From the NCBI RefSeq assembly GCF_038005985.1, contig NZ_JBBOUI010000001.1, positions 107,501 to 171,500 on the forward strand: a stretch of 64,000 bases of DNA, written 5' to 3'. The stretch's first letter is position 1. Every line of letters begins with the position of its first letter. Shown one piece after another: positions 1-64,000 of this stretch. The translations under genes were made by a program, and so were the position numbers. A model generated the notes under the pieces. That model did not search any database. It saw nothing but the letters and a program-made list of their open reading frames with translations, and was not told the DNA's origin. This DNA comes from Solibacillus sp. FSL R7-0682 (lineage in GTDB: Bacteria > Bacillota > Bacilli > Bacillales_A > Planococcaceae).

Positions 1-1365
<1,365 letters not shown>

Positions 1366-1424
1366 CATTTTATTGCATAATTCAATGAAACGTTTATCCA
1401 GTTTTGAAAGAACAAACTTTCATA

Positions 1425-1541
1425 GTGAAGTGATGATGGCAAAGAGGTCACACCCGTTCCCATACCGAACACGGAAGTTAAGCTCTTTAGCGCCGATGGT
1501 AGTTGGGGGCTTCCCCCTGCGAGAGTAGGACGTCGCTTCGC
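1425..1541 (+). rRNA. rrf: 5S ribosomal RNA
   Basis: This is a typical Bacillales 5S rRNA of about 117 nt, with the conserved core aagaggtcacacccgttccc and the 3' part gagagtaggacg. Complementary terminal segments (near 1428-1436 and 1531-1538) would form the closing helix. It follows the 23S gene by about 60 nt, so it is the last gene of an rrn operon. Exact ends are estimated from the closing helix. Confidence 0.96.
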
Positions 1542-1546
1542 TCAAA

Positions 1547-1585
1547 AAGTCGCTGCTGATTTTATCAGTAGTGGCTTTTTTATTT
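1547..1585 (+). terminator. Rho-independent terminator of the rrn operon
   Basis: Inverted repeat (agtcgctgctgat, a short T loop, then atcagtagtggct with wobble pairs) followed directly by a T run. It lies a few bases after the 5S gene. Confidence 0.9.
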
Positions 1586-1750
1586 TGTACAAAAAATATT
1601 AGTTATCCTCCTCTTTGCCTTTTCTTTTATACTTCATCTATAAATTATTTAAAATAGTAGTCATCAATAACTCATTTAAAATTCATATATACTTTTAATG
1701 GCGTTTCAATTCATTTTCAATGATAATAAGCAAGATGGGAGGAATGTGAA

Positions 1751-2383
1751 ATGACTATACCCTTTTTAACCGTTGCTGATGTAAGATTAATTGAAAAACA
1801 AGTTAACAAAATTTTGTCTGCTTATATGACCTCAAAAGATCCTCATATAATTAATACTGTTCGAGGGCTCGCTACAGCAGAACTTCGTGAAAATTTAACA
1901 GTAGTGGATGAAACAATCCTGTCCGAAGTTGAAACTATTTCAGAAACTATAGGAGCAGAACTCTTTATTAATAGCTTAAAAGCCTACACAGTTCCATTTA
2001 AAGCAATCTCGGAAAAGGAACTACAAAAGTTATTTCGAAAAGAGAAAAAGCTAAGACTACCTAATTTAGAGAGAGTAAATTGGTATGGCATTAGCTATTT
2101 ATCTTGGCTTGATGTAAGTACGCATCGCCAATATATCGTAATAGAGAAAGAAGATGAATATATTGGCTTAAGAGGTGTGGTAAAGCTTCAAAAGCCTATT
2201 AAGGGTGTTTGTGCGATTTGTAATCAGCATAGTGATGTTCATTTGTTTACGGCTACTGTAAAGGGGCAGGCAGATGCTTATACATCATATAGTAATTATA
2301 TTTGTGATAATGTCGAAAGTTGTAATTCCAATGTGAGCAATTACACTAAGCTTGAGGCGTTTGTTGCACGTAATATCATATAG
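1751..2383 (+). CDS. FusB/FusC-family EF-G-binding protein
   Basis: A 210-residue protein with the two-part layout of the FusB/FusC (FBP) family. The N-terminal part is helical (about 1-85). The C-terminal part (about 120-205) holds a treble-clef-type zinc site, visible as CAICNQHSDVH and later C-x5-C in the ICDNVESC segment. Family members bind elongation factor G and free ribosomes stalled by fusidic acid. Chromosomal copies in Bacilli may only aid EF-G turnover, so resistance cannot be assumed. The start is an ATG behind a clear GGGAGG site. It is monocistronic, with a terminator just downstream. Family call is by motif and length. Confidence 0.8.
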   Translation: MTIPFLTVADVRLIEKQVNKILSAYMTSKDPHIINTVRGLATAELRENLTVVDETILSEVETISETIGAELFINSLKAYTVPFKAISEKELQKLFRKEKKLRLPNLERVNWYGISYLSWLDVSTHRQYIVIEKEDEYIGLRGVVKLQKPIKGVCAICNQHSDVHLFTATVKGQADAYTSYSNYICDNVESCNSNVSNYTKLEAFVARNII

Positions 2384-2389
2384 TATTTT

Positions 2390-2422
2390 AGATCATGGTA
2401 TAGACTACCTTGATCTTTTTTA
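2390..2422 (+). terminator. Rho-independent terminator after the FusB-like gene
   Basis: Hairpin with arms agatca/tgatct and an inner ggta/tacc pairing, followed by a T run. It starts 7 nt after the stop codon. Confidence 0.75.
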
Positions 2423-2495
2423 TTTATAACATACTTGAAACTTTTTCCTATTACTTCCGTAAAAATGGTAAAGCTATATTGGAAGGAAGGGAATT

Positions 2496-3791
2496 ATGAA
2501 AAGAATTATTTGCTTAGCAAGTATGTCACTATTATTAACTGCATGTGGAGAAAATGAATCAAAAGAGGAGCAATCGAACTCGTCTACAGAATTAGTGAAG
2601 GAGGAGGGAGAGATGGAAGTGTCAAACGTGATGCTCGGTAAGTGGCAAGGAATGATCGACATTCCTCAGGCGCCTTTAGAAATTATATTAACGCTAGGGA
2701 AAGATAAAGGAAGCATGTCAGTACCTGTACAAGGTTTAACTGATTTTCCATTTGAATCGATAAAATATGATGATACAAGTGTAGCCATTCAAATTGATTT
2801 AGCAGGTGCCCTTATAAAAATTGACGGGGAATTGGTTGGAGATCAAATTATTGGAACGTTTACGCAAAACGGACAGTCGTTTCCGCTAAAATTAAAGATC
2901 TATAAAGAGCAGCCATTATCCTATGACTCCCTAGCCATTCCTGTAAAGGGTGGAGATTTAAAGGTAGCGCTTCAAATGCCAGAACAACCTACTGGTGAAA
3001 TTGTTATTATCCATGCTGGTTCAGGACCAACAAATAAAGATGGCAATACATTAGGTGGTGGCTCGAATAATAGTTTAAAGATGATTGCAGAAGAATTAGC
3101 AGAACAGGGTATTGCTTCAATTCGATTTGATAAACGGGGGATTGGTGAGAATAGAGCGTTACTAACTAAGGAAGAAAATCTAGTATTGGAAGCTTATGTA
3201 GAAGATGTAGAATCCATTATTGACTATGTGAAAGAAGATGACCGTTTTAATAAAATACATTTAATAGGGCATAGCGAAGGGGCACTAATTATGACCTTAG
3301 TTGCGCATAAAGTAGACATAGCTTCTTTAACACTCTTAGCAGGAGCCGGAAGAGCAGCAGATATTATTTTAAATGAGCAATTAACATCAAACTTACCACC
3401 GAATTTGTTGACAGAGGCAAAAGCTACTTTAGAAAAGTTAAAGGCAGGAGAAAAGGTTACGAACGTATCAGCTGAATTACAATCTCTATTTAGGCCATCT
3501 GTACAACCGTATTTGATCTCGTGGTTAAAATACGCACCTCAAAATGAGTTAAGCAAAGTTAAGGTACCTGTTCTAATCATACAAGGGGAAAATGATATCC
3601 AAGTGACAAAAGAAGATGGGCAAGCACTAAAAGCAGCAAAGCCTGATGCGACGGTTTATTATTTTGAAAAAATGAATCACGTATTAAAAGATGTTTCTGT
3701 TGACCGAGAAGAAAATGTAGCGAGCTACTCAAATCCGTCACTTCCATTAGCAAGTGGATTAATAGAAAAAATAGTTCAATTTATTAAGTAA
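2496..3791 (+). CDS. Alpha/beta-hydrolase lipoprotein
   Basis: A 431-residue predicted lipoprotein. A short signal ends in a lipobox LLLTAC with Cys at residue 17, then comes an acidic linker. Residues about 45-145 form a small beta-rich domain. From about 150 there is an alpha/beta-hydrolase fold with the nucleophile elbow GHSEGA (about 256-261), a likely acid Asp in GENDIQV and a catalytic His in MNHVLKD near the C-terminus. All three triad positions are present, so it is probably an active serine esterase or peptidase-like hydrolase on the outer face of the membrane; substrate unknown. The start has a strong GGAAGGAAGGG site. It is a single-gene unit before the tRNA cluster. Confidence 0.78.
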   Translation: MKRIICLASMSLLLTACGENESKEEQSNSSTELVKEEGEMEVSNVMLGKWQGMIDIPQAPLEIILTLGKDKGSMSVPVQGLTDFPFESIKYDDTSVAIQIDLAGALIKIDGELVGDQIIGTFTQNGQSFPLKLKIYKEQPLSYDSLAIPVKGGDLKVALQMPEQPTGEIVIIHAGSGPTNKDGNTLGGGSNNSLKMIAEELAEQGIASIRFDKRGIGENRALLTKEENLVLEAYVEDVESIIDYVKEDDRFNKIHLIGHSEGALIMTLVAHKVDIASLTLLAGAGRAADIILNEQLTSNLPPNLLTEAKATLEKLKAGEKVTNVSAELQSLFRPSVQPYLISWLKYAPQNELSKVKVPVLIIQGENDIQVTKEDGQALKAAKPDATVYYFEKMNHVLKDVSVDREENVASYSNPSLPLASGLIEKIVQFIK

Positions 3792-3802
3792 AATAAGAAA
3801 AA

Positions 3803-3840
3803 TGCTGGATTCAAAGCGAGAATTCAGCTTTATTTTTTGG
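3803..3840 (+). terminator. Rho-independent terminator after the hydrolase gene
   Basis: Imperfect inverted repeat gctggattc/gaattcagc followed by tttatttttt, 12 nt after the stop codon. The 175 bases from here to the first tRNA are AT-rich and hold no gene I can support. Confidence 0.65.
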
Positions 3841-4017
3841 GGGATCTCCCTAGATATTAGTAGTACAGCAAAAAAATTCTCGTTTAAGCAAAAAATTCGA
3901 AAAATATCGAAAAATACTCTAATAATTATAAAAAACCTCTTGTATAAATTTCTTTCGTTGTTATAATAATAAATGTATTCAAAAGAATGTTGAAGTACAT
4001 ACATAATATAGTAACGT

Positions 4018-4092
4018 TCCGAAGTAGCTCAGTGGTAGAGCAACCGGCTGTTAACCGGTTGGTCGTAGGTTCGAGTCCTACCTTCGGAGCCA
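4018..4092 (+). tRNA. tRNA-Asn (anticodon GTT)
   Basis: Cloverleaf with acceptor arms tccgaag/cttcgga, D-arm agctcagtggtagagc, anticodon loop ctgttaacc and T-arm ggttcgagtcc. The 3' CCA is encoded. First of six clustered tRNA genes. Confidence 0.96.
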
Positions 4093-4234
4093 TTTTTTTG
4101 CTTATTTTTAGAAAAAATTCAAGTTTAAATAGAAAATAAATATTTTAAAAAAAGTTTCAAAAAAAGAGTTGCGCTAACAGAGAAAAGATGATATTATAAA
4201 TCTTGTCTTAAAGAGGACAAAGATTATTACGAAT

Positions 4235-4309
4235 GGCCCGTTGGTCAAGTGGTTAAGACACCGCCCTTTCACGGCGGTAACACGGGTTCGAATCCCGTAC
4301 GGGTCACCA
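4235..4309 (+). tRNA. tRNA-Glu (anticodon TTC)
   Basis: Acceptor arms ggcccgt/acgggtc, anticodon loop centred on ctttcac, T-loop ggttcgaatcc, encoded CCA. It follows tRNA-Asn by about 140 nt, a longer gap than between the other tRNAs. Confidence 0.96.
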
Positions 4310-4352
4310 TTTAAGGCTTCATAAAAAAATAAAAATAACACTTGTTACGTAT

Positions 4353-4428
4353 GGAGGATTAGCTCAGCTGGGAGAGCACCTGCCTTACAAGCAGGGGGTC
4401 GGCGGTTCGAGCCCGTCATCCTCCACCA
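4353..4428 (+). tRNA. tRNA-Val (anticodon TAC)
   Basis: Acceptor arms ggaggat/atcctcc, anticodon loop cttacaa, T-loop ggttcgagccc, encoded CCA. Confidence 0.96.
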
Positions 4429-4455
4429 TTATTTTAACAGTGTTGTACTTATGTC

Positions 4456-4539
4456 GGAGGGGTAGCGAAGTGGCTAAACGCGGCGGACTGTAAATCCGCT
4501 CCTTAGGGTTCGGCGGTTCGAATCCGTCCCCCTCCACCA
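4456..4539 (+). tRNA. tRNA-Tyr (anticodon GTA)
   Basis: A class II tRNA with a long variable arm (about 4501-4515). Acceptor arms ggagggg/cccctcc, anticodon loop ctgtaaa, encoded CCA. Confidence 0.95.
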
Positions 4540-4553
4540 TCTAATTAAATGAT

Positions 4554-4628
4554 TGGGGTATAGCCAAGCGGTAAGGCAACGGATTTTGATTCCGTCATGC
4601 CTAGGTTCGAATCCTAGTACCCCAGCCA
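4554..4628 (+). tRNA. tRNA-Gln (anticodon TTG)
   Basis: Acceptor arms tggggta/tacccca, anticodon loop ttttgat, T-loop ggttcgaatcc, encoded CCA. Confidence 0.96.
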
Positions 4629-4645
4629 TTTTTTTTATTTTTTAT

Positions 4646-4718
4646 GAGCCATTAGCTCAGTTGGTAGAGCATCTGACTTTTAATCAGAGGGTCGAAGGTT
4701 CGAGTCCTTCATGGCTCA
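4646..4718 (+). tRNA. tRNA-Lys (anticodon TTT), 3' CCA not encoded
   Basis: Acceptor arms gagccat/atggctc, anticodon loop cttttaa, T-loop ggttcgagtcc. After the discriminator A the sequence runs on as ctttt rather than CCA, so this one tRNA of the cluster needs CCA added by the nucleotidyltransferase. Confidence 0.95.
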
Positions 4719-4766
4719 CTTTTCATTTATAATTATAATATGAAGTGTACTTAAATATAAAAATCC

Positions 4767-4803
4767 AATCCTTTACTTAAAATACTTAGTAAAGGATTTT
4801 TTG
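4767..4803 (+). terminator. Rho-independent terminator of the tRNA cluster
   Basis: Arms aatcctttact/agtaaaggatt followed by a T run, about 50 nt after tRNA-Lys. Confidence 0.88.
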
Positions 4804-4914
4804 CGTTCAAAAAGGGAAATGATAACCTTGTCTCGAATTTGATGTAAGAGTAATAGTGGAGATGAGAAAAGGGAAGTATGAGACTTATTTGAGCACAATT
4901 GGGAGATGACAATC

Positions 4915-5820
4915 ATGGAGAAAAAAGAAGTTTCAATTATTGGCGTACCATGTGATTATGGTCAACAACGGCGTGGAGTCGATATGGGTCCAAGCGCAAT
5001 TCGATATGCGGGGTTACAACATCGTTTAGTTATGCTTGGGTACGATGTCGAGGATGAAGGCAATATTCAAGTAGTAGACCGAGATGTTTTAAGTGAAGTG
5101 GATGAAAAGCTTTTAAACCTAGATGAGGTAGTTAAGGTTAACACAGCATTAGCTGAGAAAGTGCGAGACGTACTTGAAATGAATAGATTTCCTTTAGTGC
5201 TTGGTGGCGACCATAGTATTGCAATTGGGACGTTAGCAGGCCTTTCTATGAAATATGAGAATATGGGCATTATTTGGTTTGATGCTCATGCAGATCTAAA
5301 TACACCCGAAACAACTCCTTCTGGAAATATCCATGGTATGCCGCTTGCAACAAGCTTAGGTCTTGGTCATGAAAGATTGACGTCAATTTTACATGGTGCA
5401 CCAAAAATTAAACAGGAGAACATTGTTATTATTGGGGGTCGCTCAATTGATGAGGGTGAACGTCTTCTTATTAAAGAGCGCGGCATTAAAGTGTATACAA
5501 TGCATGAAATTGATCGTTTAGGAATGACCTATGTAATGGAAGAAACAATAAAATATTTTAAAGAGCGTAAAATTGATGGGCTTCACTTATCATTGGATTT
5601 AGATGCTTTAGATCCATTGTATACACCGGGTGTAGGGACGCCAGTAGCAGGTGGGATTACGTACAGGGAAAGCCACTTAGCAATGGAAATGATACAAGAG
5701 TCAGGCCTCCTTACATCGACAGAATTTGTAGAGGTAAATCCAATCTTAGATGAGCGCAATAAAACAGCAGATGTTGCGGTCGCGTTGATTGGTTCGTTAT
5801 TTGGGGAAACTTTAGTGTGA
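4915..5820 (+). CDS. rocF: Arginase
   Basis: A 301-residue ureohydrolase that splits L-arginine into ornithine and urea in arginine catabolism. The manganese-binding motifs of the family are all visible: GGDHS (about 95-99), DAHADLNTPE with the following GNIHGMP (about 121-142), and SLDLDALDP (about 222-230). The ATG at 4915 is preferred over an in-frame ATG nine bases upstream because the GGGAG site at 4901-4905 then has normal spacing. The gene stands alone between the tRNA cluster and sigW. Confidence 0.96.
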   Translation: MEKKEVSIIGVPCDYGQQRRGVDMGPSAIRYAGLQHRLVMLGYDVEDEGNIQVVDRDVLSEVDEKLLNLDEVVKVNTALAEKVRDVLEMNRFPLVLGGDHSIAIGTLAGLSMKYENMGIIWFDAHADLNTPETTPSGNIHGMPLATSLGLGHERLTSILHGAPKIKQENIVIIGGRSIDEGERLLIKERGIKVYTMHEIDRLGMTYVMEETIKYFKERKIDGLHLSLDLDALDPLYTPGVGTPVAGGITYRESHLAMEMIQESGLLTSTEFVEVNPILDERNKTADVAVALIGSLFGETLV

Positions 5821-5927
5821 AAATTGAAAAATATCCCATTCTTTACCGAGAAATTTGTTATAATAAATAACGGATTTTGCGGTGGTTGAAATGTAGCCTT
5901 TTTTTCAAAAAAGTTTTACGTTAAAAG

Positions 5928-5953
5928 TGAAACCTTTTGGCAACCTAACCGTA
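5928..5953 (+). promoter_or_regulatory. SigW-type autoregulatory promoter
   Basis: TGAAAC (5928-5933) and CGTA (5950-5953) are separated by exactly 16 nt, a perfect match to the known SigW promoter pattern. It lies about 37 nt before the sigW start codon, as expected for autoregulation. Confidence 0.85.
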
Positions 5954-5989
5954 AATATAGAACAGCTAAAAAGGTGGAGAGAAAAGACA

Positions 5990-6553
5990 ATGGATGCGTT
6001 AGTGAATAAAAGAATAAAGCAAGTGCTTAAAGGTGATCAAAACGCATATGCCGATATTGTTAACCTCTACCAGCACAAGCTGTATCAAGTATGTTACCGG
6101 ATGCTTGGTAACAAACAAGAAGCGGAGGATATTGCACAGGAAGCTTTTATACGTGCTTATATTAACTTACATTCTTACGACCAAAAAAGGAAATTTTCTA
6201 CATGGCTTTACCGAATCGCAACGAATCTTTGTATTGACCGTATACGAAAGAAGAAGCCAGATTATTATTTAGATGCTGAGGTCGCCGGTACGGATGGTCT
6301 TGATATGTACTCACAAATTGCTGCAGACGAACAACTTCCTGAGGAAGCCGTTGAGCAAATGGAGCTTCAAGATCGTATCCAATATGAAATCAGCCGCTTA
6401 CCAGACAAATATCGTTCGGTAATCGTTTTAAAATATATTGAAGAAATGTCGCTTCAAGAAATTAGTGAAATTTTAGATATGCCACTAGGGACGGTAAAAA
6501 CGCGTATCCACCGTGGACGAGAAGCTTTACGAAAGCAGTTAAATAATTTATAG
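5990..6553 (+). CDS. sigW: ECF RNA polymerase sigma factor SigW
   Basis: A 187-residue extracytoplasmic-function sigma factor, the same length as B. subtilis SigW. Region 2 (about 23-92) contains AEDIAQEAFIRAY and the promoter-melting part ATNLCIDRIRK. Region 4 (about 130-183) has YRSVIVLKYIEEMSLQEISE followed by GTVKTRIHRGRE. The longer open frame starting upstream was rejected: the ATG at 5990 gives the family N-terminus (MDALVNKRIKQVLKGD) and a GGTGGAGAG site. It is co-transcribed with rsiW (13-nt gap). It governs the response to cell-envelope stress and antimicrobial peptides. Confidence 0.95.
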   Translation: MDALVNKRIKQVLKGDQNAYADIVNLYQHKLYQVCYRMLGNKQEAEDIAQEAFIRAYINLHSYDQKRKFSTWLYRIATNLCIDRIRKKKPDYYLDAEVAGTDGLDMYSQIAADEQLPEEAVEQMELQDRIQYEISRLPDKYRSVIVLKYIEEMSLQEISEILDMPLGTVKTRIHRGREALRKQLNNL

Positions 6554-6566
6554 GAGGACGATACGC

Positions 6567-7178
6567 ATGAAAACGTGTGCATCAGAATTCGTCAATTATA
6601 TGCACGAATATTTAGATGGTGATATTAGTCGTGAGCATGAGCAACAGCTGAAGCTTCACTTACAAACATGCCCTGATTGCCAACAACATATGCATGAATT
6701 AAGTGACACGGTTGCGTTTATCAAGAGTGCAGCGCATATTACTGCCCCTCCTGGCTTTGAGGAACAAGTAATAGGTCGTTTACCGAAACGCAAAAGTTCT
6801 GTCGGCATAAAACGTTGGTTCCGCCAGCATCCAGTGTTAGTGGCAGCAGCTGTATTTTGCTTATTCATGAGTGCTACATTGCTAGGTAACTACTCAAATG
6901 ACAATCAATTCTCTGTTACAAAGCAACCTAATTTAGTTGTAGATGGCCAAACCGTAACGGTGCCAGCAGGTGAAGTTGTAAAAGGAGATATCGTCGTAAA
7001 AAATGGGGATATTGTCATTGAAGGTGAAGTTGATGGGAATGTAACTGTGATTAACGGCAATTACATGGCATCGACAGCAGTTGTGACAGGGCAAGTGGAA
7101 GAAATTGACGAAGTGTTTGAATGGCTATGGTACAACATTAAAAGTGGATTTAATGATTTTGTTGGGTTATTTGAATAA
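6567..7178 (+). CDS. rsiW: Anti-sigma-W factor RsiW
   Basis: A 203-residue single-pass membrane anti-sigma factor. The N-terminal zinc-binding anti-sigma (ZAS) domain shows H-x3-C-x2-C in LHLQTCPDCQQHM (about 31-43). One membrane segment spans about 92-110 (VLVAAAVFCLFMSATLLG). The extracellular part contains repeated V-G-D/NG strands (about 125-175) resembling a small beta-helix. In Bacilli the protein holds SigW at the membrane until cut in turn by PrsW and RasP. The start is ATG with GGAGG, directly after sigW. Confidence 0.93.
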   Translation: MKTCASEFVNYMHEYLDGDISREHEQQLKLHLQTCPDCQQHMHELSDTVAFIKSAAHITAPPGFEEQVIGRLPKRKSSVGIKRWFRQHPVLVAAAVFCLFMSATLLGNYSNDNQFSVTKQPNLVVDGQTVTVPAGEVVKGDIVVKNGDIVIEGEVDGNVTVINGNYMASTAVVTGQVEEIDEVFEWLWYNIKSGFNDFVGLFE

Positions 7179-7222
7179 TGTTGAAACTTTTTACTAAAAA
7201 ATGACGTTCTATAAAAGAAAGC

Positions 7223-7252
7223 AAAGTCTACTCGTTTGAGTAGACTTTTTTC
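7223..7252 (+). terminator. Rho-independent terminator of sigW-rsiW
   Basis: Perfect arms aagtctactc/gagtagactt with a gttt loop, then a T run. Confidence 0.92.
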
Positions 7253-7284
7253 TTTGAGAAAGTTAATCTACTGCCAAATTGTGC

Positions 7285-7290
7285 TATACT
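7285..7290 (+). promoter_or_regulatory. Probable extended -10 promoter of cdaA
   Basis: TATACT is preceded by TG one base upstream (TGCTATACT), about 40 nt before the cdaA start. No convincing -35 box is seen at the usual spacing, so the extended -10 would carry recognition. Confidence 0.4.
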
Positions 7291-7331
7291 AAAGGCAGTA
7301 TGGATTAGCTATTAAAAGTGGGGGATGCCAC

Positions 7332-8168
7332 GTGCAAATAATTGAGCAATTTACAGATATCACAGCAATCGAAGTGATATTGAAATTATTAGACGTACTG
7401 CTCGTGTGGTACGTAATTTATAAAGCATTAACCCTGATCAAAGGAACAAAAGCAGTACAGTTATTAAATGGTCTATTTGTTATTGTTTTAGCAAAATTGG
7501 CTACCTATGTGTTAGGGTTAGACACGTTAGATTGGTTATTACAAGAAGTCATCGATTGGGGTTTCTTAGCCATCATCATTATCTTCCAGCCAGAAATACG
7601 TAGGGCACTTGAGCAAATTGGACGAGGGAAAATTTTTCAGCGGACAAATAATCAGCAAGATGATGAGCAAAATCGTTTAATTGAAGCGATGAAAAAATCT
7701 GTTAGTTACATGGCAAAACGTCGCATTGGTGCGTTAATTTCCATTGAAAGAGAAACAGGTCTGAATGAATATGTAGAAACGGGTATTAAAATGGATGCTC
7801 AAATTTCTTCAGAACTGATGATTAATATTTTTATTCCAAATACGCCACTCCATGATGGTGCGGTCATTATTCAAAAAAATCAAGTTGCAGCTGCAGCATG
7901 TTATTTACCACTTTCAGAAAGTGCGTTTATTTCAAAGGAGCTAGGGACACGTCACCGAGCAGCACTTGGCTTGAGTGAAGTGACTGATGCTATAACAGTT
8001 GTTGTTTCTGAGGAAACAGGTGCCATAAGTATTACGGCAAATGGCAACTTGCACCGCAATATTTCTATACAGGAATTTGAAGAGCTACTACGTAAAATGT
8101 GGTTTGGCCCTGAGCAAGATTCTAACTTAGCATCTAAGTGGACTTGGGGAGGGAAGAAGAATGGATAA
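7332..8168 (+). CDS. cdaA: Diadenylate cyclase CdaA
   Basis: A 278-residue membrane enzyme that joins two ATP into cyclic di-AMP. Three hydrophobic segments occupy about residues 10-90. The cytoplasmic DisA_N/DAC domain follows, with both signature motifs: DGAVII (about 175-180) and RHRAALG (about 207-213). The start is GTG with a GGGGG site 7 nt upstream. The gene overlaps cdaR by 8 nt and is followed by glmM. This is the conserved cdaA-cdaR-glmM order in which both CdaR and GlmM modulate the cyclase. Confidence 0.96.
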   Translation: MQIIEQFTDITAIEVILKLLDVLLVWYVIYKALTLIKGTKAVQLLNGLFVIVLAKLATYVLGLDTLDWLLQEVIDWGFLAIIIIFQPEIRRALEQIGRGKIFQRTNNQQDDEQNRLIEAMKKSVSYMAKRRIGALISIERETGLNEYVETGIKMDAQISSELMINIFIPNTPLHDGAVIIQKNQVAAAACYLPLSESAFISKELGTRHRAALGLSEVTDAITVVVSEETGAISITANGNLHRNISIQEFEELLRKMWFGPEQDSNLASKWTWGGKKNG

Positions 8169-9177
8169 GTTATTCGATAGCCCGTGGATGCTACGTATAG
8201 CATCACTTTTATTAGCAGGATTATTATTCTTTTATATTCAAACAGAAGCCAATCGTCAAAATGAAAATGGTACATCAAATGAGACAGATGTTATTACAAA
8301 TGTCCCATTAGAAGTGTATTATGATGACGAGAATTTATTCGTCACTGGTGTACCAGAAACAGTTGATGTGAAAATTTCTGGACCGACGCCAATTGTATTA
8401 AAAACAAAGCTTGAAAAGGATTTTAAAGTTTTTGTTGATTTAAACTCATTGTTAATTGGCGAACATAGCGTTACAATACAGCAAGAAAACTTTTCTGAAA
8501 AACTAGAAGTGGCAATTGAACCACGAACAATCAATATTGAAATAGAAGAGAAAATAACAGAAGAGTTTCGTGTTGAGCCAGAGATGAACAATCGCCTTGT
8601 GGCAGAGGATCACTTCGTAAAGGGTATGAAAGCTGAGCCTGGCCGTGTATCCATTACAGGAGCAAAAAGTGTCATTGATAGCATAAGCTATGTAAAAGCC
8701 ACTGTTACAGGTGAAAAGGGATTAAACAAATCATTTGAGCAAGAAACTACTGTAAAAGTTTTAGATAGAGATTTAAATAAGCTTGATGTACGAATTAATC
8801 CTGAAAAAATAAAAGTACAAGTAGAGATTAATGAATATAGTCGAGAGCTCCCGCTTACAATTAAAGAAATAGGGGAAGCTAATGAAGGTGTAACAATTGA
8901 AAAGTTAACAGTGGAGCCTTCAAAAATCGCTGTTTTTGGTACAAAGGCATCATTAGATGTTCTAGATCATGTAGAAGTAGAAGTGGATCTAGCTAAAATT
9001 ACAGAATCAGGTTCATATGAGTTTGAGGTAGCAATGCCTACTGGCGCAACAAAATTATCAAAAAATAAAATTATGATTCATGCAACCGTAATTAGTGAGC
9101 AAGTCAATATAGAGGAGTCAACGGATAGCCAAGTTGATGCAGATACGAATGTAGACGAAGCAGAGGGAAACAACTGA
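8161..9177 (+). CDS. cdaR: CdaR (YbbR-domain regulator of CdaA)
   Basis: A 338-residue membrane-anchored protein. One transmembrane helix near the N-terminus (about 10-26, MLRIASLLLAGLLFFYI) is followed by extracytoplasmic YbbR repeats of about 80 residues (roughly 45-125, 128-210, 215-300). The C-terminal tail is acidic and low in complexity. It partners CdaA at the membrane and tunes cyclic-di-AMP synthesis. It overlaps cdaA, so the two are translationally coupled. Confidence 0.93.
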   Translation: MDKLFDSPWMLRIASLLLAGLLFFYIQTEANRQNENGTSNETDVITNVPLEVYYDDENLFVTGVPETVDVKISGPTPIVLKTKLEKDFKVFVDLNSLLIGEHSVTIQQENFSEKLEVAIEPRTINIEIEEKITEEFRVEPEMNNRLVAEDHFVKGMKAEPGRVSITGAKSVIDSISYVKATVTGEKGLNKSFEQETTVKVLDRDLNKLDVRINPEKIKVQVEINEYSRELPLTIKEIGEANEGVTIEKLTVEPSKIAVFGTKASLDVLDHVEVEVDLAKITESGSYEFEVAMPTGATKLSKNKIMIHATVISEQVNIEESTDSQVDADTNVDEAEGNN

Positions 9178-9269
9178 ATTACAGCAATGTATGAACGAGC
9201 ATCCGCTTGATGAGGCGGATAATTTAAACAAACGTATGAAATGTCAAGCGTTGAAGGAGAGAAAAAGTA

Positions 9270-10622
9270 ATGGGTAAATATTTCGGAACAGATGGCGTCC
9301 GTGGTGTCGCTAATAGTGAGCTAACACCAGAGTTCGCGTTTAAACTAGGTCGTATTGGCGGCTACGTGTTAACGAAGGATGCAAAAGATCGCCCGAAAGT
9401 ATTAATTGGACGTGATACACGTATTTCTGGGGAAATGTTAGAGGGCGCATTAGTTGCGGGTCTACTTTCAATCGGTGCAGAAGTAATGCGATTAGGGGTC
9501 ATCAGTACACCAGGTGTCGCATACTTATCGCGCGTGATGAATGCAGAAGCGGGTGTCATGATTTCAGCATCACACAATCCTGTCGCAGATAACGGCATTA
9601 AATTTTTCGGCCCAGACGGCTTTAAATTAACAGACGCACAAGAAGCAGAAATTGAAAGCTTAATTGATGCAGAAGAAGATACATTACCGCGTCCAGTAGG
9701 CGCTGCCATTGGATCAGTTACAGACTACTTCGAAGGTGGTCAAAAATATATTTCATACTTAAAACAAACAGTTGATGAAGACTTTATCGGTCTACATGTC
9801 GCATTAGATTGTGCGCACGGTGCAACATCGGCTTTAGCAACTCATTTATTTGCAGATTTAGAAGCTGATATTTCAACGATGGGCGCTTCACCAGATGGTT
9901 TAAATATTAATGAGGGTGTTGGTTCTACACATCCTGAAAAGCTTGCAGCATTTGTCGTAGAGCGTGGTGCACATATCGGCCTTGCGTTCGATGGTGACGG
10001 GGACCGTTTAATCGCAGTAGACGAAGAAGGAAAAATCGTTGATGGTGACCAAATTATGTTCATTATTGGGAAGTACTTAAATGCAAAAGGTCGTTTAAAT
10101 AAAAATACAGTTGTTTCAACAGTTATGAGTAACATGGGCTTCTACAAGGCGTTAGAAGAAAATGAAATGACAAGTGTTCAAACAGCCGTTGGAGACCGTT
10201 ATGTTGTAGAAGAAATGCGTGCTAACAACTACAATGTAGGTGGCGAACAATCGGGGCACATCGTATTTTTAGATTACAATACAACAGGTGATGGTTTACT
10301 TACAGGGATTCAGCTCGTTGCCATTATGAAAGCGACTGACAAAAAATTATCTGAGCTAGCAGCGGAAATGACAATCTTCCCACAACGTTTAGTAAACGTT
10401 CGTGTGACAGACAAGCATGCAGTAACTCAAAATGAAAAAGTGGCTGCTGTCATCACAGAGGTAGAGACAGAAATGGCTGGAAATGGTCGTGTATTAGTCC
10501 GCCCATCTGGCACGGAGCCTTTAGTACGTGTAATGGTCGAAGCAGCTACAGAAGAAGCTTGTGAAAACTATGTAAACCGTATTGCCGATGTAGTACGCGC
10601 GGAAATGGGATTAGCTGAATAA
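9270..10622 (+). CDS. glmM: Phosphoglucosamine mutase
   Basis: A 450-residue phosphohexomutase that converts glucosamine-6-phosphate to glucosamine-1-phosphate for peptidoglycan precursor synthesis. It starts with the family signature [14 protein letters not shown]. The phosphoserine loop SASHNP lies at about 100-105, the metal loop DGDGDR at about 240-245, the sugar loop GGEQSGH at about 324-330 and the phosphate loop [12 protein letters not shown] at about 410-421. Length is normal. It closes the cdaA-cdaR-glmM unit and ends in a strong terminator. Confidence 0.97.
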
Positions 10623-10636
10623 TAAAAAAACACTAG

Positions 10637-10677
10637 AGCGCTAGAAACAAATTGATTTGTTTCTAGCGCTTTTTTCA
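10637..10677 (+). terminator. Rho-independent terminator after glmM
   Basis: Perfect 16-bp arms agcgctagaaacaaat/atttgtttctagcgct with a tiny loop, then a T run. Confidence 0.95.
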
Positions 10678-10767
10678 TAGATGCGATGAAGCAAAATTGA
10701 ACGTTTAAAATGCTTGTTGAAAGGGAATTCATCTAAATGTACCTTAAATACAAAGGAGTGTTTTACA

Positions 10768-11292
10768 TTGGCAAAGATTGCAACATTGATTACAGATAAG
10801 TTTGAAGATGTGGAATTCACAAGTCCAAAAGAGGCACTAGAGGCTGCAGGCCATATACTTGTGACGATTGACAAAGAAGGGAATAAGTCAGTGAAAGGTA
10901 AGCGCGGTGAATCAACGGTACAAATTGATAAAGGCGTAGCAGATGTAAATCCTGCAGACTTTGATGCGTTGTTTATCCCAGGTGGATTTTCACCGGATTT
11001 ACTGCGCGATGATGACCGTGTTGTCGCATTTACAAAGCATTTCATGGATGAAATGAAGCCAGTATTTGCTATCTGTCATGGGCCACAATTGTTAATAACA
11101 GCAAAATCATTAGAAGGTCGCGATACAACAGGATACAAATCAATTAAAGTTGATTTAGAATATGCGGGTGCAACCTATCATGATGAAGAGGTTTTCGTCT
11201 GTCAAAAGCAGCTTGTCACGAGCCGAACACCGGATGATTTACCAGCATTCAACCGAGAAATTGTGAAGCTTTTAGAAGAAAAGGGTCTTTAA
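10768..11292 (+). CDS. DJ-1/PfpI-family protein (YfkM-like)
   Basis: A 174-residue type-1 glutamine-amidotransferase-like protein of the PfpI/YhbO/YfkM group. The nucleophile Cys sits in the elbow FAICHGPQLL (about 100-109), followed by the catalytic His. The GFSPDLLRDD segment is also typical. Members act as stress proteins with proposed deglycase or peptidase activity; the exact role is debated. The start is TTG at 10768, which has AAGGAG nine bases upstream and gives the family N-terminus AKIATLITDKFED; the longer frame upstream lacks such a site. It is a single gene between glmM and glmS. Confidence 0.88.
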   Translation: MAKIATLITDKFEDVEFTSPKEALEAAGHILVTIDKEGNKSVKGKRGESTVQIDKGVADVNPADFDALFIPGGFSPDLLRDDDRVVAFTKHFMDEMKPVFAICHGPQLLITAKSLEGRDTTGYKSIKVDLEYAGATYHDEEVFVCQKQLVTSRTPDDLPAFNREIVKLLEEKGL

Positions 11293-11315
11293 AAATACAA
11301 GATTTGTTTGAGAAA

Positions 11316-11351
11316 ATGCCTCGCTTAAATGATTGAAGCGAGGTATTTTTG
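11316..11351 (+). terminator. Rho-independent terminator after the PfpI-like gene
   Basis: Arms aatgcctcgctt/aagcgaggtatt (one G-T) followed by a T run. Confidence 0.85.
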
Positions 11352-11489
11352 CTGAATTGCCCCCATCATGGACCTTTATTTGACGAATGAAATATACTTA
11401 ATGTATGATGAAAATACTTGTGAGATTAATAGCTTGCAAGTGCGCTAAAAGGAGTGAATAATTGCGCAAAAAAAATCGGAAAAACAATA

Positions 11490-11640
11490 ATAGCGCCTGA
11501 GCTAAGGAAATAGAGCGGACCATGTAATCCTTAGTTGACGAGGTGGAGGTTTATCGAAATTTCGGCGGGTACCTCCCGACCGCATATGCCCGGTTGTAAT
11601 TTCGTTTTAAAACAGTAGAGCAATCTGCTGCACAAGAAGA
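11490..11640 (+). ncRNA. glmS ribozyme/riboswitch
   Basis: The conserved core is present: AGCGCC at 11492-11497 at the cleavage site (cut expected between A11492 and G11493), then gacgaggtggaggttt at 11537-11552 and atttcggcgg at 11559-11568, followed by the cctcccg strand. Glucosamine-6-phosphate acts as cofactor for self-cleavage, and the cleaved glmS mRNA is degraded. A leader of about 210 nt separates the ribozyme from the glmS start. The 3' limit is approximate. Confidence 0.93.
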
Positions 11641-11848
11641 CGAAAAGGCATAATACAAAAAAATTATCGTATGCTACATCCTCTCTTACAAAAAAGCGCC
11701 AACAGTAGTGATGCATTTACTAAACAGAGTAACTCATCACCATTCGTTGAGTGCTTGAAGCGAATGGGCAAAAGGGCAGAGTGTAGTCTGTTTTCTTATT
11801 GCAAAAAACATTCAGGATGTAGCCGATTGATTCGGAGGAAACGAAATT

Positions 11849-13648
11849 ATGTGTGGGATTGTAGGATATAACGGCGTATTAGACGCGAAGGAAATTTTAT
11901 TAAAAGGCTTAGAGAAATTAGAGTACCGTGGTTATGACTCAGCTGGTATTGCTGTTCATAACGAAGAAGGTATTACTATCTTCAAAGAAAAAGGTCGTAT
12001 TGCGGATTTACGTAAGGCAGTAGACGAAGATGTAGAAGCAAATGTAGGGATTGGTCATACACGCTGGGCAACACACGGTGTACCAAACCGCTTAAACGCA
12101 CATCCACATACGAGTGCTTCAGGTCGTTACACATTAGTACACAATGGGGTAATCGAAAACTATCACTTATTACAAAAAGCGTATTTAAAAGGCATCCAAA
12201 TGCAGTCAGATACGGATACAGAAGTAATCGTTCAGCTAGTGGACTTATTTGCAAAAGAAGGCTTATCAACAGTTGAAGCATTCCGTAAAACGTTATCATT
12301 ATTACATGGTTCTTATGCGTTAGCACTATTAGATAACGAAGACGTAGAAACAATTTACGTAGCGAAAAACAAATCTCCATTGTTAGTTGGGGTAGGCGAT
12401 ACGTTCAACGTAGTTGCATCTGATGCTATGGCAATGCTACAAGTAACAGATCAATTTGTCGAGTTACACGATAAAGAGGTAGTAATCGTAAAGAAAGACA
12501 AAGTAGAAATTTCAACATTAGATGGTCGCCCAGTAGAGCGCGCACCATTCAAAGCGGAATTAGATGCTTCTGATATTGAAAAGGGCACATACCCACACTA
12601 CATGTTAAAAGAAATGGATGAACAGCCAACAGTTATCCGAAAAATTATTCAAGCTTATGAGCAAGGCGATGATGTCTCAATCGACGCAGATATTTTAGAG
12701 GCCATTGCTGAGGCAGATCGTTTATATATTATTGCAGCAGGTACGAGTTACCATGCAGGTTTAATCGGTAAGCAATATTTTGAAAAAATTGCAGGTATTC
12801 CAGTAGAAGTACACATTTCAAGTGAGTTCGGCTACAACATGCCATTATTATCGAAAAAACCATTATTTATTTTCATTTCTCAATCAGGAGAAACGGCAGA
12901 TAGCCGCCAAGTATTAGTAAAAATTAAAGAGCTTGGCTACAAAGCACTAACAGTAACAAACGTACAAGGTTCTACACTTTCTCGTGAAGCGGACTACACA
13001 TTATTATTACATGCGGGTCCAGAAATTGCAGTTGCTTCTACAAAAGCATATGTAGCGCAAGTAGCAGTTTTAGCAGTAGCAGCTTATGCAGTTGCGAAGA
13101 AAACAGGTGTAGCAATTGACTTTGATTTAAAACAAGAGCTTGCGATTGTGGCAAACGGCATTCAAACAATCATTGATTCAAAAGAAACAATGGAGCAAAT
13201 CGCAGAAGACTTCTTAAAAATTGCACGTAATGCATTCTTCATTGGCCGTAACGTAGACTTCTACGTATCATTAGAGGGCGCATTAAAGCTAAAAGAGATC
13301 TCTTATATTCAAGCAGAAGGTTTTGCTGGTGGGGAGTTAAAGCACGGTACAATTGCGTTAATCGAAGAAGGCACACCAGTATTCGCATTAGCAACGCAAA
13401 AAGATGTGGCATTAAACATTCGTGGTAATGTGAAGGAAGTCGTAGCGCGCGGCGCGAACGCTTGCATCATTGCAATGGAAGGCTTAGAAGAGGAAGGCGA
13501 CACATTAATTATCCCTTCTGTTCACGAGCTATTAACACCATTAGTAGCCGTTGTTCCACTGCAATTAATTAGCTATTACGCAGCATTACACCGTCGCTGT
13601 GACGTAGATAAACCACGTAACTTAGCGAAATCAGTTACGGTAGAGTAG
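11849..13648 (+). CDS. glmS: Glutamine--fructose-6-phosphate aminotransferase (isomerizing)
   Basis: A 599-residue enzyme making glucosamine-6-phosphate from fructose-6-phosphate and glutamine. The N-terminal glutaminase domain begins MCGIVGY with the catalytic Cys2. Two SIS domains follow (about 285-425 and 455-590), and the C-terminus ends [11 protein letters not shown]. That end is encoded by the conserved bases that TnsD proteins of Tn7-like elements read as attTn7. A GGAGG site precedes the ATG. The ribozyme upstream controls it. A Tn7-like element begins only 13 bp after the stop codon. Confidence 0.98.
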
Positions 13649-13661
13649 TGGATATGATAAA
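13590..13661 (+). other. attTn7-type attachment site (glmS 3' end)
   Basis: The last codons of glmS (ending [11 protein letters not shown]) and the next 13 bp precede the transposon end at 13662. In known Tn7 systems TnsD binds the glmS 3' end and insertion falls a fixed short distance downstream. Bases 13657-13661 (ataaa) would be the glmS-side copy of a 5-bp target duplication. The matching distal copy was not found, so this is inference. Confidence 0.75.
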
Positions 13662-13763
13662 TGTATTTCTTTATGTAGATTTTAAATAAAGTTATACCGT
13701 TTTTAAAAAAGATGTATCGTTTTAAATAAAGTTATACCGTTTTTAAAAAAGTTGCACCGTTTT
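13662..13763 (+). repeat. Tn7-like right end with five TnsB-type boxes on a 20-bp period
   Basis: The end probably starts TGTATTTC at 13662. Related boxes begin at 13671, 13691, 13711, 13731 and 13751, exactly 20 bp apart: ttatgtagat, gttataccgt, gatgtatcgt, gttataccgt, gttgcaccgt, each followed by an A/T tract. The 31 bases 13681-13711 repeat perfectly at 13721-13751. Closely packed boxes are characteristic of the right end of Tn7, which is also the end nearest glmS and next to tnsA. I found no matching inverted boxes further along, so the left end appears lost. Confidence 0.85.
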
Positions 13764-13802
13764 ACTCCTTTAGATTACTATAATCTAAAGGAGTGTTTTT
13801 TT
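13764..13802 (+). promoter_or_regulatory. Hairpin that folds the tnsA ribosome-binding site (terminator-like)
   Basis: Perfect 14-bp arms actcctttagatta (13764-13777) and taatctaaaggagt (13781-13794) with a 3-base loop, then seven Ts running into the tnsA ATG at 13803. The AAAGGAG ribosome-binding site (13787-13793) is inside the right arm. The element can act as a terminator against readthrough from glmS and can also block tnsA translation. Two further copies precede tnsA remnants at 28461 and 41741; the last keeps pairing by compensatory changes. Confidence 0.85.
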
Positions 13803-14642
13803 ATGTCTAAAAGAACTAGGACATCTAAAGTTGAGAAGTGGATTAAAGAAGGTCGAGGTTCTGGAATAGGTGCGGATTATAAACCGTGGTTAAATATTCA
13901 GGATGTTTCATCGTTGGGTAGGTCTACACGCTTAAGAGGTATTAAAACAAATAGACAACATGAATTTCTATCGGATTTAGAGCGAAACTATTTTTTTGTG
14001 ACAGAGTATTCTGATTATGTTGTGGATATTCGAGAACAATTCCCCTTATTACAATTAGAAGAAACAATTGTTATTGCTGATGAGTTAGGTATTAAACATC
14101 CTACAGACCCCCAGACGAATGAGCCAATTGTGATGACAACTGATTTTCTCCTCACTATAGATAAAGGTGATGGATTAGTAGAAGTTGCGAGAACAATAAA
14201 GATGAAGGATGATCTTTTAAATGAGCGAGTTCTTGAGAAATTCGAAATAGAGCGAGTTTACTGGGAAAGACGACAAATTGATTGGGGTATAGTAACAGAG
14301 CTAGAGATTCCTAAAGAAATGGCGCGGAACATTAGCTATATTCACGATTATTATGATATTCAAAGCTACGACGCTTTTCAAAATATAAATCAACAACATA
14401 TTGAGGATTTAGTAATGGCATTGTTACATAGGATCTTAAATGAAAGTCTGAGTATTAGAGAGATTACAAACGTATTTGATAAAGAAACGCATATGCCTGT
14501 AGGTAGTGGAATGACGTTATTTTATCATTTACTGGCAAAGAAAATTATACGAATAGATATGTCAGAGGTTTTCAATGTTGAACAACCTATTGTCATTCAA
14601 TCAATCGATGAAGGTAAGTTGGAAAAGGTGAAATACGGATGA
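13803..14642 (+). CDS. tnsA: Tn7-like transposase subunit TnsA (endonuclease)
   Basis: A 279-residue TnsA that would cut the 5' strands at the transposon ends and so allow cut-and-paste transposition with TnsB. The restriction-enzyme-like catalytic domain (about 55-150) shows the Glu-rich helix LSDLERNYFFVTEYSDYV, an Asp in TTDFLL and the E-x-A-R-x-x-K segment EVARTIKMKDD. The C-terminal winged-helix part follows. The ATG at 13803 is chosen because its ribosome-binding site lies in the hairpin right before it; an upstream in-frame start would lie inside the transposon end. It overlaps tnsB by 4 nt (ATGA). Confidence 0.93.
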   Translation: MSKRTRTSKVEKWIKEGRGSGIGADYKPWLNIQDVSSLGRSTRLRGIKTNRQHEFLSDLERNYFFVTEYSDYVVDIREQFPLLQLEETIVIADELGIKHPTDPQTNEPIVMTTDFLLTIDKGDGLVEVARTIKMKDDLLNERVLEKFEIERVYWERRQIDWGIVTELEIPKEMARNISYIHDYYDIQSYDAFQNINQQHIEDLVMALLHRILNESLSIREITNVFDKETHMPVGSGMTLFYHLLAKKIIRIDMSEVFNVEQPIVIQSIDEGKLEKVKYG

Positions 14643-16801
14643 TATATATTAATCAAGTACTTCAATCTGTAAAAGATTCAACTCGTATTCGGATTATTGA
14701 AATCGAAGAATCCTATGTGTATTTTGTCAATATTGACGCTAACACATCTATGCCCAAAAAAGAGCTGTATTCCTCATTATTAACCGATATTGAACAAAAA
14801 GAGTGGCTTCTTATAACTGATCCCTTTGCACGTGTTGTGAAGGAGGAAGAATTAACCGAGGTTCAAATTTACAAACGTAATACAGACTGGGAAATTATTC
14901 AAATGAATTGCGTTCAACATATGGGAAATTTACTCCAAAAAAGTGGTAGGGAAACAAAAATTAAAGAGATTGCAACTACGCTGGATGTTACTCCAACAAA
15001 AGTTAAAAAGATACTTAGTCGCTATTGGCAGCGAGGTATGAATAAAAATGCCATGTTACCTGATTATGCAAACTCAGGTGGTCGAGGAAAAACAAAAAAT
15101 CTAAGTGAGGATAAGGTTGGACGACCACGTAGAGTAACAGTAAATGGTGAATACCGAAGTGGTATTAATATAACGGATGAGATTAAAACACAATTTGAAC
15201 ATGCCATTAATAAATATTATCGTAAAACGAATAACTACTCATTAAAAGATGTGTATCATTTCATTTTGCGTGATTTCTATTCGGAACGTTATAAAGAAAA
15301 CGGAGAGCTTCAATATCGAATTTGGGAAGCGAATCGTATACCATCCTACCAGCAATTTTACTACTGGTTCAAAAAGTTTGAAGATCCTAAGAAAGATATT
15401 GAATTCCGTCAAAGTACTAAGGAATATGAGTTAAAGCATCGACCACTTATTAGTAATTCTAAAGTAGAAACAAATGGTCCAGGGACGCGTTTTCAAATTG
15501 ATGCAACGGCTGCAGATATCTATTTAGTAAGCTCTTATGATGTAAATAAAGTTATTGGTAGACCTGTTGTTTATGCAGTCGTAGATGTCTACTCACGTAT
15601 TATTACGGGAATTTATGTTGGTTTAGAGGGACCATCATGGATAGGTGCAATGATGGCACTGGATAATATGATTGCTGATAAGGTTGAATTTTGTAAGCAA
15701 TATGATATTGAGATTACAGAAGAACAATGGCCGACGTATCATTTACCTGAAATTATCATTGCAGATAGAGGGGAATTTGAAGGGTATTCAGTAGCTGGGC
15801 TGATTAATAATTTGAATGTAAAAATTGAAAATACAACGGCTTATCGTGGTGATTTAAAAGGGATTGTTGAGCGTAAATTTAGGACGTTCAACGGAAAAGT
15901 AAAACAAAAAGCGCCAGGTGCAATTCAAAAGGAATACCGAGAACGTGGAGACATAGATTATCGGTTAAACGCTACATTGAACTTAAAAGAATTCACTTCA
16001 TTAATTATTACAATGGTGCTACAACACAATCATAAGATTATTGATAAATATCCAATGGAAAAAGAAATGATAACAGATGGAATTGTACCAACACCTATTA
16101 ATTTATGGAATTGGGGCATTCAAAACCGTAAAGGCCGTTTGCGTACAATAGATAGAAATATTTTACGATTGAATGTACTACCACGTGAGAAGGCGACTAT
16201 TTCAAGAGCTGGTATAAAATTTAAAAATTTATTATATGGTTCAAAACGTGCTATAGAGGAACAGTGGTATGCCAAGTTGAAAAATAAAAGCATTGAAATT
16301 GTGTATGATCCACGTTCTATAGATAAAATTTACATCCCAAGTGACAATGGTATGGACTACGAAACATGTATTTTGCTAGAGCCAAGTAAACAATATAAAT
16401 TGGATTTTTTAGAGGATGTTGTTTTTCAGCATCAACTAAGAAATGAGCTAGAAGAAGAGGAACGCTCAAAGCAAGTGCAATTGACTATTAATGCAGACGC
16501 AATGATGGAGCAAATTATTAGGGGAGCTGAGAAAAAGAAGAAAAAGGCATTGCATCAACCAACGAGTAAAAAAGAGAAGCTAGAGGCGATTAGAGAAAAT
16601 AAAGTAAATGAAAAACAAGTTAATCGGGAGGAAGAAAAGTTCGATTTATCTTTTCCCTCTTCTGTAGCTGAGCAGCCGACAGAGGTTATAGATTTTGTAT
16701 CTAGGACAAAATTAGAAGAACAAAAGGAAGAGAAGTCACCTTCACGTCTTATGGAAAAGTTGAAGAGAAAGCGAGATGAGGAATTTGGAAAAGATGAATA
16801 A
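14639..16801 (+). CDS. tnsB: Tn7-like transposase TnsB (DDE integrase family)
   Basis: A 720-residue DDE transposase that binds the repeated end boxes and joins the 3' ends to target DNA. N-terminal helix-turn-helix segments (about 95-150) precede an rve-type catalytic core with Asp in FQIDATAADI (about 282), Asp in IIADRGEFEG (about 377) and Glu in LKGIVERKFR (about 413). The basic, lysine-rich C-terminal tail (about 630-720) is where TnsB contacts TnsC in Tn7. It overlaps tnsA at its start and tnsC at its end, so the three form one coupled operon. Confidence 0.95.
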   Translation: MIYINQVLQSVKDSTRIRIIEIEESYVYFVNIDANTSMPKKELYSSLLTDIEQKEWLLITDPFARVVKEEELTEVQIYKRNTDWEIIQMNCVQHMGNLLQKSGRETKIKEIATTLDVTPTKVKKILSRYWQRGMNKNAMLPDYANSGGRGKTKNLSEDKVGRPRRVTVNGEYRSGINITDEIKTQFEHAINKYYRKTNNYSLKDVYHFILRDFYSERYKENGELQYRIWEANRIPSYQQFYYWFKKFEDPKKDIEFRQSTKEYELKHRPLISNSKVETNGPGTRFQIDATAADIYLVSSYDVNKVIGRPVVYAVVDVYSRIITGIYVGLEGPSWIGAMMALDNMIADKVEFCKQYDIEITEEQWPTYHLPEIIIADRGEFEGYSVAGLINNLNVKIENTTAYRGDLKGIVERKFRTFNGKVKQKAPGAIQKEYRERGDIDYRLNATLNLKEFTSLIITMVLQHNHKIIDKYPMEKEMITDGIVPTPINLWNWGIQNRKGRLRTIDRNILRLNVLPREKATISRAGIKFKNLLYGSKRAIEEQWYAKLKNKSIEIVYDPRSIDKIYIPSDNGMDYETCILLEPSKQYKLDFLEDVVFQHQLRNELEEEERSKQVQLTINADAMMEQIIRGAEKKKKKALHQPTSKKEKLEAIRENKVNEKQVNREEEKFDLSFPSSVAEQPTEVIDFVSRTKLEEQKEEKSPSRLMEKLKRKRDEEFGKDE

Positions 16802-18464
16802 TGTCGTCTTAAAAGGCGATATGGAGGAAGCTCACTATAAGCAACAACTGCTTCCCGAATATATTCAAAATCCTTTTATTGAAGCTCTCCCACCAATTTT
16901 TAGTGAAGATGATGTACTAGATCGATTTATGGTGACACCACGCATTAGTGAACAAGATAAGCAAAGCGAGACAAATATTCGTTACCATGTGTTAAAACGC
17001 GTGAAGAATTTTATTCAGCCATTACCGATTCATTTTGAGGTAGAGCGACGTTTATCAACATTAATCCGTAGAGGTTATTTAGCTAGAAACCCTTTAGATA
17101 AAACATTTTTTGAAAAAATTCGATTACTACATGAATTACGTGAAGATGAAGATCAGGCCCATAAATATATTGATCAACGATTAAATCACATTCGTTCGAC
17201 AGCAGATAGTTTATCAATAATAGGTATCTCAGGTATTGGTAAAACAACTGCAATCGAACGATTGTTATTAATGTATCCTCAAGTAATTAAGCATGAGGTA
17301 TATAAGCAACAGCCGTTTAACCGCACACAGATTGTTTGGCTAAAGATAGATTGTCCGTACGATGGTAGTCTTTCAACACTTTGCAAAAGCTTTTTTAAAG
17401 CGATTGATGATTTGTTAGGTACACGTTATTTAGAGAAATTCGGCTATTTAAATCGTGTTACATCTACAATGCTTTTACATATGACTTCTTTAGCGAGTAT
17501 GTACGGCATTGGTGTATTAGTGATTGATGAAATTCAACATTTGCTACATGCAAAGAATGATCAAGAAGAAATGTTAAACTTCTTTGTTACTTTATCTAAT
17601 ACGGTAGGCATTCCAACCGTTCTGATTGGTACATCTAAAGCCCAGCAATTATTTAAAGGGAATTTTAGGCAAGCTCGACGTGCTGCAAGTGATGGAGCTA
17701 TTATTTGGGATCGGATGGCAGAAGATAGTGAGGAATGGGACTTCTTTTTAGAAACATTATGGGAATTACAATGCCTTAAAACACGTTCTGAGCTAACAGA
17801 AAACGTAAAAAAGACATTTTATGAGGAAAGCCAGGGTATTACGTCTGTAGCTGTAAATCTCTTTATATTGGCCCAAGAAAGAGCTTTGTTTGATGAAAGC
17901 AATGAGAAAGAGATTATTACAGCAAAAGTGTTGAAGCAAACTGCTAAGAAGGATATGAAAATTATTCAGCCGATGTTAAACGCTATTCGCAATAACGATT
18001 TTGCCGCTATGTATAAATATGAGGATATTATGATTAATTTGGACGAATTAATGCAAAATCATAAGCAAAATACAGTGTATGAAGGTCGAGTTAAGGCTGC
18101 CATGAAAGAGCGTCGGAATACATTGGAATATAAAAGACACGACATGATAGAGAACTTGAATATAGATATAGTCTCCATTGGTATATTTGATGAACTATCT
18201 ACTAGAGAGATTCAAAAGTTAGTAGATAAGGTTGTAAAGGCATCAGCAATTGACATAGATTACAATACGATTAAACTTCAAGTAATCCAAGAGTTAGTTA
18301 TATTGAATCAAAAAGCGAAAGAATGGAAAGAGAAGCCAAACTCATCTAAGAAATTACTTCCATTATTAGACGTAAGAGAGCGTGCGTTGAAACAGAAAAA
18401 ACATTCATATGAATTATTAGTAAGTCATGGATATATAAAAAATACATTGCAGGAGTTTTATTAA
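16776..18464 (+). CDS. tnsC: Tn7-like AAA+ regulator TnsC
   Basis: A 562-residue AAA+ ATPase that links the target selectors to the TnsAB transposase. Walker A is GISGIGKTT (about 149-157) and Walker B is VLVIDEIQH (about 247-255). Sensor residues follow in VLIGTSKAQ. The N-terminal 120 residues would contact TnsD or TnsB, and the C-terminal part (about 400-562) is helical. Its start overlaps the tnsB end by 26 nt. A second ATG at 16794 is possible. It is followed by a bidirectional terminator that separates it from ileS on the other strand. Confidence 0.94.
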   Translation: MRNLEKMNNVVLKGDMEEAHYKQQLLPEYIQNPFIEALPPIFSEDDVLDRFMVTPRISEQDKQSETNIRYHVLKRVKNFIQPLPIHFEVERRLSTLIRRGYLARNPLDKTFFEKIRLLHELREDEDQAHKYIDQRLNHIRSTADSLSIIGISGIGKTTAIERLLLMYPQVIKHEVYKQQPFNRTQIVWLKIDCPYDGSLSTLCKSFFKAIDDLLGTRYLEKFGYLNRVTSTMLLHMTSLASMYGIGVLVIDEIQHLLHAKNDQEEMLNFFVTLSNTVGIPTVLIGTSKAQQLFKGNFRQARRAASDGAIIWDRMAEDSEEWDFFLETLWELQCLKTRSELTENVKKTFYEESQGITSVAVNLFILAQERALFDESNEKEIITAKVLKQTAKKDMKIIQPMLNAIRNNDFAAMYKYEDIMINLDELMQNHKQNTVYEGRVKAAMKERRNTLEYKRHDMIENLNIDIVSIGIFDELSTREIQKLVDKVVKASAIDIDYNTIKLQVIQELVILNQKAKEWKEKPNSSKKLLPLLDVRERALKQKKHSYELLVSHGYIKNTLQEFY

Positions 18465-18495
18465 TTATATTTTTAACCAAGAATACAATTGTTAA

Positions 18496-18530
18496 AAACG
18501 CATTTTACAGTAATTGCGTAAAATGCGTTT
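18496..18530. terminator. Bidirectional terminator between tnsC and ileS2
   Basis: Perfect 13-bp arms aaacgcattttac/gtaaaatgcgttt with a 9-base loop. A/T-rich flanks on both sides suit the convergent genes tnsC and ileS2. Confidence 0.75.
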
Positions 18531-18543
18531 AATAATTCAATCT

Positions 18544-21500
18544 TTATTTTAAATTCATAGTAAATTCTAAACCATTTTTATCTAATTCATATTTCACAAC
18601 GGGTTGTGAATTCATTGTTGAAACAAATACTATATCTTGTACCAATACACTTGCCTTAATTAATTTTTTAAATTTATTAATCAATTCCTGACATTCTGAG
18701 GAACAAAGAATATGAAGGTCAATATATTGTTCAATTGGATAATTCAACTTTTTACGGTTATCTTGGATACAGCGAATAAAATCACGGATATGTCCTTCAT
18801 CAACCAGTTCACGTGTTAATTGAGTACACAATAGTACAGTTAAAGTTCCTTCTTTGGCGAGAGTATAACCATCCTTCACGTGTGTTTCTGTTAAAACGTG
18901 TGTGTTGTCTAATATAAAGCGTTGGCTAGATATCTGTACCTCCAATTTCCCTTCTCTTATTAATGTTTCTTTTTCATCTAATGATATATTTTCAACATAG
19001 TTTTTCAGATCATTTACATGTTTTCCAAATACAGCACCAGCTGTTTTAAAGTTTAGTTTTAATGATACATCTGCTAAACCAGCTAAGTTTTCTGTCCAGT
19101 GTATTTTCTTAACATTTAGTTCATCTTGAATAATGCTTTGATATGCATCGAAATGTCTGTTCGAACAAATAACCATTTCAGCTAAGGGCTGTTTTACTTT
19201 TAGACTTTCAGCATTTCGTATACTACGGCCAAGTTCAACGATTTTGATTACATCTTTCATTTCATTTTCAAGACTGTCATTTATTACTACTTTGTTTGGT
19301 TTTGGATAGTCCTGTAAATGAACACTTTCATCATGCAATTGCATATAAATATGTTCAGCTATGAATGGTGTAAAAGGTGCTAATAACTTGCAGACTGTAC
19401 TGAGTACTTCATGTAATGTATTAAAAGCTGCACGTTTATCTTCTGAGAAACCAGAAGCCCAGAAGCGTTGTCTGGATCTACGGATATACCAATTACTTAG
19501 ATCATCAATTAACTTGGCAATTTCACGACTTGACTGTGTAAATTGATAATCATCCATGAATGTTGTTACTTTAAAGATTGTGCTATGAAGGCGTGATAAC
19601 ATCCATTCATCCATCTTTGTTTGTTTTCCGGGTAGAGTTGAGTTGAATTTATATCCGTCAATGGACGCATATAAATGATAAAAACTAAAGGTATTTTCAA
19701 GTGTATCTAAAAACTTCGACTTAGCTTCCTGTACAATTTTTGTTGAAAATCGTTTAGGGTTCCAAGGTGAACTGTCTACTAGCAAAGCCCAACGTAATGC
19801 ATCTGCGCCATAATCATGCATTAATTCTAAGGGGTCTAGAGCATTCCCCTTACTTTTCGACATTTTTTGCCCATGTTCATCTAAAACATGTCCTAATGAT
19901 AAAACGTTTTTATAAGGTGCGCCTCCCGTATAAAGCGTCGAAACAGCTAACAAACTATAGAAAAAACCTCGAGTTTGATCAATACCTTCAATAACTACAT
20001 CTGCAGGAAACTGTTTTTTGAATACTTCTAGTTCAAATGGATAGTGGTGTTGAGCAAAGGGCATAGAACCACTGTCGAACCACACGTCTATTACTTCTGA
20101 TGTACGCTTCATCTCATGTTGACACTCAGGACATCTACAGATCACTTCGTCTATATATGGTTTATGCAATTCTAAGTTTTCTGGGAGAGATTTCATTGCT
20201 AAGCTTTTTAATTTTTCTATACTTTCAGGTGCTTCTTCATGTCCACAAGATGTGCAAATCCATACATTTAAAGGAGTCCCCCAGTAGCGATTTCGGCTAA
20301 TATTCCAATCGACTACATTTTCAAGGAAATTTCCAAATCGACCTTCTTTAATATGTTCTGGATACCATGTTACAGTTGCATTATTTTCAAGTAGTTTGGT
20401 TTTTAGTGATGACATTTTGATAAACCAACTATCATTTGCATAATAAAGTAGTGGTGAATCACAGCGCCAGCAATATGGATAGCTGTGTTCATACTTTTCT
20501 TTATGGAAAAGTAAATTTAAATCTGCTAATAGCTTAATAATTTCAACATCACAATCTTTTACAAAGTGACCAGCTAAATCGGAAACCGCATCAGTATATT
20601 TGCCTTGCTGATTTACCACATTGACAAACGAAAGATTATTTTGAGTTACAGTTCGATAGTCATCTTCACCGTATGCAGGCGCAATATGAACAATACCTGT
20701 TCCGCTTGATTCAGTTACATAGTCAGCCATTACTACGATATGACCTTTTTCTATTTTTACATAATTAAATGGAGGGTGATATGCAACACCTTCAAATTCA
20801 ATTCCTTTGTGCTCACTAATAATTTTAGCTTCGGAGTCAAGGACCTTTGACACAAGAGATTTTGCTACGATATATGTTTTTCCATTTAGTTCAGCTTTTA
20901 CATAGGTTAAATCTGAATGCATGGCAAGGGCAACATTCGCTGGTAATGTCCATGGTGTTGTTGTCCAGCCAAGGAAGAACTCATTACAATCTGTACGTTT
21001 AAATTTTACAGTTGCTGATAAATCCTTAACATCTTTATAACCCTGTGCTACCTCATGTGAACTTAATGATGTTTGACAACTAGGACAGTACGGTGATACT
21101 CTATGGCCTTTATAAAGTAACTTGTCTTGATGTACTTTACTAAGGATATTCCATACACTTTCGATATACTCATTACTTAAGGTTAAATAGGGAGAATCCA
21201 AATCTACCCAATAGCCTAATTCTTCTGTAAATGCACGCCAGATTTTCTCGTATGTGAATACACTTTCTTTACATTTTTCAACAAACTGTTCTATGCCATA
21301 ACTTTCAATTTCTTGTTTCCCGGAAATTCCAAGCTGTTTTTCAACGCCTAATTCAACAGGCAGACCATGAGTGTCCCAACCAGCTTTACGTTCAACTAAA
21401 AAACCTTGCATCGTTTTATAACGAGCAACAACATCCTTAACAGTTCTTCCTAAAGCATGTCCTACATGTGGCAATCCATTAGCAGTCGGTGGCCCTTCAT

Positions 21501-21615
21501 AAAATACAAACGGTGTGCTTTCTTGACGATTTTTAATGGATTTTTCAAAGATATTTGATGCATTCCAAAACAGTCGAATTCTTTGTTCTCTTTGTTGCAT
21601 TGTTTCTTTTACCAT
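18544..21615 (-). CDS. ileS2: Isoleucyl-tRNA synthetase, type 2 (IleS2), transposon cargo
   Basis: A 1023-residue class I aminoacyl-tRNA synthetase. The HIGH-type motif reads PHVGHALGR (about 49-57) and the KMSKS loop KMSKSKGN appears at about 600-607, with two zinc-like Cys clusters between them (CPSC, and CTSC with CPEC). The length of about 1020 residues and the N-terminus with [18 protein letters not shown] match the eukaryote-like IleS2 class, whose members include mupirocin-insensitive enzymes; resistance here is inferred, not shown. The start at 21615 follows an AGGAGG site at long spacing (about 13 nt); the longer frame runs into the T-box leader. The gene lies inside the tns cluster, on the opposite strand, with its own promoter and T-box. 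Confidence 0.93.
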
Positions 21616-21654
21616 AAATATATCAATTCCTCCTATACCATAGTGTATAAAAGG

Positions 21655-21925
21655 CATACAAAAAACCCCGTCCCAAGTAAGGGACGGGGTTAACCGCGAT
21701 ACCACCCTAATTCTATTGAAGCCGATCCAATAGCACTTAGCAACGTACAATCATACGCGTTCTTTTTAACGGTAGACACCCGGGTTCGCTTACTGATTTC
21801 AGCTAACCTTCTCAGAGAGGATTTTCATGTAACACTTGAACACTGACTTTCACCAATTTATCAGCTCTCTGGGGAACAAGACGAAACATTACTTTTTCTC
21901 TTCAACGAATTTGTATGCTTTTATT
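21655..21925 (-). promoter_or_regulatory. T-box leader of ileS2 (Ile specifier)
   Basis: Read on the minus strand, the leader contains the conserved T-box sequence agggtggtatcgcggtt (complement of 21692-21708). An antiterminator/terminator pair follows, whose GC-rich terminator (ccccgtccc/gggacgggg plus T run) lies at 21659-21690. Stem I has the closing arms agagag/ctctct and a bulge with the probable specifier ATC (complement of 21820-21822), an isoleucine codon. Uncharged tRNA-Ile would favour antitermination and raise expression. This leader is independent of the tns genes. Confidence 0.93.
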
Positions 21926-21931
21926 AAAGGA

Positions 21932-21960
21932 ATCGTAACAAATGCGGAATATTTTGTCAA
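21932..21960 (-). promoter_or_regulatory. SigA-type promoter of the ileS2 T-box transcript
   Basis: On the minus strand TTGACA (complement of 21955-21960) and TACGAT (complement of 21932-21937) are 17 nt apart, just upstream of the T-box leader. Confidence 0.8.
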
Positions 21961-22147
21961 TTATATAAAATTTGTATTTAAGAAGAAACCATAGTAGACA
22001 GATGTTCCGAATCCAAAGGTACACTAAGACAATGTCATTATTTTTCAATTTTTATGGAAAATTATAATAAAAAACAATATACTTTATAAAAAAAGAAACG
22101 TACGTTCTGTATGGTTTTACCATAAATTGTGAAAAGGATGATGAATA

Positions 22148-23995
22148 ATGCTACCCTTCTTCCCAACTCCATATCCAAATGAATTGTTGTATTCAGCCAT
22201 TTCCCGTTATCATTTTTACAGTGGAAATATTGATTGTAAGGACACCTTAGAAGAGTTGTTTGGCAGTCGTTCTGTAATACCGAGTGTGGAGATTGGTAGT
22301 TATTTTTCCGTCTTGGCTGAGCAAATAGGATCGCAGTATTCCGTTGAGTCCCTTTTAGCTCATCATACGATTTACCCCTACTATGCTTCATTTTTATCGG
22401 AAGCTCGGCAGCAAGAGATATTGCAGGACGTATTAGAAGATGGACAAGCTTTATATACAAGACTTGGTATTGTAGCCGGAAGTATTTGCCGAAAGGATGG
22501 TCTATATTATTGTGCTGAATGTGCTAAGGACGATAATGCGCAATATGGTGAACCATATATTCATAGAGAGCATCAGTTACAAGGCATCAATTATTGTCCA
22601 AATCACGAAATCCCATTGCGCCAATATCCGATTAAAAGTGATAGCCGAATAGCATATGTCCGTTTTGAAATGAGACATATGAATTTAACAGCCATTTATG
22701 AAGTGGATAACTATAAGGAAATTGCTGTTGAAATCGCAAAACAAGCTTATCAATTACTACAACTACCACTACATGAACTTTCGAGGGAAGTTGTAAGTAC
22801 GAAATACAGAAGTTTATTGAGAGTGCGTAATTTAATTACAGCATCTAATCATGTACGTCAGAAAGAACTGTATAAAGTTGTAGCCTCCTCCTTTCCATCA
22901 GGTTTTCTTCAAGAATATGAGAGCGAGCTAAATGAATTTGATGAGTACAACTGGTTGAAAGTATTAACACGTAATTCAAAGCGACATGTACATCCGTTAC
23001 GTCATTTGTTTTTATTGCACTTTTTACAACAAAATATTTCAGAGTTTGCGCAATTAACAACAGATCAAGGTACATTTGGTGCTGGTCCATTTCCTTGTTT
23101 AAATAAAGCTGCATTACATTATAAGCAGTTTGTAATTCAAGATGTAGATGTATCAAGGGATTATAAAACTAAAAATTTAATTGGTACATTTACATGTTCA
23201 TGTGGGTTTACTTATGCAAGAAAACAAGCGACAGATATGTTCGAGCTTGGTCGAGTGAAAGCTTTTGGCGAGGTTTGGCATCAAAGGTTAAATGAATTAT
23301 CTAATGACACATTAAGCATCCGAGCTATGGCGCGAGAATTAGGTGTTGATTCGAAAACTGTTAAAAAGTATCTAGAGCAACCATTAAAGGAATCGGAACT
23401 ACAAATATGCCCTATTCCAACCTCACAGTTACTCTTATACAGAGCTGAATTTATTGAGATTATGCAAAATAATCCTCAATTTAGTCGCTCACAATTACGT
23501 AAAGCATATCAAAAGCAATTTATGTATTTATATAGACATGATAAACAATGGTTATTTAATGCCTTACCACCAACTCAAAAGCGCAGAAATGATGTTAAAA
23601 CCGTTGATTGGAATAAAAGAGATAAAGAGTATTCAATGAGAATAAAAGAGATATATGAACAATTACGAGCGTCTAAGAAGCCGATTCGAATTACCTCATC
23701 TATTTTGGGGAAACGGGTAGGAATATTAGCCAATTTGGAGAAACATCTAGAAAAGTTGCCTATTACAAAAAATTTGTTAACGCAAATTACAGAAAGTGTA
23801 CAGGAATTTCAGATACGTCGTTGTTATAAAGTGATTGATGACATGAAACGTGAGGAAGTCGAAATAAAGCTTTGGCATGTTCAGCGGCTGGCTGGAGTAA
23901 AATCAAAGGATTTTAAAAAGATTCAACCAATATTAGTAAGGTATATAGAAAAGGAACTGGGTGGAATTGATGAGCGACAAAGGTATAAAACTTAA
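22148..23995 (+). CDS. tnsD: Target selector TnsD (TniQ family)
   Basis: A 615-residue TniQ/TnsD protein. It starts with the family N-terminus LPFFPTPYPNELLYSAISRYH and has the zinc-finger set YYCAEC (about 118-123) and the later CPNHE (about 151-155). A second possible zinc site, CSC in FTCSCGFTY, lies at about 350. The C-terminal half carries helix-turn-helix-like segments (for example LSIRAMARELGVDSKTVKKY). TnsD reads the glmS 3' end and recruits TnsC, which fits the insertion site here. The ATG has an AAAAGGA site. It lies after the divergent ileS2, so it needs a promoter separate from tnsABC. Confidence 0.92.
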   Translation: MLPFFPTPYPNELLYSAISRYHFYSGNIDCKDTLEELFGSRSVIPSVEIGSYFSVLAEQIGSQYSVESLLAHHTIYPYYASFLSEARQQEILQDVLEDGQALYTRLGIVAGSICRKDGLYYCAECAKDDNAQYGEPYIHREHQLQGINYCPNHEIPLRQYPIKSDSRIAYVRFEMRHMNLTAIYEVDNYKEIAVEIAKQAYQLLQLPLHELSREVVSTKYRSLLRVRNLITASNHVRQKELYKVVASSFPSGFLQEYESELNEFDEYNWLKVLTRNSKRHVHPLRHLFLLHFLQQNISEFAQLTTDQGTFGAGPFPCLNKAALHYKQFVIQDVDVSRDYKTKNLIGTFTCSCGFTYARKQATDMFELGRVKAFGEVWHQRLNELSNDTLSIRAMARELGVDSKTVKKYLEQPLKESELQICPIPTSQLLLYRAEFIEIMQNNPQFSRSQLRKAYQKQFMYLYRHDKQWLFNALPPTQKRRNDVKTVDWNKRDKEYSMRIKEIYEQLRASKKPIRITSSILGKRVGILANLEKHLEKLPITKNLLTQITESVQEFQIRRCYKVIDDMKREEVEIKLWHVQRLAGVKSKDFKKIQPILVRYIEKELGGIDERQRYKT

Positions 23996-25496
23996 AGATT
24001 GGCCATTTGATAAAGGTGCACGTGTAAAATTAGAGTGGATCGGTGCGCCTTTTAGAGACGAAAAAAAGGTTGTGTTGCCAGTTTATTTTAGTGGAAAAGT
24101 TAGTGGCTATTATACAACTGAAAAGTTAATAGTTGATTGGACTACACTAACTTCTTTAATAATCCAACATTATTACATAGATGGAGTCATTACGCAGCCT
24201 ATTTCACCTAATCAAACTGAAGAAATTATTATCACCATAGAGCCAAATTGTGTTGGATATTTTGAAAGAGACTATACAATACATAAAACAAACTATATAG
24301 AAAGATCGCAAACTTTCGTTATCAAACATAACCGAGAACGTTTGAATTTACCATTAATTGAAGTAATGAGAGGGATAATTGCACCGAATGCGTTCCTTCT
24401 AAATCGCATCTTTGAAATGAACTCGTTCCCGTTATATTTTACAGAGGAATATGAACCTGATTTATTACGATTACATTTTACATCTTCATATAATGCAAAG
24501 TATTTAAAGAACGAGTACTTGCATCACTTAGTTTGGTTGTTAATGACCAATCCTGTTCGTAAAGTTTATGAAAGTATGGCTAGTAACTTTCAATTTAATA
24601 ACTCTATTAGGTTTGATTGGCCATTTCAAACACCGATTAAATTGAAGTTACGTGTGAAAAAAACGGCCACAGGATATACAGTTTTAAATATTAAATCGAT
24701 GCTAGAAAAAGAACTACAGGTTTCTAATTTAGAAATTACTCATCCTAGCCTTGTACGTCAGGAAAAATCGAATGAGCCAAGAAAACGTATAATTCTCCCC
24801 CTTTCCAATTCAGGTGATTATGAAGCCGATGCAACAGTTGATGGACGTACAAATGAATTTGATGAGGTAGTAACAGATATTTTAACTCATGAGTACACAG
24901 ATGCTCTATTGATCACTAGACAAAGAACGGTCTCAACTAAACAACGTGACGGAATTGATGATAATACAAAAAAGACAGTAAAAGTAGATAATAATAGCCG
25001 TTCAATGGGGGATATTGGCGGAACAAATATATTAAGAGGCTTAGAAGTAAAGTCTTTACAAAATACATATGTTAATGGTGAATTAGCGGACTTTAAAGAT
25101 GTATTAAATGAGTTATCAAGAGCTTATTTTGTAGAAAGTGTGGAGGCATATGTTGGTGAGTTAACTGACATACGAGAGCGTTCATTTGCGTTTTTAGATG
25201 ATGGCATTACTCCTAGAAAGTATATAGTGGCTTATGTAAAACTAAGGAATGGAAAAGAAGTGGCATTGTTAGAACTTGAACGCGCTGGACGTAGTGTTTC
25301 TACTTTAATTATTACATCCTTAGATGGTTCAAATATTAAGTTGCATATTGAACCATTACTAAAATACATTATATTCAGCTCAGGTAGTTGGTTAAAAGAA
25401 GGTTTAGTTAAATGGGAAAAGAGCCTAGCAATTTATAAAGTAAAGCACACGAGTAACTTTAAAAATTTGGTCTTCAATAAAATCTCTGACGTTTAA
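23961..25496 (+). CDS. tnsE: TnsE-like transposition protein
   Basis: A 511-residue protein that I assign to TnsE from position, length (E. coli TnsE is 538 residues) and recalled family pattern. Shared features are a central HHLVWLLMTNPVRKVYESM segment (about 193-211), a charged variable region (about 290-370) and a C-terminal beta-rich part with LDDGITPRKYIVAYV followed by ALLELERAGRSVSTL. In Tn7, TnsE steers insertion to replicating and conjugating DNA through the sliding clamp. The gene overlaps tnsD by 35 nt from a GTG at 23961 (an ATG at 23970 is the alternative). An explicit TnsE in a Gram-positive element is notable. Confidence 0.8.
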   Translation: MELMSDKGIKLKDWPFDKGARVKLEWIGAPFRDEKKVVLPVYFSGKVSGYYTTEKLIVDWTTLTSLIIQHYYIDGVITQPISPNQTEEIIITIEPNCVGYFERDYTIHKTNYIERSQTFVIKHNRERLNLPLIEVMRGIIAPNAFLLNRIFEMNSFPLYFTEEYEPDLLRLHFTSSYNAKYLKNEYLHHLVWLLMTNPVRKVYESMASNFQFNNSIRFDWPFQTPIKLKLRVKKTATGYTVLNIKSMLEKELQVSNLEITHPSLVRQEKSNEPRKRIILPLSNSGDYEADATVDGRTNEFDEVVTDILTHEYTDALLITRQRTVSTKQRDGIDDNTKKTVKVDNNSRSMGDIGGTNILRGLEVKSLQNTYVNGELADFKDVLNELSRAYFVESVEAYVGELTDIRERSFAFLDDGITPRKYIVAYVKLRNGKEVALLELERAGRSVSTLIITSLDGSNIKLHIEPLLKYIIFSSGSWLKEGLVKWEKSLAIYKVKHTSNFKNLVFNKISDV

Positions 25497-25593
25497 TAGA
25501 TAATCCTTTTAATACACTTAAACTTTAATTATAATTAAAGAAAATCATTTTTTATTGTGATTTTATCCATGAAATGCAAAGGGGATTGGTTTA

Positions 25594-26367
25594 TTGATGA
25601 AAAAGTTTCGTTTGTCAGAAGAGCTAAGTGAAAGCATTGTTGATGGAATTATCGAAGGGTATAAGGATTATTTACGTGTAAGAAAAGAAGCAGCGCGTAA
25701 TTTAAAAGTTCATGGTGCTTATGCATGGGTAAAAGGAAATCATATTGATCACCACGTGGCAGTTCAATGTGAAAAATTAGGGGTAGAAAGTAAGCTTTCA
25801 AAAGCTGGGGTTACATGGCAGTATTTAAAATTCAGTGTTGATGATATCAAAACACTCTTTTTGATTAAAAATGCACGTTATTTTGATCCAGAAGCTGTTG
25901 ATAGAGGTAAAGATACGTATGGACGTTCTAAAAGTAAGAAATCAGCTTATATGGAGGAGTTTATAAGTATTAATGAAGATGTAGAGTTTCCTAGTAAGAC
26001 TAATAAAACTCCAAGTGGACAATCACGCCAGTTAGTATTGTTTGACGAGCTACCCTTCGCTTCTTTAACGAATGAAGAAGTATCAGAAATAGCTAAACAG
26101 TATGACAGGTTTTATATTGTTACTTATGAAATTGATGACGAATTTTTAATTAACGCTGTTAATTTATGGATGCCTAATCCATTAGATAATAAAGCGTATT
26201 TGGTTGAAGACTTATCTGACCATATCAATACTAAAACATCTCATATAATTGAAATGGAAGAACAAACTAAAGCAATATTACAAAATTCAACTGAAATGCC
26301 TGATGCAAGTTTATATGATATTGAAATTGTTGAAGATGATATCGATGAAGCAACTGGAGAAAGTTAA
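25594..26367 (+). CDS. Uncharacterised protein paired with an HTH/ImmA protein
   Basis: A 257-residue soluble protein that I cannot assign firmly. The N-terminal half contains a conserved-looking stretch about DNA- or ligand-free handling (HGAYAWVKGNHIDHHVAVQCE), and the C-terminus is very acidic. It resembles the DUF5986-type partner that often sits before an XRE-ImmA repressor, but I give this as a suggestion only. It starts at TTG 25594 or ATG 25597 behind AAAGGGG and lies 27 nt before the HTH/peptidase gene. Together they look like a toxin-antitoxin or defence-type cargo unit of the Tn7-like element. Confidence 0.6.
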   Translation: MMKKFRLSEELSESIVDGIIEGYKDYLRVRKEAARNLKVHGAYAWVKGNHIDHHVAVQCEKLGVESKLSKAGVTWQYLKFSVDDIKTLFLIKNARYFDPEAVDRGKDTYGRSKSKKSAYMEEFISINEDVEFPSKTNKTPSGQSRQLVLFDELPFASLTNEEVSEIAKQYDRFYIVTYEIDDEFLINAVNLWMPNPLDNKAYLVEDLSDHINTKTSHIIEMEEQTKAILQNSTEMPDASLYDIEIVEDDIDEATGES

Positions 26368-26394
26368 TATCGAATTAAGAAAGGAGCTACTAAT

Positions 26395-27579
26395 TTGTTT
26401 ATTGGTAAAAGCTTAACTAATATCCGAATTTTAAATGAGCTAAGCCGTTCGCAGTTAGCTGAAGAATTGGGTATTACAGAACAAGCTGTTTGGCAATATG
26501 AAAATGGTTATGTGTCTCCTAAATTAGAAGTAGTAAATAAGATGAAAACTTTATTTAAAGTTAAATCAGCTTATTTTTTTAGGGAAGATTTATTAGAGAA
26601 CAATCAACCAGAGAATATTCGCATCGAAAGAATTGCCTATCGTTCAGAGTCAATCAATACAGCAATGAAGACTCAAAGTGAACTAATGCATGTAAAGTTT
26701 TTAGATGCATTTATAAAGAAAATAGGTAAAAAAATAAAGTACCCTAAAAACGAAATATTGTCATTACGACAAAAGGTATTAGAGTATTTAAATTCTAATC
26801 AACAGGCTGAACGTAATCTGCAAATTCGTCATATAGCAGAAATGGCTAGAAAACATATTAATTTGTCAGAGGATAACAATAAAAACTTTTTATTTCATTT
26901 AGAAAAATCAGGTGTGTTTATTTTTGAAAAATCTATTGGCGAAACGATTGATGCATATAGTTTATGGACAGAAGATGATATTCCGTACATTGTATTAGGG
27001 AATATAAAAAAATCAGCAGCACGTCGGAACTTTGATTTGGCTCATGAACTAGGACATTTATTATTACATTATAAAACAGAATTTAATATGCTTGATAAAC
27101 CATCTTATAAATTAAAAGAAGATGAGGCTCATTTATTTGCTTCGGAGTTTCTTATGCCAAGAAAAGCGTTTACTGAGGATATTTTAAAAATCAGTAAGGT
27201 ATCCAACCCTGATGCATATAAAGAATTAAAAGAGAAGTGGTTAGTTTCGTTACAAGCTATGGCTATGAGAGCTAGAAACTTGGAATTAATTACGCATCAA
27301 CAATTTCGCTATTTTTTTATGTCCATAAATAAAAATGGATATAGAAAAGAAGAACCGTTAGATACTATTCTTACTATCGAGAAGCCAATGAAAGTAAGAA
27401 GTATACTTCAGCTAATTCTGGATAAGAAGATAATTGATCTAGAACAATTAACAGAGGAATTAAAAGTAGATATAAAGTTTGTAGCAAGTATTACTGGTAT
27501 TGAAGACGAATTTTTTGCAAAATATCTTGAAAATAACCAGCAAAGATTTTCAATTAATGATTTGAAAATCATTAAATAA
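26395..27579 (+). CDS. XRE-family HTH fused to ImmA/IrrE-type metallopeptidase
   Basis: A 394-residue two-domain protein. The N-terminal HTH_3 domain (about 5-58) reads LSRSQLAEELGITEQAVWQYENG. The C-terminal M78 (ImmA/IrrE) domain has the zinc motif HELGH (about 221-225) and the partner motif EAHLFASEFLMP (about 244-255). Proteins of this build act as self-regulated repressors or antitoxins (spr1629-like) in mobile elements. The start is TTG with GGAG eight bases upstream. It follows the 257-residue gene and ends in a hairpin terminator, so the two form an operon. Confidence 0.85.
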   Translation: MFIGKSLTNIRILNELSRSQLAEELGITEQAVWQYENGYVSPKLEVVNKMKTLFKVKSAYFFREDLLENNQPENIRIERIAYRSESINTAMKTQSELMHVKFLDAFIKKIGKKIKYPKNEILSLRQKVLEYLNSNQQAERNLQIRHIAEMARKHINLSEDNNKNFLFHLEKSGVFIFEKSIGETIDAYSLWTEDDIPYIVLGNIKKSAARRNFDLAHELGHLLLHYKTEFNMLDKPSYKLKEDEAHLFASEFLMPRKAFTEDILKISKVSNPDAYKELKEKWLVSLQAMAMRARNLELITHQQFRYFFMSINKNGYRKEEPLDTILTIEKPMKVRSILQLILDKKIIDLEQLTEELKVDIKFVASITGIEDEFFAKYLENNQQRFSINDLKIIK

Positions 27580-27589
27580 TGTAGAACTT

Positions 27590-27630
27590 AGAAGACTGTT
27601 ATTCAGAATTGAATGCAGTCTTCTTTTTAT
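27590..27630. terminator. Convergent terminator after the HTH/ImmA gene
   Basis: Arms agaagactg/cagtcttct with a 17-base loop, followed by a T run. It also overlaps the stop codon of the truncated XRE gene on the other strand. Confidence 0.7.
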
Positions 27631-27872
27631 TTTGAATATGTCTCGAATATTTTATTGGCTAAGTCGATGATTAATTTTACTTCTATATCAGATTTTAATT
27701 TTAATTGCTCAGCAAACATATGTATAAGCTGCTCAGATTCAATAGGCAATTGCTTCATAGGTGATTCTAATTCGAAAAGATCTTTTGCGTTAATTTCCAA
27801 ACCAACTGTAATTTTTTCTAATGTTTGTAATGTGATATTTCTATCTCCACGCTCTACTCCCGCTAGGGGGGG
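27627..27872 (-). pseudogene. Truncated XRE-type regulator (C-terminal fragment)
   Basis: The minus strand encodes about 81 residues, beginning LAGVERGDRNITLQTLEKI and continuing into a leucine/glutamate-rich helical tail. This is the second half of an HTH_3 domain and the C-terminus of a regulator. Its 5' end is missing: reading stops at a run of nine G (27866-27874) next to the IS21-like remnant, so the gene was cut by that element. Confidence 0.75.
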
Positions 27873-27875
27873 GGT

Positions 27876-28447
27876 TGTAAATCATAGTGCTTGGGTTGAA
27901 CGAATAAGGTGAGAATGCTGCAACATTATAGGTTAATAAACTATATTGCTTGTATTTGTTAAGCTAAAACTGAGCCACTAACGCAATTGAAATGAGAGCC
28001 ACTTTATACCAAACTATTCCTAACTGTAAATAGTTAGGAGGATATAGAGGTGATTCCTTTGAAAAAGAAGCAAGAAGTATTATTAGCTTATCATAAACAC
28101 AATATGAGCCAGCATCAAATAGCTTTAAAGCTCAAAATGTCACGAAATACTATAAATATATTGAACAAGATTTAGCAACAAGGCAGAAGGATACAAGAAA
28201 TCTACCTATTACAGATAACTACTTAACGCCTCCGGCCTATAAAAAAGAAAGGAACGAAGAGACTGTACGTAATTTTGTACAGCGTGAAGAAAAACGAACA
28301 AAAGAAGTATTTATTCGCCAAGAGCCGACTGCTGGACGTGAAATTGAATTCGATTGGGGCGAAGTGAAGCTTTATATTGATGGGAAACTGAAAAGTTTTT
28401 CTTTAGCTGTATTTACGCTTCCTTTTAGTAATTACCGATTTGCCTAG
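27876..28447 (+). pseudogene. IS21-family istA remnant with left end
   Basis: From GTG at 28050 the reading starts MIPLKKKQEVLLAYHK, with a helix-turn-helix and SRNTI, as in IstA. It is then frameshifted near 28157 and goes on in another frame through EFDWGEVKLYIDGKLKSF to NYRFA, where it breaks off at about 28447. The region before it holds two related agagccact/tgagccact boxes (27970-28010), like the multiple end repeats of IS21. The element probably begins TGTAAATC at 27876. istB and the right end are absent. Confidence 0.75.
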
Positions 28448-28571
28448 CCACCACCGGTTCACTCCTTAGGATTACTATAATCTAAAGGAGTGTTTTTTTA
28501 TGCCTAAAAGAGCTAGGGTATCTAAAGTTGAAAAATGGATTAAAGAAGGTAGAGGCTCTGGAGTAGGAGGT
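28444..28571 (+). pseudogene. Second tnsA leader and start, truncated (Tn7-like remnant 2)
   Basis: The segment repeats the region before tnsA: a box-like ccaccggttcactcc, the hairpin (arms 28461-28474 and 28478-28491, one true mismatch), and a start ATG at 28500 coding MPKRARVSKVEKWIKEGRG. The intact tnsA begins MSKRTRTSKVEKWIKEGRG. After about 23 codons it runs into unrelated DNA. It is a divergent copy rather than a recent duplication, so it marks a separate Tn7-like insertion whose end boxes and remaining genes are lost. Confidence 0.85.
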
Positions 28572-28853
28572 TGTCCAAATCTGTTGCCATTCCAATTTGA
28601 AGATCATTGAGTTGCATATGCAACCCAATGATCTTATTGAACTTTTAACGGAGCAGTTTAATTGAACAATGGACACATAAATCGCTTGAGCAAGTCCCAC
28701 GGGGGTTTCCTTTAGGGGCGCATATGAGTCTTTTGGTATATTCATTTCCTAAATGTGTTATTTATTATAAACAGTTCGGCATTGTTACTTTTGAGTAATA
28801 AAATGTAGAATTGAAAAGGTTTTAAAGTCAATAAATTATAGGAGGAAATAAAT
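28572..28853. other. Gene-free junction with a 36-base palindrome
   Basis: No supported gene is present. A near-perfect palindrome lies at 28600-28635 (arms aagatcattg/caatgatctt around gttgcatatgcaac). It has no T run, so it looks more like an element end or protein site than a terminator. A short open frame at 28674-28796 (beginning after HKSLEQVPRGF) has no start codon and no family I recognise. Confidence 0.5.
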
Positions 28854-31800
28854 TTGCTTAAGAAAATAGTAGCTCAAATGATCGTTTTGACAATGTTCAT
28901 TGGGTTTATTCCTTTTGGGAATTTTGCAAGTGCAAGTGGTACTAAACAACAGTCCACAAAAAATGTACTAGAAAAAATAGAAGTGTTAGAGGCACGTACA
29001 GAAACCTCAAAAACGTATAACAATCATGACGGTACCTTTTCAACAGAAATCTATGAGGCACCGATTCATTTTAAAGGGAATAATGGCAGCTGGAAGGAAA
29101 TTGATAATGACCTTCAAAAGCAAAAGGTCAATGGTAAAGGCCAGTTCAAAAATAAGGACAATAACTTTGTTGTCACGTTTGATGAAAAATTAGAAGATGA
29201 CACGAATCATGTACAAGTGACAGAGAACCAATATACCCTCGATATGGGCTTAAAGGAAATTCAACAAAATGGTGAAGTAATACTTGCCAATGAGGTTGTA
29301 GGGGTTGCTACAGAGAATCAAATTCAGTACACGGATGTTTTTGAAAATATTTCGACTACATACTCTGTTGGAGAAAACTTTGTAAAAGAAGATATTATTA
29401 TTGATAAAAAGCCTGAGAATGGTTTGCCACAAAGCTTTTCGTATCAACTGTCGCTAGAAAATATGACCTATGAACAAATCAATAATCAAATTTATTTGAA
29501 GGATGCGTCTTCGGGTGAAGTGGTTTATGTCATTGAGGCACCGTTTATGTATGATGCTTTTGAACCCGCAGGATTCCAATCGATTGATGGGGTAGACGCG
29601 ATTCCAGAAGAAGCGAAATCCTATGATATTACGCTTCAAACACGTAAAGAAAACAATTCCATATGGATCGATTTAATCCCGGATTCAGCTTGGCTACAGG
29701 GGGAAGAACGTCAATTTCCAATTGTCATTGATCCAACCATTATACGCATCCAAGGAAACTCAAAAATGGTTGATACAACGATTCGTAAAAATTTCCCAAC
29801 GCAAACAGGCGGAAATGATACTGAATTGGGGACTGGCACGGCAACTGATGGTAATATTGTGCGCAGCTTAATGAAATTTGATGTTTCACCAATTCCAAAA
29901 TATAGTGTGATTTTATCTGCTGATTTAAATTTGTATTTATCTTCTAGCAATTCACCAAATCCGATTGATTTAAGCTTGCATTCAATGAAGCGTTCATGGG
30001 ATGAAAATACAGCAACATGGAATAACTATGCGACAGCTGGTAAATGGACAGCTGTAGGTGGGGATTACAATACAGCAGCACTTTCAACAGTTAATGGTAT
30101 TTCTTCCGTTCCGAGTAAGGTAGAAGACGGGTTAAAAAGATGGGCACTTCCTACAGATTTAGTAAGAGATTGGGTTGTCAATTCAAATACGAATTTAGGT
30201 GTACTATTAAAGAGTACAACAGAAGGTACATTGATTTATAAAAAATTCATTAGTAGTGAAAGCACAACAAATCCCCTTGCTTATAAACCGAAGCTCGTGG
30301 TCACATTTAAAACACCGAACCGACTAGGCTTAGAAGGCTATTGGGATTATGCGTCACATAATCTTTCAAATGGATCCAATTACGTCAATTTAGGCACAAA
30401 TAATAATATCATCCAATATACCGATTTCAGTTTATTCAACTATGCCGATTTCGGATTGGATTTTACAAGAACGTATAATAGTAAGGATTTTGAAAAGTCA
30501 GATTTTGGATATGGGTGGAGCTTTACAGGTTCTCAAAAGCTTTATATCGGGACAAATGGTAGCGATATTGATTATAAGGATGCAGATGGGACGGTCCATG
30601 TGTTTGAATGGGACGGAAGCAATTATGTTGCCCCAGCTGGCAATTATGATCGTTTAGAAAAAGTGGATGCGATCAGTTATAAGTTAACAACGCAAACGGG
30701 TTATACAACTACATTTACAGTAAGAGAAAATTCAACGGATACAGATGTAAAAGTAGCGTATATAACGACGCAATCAGATCGAAACAGCAATACCATTACG
30801 TACTCATACAATACGGTGAATCAGCTTACTTTCATTACTACGAATTTAGGGACTCAACTGAAATTTAATTATGATGCAGACGGGTTTATTTCAAAAATTA
30901 ACTTAAATAATCAAGAGATTACCTACGCCTATACAGATGGGAATTTAATAAGAGTAGTTGTGAAAAAAGATGCAACTACGACAACAGCTACCTCATTCTA
31001 TTATACGACGAATGGGCAATTAACAAAAATCATCGATAGTAATCAAAAAACGATGCTTTACGAATATAATAATGAGTGGGATTTAATTTCTGTAACAGAA
31101 CCATCTTTGGAAGGACAAGTAACTTCCATTACCAATTATGCATTAAATCGAACAAACATTCCTCAAGTGATGACGGTTACAAGCCCGGAAGGTTCCATTA
31201 CACAATATGAATTGAATGATAACTACGTTGCGGAAAAAATAATCGATGCTTCAGGTGAAACAACAACTTATAAGTTAGACAAGAATACTTATAATGTGTT
31301 AACTGAAACGGTAGGTTATGCAGATGGCTCTTCATACAAGAAAGATTATAATTATGATTCAAAAGGGAATGTGTTAAGCACAACAGATTCAAAAGGTGTA
31401 AGTGAGTCATTTATGTATGATCAATTTAGTAATGTTTTAAAGCATACGGATGCTAAAAATCAAATAACGACCAATACGTATGAAAATGGCAATTTAAAAA
31501 CAACGACGTCACCGAAGGGGGAAAAAACTTCCTATGCATATGATACACGGGGCGATTTAAAGTCCATTACGTACCCTTCAGGGAAAATGGATTCATTTGA
31601 CAATGATTATTCAAAGGATCAAAAACGGACTGTGCATACAGACGTTGAATTAGGTATTACGACGGAAACGATTACTGATTTTAATGGCAATATGACATCT
31701 TATAAAGATGGAAAAAATCAACTAACGACGTATGATTACAATTTAAAAAATGAATTAATCAAAGTAACAGACGCCAATGGGATAACAAACTACAAATATG

Positions 31801-33665
31801 ATGGGAACGGGAATTTAGTAACAGTTACAAATGCTGCGGGCAAACAAACGAGTTTAGAATACAATGAACAAAATGCAGTGAAAGAAGAGAAAAATGCAGA
31901 AGGAAAGATAACAAAATATCACTATAATGCTGATGGTGAATTAACCGAGGTAGTTAAAGCGGATAGAGCTGTCATTGGATATACGAATGATGAAGAAACA
32001 CAAACGTCAGTTGTGAAAATTAACAATGTTAATCAGTTTACAACTAAAAAAGATAGTTTAATTACAACTGTGACAAACCATACGTTAAATAATCAAAAGG
32101 TAACATACACGGAATCAGAAAATGGCTTGTTACAGCGTATTGACTTTAGCGCGCCTAAAAACAATGCTATTACGTACGGTTATAAAAATGAAGAATCATT
32201 AGAAACGATTCAGTTTGGTACAAATACAATCAACTATACACCAGATGAAAATGGACAAACAAAGAGCCTATCTTTAAACGAAAAAACAATTGCCAACTTT
32301 ACACTGAATGCCAATGGTTTACCAAAAACGACTACACTCGATAACGGGGCATCGGTTACCAATGACTATATTGGAAATGAGACATTACTAAAAACACAAA
32401 CATTTAAAACAACGAATAAAAGCGATACACATACGTATGACTATGATGCGAATAAGCAAATCACACAGGTCACAAGCAATGCAGGGACAGTTAAGTATTC
32501 CTATGATGCATTAAATCAATTAAAGCAAGAGCACTCGAGCAATGGCGTAACGATCGATTACACATTCGATCATGTAGGAAATCGTTTGTCGAAGTCAATC
32601 ACGCAAAATGGTGTTACTACAAAAACGGATTATAAGTATAACGATGCCAACCAAATGACAACGGCCGGCGCGATGAATGTTGCCGTCGATGTCAACGGCA
32701 ATGTGACAAATGACGGGCGTTATGAATACGTGTGGAATGCATTTGATCAATTAACACAAGTGAAAACATTAGCTGGCGCAACGGTGGCAACGTATAAATA
32801 CGATGAAAACGGTCGCCGTATATATAGTAACGTTAATAGTAAAGACACGTTCTATCGCTATGACGGGACAAGTAATCACGTATTATTCGAGGAAGATGCA
32901 AGTGGCAAGATAACAAAATCCTACACATATGACGATAAAGGGCATCCTCTAACAATGACGTACGATAGTGTAACTTACTACTATCTAACAAACTACCGAG
33001 GGGACGTGCTCGCCTTAACAGATGAAAGCGGGACAATCGTCGCTGAGTACACATATGATGCATGGGGCAATATTTTAAAGCAAGAAGATTTAGATGAGAA
33101 AGCTAAAGTAAATCTATCAGAGGAAAATCCCTACCGTTACGCTGGCTATCGATATGACGAGGAAACGAAGCTTTATTATTTAATGGCGCGATATTACAAC
33201 CCGGATACAGGGGTATTTCTATCACTAGATCCTGTACGAGGCGATACAATGAATCCGATTACGCTGAATGGGTATAGTTATGCGAATAATAATCCACTGA
33301 TGTTTGTGGATCCCAGTGGGGAGTATTGGAAAAATGCTTGGTGGAATAAAAAAGCTTTTCTATCTAAAACAATAAATGCAGTATTATTTATCGCTTCTGT
33401 ATCTTTTGGAGGAAGTGTTGCTAAAATCTTGGCGAGCTATTCCAAAAAACAATTAAGTGCAGCTAAACGTGTTATTTTTGCGAATAATATAAAAAAATCA
33501 TTAATTAGAAAGGGGATATCAGCAAAAATCACTGGTTATATAGTTTCTGCATTAACAGCAGCTACTAACATCGCAGGATTCTATACCGACCCTGGAACAT
33601 CTATTTTTAAGTTTCTAGATAGGAGAGATAAGTACCCTAGAAATGGATATTTTAATGGATTTTAG
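28854..33665 (+). CDS. Secreted RHS-repeat polymorphic toxin
   Basis: A 1603-residue protein exported by an N-terminal signal (about 1-29, MLKKIVAQMIVLTMFIGF to ASASG). A DNRLRE-type domain lies at about 290-490 and a DUF6531-like start at about 520-560 (FGLDFTRTYNSKDF). Many YD/RHS repeats follow (about 560-1400). The RHS core (about 1370-1500) ends GYSYANNNPLMFVDPSG. After this cut signal about 120 residues form the variable toxin tip, with a hydrophobic stretch (INAVLFIASVSFGG) and a basic region; no toxin family recognised. It starts at TTG with AGGAGG. A small membrane protein follows 28 nt on as likely immunity. Genes of this kind act in contact-dependent killing of neighbours. Confidence 0.9.
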   Translation: MLKKIVAQMIVLTMFIGFIPFGNFASASGTKQQSTKNVLEKIEVLEARTETSKTYNNHDGTFSTEIYEAPIHFKGNNGSWKEIDNDLQKQKVNGKGQFKNKDNNFVVTFDEKLEDDTNHVQVTENQYTLDMGLKEIQQNGEVILANEVVGVATENQIQYTDVFENISTTYSVGENFVKEDIIIDKKPENGLPQSFSYQLSLENMTYEQINNQIYLKDASSGEVVYVIEAPFMYDAFEPAGFQSIDGVDAIPEEAKSYDITLQTRKENNSIWIDLIPDSAWLQGEERQFPIVIDPTIIRIQGNSKMVDTTIRKNFPTQTGGNDTELGTGTATDGNIVRSLMKFDVSPIPKYSVILSADLNLYLSSSNSPNPIDLSLHSMKRSWDENTATWNNYATAGKWTAVGGDYNTAALSTVNGISSVPSKVEDGLKRWALPTDLVRDWVVNSNTNLGVLLKSTTEGTLIYKKFISSESTTNPLAYKPKLVVTFKTPNRLGLEGYWDYASHNLSNGSNYVNLGTNNNIIQYTDFSLFNYADFGLDFTRTYNSKDFEKSDFGYGWSFTGSQKLYIGTNGSDIDYKDADGTVHVFEWDGSNYVAPAGNYDRLEKVDAISYKLTTQTGYTTTFTVRENSTDTDVKVAYITTQSDRNSNTITYSYNTVNQLTFITTNLGTQLKFNYDADGFISKINLNNQEITYAYTDGNLIRVVVKKDATTTTATSFYYTTNGQLTKIIDSNQKTMLYEYNNEWDLISVTEPSLEGQVTSITNYALNRTNIPQVMTVTSPEGSITQYELNDNYVAEKIIDASGETTTYKLDKNTYNVLTETVGYADGSSYKKDYNYDSKGNVLSTTDSKGVSESFMYDQFSNVLKHTDAKNQITTNTYENGNLKTTTSPKGEKTSYAYDTRGDLKSITYPSGKMDSFDNDYSKDQKRTVHTDVELGITTETITDFNGNMTSYKDGKNQLTTYDYNLKNELIKVTDANGITNYKYDGNGNLVTVTNAAGKQTSLEYNEQNAVKEEKNAEGKITKYHYNADGELTEVVKADRAVIGYTNDEETQTSVVKINNVNQFTTKKDSLITTVTNHTLNNQKVTYTESENGLLQRIDFSAPKNNAITYGYKNEESLETIQFGTNTINYTPDENGQTKSLSLNEKTIANFTLNANGLPKTTTLDNGASVTNDYIGNETLLKTQTFKTTNKSDTHTYDYDANKQITQVTSNAGTVKYSYDALNQLKQEHSSNGVTIDYTFDHVGNRLSKSITQNGVTTKTDYKYNDANQMTTAGAMNVAVDVNGNVTNDGRYEYVWNAFDQLTQVKTLAGATVATYKYDENGRRIYSNVNSKDTFYRYDGTSNHVLFEEDASGKITKSYTYDDKGHPLTMTYDSVTYYYLTNYRGDVLALTDESGTIVAEYTYDAWGNILKQEDLDEKAKVNLSEENPYRYAGYRYDEETKLYYLMARYYNPDTGVFLSLDPVRGDTMNPITLNGYSYANNNPLMFVDPSGEYWKNAWWNKKAFLSKTINAVLFIASVSFGGSVAKILASYSKKQLSAAKRVIFANNIKKSLIRKGISAKITGYIVSALTAATNIAGFYTDPGTSIFKFLDRRDKYPRNGYFNGF

Positions 33666-33693
33666 TAAAAACCCTTCTTAAGGAGATGTTATA

Positions 33694-33933
33694 ATGAAAA
33701 ATCAATTTTTACGGATGATTATATATAGTTTTATTTTATTATTTTTCTTATTAGTAGATAAACTCAATTTTTTATTGTTGACTTTTTTATATTTCTTTTT
33801 TATGTCCTTAGAATTTCACTTTAATATTATAGGATTTAAGAAAGATAGTAAATTTATAGTACGGGGATATCGAATTCTGTTTATTTTAACTGGCTTGATA
33901 ATAATATTTAATAGAGAAAAAATAATAGGATAA
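33694..33933 (+). CDS. Small membrane protein, candidate RHS immunity
   Basis: A 79-residue protein with two to three hydrophobic segments (about 8-40 and 58-75) and few charged residues. The ATG has a TAAGGAG site. It is 28 nt after the RHS toxin gene, the usual place for the cognate immunity gene. The membrane nature fits a toxin tip that also has a hydrophobic stretch. No family is recognised, so the role is inferred from position only. Confidence 0.65.
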   Translation: MKNQFLRMIIYSFILLFFLLVDKLNFLLLTFLYFFFMSLEFHFNIIGFKKDSKFIVRGYRILFILTGLIIIFNREKIIG

Positions 33934-34176
33934 TTATTTATTATAGAAAGATTTGCTTTTAATATTTAGGATTATAGTATCCTGCACCAGGTGCACAAGC
34001 AATTATGAAAATTAACTACAATTACAACTTTTGATAAATCATTAGCAAAAAGATAGTCAAACGTCCAATCAATATTTGCATTGATACACATATAAACACT
34101 TGTTAGGTTGTTTGATTTCCTCACTTGATGGGATTCAAGCAACCTAATTTTTCCTGCAACCGACAATGACCAATTA

Positions 34177-34335
34177 GTCGCTGAGTACACATATGATGCA
34201 TGGGGCAATATTTTAAAGCAAGAAGATTTAGATGAGAAAGCTAAAGTAAATCTATCAGAGGAAAATCCCTACCGCTTCGGTTTCCGAAATGATCAATCTT
34301 TATTAAAAAAAGCCCTATACAGATATGAAAAATAG
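34177..34335 (+). pseudogene. Displaced RHS tip fragment (98-bp exact repeat)
   Basis: Bases 34177-34274 are identical to 33039-33136 within the RHS core (coding VAEYTYDAWGNILKQ to EENPYR). After that the reading differs (FGFRNDQSLLKK) and stops at 34333-34335. There is no start codon. This is an orphan toxin-tip cassette as left when a new tip recombines into the RHS core. A hairpin (agccc-ctattttg/caaaatagggct) follows at 34333-34370. Confidence 0.85.
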
Positions 34336-34416
34336 CCCCTATTTTGATCAAACTCTTTCCAAAATAGGGCTATGATTTTATATAAGAAACATCATTTATA
34401 GCTGTGTTTTAATTAA

Positions 34417-34689
34417 ACTTTATTCCAAGTCAACACTTTAATTGATAATTTCTCTTTAGATCCTATTGAAATTTTTAATAACTCTAAGGCTTTATTGGAA
34501 AAGAATAAATCTGTGATAGCAACATTAAACCGTGTAGTTAGAGATTATAAATCTTTCGTTGAGGTATGTAACAGCTTATCTATATTAGATGGTATAGATT
34601 ACAGTATATTCAATACATTTATTCTACTAGATAATTATTGGGTAAATGAAATTAAGCAAGATGTAGTAAAGATATTCAATAAAGTCTAA
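34417..34689 (+). pseudogene. Orphan fragment after the displaced RHS tip
   Basis: An open frame of about 90 codons with no proper start. Its C-terminal part reads NRVVRDYKSFVEVCNSLSI and ends VVKIFNKV. No family is recognised. Its position after the orphan RHS tip suggests a decayed immunity gene or toxin end, but this is a guess. Confidence 0.4.
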
Positions 34690-34730
34690 GTTTAATCAAA
34701 TTTTTTTATAAAAAAGTATCGGTACTTAAA

Positions 34731-34779
34731 TTTAACCCACGCATTTTGATCAATTTTTGTTCAAAATGCGTGGGTTTCT
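34731..34779 (+). terminator. Terminator-like hairpin
   Basis: Long arms aacccacgcattttga/tcaaaatgcgtgggtt followed by tcttct rather than a pure T run. It closes the orphan RHS segment. Confidence 0.6.
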
Positions 34780-34944
34780 TCTATTATAAAATCAACTTTT
34801 GCAGCTAATGTTTAATCAAACTTTATTCCAAACCAACATCCAAACGAGGCTTTTTGGATGTTTTTCATTCAGTTTATATTTTGAACCCCTTTATTTGTTA
34901 TAATTATCCATATATAGACAATTATATAAGGAGGTTAAGACACG

Positions 34945-35451
34945 ATGAAAGTTCGTCTTACAGACTATAGTGTAAATTGGACTCAAATGTTTCAGAATGA
35001 AGCAGAGTTTCTTAAAACAATATTTGGTGACGAAATAATTCAGTGCGAACATTTTGGAAGTACATCCATTTTGGGAATGAAAGCAAAACCTGTTATTGAT
35101 ATGATGTGTATTGTTAAAAGCATTGAAAAAGTTGATTTATTCAACAGTCAGATGGCAGATCTTAGTTATGATGTTGCTGGAGAATGGGGGATTGCAGGTA
35201 GAAGGTTATTTCGAAAAGGTGGCGAAAATAGAACCCACCATATTCATTTTTATGAGGTAGATAATCCTGAAATTCAAAGGCATTTAATCTTTCGAGATTA
35301 TTTAAGGGCTCATCCTCAAGAGGTAATTAATTACAGTCGCTTTAAAGAAGAATTAGCGCAACGCTTCGAGCATACAAGCGAGTACAGCCCAGCAAAAAAG
35401 AAATTTGTTAGTGAATTGGAACTAAAAGCTCTCAGTTGGCGCAAACAATAA
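34945..35451 (+). CDS. GrpB/UPF0157-family protein
   Basis: A 168-residue protein of the GrpB family, which belongs to the nucleotidyltransferase-like superfamily. The signature EHFGSTSILGMKAKPVIDM lies at about 32-50, and H-H-I-H-F-Y at about 109-114. The start is ATG with AAGGAGG. It is a lone gene in the island. Function in bacteria is not settled. Confidence 0.85.
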   Translation: MKVRLTDYSVNWTQMFQNEAEFLKTIFGDEIIQCEHFGSTSILGMKAKPVIDMMCIVKSIEKVDLFNSQMADLSYDVAGEWGIAGRRLFRKGGENRTHHIHFYEVDNPEIQRHLIFRDYLRAHPQEVINYSRFKEELAQRFEHTSEYSPAKKKFVSELELKALSWRKQ

Positions 35452-35771
35452 ATAAATATTTGACGAAAGATGAGAAGGAAATTTTTATATTCACAAACGG
35501 GTATCTAAGTTGAAAAAAACAATCTTCAACAATTTGGGCGCGATTCTTCAATAAGAAGATCACGTTTTTCCGTTATAGGGCCATATTGTGAAGCAACGTT
35601 TTTCTTTGGGGCGGGTTAGAGAGGATCCACAATAAGAATAGCTATACAATTTTTTATGCAAATTAAAGATTATGACAGCAAGTATAAGAGCTGCTTTTGT
35701 AACGTTTCATTGACATGCATAAAAGCTCATATAAACAATATTCCAATAAAAAATCGGTAAACGCTGCTACT
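35452..35771. other. Gene-free stretch with a dispersed repeat
   Basis: No gene is supported. It contains caatttgggcgcgattcttc (35530-35549), one of three related copies also seen near 39061 and 39604. At the right side one arm of a hairpin (aaaaatcggtaaacg, 35749-35763) is cut off from its partner by the IS3 element. Confidence 0.6.
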
Positions 35772-35838
35772 TGATATGCTCCCCATTAGGTAGACAGATT
35801 AAAAAATAAAATCTGTTTATCGAATGGAGGGCATTTTT

Positions 35839-36519
35839 TTGTCTAATAAAACATTTTCATTAGAGACGAAGATTTCAGCTCTTAAATACCTAGAGGAAGG
35901 TCGTTATTCTGCAAGAGAAATTTGCAAGATGTTTAATTTGAATCCAAATCGCTTATATGAATGGCGCGCTAAATATCAATTCGGGGGCACAGATGCATTA
36001 CTTCGTCCCGTTAAAAATAAAAGATACCCTAAAGAATTGAAAAAAAACGCCGTTGAAGATTACCTAACAGGCAATTATTCAAAGTATGAGATCATGATTA
36101 AATATGGAATCAGTGGTCGAAAAGTATTCAATAGCTGGTTAAAAAAATATAATAGTCATAGTGAATTAAAAGACTCGAATCAAAGGATGAGCCAAACTAT
36201 GACTAAAGGAAGAAAAACTACTTTTGAAGAACGAATTGAAATCGTGAAAGCTTGCTTAACAAATGAAAAGGATTATAAAACAACAGCGGTTCAATATGAT
36301 GTGACTTATCAACAAGTATATCAGTGGGTGCGTAAGTTTGAAGATGGTGGCGAAGCATCTCTTGAAGATCGCCGTGGGCGAATGAAATCAGCAGATGAAC
36401 GTACACCAGAAGAAAAATTACGTATAAAAATCAAAAAAATAGAACGTGAAAATGAAAGATTACGTGCTGAAAATTTACTTTTAAAAAAGTTAGAGGAAAT
36501 CGAAAGGAGGCTTCGTTAA
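35839..36519 (+). CDS. IS3-family transposase OrfA
   Basis: A 226-residue DNA-binding protein with three helix-turn-helix segments (LEEGRYSAREICKMFNL, LTGNYSKYEIMIKYGI, and YKTTAVQYDVTYQQVYQW) and a C-terminal leucine-rich coiled coil (about 200-226). TTG at 35839 is preferred because GGAGGG lies at normal spacing; an ATG five codons upstream overlaps that site. The slip motif A_AAA_AAG near the end would let ribosomes move to the -1 frame and make the OrfAB fusion. Confidence 0.9.
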   Translation: MSNKTFSLETKISALKYLEEGRYSAREICKMFNLNPNRLYEWRAKYQFGGTDALLRPVKNKRYPKELKKNAVEDYLTGNYSKYEIMIKYGISGRKVFNSWLKKYNSHSELKDSNQRMSQTMTKGRKTTFEERIEIVKACLTNEKDYKTTAVQYDVTYQQVYQWVRKFEDGGEASLEDRRGRMKSADERTPEEKLRIKIKKIERENERLRAENLLLKKLEEIERRLR

Positions 36520-36605
36520 GTAAACTTCGTACGCAAAGTCATTATCTAGCTATTAAAGAACTGGCAGAAAAAGAAAAATTTCCGATTCTATTACTTTGTA
36601 AATTA

Positions 36606-37412
36606 GTGAATGTTTCACGAGCAGCTTATTATAAATGGTTAAACCGCCAACCGACATCACATGAACTAGAAAACAAGCAGTTAATCGAATCGATTGAACA
36701 TTTATATAAGCAAGTAAATGGTATTTACGGTTATCGTAGAATCACGATGACAATCAATCGCCAACGAAAAAAGAATGGCTTAAATAAAGTAAATAAAAAA
36801 CGTATTTATCGTCTTATGCAGATTTCCGAATTGCAGGCAGTTATTCGACGTCGTCCCAAAAAGTACCGTAAGGTAACACCAGATTACACAGCTGAGAACG
36901 TATTAGCACGTGAATTCACGGCCGAAAAGCCAAATCAAAAATGGTGTACAGACGTAACTGAATTCCAGTATGGAAACGGTAAAAAGGCTTATTTAAGTGC
37001 GATTATTGATCTTTATGACAAATCTATTGTGAGTTACAAATTTGGACAATTAAATAACAATGATTTAGTTTTCAAGACGCTTAAACCAGCTATACGCCAA
37101 TTAAATAAACAGGAATTTCCTATCCTACATAGTGATCGAGGATATCAATATACATCAAAAGAATTTAAACGAATCATGGAGAAAGCCAATCTGACACATA
37201 GTATGTCGAGAGTCGGCCGCTGTATTGATAATGGACCGATAGAAGCGTTTTGGGGAACTCTAAAAGTAGAGAAGTATTATTTACATAAATTTGAGACGTA
37301 TGAAGAGTTAAAAAATGCGATTGATACGTACATAAAATTCTATAACAACGAACGATATCAAGAAACATTAAACGGCTTAAGTCCTAAGGAATTCAGGTCT
37401 CAAGCCGCTTGA
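36606..37412 (+). CDS. IS3-family transposase OrfB (DDE)
   Basis: A 268-residue catalytic part. An HTH_21 domain (about 20-75, with YGYRRITMTI) precedes the rve core, with Asp in CTDVTEF, Asp in LHSDRGYQYTS and Glu in DNGPIEAFWGTLKVE. The C-terminus NERYQETLNGLSPKEFR is typical. The frame is open upstream to the slip site of OrfA, so the active product is most likely the -1 frameshift fusion; ATG 36606 is only the first possible internal start. Confidence 0.92.
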   Translation: MNVSRAAYYKWLNRQPTSHELENKQLIESIEHLYKQVNGIYGYRRITMTINRQRKKNGLNKVNKKRIYRLMQISELQAVIRRRPKKYRKVTPDYTAENVLAREFTAEKPNQKWCTDVTEFQYGNGKKAYLSAIIDLYDKSIVSYKFGQLNNNDLVFKTLKPAIRQLNKQEFPILHSDRGYQYTSKEFKRIMEKANLTHSMSRVGRCIDNGPIEAFWGTLKVEKYYLHKFETYEELKNAIDTYIKFYNNERYQETLNGLSPKEFRSQAA

Positions 37413-37486
37413 TGAATTTTTATTATTTCGACTGTCTACTTGACGGGGTGCAGTTCATACTAAAACGTTTACCAATTTTTCTGCTG

Positions 37487-37541
37487 ACCCCAAACTTGCG
37501 TATGGGAACGTTTATTCAGTTTGTTTTGTATACGTTATTAG
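37487..37541 (-). repeat. Inverted copy of a dispersed repeat (pairs with 39681-39733)
   Basis: On the minus strand this reads ataacgtatacaaaa, then aacgttccca, then aagtttgggg. The same parts occur in the same order on the plus strand at 39681-39733, with a shorter relative at 39563-39583. The two copies face each other around the block 37552-39528. Confidence 0.65.
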
Positions 37542-37551
37542 TTCTTGTTAC

Positions 37552-38202
37552 TTACGAATTATAGTAACTTGTTATGTTAAATTGAAATATTTCAGTTTCA
37601 AAATTATATTTTTTAATAACGTCAGTTGCAAACTGTTGTACTTCTTTTTTAGTGTTTTTATCGAACTTATCGTGTGGTAATGCTAATGATATTATAACGT
37701 TTTTGTCTGAAGATACTTCCCCCTGTACGGCAACATCATAGCCTAATTCATTTAAACTTAGCATGATGTCTCCCATTAAATCATTGTAACTTAGCCTTTG
37801 TGAAATATGATTGCCTTCTTTTTCGGAGTTATAAAAACTTGTAATGTTAAATTGAAATATATCAGAATCAAAATCATTTTGTTTAATAACGTTAGTTGCT
37901 ATTTGTTGTATATCTTCTTTGGTCTTTTTATCAATCTTGTTACTTCCTAATTTCACGATTACTTCAATGTTTCCGTTAGGCAAAACAGCATGGTCTAAAA
38001 CTAATCCATAATTTTCGCTATTTAAGTTATTTCTGATCTGCCACATCAAACTGTTTAATTCATGTCTTTCCTCTTCGGATAAATGAGAACTCCTATTCGT
38101 ACCTTCTTTTTCCTTGCCAGAAACCTGTATATATAAAAATAAGGACACTAATATCAACAATAATGAGACCAAACTGATTACATTAATTTTCCCTTTTTTT
38201 AT
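37552..38202 (-). CDS. Membrane-anchored protein with two repeat units; ATA at the start position
   Basis: A protein of about 216 residues with one N-terminal membrane segment (SLVSLLLILVSLFLYI) and two similar units of about 80 residues. Each unit ends in a near-identical segment, FQFNITSFYNS and FQFNITSYYNS. No family is recognised. From the strong GGGAGG site the in-frame codon at the expected distance is ATA (complement of 38200-38202), followed by AAA AAA, as if an original ATG-Lys-Lys start had mutated. TTG at 38172 is the first ordinary start but lies inside the membrane segment. It may be poorly expressed or a new pseudogene. Confidence 0.6.
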   Translation of the reverse strand: MKKGKINVISLVSLLLILVSLFLYIQVSGKEKEGTNRSSHLSEEERHELNSLMWQIRNNLNSENYGLVLDHAVLPNGNIEVIVKLGSNKIDKKTKEDIQQIATNVIKQNDFDSDIFQFNITSFYNSEKEGNHISQRLSYNDLMGDIMLSLNELGYDVAVQGEVSSDKNVIISLALPHDKFDKNTKKEVQQFATDVIKKYNFETEIFQFNITSYYNS

Positions 38203-38380
38203 AACAACACCTCCCTTTTTTAAGGTATGCCATTGTTTTTTTCTAAAGAATTAAAAGTTCTTGCCTAAATCTTCCTTGCGATGTTTGGTAACAGGTCAGC
38301 AGGTAAATGGAATACTATTATAAAAAAATTGGTAAATTATGATAAAATTTATAGGGGATTATTTAAAATAGGAGGATAAT

Positions 38381-39007
38381 ATGAATTTTTATCTATCGTC
38401 TTTTAAAATTGGTAACGAAGAGCAAAAATTAATTGAAATAACGAAAAACGGCAATAGAAAAGTTGCTTATCTCAACAATGCATTAGACTTTGCGACGGAT
38501 TTAGAAAGAAAGAATAAAAGTGATGCCATTGACGTGTCGGATCTTCAAAGAATCGGTTTTACAGTGGATATTTTAGATTTAAAAGAATATTTTCATAATG
38601 CAGAGAAACTAGAACAATACCTTAATCAGTATGACGTTATCTGGGTAAGGGGTGGCAATACCTTTATTCTTGCACAGGCGATGAAGTTAAGTGGGTTCGA
38701 TAAAATAATTAAAAAGTATTTTAAGGAAAATAGGAACATCCTATATGGAGGTTATAGTGCTGGTGTTTGCATCCTTGGACCAACGCTAAAAGGTATACAT
38801 TTAACTGATGACACAGATCAAAAGCCATATGGAGATGAATATCAAACTATTTGGGATGGACTAAATATATTGGAATATGCAATTGTCCCGCATTATAAAT
38901 CAAACCATCCAGAGTCTGAGGATATAGACGAGACAATTGAATATATGATTAATAATAAAATACCATTTAAAGCATTAAAGGATGGAGAAGTAATTATAAT
39001 TGAATGA
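38381..39007 (+). CDS. Peptidase S51-family (dipeptidase E-like) protein
   Basis: A 208-residue protein with the class I glutamine-amidotransferase-like fold. The serine nucleophile lies in GGYSAGVCILGP (about 126-137), and WVRGGNTFILAQ (about 87-98) is typical of the family. A His follows in VPHYKSNHPES. Related enzymes cut Asp-X dipeptides or hydrolyse cyanophycin pieces; the substrate here is unknown. The ATG follows TAGGAGG. It stands alone within the repeat-bounded block. Confidence 0.87.
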   Translation: MNFYLSSFKIGNEEQKLIEITKNGNRKVAYLNNALDFATDLERKNKSDAIDVSDLQRIGFTVDILDLKEYFHNAEKLEQYLNQYDVIWVRGGNTFILAQAMKLSGFDKIIKKYFKENRNILYGGYSAGVCILGPTLKGIHLTDDTDQKPYGDEYQTIWDGLNILEYAIVPHYKSNHPESEDIDETIEYMINNKIPFKALKDGEVIIIE

Positions 39008-39204
39008 TTTACCTAAACATTTTTCCAATAATGGGGGGACTTTAGTGAATAATGATATTCAGCAATCGGGCGCAATTCTTGAAAAAGAAATTGTGTCTTC
39101 TTCAGCTAGATAAAAGCCTTTTATACCAGATTCCGAAACGTCGCTTTGGTAGCTTTTAAAATTAGATAATATGTAAACAATAACTTAATGAAAGAAGGGG
39201 CTTT

Positions 39205-39528
39205 ATGAATATTACCACAGTGAAAGTAGAAGTTTTACTACCAGAAATGTTTATAGAAAATATTAGAAATCAGTTAAATGCTATCGGTATATTAACTGTC
39301 GGAAATTATGATCATGTTATTTCTTATACGGAAACCAAAGGGTATTGGAGACCTCTAGATAAAGCAATTCCTTATGATGGAGAAAAAAATGAAATTTCAT
39401 TTGGCTCGGAATGTAAATTAGAATTTAAATGTGAGTATTCAAAGATACAAGAAACTTTAAAAACAATTAAAGAAATTCATCCGTATGAAGAACCAATAAT
39501 TAATATTATCCCACTATTAGATATTTAA
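39205..39528 (+). CDS. NIF3/CutA-like small protein
   Basis: A 107-residue protein resembling the insert domain of NIF3/YqfO proteins, which has a PII/CutA-like fold. It has VKVEVLLPE at the start, GNYDHVISYTETKGYWRPL in the middle and EIHPYEEPIINIIPL at the end; the HPYEEP motif is the family mark. Stand-alone copies are common in Bacilli and of unknown role. ATG with GAAGGGG. Confidence 0.75.
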   Translation: MNITTVKVEVLLPEMFIENIRNQLNAIGILTVGNYDHVISYTETKGYWRPLDKAIPYDGEKNEISFGSECKLEFKCEYSKIQETLKTIKEIHPYEEPIINIIPLLDI

Positions 39529-39534
39529 TTGCTA

Positions 39535-39554
39535 TTCATTCATTCATTCATTCA
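39535..39554 (+). repeat. TTCA microsatellite (five units)
   Basis: Five tandem TTCA units directly after the NIF3-like gene, followed by a degenerate TTTA unit. Such runs can change length by slippage. Confidence 0.9.
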
Positions 39555-39941
39555 TTTATTTACATTCCCAAATGAAAGTTTGAGTACATATGAATAACGA
39601 TTTTCAACAATCGGGCGCGATTGTTTAATACGATTCATTTTCCATCTTCACCCTATGGAGGTTTAAATGCAACAAGCATTTATAACGTATACAAAATAAT
39701 TCCAAATAACGTTCCCAAATCAAAGTTTGGGTTACAATAGAACACTTAAAATGCTGTCATAACAATGTGTAATGTCGTAAGCAGTTTAGTTCAATAAGCA
39801 GAAATGGACTTTTGTTAATTAAAGCTGGTTAATTCACTTAATATTGAAATTTACATACATATTAAACGTATTAAATTAAGTGACGGGATGTTTTGGCAAG
39901 TATGTTTTTTTGCGGTGGAATTTGACTAAGGGGGAATTATA
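39555..39941. other. Gene-free stretch with dispersed repeats
   Basis: This stretch holds caatcgggcgcgattgttta (39604-39623), the forward repeat copy at 39681-39733 with the small hairpin cccaaa/tttggg, and AT-rich DNA. No gene is supported. Confidence 0.6.
39681..39733 (+). repeat. Forward copy of the dispersed repeat
   Basis: It reads tataacgtatacaaaa, then aacgttcccaaa, then aaagtttggg, and matches the inverted copy at 37487-37541. Confidence 0.65.
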
Positions 39942-40259
39942 ATGGATACTTTGATTTTATATTTATTTATCATAGTCATAATATCGCTTAATATCGCTAG
40001 TTATATACTGTTTAAAAAAGGAAAACTAAATCTTATTATATCTGGCATCATTATGATGATGCTTGCTCCAGTTTTTGGTTTTTCAAGTTATTCATTATTT
40101 CATTACTTTTATGATTGGAATTCAGGGGGAACTGGAGAGGGTGCTGGGTATGGTGGTGCAATTTTAGGGCTTATAACATTAGCTAATGGTGTTCTCATAA
40201 TCGTAATTGGAATTATTAGGTGGGGGATTAAGTTGATTGCAAAATATAATAAGAAATAA
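39942..40259 (+). CDS. Small membrane protein, unknown
   Basis: A 105-residue protein with three to four membrane segments (about 3-24, 32-53, 70-97), a glycine-rich loop (SGGTGEGAGYGGA) and a basic C-terminal tail. The ATG follows AAGGGGG. No family is recognised. Confidence 0.6.
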   Translation: MDTLILYLFIIVIISLNIASYILFKKGKLNLIISGIIMMMLAPVFGFSSYSLFHYFYDWNSGGTGEGAGYGGAILGLITLANGVLIIVIGIIRWGIKLIAKYNKK

Positions 40260-40613
40260 GATATGTCGTAGTGAATTATCGAAGTAAGAAGAATAAGACT
40301 GTATTGAGTTTTCTTAGTAAATTATTTGCTTTAATTGAATATTCACATCCCGAATTAGTAAATCTTTATTCCAAACCAACAAGTAGTTAACGAATACAAA
40401 TTATTAAAAGATGGAATGGAATTCGTTCCATCTTTTTGTGTTTTCAACTGCTACTCTTGATCACTTCCCAAACCCGGTCTCCTCCAGTTATGAGATTTAT
40501 TATTGCCAAAAAAATCATCTATTCCCATATTTTTCGCTCTATTAATATTTGTAACAGTCCTGTAAACTACGTCTATTGGAAAAATTTTAATAGAAGAAAG
40601 TAGAGGCAAACCA
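40260..40613. other. Intergenic stretch with terminator before the SLH gene
   Basis: The stretch contains a terminator (arms gatggaa/ttccatc then a T run, 40408-40437) and a copy of tttattccaaaccaaca (40365-40381), also seen near 34421 and 34817. No gene is supported. Confidence 0.6.
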
Positions 40614-41708
40614 ATGAAAGCACTATATGTTTTTTTATCTTCCCTTGTTTTATTTGGATTTATTACTGTTTCGCCAGTAGTAGCAGCAGAAAAATCCATC
40701 GATTTATATTATTTGGATGATGTTGATTACGATCATTGGGCATACAATGAATTGGAACGTTTCTTATATTCAGATATCATAGACGGATATGTGGAAACAG
40801 AATCGTTTGAGGAAGATGGAGAGGAATATGAATATACATACGTTTCTATAAAACCAAAAAATTCCATTACTCGTGCTGAATTCACAAAAATTTTAGTGAA
40901 TTCGATGAATTTACATGCAGGTGAAACAGTTAAATCATTCCCTGATGTAAAACCGGCAAATTGGTATTACGAGTATGTTAAGATTGCCAGTAGCCAAGGC
41001 ATCATCAATGGTAAACCAGACGGTACTTTCCGACCGAATGATAAGATTACACGTAACGAAATGGCAGTCATGATTTATCGTGCATTCGAGTCAACGCTTG
41101 ATTTTTCAGCAACAGGAAAAGTATTCCCGGATGTACCACAGGAGAATTTTGCTTATGAAGCGGTTTTAAAAACGGCAGCTTTAGGAATTATCAAAGGGTA
41201 TGGGGATGTCTTCAAACCTTACAATGATGCAACTCGTGCTGAAGCTATCGTGATGATTGACCGTGCCTTGCATCTAGTGCCTGAAACAGATGGAGATCAA
41301 CATGCAATCATTCAAACAGTTGATCGTAACATTCAAGATGAAATGAAATTTACAGAACAACAAGACGTAGAAGCATTAAAGGCTCTTTATCGTGAAACGA
41401 CAATTGGTTATCAACTAGCTTATTCACTTGATAGTTTGGATATGGCAGGGATGATTGAAGAATCAGATGCAACAATCACGATGGAACAGATTGGTGAATA
41501 CGCGATTAGTGCTGTTTCTGTAAGTAATCATTTTGCTCAAGTCCGCATGGATAACTTAGTATATAAAGTATCTATGACAGCGCCAGACATGTCTTTTAAC
41601 ACGACAGTTGACTTATCAGGAACTGCTTATCTTAAGAAAAGCGATGAAAGTAAATGGAAAATTTATAATGTTGTTCTTGATGAAGAGGACTATGAACTAG
41701 AATGGTAA
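40614..41708 (+). CDS. Secreted protein with three SLH domains
   Basis: A 364-residue protein with a signal peptide (about 1-24, ending VVAAE) and three S-layer-homology domains (about 30-100, 101-160, 163-223), including ITRAEFTKILVNSM, KITRNEMAVMIYRAF and ATRAEAIVMIDRAL. These bind pyruvylated cell-wall polymer. The C-terminal 140 residues form an unassigned soluble domain. The first SLH domain carries an acidic insert (ETESFEEDGEEYEYTY). ATG with an AGAGGCA-like site. Whether it is old cargo or part of the original chromosome is unclear. Confidence 0.88.
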   Translation: MKALYVFLSSLVLFGFITVSPVVAAEKSIDLYYLDDVDYDHWAYNELERFLYSDIIDGYVETESFEEDGEEYEYTYVSIKPKNSITRAEFTKILVNSMNLHAGETVKSFPDVKPANWYYEYVKIASSQGIINGKPDGTFRPNDKITRNEMAVMIYRAFESTLDFSATGKVFPDVPQENFAYEAVLKTAALGIIKGYGDVFKPYNDATRAEAIVMIDRALHLVPETDGDQHAIIQTVDRNIQDEMKFTEQQDVEALKALYRETTIGYQLAYSLDSLDMAGMIEESDATITMEQIGEYAISAVSVSNHFAQVRMDNLVYKVSMTAPDMSFNTTVDLSGTAYLKKSDESKWKIYNVVLDEEDYELEW

Positions 41709-41740
41709 GAAACATTGGAAACAGAGATTAACTAACAACA

Positions 41741-41779
41741 ACACCCCTTTAGATTATAGTCATCTAAAGGGGTGTTTGT
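41741..41779 (+). promoter_or_regulatory. Third copy of the tnsA leader hairpin
   Basis: Perfect 14-bp arms acaccccttta-gat (41741-41754) and atctaaaggggtgt (41762-41775) with a 7-base loop. Compared with the copy before tnsA, the arms differ at matching positions (ctcc/ggag became cccc/gggg) and pairing is kept. Confidence 0.8.
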
Positions 41780-41875
41780 ATGTCTAAAAGATCAAGAACA
41801 TCGCAAGGTGACAAGCGAATTAAATAAGGTCGATCTACTAGAAAGTTAACCCCTAATGAAGGTATAACATACACT
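41780..41875 (+). pseudogene. Third tnsA start, decayed (Tn7-like remnant 3)
   Basis: ATG 41780 codes MSKRSRTSQGDKRIK and stops at 41825-41827. It aligns with tnsA MSKRTRTSKVEKWIK, with a stop where tnsA has Glu. Read on, GRSTR follows, a sequence also found in tnsA about 25 residues further on, which hints at an internal deletion. The remnant touches the nadA stop codon (41880) on the other strand and marks the chromosomal edge of the island. Confidence 0.8.
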
Positions 41876-41879
41876 TCTT

Positions 41880-42980
41880 TTATGCATGTGCGAGCATACG
41901 CTCTAGCGACAATACCGCCTGAACAGTTATCTCTTTATCAACCGAAATCACATTCCCTTGTCGACCTTGTTCGATCGTTTCGAGTGTCCATAATAAATGG
42001 GGTAAATCGATCCGGTTCATTGTTAAGCAAGGGCACATATTTTCATTTAATGAAATAATGTGCTTATCGGGGTTTTTAGCGATTAATCGCTTGACTAGAT
42101 TCATCTCTGTCCCAATGGCCCAGCTTGACCCAGCAGGCGCAGCCTCGATTACATCACATATATGCTTCGTAGAGCCATTCTCATCTGATAAAGCAACTAC
42201 TTCTCGACTACACTCCGGATGGACGATAATTTTCATGTTAGGATATTTAGTACGCACATCCTTAATGTTATATACAGTAAAGCCTTCGTGTACGGAACAA
42301 TGTCCCTTCCATAAAATGACCTTCACATCTTCAAGTGCACCATCATACTCTAGTTGGCCCGAAGTTGGATTCCACACAGCCATATGCTCCAAAGGAATAC
42401 CAAGTTCAAAAGCAGTATTACGCCCTAAATGCTGATCAGGTAGGAAAAATATGCGAGGTTTTTGTGTAAATGCCCACTGTACCATCGTTTTAGCGTTGGA
42501 TGATGTAACGCAAGCACCACCGTTACGCCCTGTAAATGCTTTAATAGCCGCAGTTGAATTCACATAAGTTAATGGAATGATTGTATCCCCAAATGTTTTT
42601 GTTAGCGCTACCCATGCTTCCTCTGTTTGATAAATATTCGCCATATCCGCCATAGAGCAGCCAGCACGCATATCTGGTAGATAGACTATTTGGTCGTCTT
42701 CCGTTAGCATATCAGCTGTCTCGGCCATAAAATGTACACCACAAAATACGATACTCTTTGCTTTTTTATTTGCGGCGGCCACTTGAGCGAGCTGTAGGGA
42801 GTCTCCTGTAATATTAGCAAATTGAATAACTTCATCACGCTGGTAATGGTGACCAGGAATGAATAGATCGTCACCTAACTTGTTTTTTATTTCATGAATG
42901 CGTGTTTCCATTTCCTCCTGAGTCATCGATTTATACTTATCTGGAAGCATAGAGCTTTCCATAAATTTAGCGAGTGTCAT
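41880..42980 (-). CDS. nadA: Quinolinate synthase
   Basis: A 366-residue [4Fe-4S] enzyme that condenses iminoaspartate with dihydroxyacetone phosphate to quinolinate in NAD synthesis. The cluster cysteines are visible in [10 protein letters not shown] (about 110), VHPECSREV (about 230) and [10 protein letters not shown] (about 320). The length matches B. subtilis NadA. The start at 42980 has GGAGAG upstream; the longer frame upstream is inside nadC. It overlaps nadC by 14 nt and is last in the nadB-nadC-nadA operon. Its 3' end borders the third tnsA remnant. Confidence 0.95.
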
Positions 42981-43827
42981 AGCTAATCTCTCCTTTTGGC
43001 TGTACGAGTGCGCTAATATCAAATGCAGGGACGGAATGAGTGAGGGAACCAAGGGAAATCCACTCTACACCACTTTCTGCATAATCCCTCAAATTGTCTA
43101 ACGTTATATTGCCTGAAGCCTCGGTTGCAATATGAGGTGGGACTAGTGATATCCAGTCATAAATTTCTGCAGGTGTCCGATTATCGAACATAATAATATC
43201 TGTCCCTGCATGGATCGCTTCTATTAACTGCGCCTTCGTTTCGATTTCTACCTCAATTTTTACAGTATGCCCAATTTTACTTCGTGCTGTTTCTACAGCT
43301 TTTGTTATACTACCGGCAAAAGCGATGTGATTGTCCTTTAACATAATGGCATCATATAGACCACTACGATGATTATAAGCTCCGCCTGTACGAACAGCAT
43401 ATTTGTCGAGCATACGAAGACCTGGGATGGTTTTGCGTGTATCGCAAATTTTAGCCTTCGTGCCAATTGTTTGAGCGACTGCCTGATTCGTCTTTGTGGC
43501 AATACCACTCATCCGTTGTACTAAATTCAAAATGACACGCTCTCCTGTTAGTAAGCTGCGAAGAGATCCTTCAATAATCGCAAGCCGATCTCCTTTTGAA
43601 ATGTGCTCGCCGTCCTCCTTTAATACGTGTATAAGTAAATTTGAATCTAATATTGGAAAGCCAATTTCGATAATTTGTGCACCGCAAAAAATGCCGTCCT
43701 CCTTTGCGTAAAACGTAAAGGAACCTTGTTCATCTGCCGAAAAAATTGTTTCGCTCGATAAATCACCATCACCAATATCTTCATTAAAAAAACTCGTTAA
43801 CATAGCTTTCAGTTTGATTACATTCAT
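42967..43827 (-). CDS. nadC: Nicotinate-nucleotide diphosphorylase (carboxylating)
   Basis: A 286-residue quinolinate phosphoribosyltransferase. Motifs include [10 protein letters not shown] near the start, [23 protein letters not shown] (split here: RKTIPGLR, then DKYAVRTGG) at about 135-158, MLKDNH at about 168 and IMFDNR at about 212. It overlaps the end of nadB by 44 nt and the start of nadA by 14 nt, showing tight coupling. Confidence 0.95.
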
Positions 43828-45364
43828 ACAAATCTTTCCTCACATTCATTTTTCCTTGTTCAAACACAATCCATTTTCTTTGCCAAAGTCTGTCTTTCGA
43901 AGGATAGTCTCCACGTATATGTGCACCTCTTGATTCTGTTCTTGCTTGTGCAGCGTGAACAATTAAAGAAGCGGTTGTATTCATAAAATATAACTCTATA
44001 AGTTCCTTAGAATAATGCTGTAAATTTACTTTTTTGCATGAGATGACAGGTAATTGATTAATCAATTTTTGTAAACTCTCATTTGAGCGGACAATGCCAG
44101 CATTGCTTAGCATTGCCTTTTGTAAAGATTCTTTTGGGTATAAGTTTTTAGGCAGAGGAGTGCCGGTTTCATTATTACTTATAAAATTGTTTTGCTTACT
44201 TCCGTTCTCTAGTAAATAGGTTGCCATCATTTGCCCAAAAGTAATGCCTTCTAATAATGAATTACTCGCAAGTCGATTTGCCCCATGAACCCCCGTACAA
44301 GCAACTTCACCAATGGCAAATAATCGAGGGATAGAAGTTTGACCGTAGAGATTAGTAATTACACCACCCATTAAAAAATGACTGCCAGGTGCAATCGGTA
44401 TCCTGCCATTCGATAGATTCACATCGTTTTGATAACAAAGGGCGTGAATTGTTGGGAATTTTTGATCGAAGTTTTCAATTTTCGAAATATCAATAAATAC
44501 TTCTTGTCCATTTGCTCGCATTTTGTTCATTTCATAGGCTGTAATATGGCGTGGTGCTAAATCTCCTAAAGGATGCTTTCCGTCCATAATAGATTGCCCG
44601 TTTTGATCAACGAATTTACCTCCTGCCCCTCGAACCGCCTCGGAAACAAGACCTTTTGCTCCATTAACATATAGCAGGCTTGGATGAAATTGTACAAACT
44701 CCATATCTGTGATCGCTGCTCCAGCTAAATAAGCTAATGCAATACCATCTCCGTAGCTATTCTCACAATTAGAAGTACAAGCATAAAGTGCACCAGCTCC
44801 TCCTGTAGCAAGGATCACGTACGAGGCGTAATATGATTTTTCGCCTTCATTCGTTTTCACCCGAATACCACAGCATTCACCAACCGAATTTAAGAGAAGT
44901 TCATAAGCAAACTCATATGTATGAATATGAACATTCGGCGCTAGTTCGCGCGCAATATAATCGATAAGATTTTTGCCTGTAGCATCTCCACCCGCATGGA
45001 CGATTCGGTGCTTACTATGAGCGCCTTCTAAGCCAAGAGAAATTTCGCCATCCTCATTTAAATCTGCCTTAAATCCTTCTTGCAAAAGCTCTTTTACGAG
45101 AGAAGACCCGTTTTCGATTAGTGCTTTTACATTTTCCTCGTGATGATGAAATTCACCGGCCTCAAGTGTATCTTGTATATGTAGGGAAGTATGATCGTTA
45201 GCAGCGATAACAGCAGCAATCCCGCCTTGTGCTTTGTAGGAGCTACTGTGGGTTAAATCAGCCTTTGTAATGATATGTACATCAAAACGTCGGCTTAAAT
45301 TTGATGCAGCTTTGAGTGCAGCAATCCCTCCTCCTATAATGACAATATCCGTATGAATATTCAT
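43784..45364 (-). CDS. nadB: L-aspartate oxidase
   Basis: A 526-residue flavoprotein that oxidises aspartate to iminoaspartate. The FAD-binding GGGIAALKAA lies at about 10-19, SYKAQGGIAA at about 45-54, the active HPSLL at about 230 and the SLLEGITFG segment at about 375-383. The start at 45364 is behind AAGGGG and matches the family N-terminus; the frame upstream was rejected. First gene of the nadBCA operon, divergent from nifS. Confidence 0.95.
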   Translation of the reverse strand: MNIHTDIVIIGGGIAALKAASNLSRRFDVHIITKADLTHSSSYKAQGGIAAVIAANDHTSLHIQDTLEAGEFHHHEENVKALIENGSSLVKELLQEGFKADLNEDGEISLGLEGAHSKHRIVHAGGDATGKNLIDYIARELAPNVHIHTYEFAYELLLNSVGECCGIRVKTNEGEKSYYASYVILATGGAGALYACTSNCENSYGDGIALAYLAGAAITDMEFVQFHPSLLYVNGAKGLVSEAVRGAGGKFVDQNGQSIMDGKHPLGDLAPRHITAYEMNKMRANGQEVFIDISKIENFDQKFPTIHALCYQNDVNLSNGRIPIAPGSHFLMGGVITNLYGQTSIPRLFAIGEVACTGVHGANRLASNSLLEGITFGQMMATYLLENGSKQNNFISNNETGTPLPKNLYPKESLQKAMLSNAGIVRSNESLQKLINQLPVISCKKVNLQHYSKELIELYFMNTTASLIVHAAQARTESRGAHIRGDYPSKDRLWQRKWIVFEQGKMNVRKDLYECNQTESYVNEFF

Positions 45365-45384
45365 ATTAGCCCCTTCTTTACAGT

Positions 45385-45394
45385 TGTCTTGACA
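45385..45394. promoter_or_regulatory. Possible NiaR/NadR-type operator in the nadB-nifS gap
   Basis: TGTCTTGACA is a small palindrome (TGTC-tt-GACA) between the divergent nadB and nifS. In B. subtilis this gap is controlled by the nicotinate-responsive repressor NiaR (YrxA), with similar TGTC/GACA half sites. The repressor gene is not next to nifS here. Confidence 0.5.
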
Positions 45395-45461
45395 CATATC
45401 TTTACATAAAATAATGAAATAAACAAGTATTTATTACTTCGTTAGAAAAGAGGCGCAGGCA

Positions 45462-46571
45462 ATGATTTATTTAGATTATGCGGCAACGACACCAATGACT
45501 GAAGGAGCAATCGAAGCCTATAGTGAAGCCGCACGAAAACTTTCTGGCAATCCGTCCAGCTTACATGATATGGGAGGCAGGGCATCGGCAGCTGTCAGAT
45601 GGGCAAGAAAGGTAATTGCAAACAAGCTTGGTGTACATGAGGATGGCATGATTTTTACTGGAAGCGGAACAGAAGGGAATATATTAGCGATTTTATCTAT
45701 AGCGAGGGAGGCGCATCGTGGAAAACATATCATTTCTTGTCTGGCAGAGCATACTTCCGTTCATGCAGCGTTAAATACGTTAGAGCGAGAGGGATTTGAA
45801 ATTACAAAGCTTCCGCTAACAAAAGAGGGAATTATCGATTTAGATAGTTTAGAAAAGGCTATTCGTCCAGATACAACTTTAATTACGATTCAGCATGTTA
45901 ACTCCGAAATCGGCAGCATCCAGCCCGTAAAAGCGATTGCTGAGCTAGCAAAGAATTTTGGAATTCTTATTCATGTCGATTGTGTGCAATCATTTTGTAA
46001 GTTAGATGTAACTGGTCTTTCTGGACAGGTTGACGCGATCACTATCTCTGCACATAAAGTGGGCGGACCAAAAGGCTGTGGAGCTGTGTATATAAATCCA
46101 CGTGTGCGAGCGACACCGGTGTTTCCTGGAGTCACACATGAAAAGGGCTTGCGTGGGGGAACACTTGATACGCCAAGCATTGTTGCAATGGCAGTCGCAG
46201 TTGAGGAATTTGTTTATAATATCGGCTATCAATGGCAACTTCGCCAAGACCTTATAGAGTCACTTGATAAAAGATTATTTCAAGTAATTGAAGCGCCATT
46301 TGAAAATCAGTTACCGAATATTTGTGGGATTTGTATGGGAGGGGTAGAAGGACAATATGTAATGCTAAAATTAAATGGAGAGGGTATATGCATTTCAACT
46401 GGGAGTGCCTGTGATATTAATAGTGCATCAGGAACGAAGGCGATCCTCGCGATGGGGAAATCATTGACGGAAGCAAGACAATTTTTCCGCATTTCTTTTG
46501 GTAGCGAAACAAAGCGGGAGGAAATAGCTAAGGTGAATGAGGCGTTGCATAACATTATTAACATCGTATAA
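45462..46571 (+). CDS. nifS: Cysteine desulfurase (NifS-like, NAD operon)
   Basis: A 369-residue class V aminotransferase. The PLP lysine lies in ISAHKVGGPKG (about 193-203) and the active Cys in STGSACDINS (about 312-321). Divergent placement from nadB is the Bacillus pattern, in which this enzyme feeds sulfur to the NadA cluster. ATG with a GAGGCG site. In B. subtilis nadR (yrxA) follows it; here no such gene does. Confidence 0.93.
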   Translation: MIYLDYAATTPMTEGAIEAYSEAARKLSGNPSSLHDMGGRASAAVRWARKVIANKLGVHEDGMIFTGSGTEGNILAILSIAREAHRGKHIISCLAEHTSVHAALNTLEREGFEITKLPLTKEGIIDLDSLEKAIRPDTTLITIQHVNSEIGSIQPVKAIAELAKNFGILIHVDCVQSFCKLDVTGLSGQVDAITISAHKVGGPKGCGAVYINPRVRATPVFPGVTHEKGLRGGTLDTPSIVAMAVAVEEFVYNIGYQWQLRQDLIESLDKRLFQVIEAPFENQLPNICGICMGGVEGQYVMLKLNGEGICISTGSACDINSASGTKAILAMGKSLTEARQFFRISFGSETKREEIAKVNEALHNIINIV

Positions 46572-46762
46572 GTAAGTTTTAAATTATCAAAATTCATGCT
46601 GTAGGTATATAGATGACTTTATCGTGTCTAAAAACAATACTATGGATTAGTATCGTTTGAATCCGGATATTGTTATAATGATTTTTAGTTCTTCGCTGAT
46701 TCGAATTACATTGAGACTAACCGTGGTAACAACTTTTTAGAGGAGGAGTAAATAAAACTACT

Positions 46763-48673
46763 ATGTTAAAACAGCTAAAAAAATATTGGATTGTGACTAT
46801 TATACTCACAACTTCGCTATTGTTCCTAAGTCAGAATTCCGCGTTTGCTAATCAACGTATTGGCAATGGTTTATATTTAGAAAGTAACGTTACAGTCATA
46901 GTAAATGGGAAGAAAGTGACGTTTAAAGATCCTGTTTTAAATAAAAACGGCCATTTATTTTTACCAATGCGAAATTTATATGAAATTATTGGCGCAACAG
47001 TACATTGGGATCAAAAAACTAAAACGGCAAGTGCAAAAAGAGATGAAAATCGAGTGGCTGTTACAGTTAATTCAAAAACTGCTATAGTCAACGGTAAAAC
47101 AGTAGCAGTCAATGTTCCTCCATTCCTTTATAAGGATAAAACGTACGTACCAATTCGCTTTTTAAGTGAAAATTTAGGTGGAAGCGTCAAATGGAATCAA
47201 CAATCCCGTAAGGTGGAGATCTCCTTAAATGATGGGCAAACTACGCCGCCAATCGTTAGCGATCCCTACTATCTACATATCAATAACAAGCGTATCGTAA
47301 TGAATGATCCAATCATTACAAAGCAGGATAGAACATATATACCGGCACAATATCTTTATGAAAATCTAGAAAACGCTTCTGGTAAGTGGCTTTCTAAAAA
47401 TCAATTTGAGTTGCAAATTTTAGGTTTAATATTTGTATTCACAAATGGCAGTAACATCATACAAGTAAATGACGAGATGGTGGTTACAGCGGAACAGCCG
47501 TTTATTCAATCTGAAAAAATGTACGTACCTGTAAAATTTATTGTTAATGCAGTCGATGAGGGAGGAAACTTGCGTTATTTAAGTAAACAGAAGGAAATGT
47601 ATATTTACTTATATCAATCGATGTTTACAAGTAAGTTCCTAGAAAAATCGTTCGGTACAACGCCCGTGCCACAAAGTATACCAACAGCCGAGTTATCGGG
47701 GAATCGTACGTTATTAGTAAGTGATAATCCAGAAACGTTGTCTGCTGCTGTTGTCCCGAATTCAACTGCAACACTTGCTGCACAAAACGTGCAATCCGAT
47801 AAAGCAGTAAATGAACACCGCGTATTTGGTTGGCATTATAATACACTTGGAAAACAGATACAATTAGGTATTACAGTTGAAAATAAGTCTACAACAACGA
47901 CTTTACAAGTAGTGAATTCTAAAGGAACCTTTAAAAAGAGTAGCCATAGCTGGATAAATTATGACATTGGTTTACCTATTGCCGATCAAGTGTTAAACAA
48001 TCAATTACAGCAAGCGGAAAACGAAGGTATTATGATTGCACCAGGTGAAACGAAAGTAATTCAATCCTATGAATTGCATCACAACTACATTATTGGTTTA
48101 TTACACGACTTCGATATCCAAGCGGTAAATGGGAGCGAAAGCAACTACACGATTCGAACAGTTATGGCAAAAAATAATGAAAATTTAACAACCATTCATT
48201 CAAACCCTGTACCAATTAATGCATCGGCAGCTCACCCGCGTGGTGTTTGGACGAGCTCCACGATTGTTGGAGAATTCCCAACGTATACAGTTGGAAGTGC
48301 TGAAGTAGGTTACAGTATTTCTAACGGAAAAACGGATCATTTCTTAACGAAAGAAAATTCTTTAGAACAAATCAATGGCAGCGTTAGCAACTCCGGGCAT
48401 TTTGGTTTAAATTATATTGTCAAAATCCCTGTAGCCAATCCAACTGGACAAGCTAAAAATGTGAAATTAAAGCTTTCAGGTCGTGGCGGTTTATATAGTG
48501 GCGCGGTTAAATTAAACGGGCAAGTTCACTTAATTCCTACGTTAAAGCCAGGCAAAGAATATATTGAACTTCCGAGCTACACGATTCTTGACAGTAATGA
48601 GCACATCACTTTAGAAATTATGCACTCTGGGGGAAGTAATTTACCTTTAGCGATTTATATTGAGACAGAGTAA
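46763..48673 (+). CDS. Secreted protein with copper-amine-oxidase N-terminal (stalk) domains
   Basis: A 636-residue exported protein with a signal peptide (about 1-29, ending NSAFA). Two copper-amine-oxidase-N-type stalk domains follow, at about 45-155 (GHLFLPMRNLYEIIGATVHW, then KTYVPIRFLSENLGGSVKW) and about 170-285. The C-terminal 350 residues are beta-rich and unassigned. Such domains are wall or envelope modules in Bacilli. The ribosome-binding site AGGAGGAG is unusually far (about 14 nt) from the ATG. A terminator follows. Confidence 0.85.
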   Translation: MLKQLKKYWIVTIILTTSLLFLSQNSAFANQRIGNGLYLESNVTVIVNGKKVTFKDPVLNKNGHLFLPMRNLYEIIGATVHWDQKTKTASAKRDENRVAVTVNSKTAIVNGKTVAVNVPPFLYKDKTYVPIRFLSENLGGSVKWNQQSRKVEISLNDGQTTPPIVSDPYYLHINNKRIVMNDPIITKQDRTYIPAQYLYENLENASGKWLSKNQFELQILGLIFVFTNGSNIIQVNDEMVVTAEQPFIQSEKMYVPVKFIVNAVDEGGNLRYLSKQKEMYIYLYQSMFTSKFLEKSFGTTPVPQSIPTAELSGNRTLLVSDNPETLSAAVVPNSTATLAAQNVQSDKAVNEHRVFGWHYNTLGKQIQLGITVENKSTTTTLQVVNSKGTFKKSSHSWINYDIGLPIADQVLNNQLQQAENEGIMIAPGETKVIQSYELHHNYIIGLLHDFDIQAVNGSESNYTIRTVMAKNNENLTTIHSNPVPINASAAHPRGVWTSSTIVGEFPTYTVGSAEVGYSISNGKTDHFLTKENSLEQINGSVSNSGHFGLNYIVKIPVANPTGQAKNVKLKLSGRGGLYSGAVKLNGQVHLIPTLKPGKEYIELPSYTILDSNEHITLEIMHSGGSNLPLAIYIETE

Positions 48674-48708
48674 TGAGTAGGTTTTAACATTATAGTTATT
48701 CTGATTGA

Positions 48709-48738
48709 AGCACTCTGCATGTTGCAGAGTGCTTTTTG
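48709..48738 (+). terminator. Rho-independent terminator
   Basis: Perfect arms agcactctgca/tgcagagtgct with a tgt loop and T run. Confidence 0.93.
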
Positions 48739-48833
48739 TGTAATGGAAATAATTTTATATAAAAATGAAAACTTTTTTCGGAATTATTCGTAAATAGAAT
48801 TAAACCATACATTCAATAAAAGGAGATGTTTTT

Positions 48834-49238
48834 TTGAAAAAGTGGATTTACTTATGGGGAATTTGTATTTTGTCTGTTCTTCTAGTTGTTGGTTGTTCGA
48901 ATGAGAGTGAATCGGGGCTTGTTGCTAAAAAAGAAGATCTTGAAAATTCGTTATTTAAAAGCGACCGCTATCAATTTACGTTAATAGATAATAAGTTGGA
49001 AGTGATTGGACATTATAATACTATGGAGAAAGAATATACCTTTGATGAAATTTATTTCCCTGAAGGTGGATCAACAAATACAAAAGTGTGGAAAGAATAT
49101 GACAATGTAAAAGTTAAAACCGACGCTGAAAACTATTCAATTACGGCAGATGGATTATCCATTACCTTTAAAAAATTTATGAATCATATTATAACAGACG
49201 AAGAAGGGAATGAATTTATTAAGATTAAATTAGAATAG
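48834..49238 (+). CDS. Small lipoprotein, unknown
   Basis: A 134-residue predicted lipoprotein with lipobox VVGC (Cys 21) after a hydrophobic signal. The mature part is beta-rich. No family is recognised. The start is TTG behind AAAGGAG. It is a lone gene. Confidence 0.7.
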   Translation: MKKWIYLWGICILSVLLVVGCSNESESGLVAKKEDLENSLFKSDRYQFTLIDNKLEVIGHYNTMEKEYTFDEIYFPEGGSTNTKVWKEYDNVKVKTDAENYSITADGLSITFKKFMNHIITDEEGNEFIKIKLE

Positions 49239-49302
49239 TGTATATAAACAACATTAATATTCGAAAACCAAAAAAATATGGTTGTTGAGGACGTGACTTG
49301 CT

Positions 49303-50079
49303 TTGGGAAAATTCCTGAAAACTAAACCAAATCAATGGGATGATAGTCATCGCCCATGGGCTCTCCCTAATTTACCTTGGACGATGAAGCAAATATGGAG
49401 CGATCTACTATTTGCACATTATCCAATAAAATTTGAGGTGTTACGAAAGTTAGTTCCTGAAGCACTGCCCTTGGATTCATATAATGGAATGTGCTGGATT
49501 GGCGTTGTGCCGTTTCGGATGTCGGGTGTTAGACTGCGAGGATTACCACCTATTCCGGGAACAGATCAATTTCCTGAACTCAATGTTCGGACATATGTAA
49601 CGCTAGATGGAAAGCCAGGTGTTTACTTTTTTAGTTTGGATGCTGCCAATTGGCTTGCTGTTAAAGGTGCAAAAACACTCTATTATTTACCATATTGGCA
49701 TGCTGAAATGAAAATTAAAAATAGTGGAACAAGCATTGAATTTGAAAGTAAGAGATTACAAGATCATGAAATCAAATTTGCATGTAGCTATAAACCGATT
49801 TCAGAACCATTTCTATCAACAAAAGGATCTTTCGAGGAATGGATGGTCGAGCGTTACTGCTTCTACACGTTAAATTCATCGGGAGTACCGCTGCGCTGTG
49901 ACATTTTACATGAACCTTGGAGATTACAAAAAGCACAGGCGGAGATTAAGCATAATACAATACTTTCTAAGCAAGGTATTGCAGTTGAGACCGATTTGCC
50001 AATCGTGCATTTTGCTAAAATGATAGAGGTACTTGCTTGGCCATTAGTTCATCATTCTACGAATCGTTTTAGTATTTAA
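49303..50079 (+). CDS. YqjF/DUF2071-family protein
   Basis: A 258-residue protein of the DUF2071 (YqjF) family, which has an acetoacetate-decarboxylase-like fold. The motif WSDLLFAHYPIKFEVLRKLV (residues about 31-50) and the segments WIGVVPFRMSGVR and FPELNVRTYV are typical. Function is unknown. The start is TTG with a weak GAGG site, so an internal start is possible. Confidence 0.82.
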   Translation: MGKFLKTKPNQWDDSHRPWALPNLPWTMKQIWSDLLFAHYPIKFEVLRKLVPEALPLDSYNGMCWIGVVPFRMSGVRLRGLPPIPGTDQFPELNVRTYVTLDGKPGVYFFSLDAANWLAVKGAKTLYYLPYWHAEMKIKNSGTSIEFESKRLQDHEIKFACSYKPISEPFLSTKGSFEEWMVERYCFYTLNSSGVPLRCDILHEPWRLQKAQAEIKHNTILSKQGIAVETDLPIVHFAKMIEVLAWPLVHHSTNRFSI

Positions 50080-50195
50080 TGTTTTTATTAAAGTTGTGTG
50101 AGTAGTTTATATCCTACAAGATGTTATGCTAAACCGTATAATTGCAACACTAGATGGATTTATAATTTTAATATGGTGTTATTGGGAGTTATAAA

Positions 50196-50339
50196 ATGAA
50201 AAAGAATAACGAAAAGAGAACCGGCTTTTTTAAAGAAATGTTAGGTGAACTTAGTGCCTCTATGCTATTTGAAGTGGCTTGGAGAATTTTAATGTATATA
50301 CCAAGAAAGCTGATTCAATTAATAAAGGACATTTGGTAA
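50196..50339 (+). CDS. Small basic protein (47 residues)
   Basis: A short open frame with ATG behind GGGAG at good spacing. The product is basic, with an amphipathic or membrane-active middle (ASMLFEVAWRILMYIPRKL). No family is recognised. The good ribosome-binding site and lysine-rich start favour a real gene. Confidence 0.5.
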   Translation: MKKNNEKRTGFFKEMLGELSASMLFEVAWRILMYIPRKLIQLIKDIW

Positions 50340-50428
50340 AAATGTTTAACTAACAGTTAAATTTAACATGCAAATTAAGACAATTTATTAACTTGAAAAG
50401 CCTCCATTTTTGAGCGATATTTCAAAAA

Positions 50429-50466
50429 ATCATTTCTCCATTTCTTAGAGGAGGGGTGATTTTTTG
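50429..50466 (+). terminator. Terminator-like hairpin
   Basis: Arms aatcatttctcc/ggaggggtgatt (three G-T pairs), loop of about 10, then a T run. Confidence 0.6.
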
Positions 50467-50630
50467 TCGTTAATTACTGTTTGAAGAACTGTAAATAATA
50501 ACAGCCAGTTTATGATTAATTAGTTGTCTCACATTCAGTTCTTTCGCTTCAGCTATAATTATCCATATAAATCAATTTCGGTGAACTCAGATAAAAGAAG
50601 AGAATATTCACTTAAATATTTTTTTGAAAT

Positions 50631-50657
50631 TGAACCTATTATGAATCGGGAGTCGTC
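50631..50657 (+). promoter_or_regulatory. Candidate ECF-type promoter of the sigma gene
   Basis: TGAACC (50631-50636) and CGTC (50654-50657) are 17 nt apart, resembling ECF sigma promoters (GAAC ... CGTC). It lies about 42 nt before the sigma start and would make the operon self-activating. Confidence 0.45.
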
Positions 50658-50698
50658 TAATAGCAAATTTAAAATAAGTTGAAAGGGAGGGGAGTAAA

Positions 50699-51226
50699 TT
50701 GGACCGAGAAGAAAAAGATTACATATTAGAAAAAATCATGATTGAATATGGGAATGAGTTGGTACGATTAGCATTTTCTTATGTAAAAGATGTAGAGATT
50801 GCTAAAGATATGGTTCAAAATTCGTTTATTAAATGCTATAAAAACCTTGATTCGTTTCGATTTGATGCACAAGTAAAGACATGGCTTTATCGCATAACCA
50901 TCAACGAATGCAAAGATTATTTAAAAAGCTGGAACTACAGAATGGTTCAGGTGAAAAGCTTTATAAATGAAACGACAAAGTCAATATTACCATCAACAGA
51001 AAAAGCAGTAATCGATAAATATAGCAATGAAGAAATAAAGGATACAATATTCTCTTTACCAAAGGTGTACCGGGAAGTTGTTTATTTATACTACTACGAT
51101 TCATTAAGTACAGAGGAAATTGCCAACGTGTTAGATCTTCCCGTTAATACAGTAAAAACTCGATTAAGAAGGGCAAAGCAAAGGTTGGTGTCGATTATGA
51201 AGGAGGCAGAGCTTAATGGAAGATAA
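50699..51226 (+). CDS. ECF sigma factor
   Basis: A 175-residue ECF sigma factor. Region 2 (about 18-85) has AKDMVQNSFIKCYKNLDSF and TWLYRITINECKDYLKSW. Region 4 (about 118-170) has YREVVYLYYYDSLSTEEIAN and VKTRLRRAKQRL. It starts at TTG with a GGGAGGGGAG site. Its end overlaps the next gene by 11 nt, so the pair is coupled and the neighbour is probably its membrane regulator. Confidence 0.9.
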   Translation: MDREEKDYILEKIMIEYGNELVRLAFSYVKDVEIAKDMVQNSFIKCYKNLDSFRFDAQVKTWLYRITINECKDYLKSWNYRMVQVKSFINETTKSILPSTEKAVIDKYSNEEIKDTIFSLPKVYREVVYLYYYDSLSTEEIANVLDLPVNTVKTRLRRAKQRLVSIMKEAELNGR

Positions 51227-52229
51227 ACGAATAAGAGATCAAATTTTTAATTCGTCTGATCAAGATTTAAGATTTACAAAAGAAGACCGTAATAAAGTAT
51301 TTGAACAAATTCATAATCCAGAGAAAAATAAAGCACAAAAGAAATCCTTTATTTTTTCTAAAAATCTTGTTCCTCTTACGGTTTCACTATTAGTAGTAGG
51401 CTTGTGTCTATTTTTATTTATGCCTTCTATTCTCCCGAGTAAAGTAATTAATGAATCGAGCCCAAGTGTTACGAGGGAACCGGTGGTTGGGGAAACTGAA
51501 TTCTTAACTTCTTTAATTACGGTGAAGTCGATAGAAATGGAAAATCGAATCTATCTGAACCTTTTACTTACTTATAGTAAAGATAAAAAGATGGTGAAAA
51601 TTGTATCAATCCCTCATGATACGTATGCACCGATAGGAATTAATAATGATGGGTCTACGATGTATGATAAATTACTATTTGCTTATCGTTTTGGAGGCGC
51701 TGAAAATGTAAGATCAACAGTTTCAAAACTAGTAGATTTACCAATTGATTATTATGCTGTAATCGATTTAGAAACCATTTCAGCTCTAATTGACGCAATG
51801 GATGGGATAGATTACGACTTGCAAGAAGATATTCGAATAAGAGCAATATCTCAAGTGGCATTTGAATTTGATAAAGGAACGAATCATTTGAATGGAGAAG
51901 AGGTAGTAGCATTAATGATGGCTGCTACGGAAGGAATCAGCTTAGAGGAAGAAAACCTTTTAAATCTAATGAATGCTGTTATGAATAAAACTGAAAACGA
52001 AATTCCACCAACACAATTAAAAGAATTGTTTTCTAAAATAGAAGCGAATGTGTCACTAAACGGTTTGTTACAGAATCAAATCGAAATTAATACTATTAAA
52101 ACAATCCCTTTAAGTGATGGGATGGTATCGGAAGCTGAAATATTAAGCAGTACAGAAGGCAAACACTATTATAAGTTTGGGAAGGATTTTTTAAATTCCG
52201 TGTCAGAAGAATTAACCATTTTTAACTAA
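51216..52229 (+). CDS. Membrane LCP-domain protein, likely partner of the ECF sigma factor
   Basis: A 337-residue protein. The N-terminal cytoplasmic part (about 1-45) is charged and could bind the sigma factor. One membrane helix lies at about 53-71. The outer part (about 95-250) has a LytR-CpsA-Psr (LCP) fold: KIVSIPHDTY, FGGAENVRSTVSKLVDLPID, AVIDLETISALIDAMDGIDY. The usual PRDT arginine is His here, so transferase activity is doubtful. Its position, overlapping an ECF sigma gene, is where anti-sigma factors sit. Confidence 0.75.
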   Translation: MEDKRIRDQIFNSSDQDLRFTKEDRNKVFEQIHNPEKNKAQKKSFIFSKNLVPLTVSLLVVGLCLFLFMPSILPSKVINESSPSVTREPVVGETEFLTSLITVKSIEMENRIYLNLLLTYSKDKKMVKIVSIPHDTYAPIGINNDGSTMYDKLLFAYRFGGAENVRSTVSKLVDLPIDYYAVIDLETISALIDAMDGIDYDLQEDIRIRAISQVAFEFDKGTNHLNGEEVVALMMAATEGISLEEENLLNLMNAVMNKTENEIPPTQLKELFSKIEANVSLNGLLQNQIEINTIKTIPLSDGMVSEAEILSSTEGKHYYKFGKDFLNSVSEELTIFN

Positions 52230-52517
52230 AAATAGTGCAATGCAAACAATTGGATACATTAATGCACCTCAAAATAAATTGGTTATTGAATTTCCTTCCA
52301 ATGATATAGCAATTAGGTGGGAGAAATAAATACACTAATCCTTAGTAAAAGGTTAGATTAGAGATTTACATTAATATTGAAAGATAGACGGTGAAGAAAT
52401 GTACTTCAATTAACAAAAGAGTTAATTGAAGTACAAACTGATTTAGTTAATTGGAAAATGAAAAATTGTAAATATACATTTTCTATCAAAATCAGTAATC
52501 TCTAAAAGGGAAAGAGG
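52230..52517. other. Gene-poor stretch with a 15-bp inverted repeat
   Basis: A 29-codon frame at 52240-52329 (MQTIGYINAPQNKLV onward) lacks a ribosome-binding site and may be a fragment. A perfect inverted repeat tgtacttcaattaac/gttaattgaagtaca occupies 52401-52436 without a T run. Confidence 0.5.
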
Positions 52518-52763
52518 TTAGTCTCTTATTTGTAGTAACTCAAAAATTCGTTGGAATTGAGCTTCTACCTGCTCTTCATATTGGGCTTGTAACTGTGCTT
52601 GAGCCTCGAACTGCGCTTGTAACTGTGCTTGTAACTGAGCTTGAGCTTCGAATTGAGCTTGAGCTTGCGTATCACGGTTTGTAATTTCTGGATTTACATG
52701 AACTTTAATTCTAGCATCATTTCTTTCATATCCATTAGAGTTCCAATCTTTTGCTAGTCCCAT
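52518..52763 (-). CDS. Gln/Ala-repeat small protein B
   Basis: An 81-residue protein. The first 30 residues (with IKVHVNPEITNRDTQAQAQ) lead into a low-complexity run of AQAQLQ/AQFEAQ units to about residue 68, then a short acidic tail. The same head and run occur in the gene just upstream. ATG behind AGAGGAGGTG. No known family; glutamine-rich repeats of this kind suggest a coiled or self-assembling surface or spore-layer protein, which is only a guess. Confidence 0.65.
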   Translation of the reverse strand: MGLAKDWNSNGYERNDARIKVHVNPEITNRDTQAQAQFEAQAQLQAQLQAQFEAQAQLQAQYEEQVEAQFQRIFELLQIRD

Positions 52764-52815
52764 TTCAAATCACCTCCTCTAAACATAATTGGGTTGAGTC
52801 GTGCATTATTGACAA

Positions 52816-53013
52816 CTATCTAAGCCTCTCAATAATTTGTTGTAACTGAGCTTGGAATTGTGCTTGTCGCTGAGCTTGAGCTTCAAATTGAGCCTGTAAC
52901 TGTGCTTGTAATTGAGCTTGAGCTTCAAATTGAGCTTGCAACTGAGCTTGTACTTGCGTATCCACATTGTTGATAACTGGATTTACTAATACTTCAATAT
53001 CTCTATTACTCAT
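52816..53013 (-). CDS. Gln/Ala-repeat small protein A
   Basis: A 65-residue protein beginning MSNRDIEVLVNPVINNVDTQ, followed by about 35 residues of AQLQAQFEAQ-type repeat. It shares head (VNP-I-N-DTQ) and repeat with protein B 50 nt downstream, so the two are tandem duplicates in one operon. ATG behind AAAGGGGGG. Function unknown. Confidence 0.65.
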   Translation of the reverse strand: MSNRDIEVLVNPVINNVDTQVQAQLQAQFEAQAQLQAQLQAQFEAQAQRQAQFQAQLQQIIERLR

Positions 53014-53309
53014 TTCAAATCCCCCCTTTAAGCTATTTTTATACCTCTTAACCTTAAGTAAGGAGGTACATGAGTGACTTTTTTTGAAAGAAAAGTCTAT
53101 CTATATTATGAGTTTTTTTAGAGCTGATTAAGGCTGATGTAGTGCTTTATAAAAATAGTTTTCTATAGTAAATGTGGTCGCTTTTTATTTTCTACTGCCT
53201 AGTATTAAGATTCTGAGATAGAAATTAAAAATGGAAATTAAAGTTGTTGTAAAGCATAAGTAACTTTACAACAACTCAATACGTCAAATTTTTTAAAAGG
53301 AGGAGGATT

Positions 53310-53771
53310 ATGAAAAAATATGTTCTTTATTTATTAGTCGCTTTTAGTAGTTTAACCATAATGGGTTGTTCAAATGAGGTATTATCAGGTGAAAAGCCTC
53401 CAGCCGTTCAAATAAATATAGGAAATGAAAATTATGAAACTAAATTGGGAACATATTGTTGGAAAAATGGGTGTGTTGATACAGTTGGACCTGTTGATCT
53501 CTTAGAAGGGAAAGAGCCAATTAAAGTAAGCCCCGGAGAGAAAGTATCTTTTTTAATGGATTATGAACCAAAGCCAAGTGAGTTCCATCTTATGCAAATA
53601 CGTGGAGGTAATGATAAGGAAGTTATGATAGAGGAAAATAGTTTCTCGGCCCCTACTGAAGAAGGCGTATATTATTACTCTTATGGTGTATGGTGGATGG
53701 ATGACAAAGAGGAAAACGTATCTCATGGAGATGCATTTTATTCATTTGTTTTAGAAGTACAGGCTAAATAG
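53310..53771 (+). CDS. Small lipoprotein, unknown
   Basis: A 153-residue predicted lipoprotein with lipobox IMGC (Cys 20). The mature part has a Cys pair (YCWKNGC) that could form a disulfide and a beta-rich fold ending YYYSYGVWWMDD. No family recognised with certainty. ATG behind AAGGAGGAGG. Confidence 0.7.
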   Translation: MKKYVLYLLVAFSSLTIMGCSNEVLSGEKPPAVQINIGNENYETKLGTYCWKNGCVDTVGPVDLLEGKEPIKVSPGEKVSFLMDYEPKPSEFHLMQIRGGNDKEVMIEENSFSAPTEEGVYYYSYGVWWMDDKEENVSHGDAFYSFVLEVQAK

Positions 53772-53875
53772 GCAGTATTTAATCATAGCGGGTAAAAAAA
53801 CGATTATATTCAAAGGAGTGCACCCCCTTTGAAAAATAAATGTAAAATTTATACACCCACATATAAATTTCTATA

Positions 53876-54001
53876 AAACTGTATAAAAACGACAGGTCAC
53901 GCGCAGAAATTGAAATTGTTAAGGAATATGGGCTTACTCTATCTGCGCTGGACCGTTGGGTTAAAAATCAAAAAGAAACAGGCTCGTTACCATTCGATTA
54001 G
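53876..54001 (+). pseudogene. IS3-type orfA remnant
   Basis: About 40 codons reading DRSRAEIEIVKEYGLTLSAL, then DRWVKNQKETGSLPFD and a stop. This is the helix-turn-helix of an IS3-type OrfA. No start, no orfB and no ends are present. Its stop overlaps that of the Csp-like gene on the other strand. Confidence 0.7.
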
Positions 54002-54270
54002 CTAGCCATTTTTCTGCAAATATCGGCACATAGATTACAGATTTCAGTAGCGAACTGACTTCCCCGCGACATGGCAGACGCTGCATACCCGCATATATTA
54101 GCACACTCTCGAGTAAGTCGGATCCATGTTTCCAACATTTTTACATCTTCTTCTTTTAAACATGCCTCAAAACAATGGTTACATTCGGTCAAACAAGAAA
54201 GGCATTCTTCGATACATTCTTTAAATTGTTCATGTATTTTCCCAACCTCCTTGTTGTGTTGATAATACAA
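53998..54270 (-). CDS. Four-helix copper-binding (Csp/DUF326-like) protein, shortened
   Basis: A 90-residue cysteine-rich protein with CIEECLSCLTECNHCFEAC, then CANICGYAASAMSRG and CNLCADIC, the pattern of Csp-like four-helix bundles that store Cu(I). The family is usually longer, with a fourth Cys-rich helix. Here the protein passes from CADIC straight to RKMAS, which looks like the normal C-terminal end, so a piece of about 30 residues seems lost. An IS3 remnant touches the gene end. It may be inactive. The ATG lies behind AAGGAGG. Confidence 0.75.
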   Translation of the reverse strand: MYYQHNKEVGKIHEQFKECIEECLSCLTECNHCFEACLKEEDVKMLETWIRLTRECANICGYAASAMSRGSQFATEICNLCADICRKMAS

Positions 54271-54395
54271 TTATTAGATACCCCTATTACGTATAGTTAA
54301 ACTTTATATTTTTAATGTTAACGGTGAGTTTTTATAATTAATGTAGGGGATGTATAATATAGTAAAATCTTATAAATTGTGAGGGAATGTGAAAA

Positions 54396-54827
54396 ATGGA
54401 TCTATATATTACGAGAGAATTAAATAAAGAGGATAAACAATATATTGATGAGGCACTTTATAAGTTTAACTTAAAGCATTTTCCAGAAGATTTAAGTGGG
54501 AGGTATGAAGAAATCAATTTATTTCTTAAAGACGAAGCTGGCAATGTTCGCGGTGGAATCCTCACAGAAGTTTGCTGGAATTGGTTGGAAATTCATACGT
54601 TTATGGTAGATGAAGACATCCGAAAATCAGGGTTTGGAACAAAATTATTAGCAGAAATAGAAATGATCGCTTTAGAAAAGCAATGTGATTTTATTAAGGT
54701 AGATACTTTAAGTTTCCAAGCGTTAGATTTCTATAAGAAGAACGGATATAAAGTATACGGGAGTATAGATAATGTGGGAAGAGAATTTACACATTACTAT
54801 TTAAAAAAAGACTTAAACAATTTTTAG
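54396..54827 (+). CDS. GNAT-family N-acetyltransferase
   Basis: A 143-residue protein with the GNAT fold. The acetyl-CoA loop is RKSGFGTKLLAEIE (about 78-91), preceded by the beta strand LEIHTFMVDEDI, and DFYKKNGYKVYG (about 111-122) is near the C-terminus. The acetylated substrate is unknown. ATG with a GAGGG site. Confidence 0.87.
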   Translation: MDLYITRELNKEDKQYIDEALYKFNLKHFPEDLSGRYEEINLFLKDEAGNVRGGILTEVCWNWLEIHTFMVDEDIRKSGFGTKLLAEIEMIALEKQCDFIKVDTLSFQALDFYKKNGYKVYGSIDNVGREFTHYYLKKDLNNF

Positions 54828-54867
54828 TATGGCTGCAATTCAGTTTTATTTGCGAGGAGAAATAATA

Positions 54868-55002
54868 ATGGATTTTGCAATAGTATTGAATGAGTTTCCG
54901 AGAGACAGTTTGAATGTCCCAGTGTTACTAGTAAATATAGAAAACCCTGTAATTAAGCCCTTTGCACATATTACTTCTTTATGTAAGCAGAAGGGATGGT
55001 AA
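54868..55002 (+). CDS. Short open frame (44 residues), uncertain
   Basis: ATG behind GAGGAG at good spacing gives a 44-residue product (MDFAIVLNEFPRDSLNVPVL at the start, CKQKGW at the end). No family is recognised. It could be the start of a truncated gene. Confidence 0.35.
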   Translation: MDFAIVLNEFPRDSLNVPVLLVNIENPVIKPFAHITSLCKQKGW

Positions 55003-55075
55003 AGTCAAAAGTTGAATAACAGTTATTATACCTTACTATAAAAAAATACTAAGTAACATGAGTCACTTAGTAAAG

Positions 55076-55873
55076 TTAACGGATATTAAATACTGCTATT
55101 TCTGGATAACAGTTTATACGAAACGGAATTTTAACTGTGCCTATTCCTCTTGTAATAAAAAAATACTGGTTCTTATTGATTTTCTTTAGGCCAAGATGAA
55201 AGTCTTTATAAGGACCTACTGTTTTATCGAATAGACGTATTTGTCCACCATGGGTATGACCAGCAAATAGAAAATTAAAAAATAATCCTTTATCTTCAAT
55301 GTAAGAAATAATATTTGGTGAATGTGCTAAATAAAATGTTAGGTCGCTTTTTGATGGCAAATTACATGTATTATTTCGTTCATTTCCATAGATTGAATTA
55401 TCAAATCCATATATATTGATTTTAGTATCTTTGATGAAAATCATTTCCCCTTTGTTTTCTAATACGCACATATAGTCTTCTATGAAGCTTTTATTTTCAA
55501 TATATTCCTTGTCATGAATGGCCCTTTTATTGAAAAAATTCATCGTTTCACGTTCATAATTTCCAGGTGTGAAATAAATCTTAATACCACTATTTTTAAT
55601 TTTTTTAATCTCTTTCATAACAGAAGGTAGTTGACGCTTTCGACTAACAAGATCGCCAGTAATTATCAATATATCGGGATTGCTTTTTAGAACAATACTT
55701 GATAGACGACCATTAATAAAACGTGTTTTCCCATGTAAATCGGATATATGTAAGACAGTGAGATGATTTGATAGATTGAACGATAAGGAATGTGTTGTTT
55801 TTTTATAAAAATGCGTATTAAATATAAGCCATCCTAAGAGAAGAAAAATAATTAATAAATAAATAATGTACAT
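55076..55873 (-). CDS. Membrane-anchored metallophosphoesterase (YkuE-like)
   Basis: A 265-residue calcineurin-type phosphoesterase with one N-terminal membrane helix (about 2-20). Metal motifs: HISDLHG (about 46-52), ITGDLVS (about 75-81), GNYE (about 108-111, Tyr in place of the more usual His), H in AHSPN and AGHTHGGQ (about 215-222). YkuE-like enzymes act on the membrane surface. The Asn-Tyr change in the GNH motif removes a catalytic His, so activity may be altered. Confidence 0.87.
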   Translation of the reverse strand: MYIIYLLIIFLLLGWLIFNTHFYKKTTHSLSFNLSNHLTVLHISDLHGKTRFINGRLSSIVLKSNPDILIITGDLVSRKRQLPSVMKEIKKIKNSGIKIYFTPGNYERETMNFFNKRAIHDKEYIENKSFIEDYMCVLENKGEMIFIKDTKINIYGFDNSIYGNERNNTCNLPSKSDLTFYLAHSPNIISYIEDKGLFFNFLFAGHTHGGQIRLFDKTVGPYKDFHLGLKKINKNQYFFITRGIGTVKIPFRINCYPEIAVFNIR

Positions 55874-56065
55874 GTAATCTCCTCCCCATGTTACTTTAAT
55901 CGGCGTTAAAAAAATTTCTGTTACTTTTTGAAACTAGTATGTTTGAGAAAAGGTTATTTATAGTTTATAACAAATATTGTAAAAATAAAAAATAAATGAA
56001 GTACTAAGGGAAGTAAATAAATATTAATTTGCAGCGAATCAAATTTTTCGAACGGAGTGAATCTT

Positions 56066-57154
56066 ATGAAGAAATCATTTATTTTATCAGGTGTGGCATT
56101 AGCTTTTCTCTCTAGCTGCTCTTCAATGAACGATAATCAGTCTAATTCAACTCGAAATGAAAATGGACATGAGTCAGCTGTACTGCAATCAAGTAATGAA
56201 GCACGAATAGAAGTAATAGCTAGTCATTTAGAAGCTCCGTGGGCAATTAATAAGCTAAAAGAAACCTTTTACATTACCGAACGGACAGGGAAAATTGCCA
56301 AAATCAAGAATGGAGAAGTGACACGACAAAATGTTCTTTTAACAAAAACACTTTCTACTGCGTCAGAAGCAGGTTTACTTGGACTAGTATTAGCGCCTGA
56401 TTTTGAACAGTCGAATCAAGCATTTGCCTATTATACGTATGAAAAAGGACGAGAGCAGTTTAATCGTATTGTATTGCTGCAGTTAGTCGAAGATACTTGG
56501 CATGAGAAGGTAGTGTTGGTTGATGAAATCCCGAGTGGTACATATCATCACGGAGGGCGTTTGAAAATTGGCCCCGATCGAAAACTCTATGCAACTGCTG
56601 GAGATGCATCTAATCCTGATTTTGCACAAGACGTCGATTCATTAGGCGGTAAAATTTTGCGGATAAATTTAGATGGTACAATTCCTGAGGACAATCCGTT
56701 TCCTAGCTCCTATGTATATAGTTATGGGCACCGCAATCCACAAGGAATCGGCTGGGCACAGGACGGATCACTTTATGCAAGTGAGCACGGACAAAGTGCA
56801 AATGATGAAATTAATAAAATTTATGCAGGAGAAAATTATGGCTGGCCAATAATTGAAGGAATAGAAACGCAAGAAGGGCTCATTACACCTTTATTTACTT
56901 CAGGAGAGAACATAACATGGGCGCCTTCAGGTATGGATTTTTATAAAGATGAGCTATTTGTTGCTGCATTAAGGGGGGAAGCGCTACTCGCCTTTCATTT
57001 AAAAACAGAGGAAGTCCGAGAAATTGTGGCTGATGTTGGTCGCATTCGGGATGTATGGATTGAACAGGGTGTGCTTTATTGGATAACAAACAACACCGAT
57101 GGACGAGGAACCCCTTCTAGTAAAGACGATCAACTGTTTCAAATGAAGCTTTGA
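56066..57154 (+). CDS. PQQ-type (soluble aldose/glucose) sugar dehydrogenase lipoprotein
   Basis: A 362-residue lipoprotein with lipobox LSSC (Cys about 18). The body is a six-bladed beta-propeller of the GDH/HHIP family: LEAPWAI, SEAGLLGLVLAPDF, TYHHGGRLKIGPDRKLYATA, GHRNPQGIGW and SEHGQSANDEIN. These are the residues that bind PQQ and calcium in related enzymes. No PQQ synthesis genes are nearby, so the cofactor would have to come from outside. ATG 56066 behind CGGAG is favoured over one three codons upstream. Confidence 0.9.
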   Translation: MKKSFILSGVALAFLSSCSSMNDNQSNSTRNENGHESAVLQSSNEARIEVIASHLEAPWAINKLKETFYITERTGKIAKIKNGEVTRQNVLLTKTLSTASEAGLLGLVLAPDFEQSNQAFAYYTYEKGREQFNRIVLLQLVEDTWHEKVVLVDEIPSGTYHHGGRLKIGPDRKLYATAGDASNPDFAQDVDSLGGKILRINLDGTIPEDNPFPSSYVYSYGHRNPQGIGWAQDGSLYASEHGQSANDEINKIYAGENYGWPIIEGIETQEGLITPLFTSGENITWAPSGMDFYKDELFVAALRGEALLAFHLKTEEVREIVADVGRIRDVWIEQGVLYWITNNTDGRGTPSSKDDQLFQMKL

Positions 57155-57190
57155 TTTGAAATACCTATTCTGATGTCCATTGCTTTATTA

Positions 57191-57223
57191 AAAGGGGGTT
57201 AATCCTTTTAAATTGCCCCCTTT
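57191..57223. terminator. Convergent terminator
   Basis: Arms aaaggggg/ccccctttaa between two convergent genes, with T-rich flanks on both sides. Confidence 0.65.
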
Positions 57224-57229
57224 AATCTC

Positions 57230-57580
57230 TTATTTAGACAATGTAGTTTTTAACGGCTCGTCTCGTATCGCTACTAAATAATTGTTTAGAACATAATCTC
57301 TCCCACCATGTGTATTATACCAATCCTTAACTTTACTCACATGATCTTGATCAGCTCGAACATTGGCTTCAATCTCTAGATATTTTTCATAACTATCATA
57401 TTCCCAGATGGCGAATATTTCAGTAGTTTTCTCATCATTGGGTGTCATCCATCTACCTATTAATCTTGCACCATGTTTAAGTTGATTAGGTAAATTATTC
57501 TCATTAAAGTGAGCGTTAAATACTTCTACAAAATCATTTTTTACAATATAGAATTTCCTTCTATAAAACAAAATTCTCAC
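57230..57580 (-). CDS. NIPSNAP-family protein
   Basis: A 116-residue protein with the ferredoxin-like NIPSNAP fold (RKFYIVKNDFVEVFNAHFNE, GRWMTPNDEKTTEIFAIWEY). Its role is unknown. The start may be GTG at 57580 or, with better spacing to GAGGGG, TTG at 57571. Confidence 0.8.
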   Translation of the reverse strand: MRILFYRRKFYIVKNDFVEVFNAHFNENNLPNQLKHGARLIGRWMTPNDEKTTEIFAIWEYDSYEKYLEIEANVRADQDHVSKVKDWYNTHGGRDYVLNNYLVAIRDEPLKTTLSK

Positions 57581-57632
57581 CCCTCATAGTGTTGCATATA
57601 GTTGTTGCTACTTCCTTAAAACAGTAACATGC

Positions 57633-58508
57633 TTACATTAATAGTGTGTTAATAAATGTTTCAGTATTGGCATTAGGAGAATTCTGACGTGTGCATATAT
57701 AAACAGGACGCATAATTTGGAGCTCATTTATATAAATTCGCCGTAGTTGATTACTAACTAAATACTGTTCTACTGCTATAGATGGTGCAAGCATAATACC
57801 ATATCCAGATAAAATAGCCTGTACGGATTCCATTAGTCCGTCAAATACTAAGCCTTCCTCAGGTGCTGGTACACCTTGCGTTAAGCAGATAGCTTCTAAT
57901 AGTTCTCGTGTTGAACTTCCCTTTTCTCGTAGAACGAAAGGGTATGTGACAACATCTTTAATAGAGACAAGTTGATCTGCTAACGCATGTTCAGGATGTG
58001 TGACGAAATAAAATTCAATGTCTTTCCAATGTTGGATTGATAATTGAGGTTCATTTATATTTTCTGAAACGATAATTCCAACATCCGCTTTGTAGTTTAA
58101 TAATTTATAGATTGTATCTGTAGAATTGCCAGTTTGTAAAATGATTTGAGTGTTGCTATTTTCAGCTTTAAATTTTGCAATATATGTAGGTAATAGAAAA
58201 CTCGAAGGTAGATAGGTAGAAGCAATGACAATCTTCTCGGTTAGTTGTTTTTTCGCATCTTTTATTTTTTCTTCAATAGAAGCTTCTAAGGAAAATAGTT
58301 TATCTGCTTCTTTTGCGAGGACTTTTCCGATTTCGGTTAATTGAATGCCACGCCCTCTTGTTTGAAGTAATGCCACATCAAGTTCTTTTTCTAAATGACG
58401 GATTTGTATAGTTACAGCAGGCTGACTAAGACATAAATAATTTGCTGCCTTAGTAACACTTTCAAATTCAGCCACTACTTTAAAAATTCTCAGTGCGTGA
58501 AGATTCAT
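57633..58508 (-). CDS. LysR-family transcriptional regulator
   Basis: A 291-residue regulator. The N-terminal winged HTH (about 1-60) reads FESVTKAANYLCLSQPAVT, and a LysR substrate-binding domain follows (about 88-290). It is like CysL/YwfK-type regulators. It is divergent from a TauE/SafE transporter and most likely controls it, which would suggest a sulfur-compound or organic-anion signal. Confidence 0.9.
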   Translation of the reverse strand: MNLHALRIFKVVAEFESVTKAANYLCLSQPAVTIQIRHLEKELDVALLQTRGRGIQLTEIGKVLAKEADKLFSLEASIEEKIKDAKKQLTEKIVIASTYLPSSFLLPTYIAKFKAENSNTQIILQTGNSTDTIYKLLNYKADVGIIVSENINEPQLSIQHWKDIEFYFVTHPEHALADQLVSIKDVVTYPFVLREKGSSTRELLEAICLTQGVPAPEEGLVFDGLMESVQAILSGYGIMLAPSIAVEQYLVSNQLRRIYINELQIMRPVYICTRQNSPNANTETFINTLLM

Positions 58509-58610
58509 AAAGCCTCCTATAAATATAATTTATGAATGTGTATTAATTATATATTAGATTTATCAAAAGGGATGAAGTATTGTTTAGAGAAAAAAGCTGA
58601 GGGAAATCAA

Positions 58611-59435
58611 ATGGCTACATTTTTTAGGTTAACACTTATCCTAGCTAGTGGAATTCTCATCTTAATGCAAATTAATTCAACAGCAAGTGTGACTTTTCTT
58701 AGTATGATTATTTGTATAGGGATGTTTGGATCATTTATTGGAACATTAGCAGGGGGAGGAGGGTTAATTACATTACCAGCAATGATCTTACTTGGTATAC
58801 CGATTCACTATAGTATCGCAACGAATAAATTTTCATCAGGAATCGCATCTTTCTCGAGTTTACTCATATTACTAAGGACAAAAGAAATGAAATGGGAGCA
58901 AATAAAATTTATTATAATAGCTTCAATCGTTGGAGGAGGTATTGGTGCACTTATTGCATCGCTTATCCCCGAAAAATGGCTAAATATCGTGGCGATTGGC
59001 TTACTTTTATTTGCCTTTATTTTATCTATTCAAGGGAAGAAATGGTACAGCGACATCCAATCCGTTAATAAGGGTCACATGGATGAACGTTCTTCTAAAG
59101 TTATGTCATTTTTTATTGGTATATATGATGGAGGATTTGGGCCTGGTTCGTCTACGTTTAGTATTTTATATTTTATAAAATCCAACTATACATATGTTAA
59201 AGCAACACAGATGAGTAGAGTATTAAACTTCGGCAGTTGCTTAGGTGCATTTATTATTTTTTATCAAACCGGATTTTTACAATGGGACTACGCGATTGCA
59301 TTGGCAACTGGCTCTATAATTGGTACCCAACTGGCACTGAAAATTGTCTCGAAAATACCTTTACAGTTTGCAAAGTGGTTATTAACAACCATTTTAATTT
59401 TATTAGTAGGTCAAGTAACATGGCAATTATTTTAG
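58611..59435 (+). CDS. TauE/SafE-family sulfite/anion exporter
   Basis: A 274-residue integral membrane protein with eight predicted helices in two halves. Each half has the family glycine motif: IGTLAGGGGLITLPAMILLG (about 44-63) and YDGGFGPGSSTFSIL (about 181-195). The ATG at 58611 behind GAGGG is favoured over the upstream frame start. It is divergent from the LysR gene, and a terminator follows. Confidence 0.92.
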   Translation: MATFFRLTLILASGILILMQINSTASVTFLSMIICIGMFGSFIGTLAGGGGLITLPAMILLGIPIHYSIATNKFSSGIASFSSLLILLRTKEMKWEQIKFIIIASIVGGGIGALIASLIPEKWLNIVAIGLLLFAFILSIQGKKWYSDIQSVNKGHMDERSSKVMSFFIGIYDGGFGPGSSTFSILYFIKSNYTYVKATQMSRVLNFGSCLGAFIIFYQTGFLQWDYAIALATGSIIGTQLALKIVSKIPLQFAKWLLTTILILLVGQVTWQLF

Positions 59436-59445
59436 TATTACATAA

Positions 59446-59488
59446 AACTTGTATCCCTTTGAAAAGAAAAGGATACAAGTTTTCTTTA
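59446..59488 (+). terminator. Rho-independent terminator after the exporter gene
   Basis: Arms aaacttgtatcc/ggatacaagttt with a 14-base loop and T-rich tail. Confidence 0.85.
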
Positions 59489-59667
59489 TAAGGAATTTAG
59501 TAAATAACCGCTTTATGGAATTTCAAGGAGTGATTGATTAATAAAAGAAGGAATCCTTGTCCGAAAAGTAGAATTTGGAATTGAAGAGATGCGGCTATGT
59601 GGAATTAAGTGTAGGAGTCGTATTAATTTTTATTCAAAAGCTTTAGATGATCATGTGGGGTGTTACT

Positions 59668-60153
59668 TTGATAAATTTTTTTAGCTATAACTGGCAAGTA
59701 AGAGATGAATGGTTTGAATGGTGTAAACAACTACCGCAAGACGAGCTGCTAAAAGAGCGAACTGGTGGCGTAGGAAGTATTTTAAATACACTTTTTCACA
59801 TTATTGATGTTGAATATAGTTGGCTTCGTGGCATTCAAGGAAAGGAGGATGTAGTTATACAGTTTGCTGATTATGCAACCCTTGAAAAGGTAAAAACTCT
59901 GTCACATAGATTGCGTGATGAAATAGCTGAATTTTTACAGGAGAGCTTTGCTGAAATAAAAGAGAAGGTTGTAAGTGTTCCTTGGGATGAGGATGTATAT
60001 ACGGTTGATGAAATAGTACATCACATAATTGCCCATGAAATTCACCATATAGGTCAACTTTCAATTTGGTCAAGAGAATTGGATCTCAACCCGGTTGCTG
60101 CAAACTATATCGGAAGAGATTTTGTGAAATTAAAAGGGCAATATATGGAATAG
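59668..60153 (+). CDS. DinB-family protein
   Basis: A 161-residue four-helix protein of the DinB/YfiT superfamily. The metal-binding histidines are present: LFHIIDVEYSWLRG (about 44-57) and VDEIVHHIIAHEIHHIGQ (about 120-137). Relatives are thiol transferases or damage-induced proteins. TTG at 59668 matches the family start INFFSYNW; an ATG seven codons upstream is less likely. It is followed closely by a NUDIX gene. Confidence 0.85.
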   Translation: MINFFSYNWQVRDEWFEWCKQLPQDELLKERTGGVGSILNTLFHIIDVEYSWLRGIQGKEDVVIQFADYATLEKVKTLSHRLRDEIAEFLQESFAEIKEKVVSVPWDEDVYTVDEIVHHIIAHEIHHIGQLSIWSRELDLNPVAANYIGRDFVKLKGQYME

Positions 60154-60201
60154 AGGATTCAAAAATAATGAAATAAGAAAATGACGCGCGGAGGGATATA
60201 C

Positions 60202-60663
60202 ATGCATATTCGCAATTCGGCTAAAGCTATTATTATTCAAAATGATAAAGTGCTATTAACGAAAAATCTCGGGAACGACGATTTTTTTTACATCCTTCCA
60301 GGCGGAGGTCAAGAACATGGTGAAACACTTCATCAAGCATTAATCCGAGAATGTATAGAGGAACTTGGTCAGCATGTAGAGGTTGGAAAGCTTCTACACA
60401 TTCGAGAGTACATAGGAAAAAATCATGAGTATGCTGCATTTCATTCTGCTGTTCATCAAGTAGAATATTATTTTATTTGTAACATCATCAATGAAACAGA
60501 GAGCTTCAAGCCTTCTCAGCCTGATCCTGAACAGGTTGGGATTGTATGGCTACCTATTCGTGAACTACTGGAATATGAGATATACCCTAAACAATTAAGA
60601 CAATATATTATGCAGCATTTTTATAATGAGAACGCACCTGTTTATTTAGGGGATATTAATTGA
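60202..60663 (+). CDS. NUDIX hydrolase
   Basis: A 153-residue pyrophosphohydrolase. A complete Nudix box (G-x5-E-x7-REUxEExGU) is seen as GGGQEHGETLHQALIRE, then CIEELG (about 39-61). The substrate is unknown; the class includes NTP-sanitising and coenzyme-cleaving enzymes. ATG 60202 behind CGGAGG is chosen over an upstream in-frame ATG. It may be co-transcribed with dinB (49-nt gap). Confidence 0.9.
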   Translation: MHIRNSAKAIIIQNDKVLLTKNLGNDDFFYILPGGGQEHGETLHQALIRECIEELGQHVEVGKLLHIREYIGKNHEYAAFHSAVHQVEYYFICNIINETESFKPSQPDPEQVGIVWLPIRELLEYEIYPKQLRQYIMQHFYNENAPVYLGDIN

Positions 60664-60709
60664 AGCCATAAATTTTAGAAAGTGTTCCCCAAAAATAAAT
60701 GGAGGAACT

Positions 60710-61417
60710 CTAATTTATAGTTGTTAAGTGTAAGCTATAACTTAATTCACCATCATACAAGAGAAATTCTCGACCTTGTTTTCGATGATATAAATCCATC
60801 ACATAGGGATAATAAATAGGTTTGGCGTCATTTACAAAACTTTTGTAAAGATTGGTCTCTTTAATTTCAAACGGTTTCAAGTCGGATTCCCTTTTTTTTA
60901 TGACTTCTGTAGTATTTTGAAAAAAGTCCGCCGGCAATAATGAATCACTATTAGGTGAATTCGGATTAATGGAACTCACTTCACCATTTTCAATATTAAT
61001 TAATAAGATGCAATCATAAAAAGATAAGTCATCTTGAATTGGTTTTAAAGCTATGAAAATTAAAACATACTGTTCATCTAAATAAACCAATTTGGAATAA
61101 ATTGATTGTCGATATTCCAAATCAAGAACAAATTGTTTGAGAGATATGCTCATTTTTTGGGGGTTTGAAAAGTCAGTTGATTTATAACGATAGAAATGAA
61201 TTGTTTGATGCTTACAGTCAAATGCACTAAAGTAAAAAAATAATCGCGTAGGCGATAGCGCATATTCATTATATCGGAGAGTGGTTGAATGGATTTCATT
61301 GATTGTTCCGTCCATTAAATTGATCTTACTTAATGCAATTTTATTATCACTTAAAACTAGAGCTGCAAATTTTTCATTGTTAATTGTATGAAGGGGAATC
61401 AATCTTTCATTATTCAA
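60710..61417 (-). CDS. Unknown 235-residue protein
   Basis: I do not recognise a family. The product is soluble, without signal or membrane helix, rich in aromatic and beta-forming residues in repeating strands (for example NNEKFAALVLSDNKIALSKI, FHFYRYKS, YVLIFIALKPIQ), which suggests beta-propeller-like blades. It faces the peptide/regulator locus (61.5-62.9 kb). The ATG lies behind a weak site. Confidence 0.6.
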   Translation of the reverse strand: MNNERLIPLHTINNEKFAALVLSDNKIALSKINLMDGTINEIHSTTLRYNEYALSPTRLFFYFSAFDCKHQTIHFYRYKSTDFSNPQKMSISLKQFVLDLEYRQSIYSKLVYLDEQYVLIFIALKPIQDDLSFYDCILLINIENGEVSSINPNSPNSDSLLPADFFQNTTEVIKKRESDLKPFEIKETNLYKSFVNDAKPIYYPYVMDLYHRKQGREFLLYDGELSYSLHLTTIN

Positions 61418-61560
61418 TCTAATACCTCCAATACCCTAAAAATATATTAAAAATAATGTAAATAGCTAACCAAAATATAAATCGAACCTAATAATTAGGT
61501 CTATCAACATATATTTATAAGTTCTATTAATAAATTTATCACCTATTGCGGATATTTAAT

Positions 61561-61710
61561 AAAATAGTTAGATTTAACTAAATGGTTGGAGTGGTTTTGT
61601 ATTGTTGGAGATAAATCGAAAGATTAAAACTGCGGTTCATTTTTTTAGCTACCATTTAAAGATTAATGGGATGAAAGTAATGGCAGAGTGTTGGCTGAGG
61701 GAAAGGTAGA
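61561..61710 (+). other. Decayed copy of the regulator promoter and start
   Basis: Bases from 61561 (aaaatagtt, then taactaaatggt) closely resemble the stretch upstream of the HTH-TPR gene at 61965 (aaaatagtc, then taactaaaggt), including distance to a TTG start (61601). The frame that follows is only 35 codons (ending WLRER). It looks like the remains of a duplicated regulator gene. Confidence 0.45.
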
Positions 61711-61737
61711 ATTTAGATTATGGGGGTTCATTGAAAT

Positions 61738-61776
61738 TAAAAATGCGTCTCCATGTAGTGTTGATAACATGGAGAC
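61738..61776 (-). terminator. Terminator of the peptide transcript
   Basis: On the minus strand, perfect arms gtctccatg/catggagac with a 12-base loop are followed by gcattttt. It lies about 70 nt after the 23-residue peptide gene, which fits a very short transcript. Confidence 0.75.
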
Positions 61777-61843
61777 AAAGGCTATAATAGCGAATTTTAT
61801 TTTTAGAAAGAGTTTAATAATAATCATAAAACTTTCCTTTAAA

Positions 61844-61915
61844 TTAGAATTCACCGCCAATTAACCACATACCAAAAGTAGTAATTGCATCATTTAAAAG
61901 TAGCAATTCTAACAT
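61844..61915 (-). CDS. 23-residue peptide, candidate signal for the adjacent regulator
   Basis: ATG (complement of 61913-61915) sits behind an excellent AAAGGAGGTGAT site. The product starts MLELLLLNDA, continues ITTFGM and ends WLIGGEF. It is short, hydrophobic and acidic at the end, similar in size and placement to the short peptides (such as SHP or PapR) read by RRNPP-type regulators. It is divergent from the HTH-TPR gene by 83 nt and ends in its own terminator. No known peptide family is recognised, so its signalling role is inference. Confidence 0.6.
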   Translation of the reverse strand: MLELLLLNDAITTFGMWLIGGEF

Positions 61916-61934
61916 ATTTAATCACCTCCTTTTA

Positions 61935-61964
61935 TTAACATACCATATTTTCCAATGGTATAAT
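61935..61964 (+). promoter_or_regulatory. Divergent regulator promoter with dyad operator
   Basis: TTAACA (61935-61940) and TATAAT (61959-61964) are 18 nt apart and would drive the HTH-TPR gene. Between them lies the inverted repeat TACCAT...ATGGTA (61941-61946 and 61955-61960), a likely operator shared with the peptide gene on the other strand. Confidence 0.55.
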
Positions 61965-61998
61965 AAAATAGTCAAATATAACTAAAGGTGGGGTAACT

Positions 61999-62880
61999 TT
62001 GAATTCAATTGGAGAAACATTGAAAGAAATAAGATTGGCAAAGGGTATTACACAAACGTATATATCTAAAGAAGCTGAGATTACTCAAAGTAATTATTCC
62101 AAATATGAAAAAGGAAATATTGATATGGGAAGTGAGGCATTTTTAAGAATTCTTGAAACTATGGATGTACAGCTTCAAGAATTTATGTACATTCAAAATG
62201 ACCACCAATTATCAAAGAAAGAGGCAATTCTTTTAAATTTTTTCAAACTACCATTTCACAATTTATCTGCACTCTCCGAATTACAAAATAAGTGCATAAA
62301 GTATTTAGAGCAATCAAATAGTGTATTAATTCAAGATATTTTAATATTAATAGAAGCACTTAAGATTATTTATATTGAAAATGATTTAGCTAAGGGGCGA
62401 CAAATCGTAGCACCAATTTGGAATCGTCTATGCAAAAATGATGAATTATTTGTTTATGATATATATTTTCTAAATGCAATTCTCTATATTTTTTCACTAG
62501 AGGAAGTACTGAATATTAAACATTATTTACTAAGAGCGTACAAAAAGTATCAGGACTTTCCGAATACTTTAGCCATTTTTGTTAACCTACATATTAATAT
62601 TTCTTTGCTTCTATTGGAAAATAAACTTTATGAGGAATCCTTAGACACTTTAGAAATTGTTGAAGAGATATGCACAAAAAAACGTCAATATTTTCAACTT
62701 TCTATTATTTATATAAGGAAAGGCATATGCTTAAATAATCTTAAAAAAAATGGCGATGATTTAATAGAAAAAGGAATTCATTGGTTGCAAATGTTTGATG
62801 AAGTTGATGCCCTCGAAATCATGCAAAACGAAATTGACCTTTACAATAAAAATCAAAACATTTCTTCTAGTAGAACATAA
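61999..62880 (+). CDS. HTH-TPR regulator (Rgg/RRNPP-like)
   Basis: A 293-residue protein. An N-terminal HTH_3 domain (about 4-58) reads LKEIRLAKGITQTYISKEAE with SNYSKYEKGN. The remaining 230 residues are all helical and TPR-like (LLLENKLYEESLDTLEIVEE), the layout of Rgg/MutR and other RRNPP regulators that bind exported peptides. The start is TTG behind GGTGGGG. A tiny peptide gene lies divergently just upstream, the usual arrangement of Rgg-SHP pairs. Confidence 0.8.
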   Translation: MNSIGETLKEIRLAKGITQTYISKEAEITQSNYSKYEKGNIDMGSEAFLRILETMDVQLQEFMYIQNDHQLSKKEAILLNFFKLPFHNLSALSELQNKCIKYLEQSNSVLIQDILILIEALKIIYIENDLAKGRQIVAPIWNRLCKNDELFVYDIYFLNAILYIFSLEEVLNIKHYLLRAYKKYQDFPNTLAIFVNLHINISLLLLENKLYEESLDTLEIVEEICTKKRQYFQLSIIYIRKGICLNNLKKNGDDLIEKGIHWLQMFDEVDALEIMQNEIDLYNKNQNISSSRT

Positions 62881-62884
62881 GATA

Positions 62885-63060
62885 AAGGCTGGGCATAACT
62901 ATATTAATAAATGGAAATCAGGATTGCAGTCAATAAAAATTTGAAGTTATTGAATTGATTGGAGTGCATGGTCGACTCCTAGTGGAAGAGAGCGTGACGC
63001 CTGAGACTACAGGCTCAGGCCACTCCCCTGGAAAGCGTACCCGGAACGTAAATCAATACC
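62885..63060. repeat. Dispersed intergenic repeat element
   Basis: A non-coding stretch with gattggagtgcatggtcgac, gactcctagtggaagagagc, acaggctcaggccactcccc and cccggaacgtaaatcaat. It is markedly richer in G+C than its surroundings. I recall closely similar intergenic units in many Bacillales genomes; they fold into long hairpins. No gene is present. Confidence 0.65.
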
Positions 63061-63069
63061 TTCTATAGC

Positions 63070-63110
63070 AAAAAAATCAGGTTTTTCTTATAGAAAAACC
63101 TGATTTTTTT
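63070..63110. terminator. Bidirectional terminator
   Basis: Perfect arms aaaaaaatcaggtttttc/gaaaaacctgattttttt with a short loop. It serves the convergent regulator and methyltransferase genes. Confidence 0.9.
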
Positions 63111-63190
63111 ATAATGTCCAGCCTCTGCCTCTTCCAAGAAATATCGATGCTACAAATCATTATGAAATTTTTAAATCTTTTGCAAAGCAC

Positions 63191-63889
63191 TCATGCTTTT
63201 TTAAACAAACCTACGATGAAATCCTCCAGCCCGAATTCATTTTCGTGTAAATGCTCATATTGCATATCTCTTATTTCAATTTCCATAAATTCGTGGAAGA
63301 TTGCTTGTAATTTTTCTTTGTTATACCCCAGCCCCCCATGTAAGCTTCGATCAATGTAATATTGCTGATCAGATAAGGAAGAGCCGCCGTATTTTCCATT
63401 CTCTTTAAATGCACTTATAGAAAATTGACCTTTATTTGCTAAATGCTTCTGAATTAATTGTATGTAAGATATTCTTCGGTGTGGTGCTAAATGATGGAAA
63501 CAGCCTGAATCATAAATGAAATTGAATTTTTGGCATGGTAAATCTAAATCAAAAATATTTTCACAAACAAAGTGAATTTGTACGTTATCATTGGCTGCCT
63601 GGTCAGTTGCCCACGCAATCGCCTCTTTTGATAAATCTACTGCGGTAACTGAAAACCCTTGCTTAGCTAAGTAAATGGCATTTCGTCCATTGCCACAGCC
63701 GAGTTCAAGTACATGGCATGGCCTTATATTTTCCCTTTCAACATATTTGACTAAATGCTCGTCGGGTGTGTCGCAAAAAAATGGAATATCGTTTGATTTT
63801 TCTTTATAAAATGAATCCCAAAATTCTTTAGGCTCTCTTAATAGAGAGTCTAATAATTGCATTAAATCATGCTCACTTTTCACTATCAT
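63191..63889 (-). CDS. Class I SAM-dependent methyltransferase (TehB-like)
   Basis: A 232-residue methyltransferase. The SAM-binding motif I is VLELGCGNGRNAIYLAKQG (about 60-78), the acidic loop TAVDLS follows (about 82-87), and NIFDLDLP and FIYDSGCFHHL (about 125-135) form motifs II-III. It is similar to TehB/thiopurine-type small-molecule methyltransferases. ATG behind GGAGG. The remaining 110 bases of the window hold no gene I can support. Confidence 0.87.
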   Translation of the reverse strand: MIVKSEHDLMQLLDSLLREPKEFWDSFYKEKSNDIPFFCDTPDEHLVKYVERENIRPCHVLELGCGNGRNAIYLAKQGFSVTAVDLSKEAIAWATDQAANDNVQIHFVCENIFDLDLPCQKFNFIYDSGCFHHLAPHRRISYIQLIQKHLANKGQFSISAFKENGKYGGSSLSDQQYYIDRSLHGGLGYNKEKLQAIFHEFMEIEIRDMQYEHLHENEFGLEDFIVGLFKKA

Positions 63890-64000
63890 GAATGACCTCC
63901 TCCTTTTCCTAATAATTGTAATAAAAAGAGGGGCTTTCTTTGTTACATACCGTTTAAGAAAATATTAAATACATCGTTATAAAGAGGATACAAAGCATTA

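Follow-up and report, generated by a model that had tools for sequence, protein, structure and literature searches.

Whether a short reading frame missing from the annotation and the regulator gene from which it diverges constitute a pheromone and its receptor, and, if so, how they relate to the known classes of peptide signalling, is the question raised by the locus described here. The window (that is, the whole 64 kb stretch of DNA that was analysed) is part of a 4.06 Mb Solibacillus genome of 8 contigs; its family is taken, from the named members, to be Planococcaceae, and the family that includes Solibacillus and Sporosarcina is now named Caryophanaceae, order Caryophanales, at NCBI. The initial annotation had proposed a candidate quorum-sensing pair. 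Family-wide pairing of peptide and regulator, selection on the peptide frame in relatives and a predicted receptor fold now stand behind this proposal; signalling itself--from translation of the peptide in this strain through its export, trimming, uptake and binding to the direction of regulation and the targets--is what we infer from them. With a probability of roughly 0.85, the pair is taken here to be an Rgg-type (RRNPP) peptide-signalling module.

The peptide gene and its divergent regulator

The candidate pheromone precursor, MLELLLLNDAITTFGMWLIGGEF, is encoded on the minus strand at 61844-61915 by 23 unannotated codons that begin with ATG and follow a 10-nt Shine-Dalgarno match; the regulator gene occupies 61999-62880 on the plus strand, which leaves a gap of 83 nt between the two divergent starts. 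Both the near-perfect ribosome-binding site and the divergent layout that had been claimed for the pair are therefore confirmed. Behind the peptide gene the minus strand carries an intrinsic terminator-like stem-loop with a T run (61739-61776; folding energy -15.9 kcal/mol, z -4.39), which consists of a 10-bp stem and a 10-nt loop at 61747-61776 followed by GCATTTTT, and none of 200 shuffles folds as well. A consensus terminator scan of 61400-63200 lists no site; it admits loops of 3-8 nt only, and it missed this hairpin because the 10-nt loop exceeds that range. The terminator of its own with which the peptide gene had been credited is thus upheld in the form of a terminator-like hairpin.

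The regulator (293 residues, TTG start) has an N-terminal HTH, a C-terminal TPR-like domain and a length within the range of about 280-300 residues that is typical of RRNPP proteins, and, as expected of Rgg/RRNPP receptors, a small peptide gene adjoins it, whose product is a candidate signal. Pfam models HTH_19, HTH_3 and Rgg_C match above cut-off (the last with 29.2 bits against 27); the NCBIfam model TIGR01716 (RGG_Cterm) stays below its cut-off (26.3 against 36.9 bits), which counts against an Rgg reading. A receptor profile (A1) built from 21 relatives matches the solved structures of Lmo0325, a Listeria relative of the regulator (1.7e-23), Rgg3 (1.9e-16), Rgg2 (2.7e-14), PlcR (2.9e-8) and RopB (3.3e-7), as well as 9lth, Rgg144, PrgX and shorter HTH proteins; the RopB chains are only hit 14, and their scores do not decide kinship because the solved RopB chains lack the HTH domain. 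An AlphaFold2 model of the regulator (pLDDT 91.2, pTM 0.77) is all-helical, with 16 helices, and its nearest folds are NrpR (9lth, the best), Lmo0325 (4ryk), PlcR (3u3w), Rgg144 (7zcv; TM 0.78/0.81), Rgg2 and Rgg3; ComR (a poorer match, TM by query 0.43-0.63) and PrgX are matched as well. Domain matches, profile and predicted fold all make the regulator a receptor of RRNPP type and Rgg kind, as its HTH-plus-TPR layout had suggested from the start. Arg153 of Rgg2 contacts SHP; in the profile alignment this position is Phe in the family, which counts against the signalling reading.

The mechanism proposed for the pair is as follows. The divergent short gene would give rise to a 23-residue acidic, hydrophobic peptide, of which roughly the final 7-10 residues, around W-L-I-G, would be the signal. 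The peptide would exit the cell, perhaps be trimmed, re-enter through an oligopeptide permease and bind the TPR groove of the regulator. The regulator would sit on an inverted repeat (61969-61984) that overlies the peptide gene's promoter, and would alter how strongly this gene and the target genes are transcribed.

The surroundings of the pair contain repeated DNA. At 61557-61623 (plus strand) lies what is likely the remnant of a decayed second copy of the cassette (75% identity over 67 nt to 61961-62027 by alignment), made up of the repeat TAGTTAGATTTAACTA at 61565-61580 and what is left, at the 5' end, of a second rgg. Weak similarity of this decayed tandem copy extends, within 61400-61640, into the place where its peptide gene would be expected. 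On the far side of the regulator, 62945-63075 is a dispersed repeat that matches 27 stretches of the genome when its own is counted; the best full-length match elsewhere is 85% identical.

Pairing and constraint among relatives

Homologues of the regulator occur in 55 of 261 genomes of the window's family when a single protein is used as the query at E 1e-20, and in 80 of the 261 when a profile is used; a class-wide sample of 398 genomes gave 23 matches at E 1e-25. Named records with a homologue include Planococcus, Lysinibacillus, Sporosarcina, Viridibacillus, Metasolibacillus, Psychrobacillus, Trichococcus, Atopostipes and Alkalibacterium as well as Bacillus altitudinis. In a collection of named genomes, none of 25 stretches found with the window's regulator alone was confirmed, and 32 of 225 found with an alignment query were; among viral contigs none of 262 stretches was confirmed as a regulator homologue. 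Three phage records (all unannotated Listeria phage records) and 19 plasmid records (18 from Listeria and one from Macrococcus; six were inspected) hold a homologue. The 90 homologue pieces reduce to 80 full-length ones, ten having been dropped for want of the start or of the C-terminal part (in L007, L034, L064, L067, L079, L084, L085 and L086). The window's regulator is at most 38% identical to any other in the tree and 50-53% identical to pieces of the broken regulator at locus L007.

Pairing was defined by an opposite-strand frame of 12-32 residues within 260 nt of the regulator, with a Shine-Dalgarno match of at least 5 and the end motif W-[LIFVMA]-[ILVFSTAM] followed by at most seven residues. 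Such a frame accompanies 50 of the 80 full-length homologues in the window's family; the same test finds it at 0 of 80 on the regulator's own strand and at 0 of 80 at -450 to -190, and 20 dinucleotide shuffles give a mean of 0.65 (maximum 2). The conserved co-occurrence on which the initial annotation had staked the pair is thus found. Nor is its opposite, loss of the peptide where the regulator is kept, seen in the window's clade (37 rows of a 111-row tree, SH-aLRT 98): 34 of the 37 rows, near-copies included, have the peptide, and three (L021, L035, L045) do not. Mapped onto the tree, the peptide label changes 12 times versus 37 in shuffles, near-copies contributing to the difference. The strict test finds no peptide at 30 of the 80 homologues, which counts against a signalling pair; by the tree labels 28 of the 80 are without one, 25 of them outside the window's clade. 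For the tree, repeat and neighbour counts the W-ending frames of L050 and L051 were judged to be chance and were counted as without peptide; L029 (where the frame continues past W) and L070 (where no standard start is found in the expected place) are outside the 50 and are counted as with peptide among 52 of 80; and the labelling script for the tree also admitted ATT starts. Beyond the window's family, no such peptide was found beside L098 (Bacillus altitudinis), L110, L111, L114, L116 or L117.

The reading of the peptide frame as a gene is borne out by its mode of change. Within three groups of close relatives the differences at codon positions 1/2/3, summed over all pairs, come to 33/0/84, 5/0/34 and 0/0/18 (pN/pS 0.32, 0.12 and 0.07), and two further pairs of frames give 4/2/10 (pN/pS 0.14) and 1/1/1 (0.54). 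This substitution pattern marks the frame as translated and under constraint in those groups of relatives; no close orthologue of the window's own peptide was found among the relatives, and it is from their frames that the figures come.

Altogether 43 distinct peptides were compared, including that of the broken locus L007 and leaving aside L029, L070, L165, Trichococcus and Listeria. They are 14-23 residues long (median 18) and have net charges of 0 to -4, versus +1 to +2 for six published SHPs (sequences as given in PMC3257209, PMC3679016 and PMC5167397). An acidic residue occurs at positions 2-4 in 36 of them, D or E one or two places before W in 37, and Gly two to five places after W in 41; Lys or Arg before W occurs in only five. 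Examples are MLDFIISMLDIWFIGGG, MVDLLITTLELWIIGTGGG, MIDMIIIALDLWLIGIGGG and MKMEIFQILIDIWIIVGG. What the window's peptide has in common with its relatives is the C-terminal W-L-I-G region and the early acidic residue: it retains the latter together with W-L-I-G-G, and most of the family differ from it in having a shorter middle and a D/E ahead of W. Its counterpart at L007, MVDLIIEVVNALGLWLTG, likewise has no D/E before W. By its sequence, then, the window's peptide belongs to a family that numbers over 40 distinct peptides and for which NCBIfam contains no matching model (six precursors searched) and Pfam none over cut-off (five tried).

Peptides so small and hydrophobic, many with secreted-like proteins encoded nearby, might instead be membrane-active toxins or bacteriocins, with the regulator as their control gene; this is scarcely credible given that the peptides are acidic or neutral and of 14-23 residues, that the regulator is predicted to fold like pheromone receptors and that the C-termini resemble SHP pheromones. 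A more serious rival, though an unlikely one, grants that the family is real and holds that the cassette of the window's strain is a dying remnant that no longer signals. It is consistent with the decayed second copy next to the cassette, with the broken state of the nearest relative of the regulator (that of L007), with the departure of the peptide from the family consensus and with the failure to find a linked target; what opposes it is a regulator that is full length and well modelled and a peptide gene whose start, Shine-Dalgarno sequence and hairpin are intact. A working signalling pair is accordingly the reading retained below.

Several arrangements observed on the margins of the survey may be recorded here. 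In two genomes of Metasolibacillus type (L047, L049) two or three tandem rgg genes lie near a DUF4279 gene, with one per array having a W-peptide. At L165 (genome G380, from another family of the class) a divergent frame of 14 residues, MFSPDIIWAIRPSR, with a 10-nt Shine-Dalgarno match, lies beside a receptor relative, and at the streptococcus-like loci L172-L174 (genus code g45) receptor relatives are flanked by divergent lysine-bearing peptides ending in HLLGGG (L172), LLGGGWWDWPLPIINK (L173) and DIWRWWGFH (L174). On the Listeria plasmids L196, L198 and L201, divergent 18-codon frames of the form MFS...LLCGHWWV, alike in all three, lie upstream of rgg on the minus strand; they have a Shine-Dalgarno match of only 4 nt, lie outside the listed gene tables and are possibly a WW-type partner of the plasmid Rgg proteins. 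In Listeria monocytogenes (L197) a divergent 12-codon frame of LCP-like size, MLTLLKSINWLF, lies 97-136 nt upstream of rgg, on the minus strand, with an 8-nt Shine-Dalgarno match.

Relation to known systems and the proposed export

The family resembles the Rgg-SHP systems of streptococci (groups I and II; Rgg2/SHP2 and Rgg1358/SHP1358) in its receptor fold and in its divergent short gene, and many of the relatives' peptides have an SHP-like C-terminus, in which D/E precedes the core and Gly closes the stretch. Among the C-termini are DIWFIGGG and, at L055, DIWIIVGG, which differs by one substitution from the SHP2 octapeptide DILIIVGG as it is given in PMC3257209 and PMC3679016. Unlike SHPs, however, the peptides of the family are acidic to neutral, mostly lack N-terminal lysines and have Trp in the core, and their hosts are outside Lactobacillales. 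The window's peptide has no acidic residue before the core, a residue that in SHPs starts the mature C-terminal peptide; with zero Lys and zero Arg it also has no Lys/Arg-bearing hydrophobic leader of the SHP type, and hence, being acidic and without a lysine leader, it is by composition not a canonical SHP. Of the Rgg-SHP logic originally ascribed to the locus, the divergent pair, the Rgg receptor and, in many relatives, the SHP-like C-termini are retained, whereas the acidic charge and the missing lysine leader do not fit.

To the RopB-LCP systems (SIP of S. pyogenes) the family is similar in that there is no recognisable leader, the peptide gene is divergent, the peptide is aromatic/aliphatic and a secreted-like protein often adjoins the peptide gene. 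LCPs are mostly of 8-10 residues according to passages in PMC10518010, unlike the peptides of this family with 14-23 residues, and the 23-residue frame of the window falls outside that ultrashort range; the same passages allow for a few longer exceptions and name a longer LCP of Lysinibacillus sphaericus and LCPs of Bacillus cereus. NrpR of Streptococcus salivarius (9lth) may, to go by its name and by PMC10518010, be an LCP-type receptor. ComR-ComS/XIP offers another partial likeness, in that the S. mutans precursor, MFSILTSILMGLDWWSL, has a Trp core and no lysines, but there, as described in PMC5167397, comS sits downstream of comR; moreover, the core is WW and the fold match to ComR is poorer. 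PlcR-PapR, NprR, Rap and AimR share with the window the Bacillales hosts and the TPR receptor; their propeptide gene lies directly downstream and the product is SEC-exported (as PMC9765709 describes), whereas here the gene is divergent and leaderless. The family is SHP by its core and LCP by its missing leader, and neither by full definition.

Trichococcus belongs to Lactobacillales, and there the same kind of core is found in a longer precursor. All seven Trichococcus loci examined (L100-L105 and L118) have a precursor of about 53-56 residues divergent from a receptor that is 31-32% identical to the window's; the precursors start with MKKFIVLS or similar and end in IIWFIN, IIWFIG, MLWFIG, MIWFIG or IIWLIG. 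Since similar signal ends are found on leadered and on leaderless peptides alike, export is favoured, as is an active C-terminus; the leadered precursor, whose start has the look of a classical leader, is the strongest single hint on mechanism and points to an exported signal. From the likeness of their ends, common descent of the leadered and leaderless forms is inferred. The window's peptide itself has no leader that would explain export, which counts against an exported signal. As to the machinery, the host genome contains two matches to EcsB (present in 2 of 14 control genomes) and three matched stretches, in two places, to M50 proteases, whose presence is uninformative because they were found in 14 of 14 control genomes. 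EcsB is taken here to be equivalent to PptB, and the M50 protease to Eep, these being the exporter and protease parts used by SHPs, which leave by PptAB, are processed by Eep and are imported through Opp/Ami.

It could also be that the peptide binds its receptor inside the cell and never exits, and hence that it reports an expression state rather than cell density. The missing leader would be explained, as would the charge of the family and the lack of Lys or Arg before W in 38 of the 43 peptides, but the Trichococcus precursors couple a like C-terminal motif to what looks like a leader, and in other Firmicutes the leaderless LCPs of PMC10518010 have proved to signal from cell to cell. A purely internal partner is accordingly regarded as quite unlikely, and an exported signal is preferred.

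Two recent surveys place Rgg-type receptors, in the passages that treat their distribution, in Lactobacillales (PMC9765709, PMC12700828); LCP pairs are reported in Bacillaceae and Staphylococcaceae (in passages of PMC10518010), and a 2026 review describes Rgg orthologues, in the part concerned, as widespread in low-G+C Gram-positives (PMC13361665). To judge by the LCPs named in PMC10518010 and by Lmo0325, pairs of an Rgg-like receptor and a peptide have precedents in this part of the tree. No description of the W-peptide family was found in the article text searched on Rgg, the core strings, Lysinibacillus, Planococcaceae and Trichococcus; some of its members may be among the candidates that PMC10518010 and PMC10075063 list. 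As judged by the frames themselves, Rgg-type pairing is found through the window's family, outside Lactobacillales, with a like divergent peptide at 50 of the 80 receptors. A broader interpretation, to which even odds are given, is that Planococcaceae have a large, separate class of Rgg pheromones, in which the signals are acidic leaderless Trp peptides, many of them wired to different secreted effectors encoded behind the peptide gene, while Trichococcus keeps a like signal within a leadered precursor, so that the core stayed and the export route was swapped. If this is true, spore-forming relatives of Bacillus have an Rgg-SHP-like language that the two surveys place in Lactobacillales. Leaderless and leadered forms of a like signal in related systems would make the exit route of leaderless pheromones directly testable, and the secreted-like proteins so often encoded next to the peptide could guide a search for effectors under density control.

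Operator-like repeats and genes behind the peptide

Promoter-like sites were identified by consensus match only, 13 of them in the region versus 11.2 in shuffles. For the regulator there is TTAACA-18-TATAAT (61935-61964, plus strand; 11/12); for the peptide gene there is a weak match, TTGACT-17-GAAAAT (61947-61975, minus strand; 9/12), and another minus-strand site, at 62003-61975, that scores the same. The dyad TACCAT-N8-ATGGTA, which had been pointed out as lying inside the promoter, is indeed present at 61941-61960, between the TTAACA and TATAAT of the regulator's promoter-like site. Inspection found no such dyad at this place in relatives; it was set aside because what the relatives have is a different inverted repeat, closer to where the regulator gene starts, and it is probably not the operator. 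The candidate operator is instead the inverted repeat TAGTCAAATATAACTA (61969-61984), which lies between the -10 and the ribosome-binding site of the regulator gene, has one mismatched arm pair, and includes TTGACT, a -35-like site for the peptide gene that has the same score as the other such site; binding of the regulator to this repeat would bring it into contact with both promoters.

Perfect inverted repeats with 6-nt arms occur at -50 to -8 of the regulator start at 24 of the 52 peptide-bearing loci (shuffle mean 4.0, maximum 8), and the summed inverted-repeat score over these loci is 240 versus 172.5 (maximum 192) in 100 shuffles; at 8 of the 52 the best repeat has at most 4 of 6 arm pairs. 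The relatives' repeats, of the form AGTC...GACT or ATATTC...GAATAT, differ among loci in sequence, spacing and centre (-17 to -42). The exact form TAGT-N8-ACTA, like the window's repeat, occurs in 10 of 97 upstream regions, where shuffles average 1.0 and never exceed 3; seven of the ten are the Trichococcus loci, all of which have it before the regulator. With one mismatch allowed it occurs in 36 of 97 versus 22.8 (maximum 29) in shuffles. As a sequence pattern, the strict form covers only part of the homologue family. A search of the host genome with the operator pattern found 57 sites versus 212 for a control pattern, that is, neither enrichment nor a visible regulon, which counts against the signalling reading. 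Five TAGT...ACTA sites lie outside the window among the 50 of 57 sites listed, of which four are uninformative. The fifth (L204; contig C1, 3332695) is an exact repeat 65 nt before a plus-strand gene whose product has a secreted-like start; as a distant target this gene is an unsupported lead.

The next gene in the direction of the peptide gene (60710-61417, minus strand) encodes a protein of 235 residues that matches no family over cut-off and in which no signal sequence was found. Homologues occur in four further genomes of the 261 (G028, G029, G036, G043) and, because three of these four have no regulator at E 1e-20, the gene is not linked to rgg elsewhere and was rejected as a target. The secreted-like protein that is frequent behind the peptide in relatives is absent in the window.

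Among those relatives, 44 of the 52 peptide-bearing loci have a same-strand frame of 80-400 residues behind the peptide, within 800 nt of the regulator start. This arrangement would suit a peptide that serves as leader or attenuator of the gene that follows it, with stalling of ribosomes at the conserved Trp codon, but the 44 frames fall into 28 unrelated clusters, the place of the peptide is tied to the regulator rather than to any one downstream gene, there is mostly a single Trp codon and the window's peptide has its own terminator-like hairpin, all of which renders attenuation very improbable and leaves a signal for the regulator as the preferred function. By the looser of two signal-sequence scripts (a rough one), 27 of the 44 frames are secreted-like versus 81 of 343 other frames at the same loci, a count that is inflated by near-copies since the 27 fall into 18 clusters; the stricter script gives 18 of 44. 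The contrast with loci without peptide is weak because 5 of 13 frames there are also secreted-like by the looser script. At least one of the frames, of 89 residues at L014, is probably spurious.

The genes behind the peptide include a C39-like peptidase (L025), Ntox44 (L055), DUF4279 (in genomes of Metasolibacillus type) and, in Sporosarcina, a C92-like amidase just under cut-off (26.7 of 27). Together, the secreted-like and sigma-factor neighbours recall RopB-SIP-speB and ComR-ComS-sigX. At six Solibacillus loci (L008, L011, L012, L014, L015 and L016) the W-peptide is followed by a gene of one shared cluster, which lies about 370-510 nt upstream of rgg on the minus strand. The L008 copy encodes a sigma-70-region-4 protein of 183 residues, which we take to be reminiscent of sigX and which is possibly, by that analogy, a sigX-like output of the pair.
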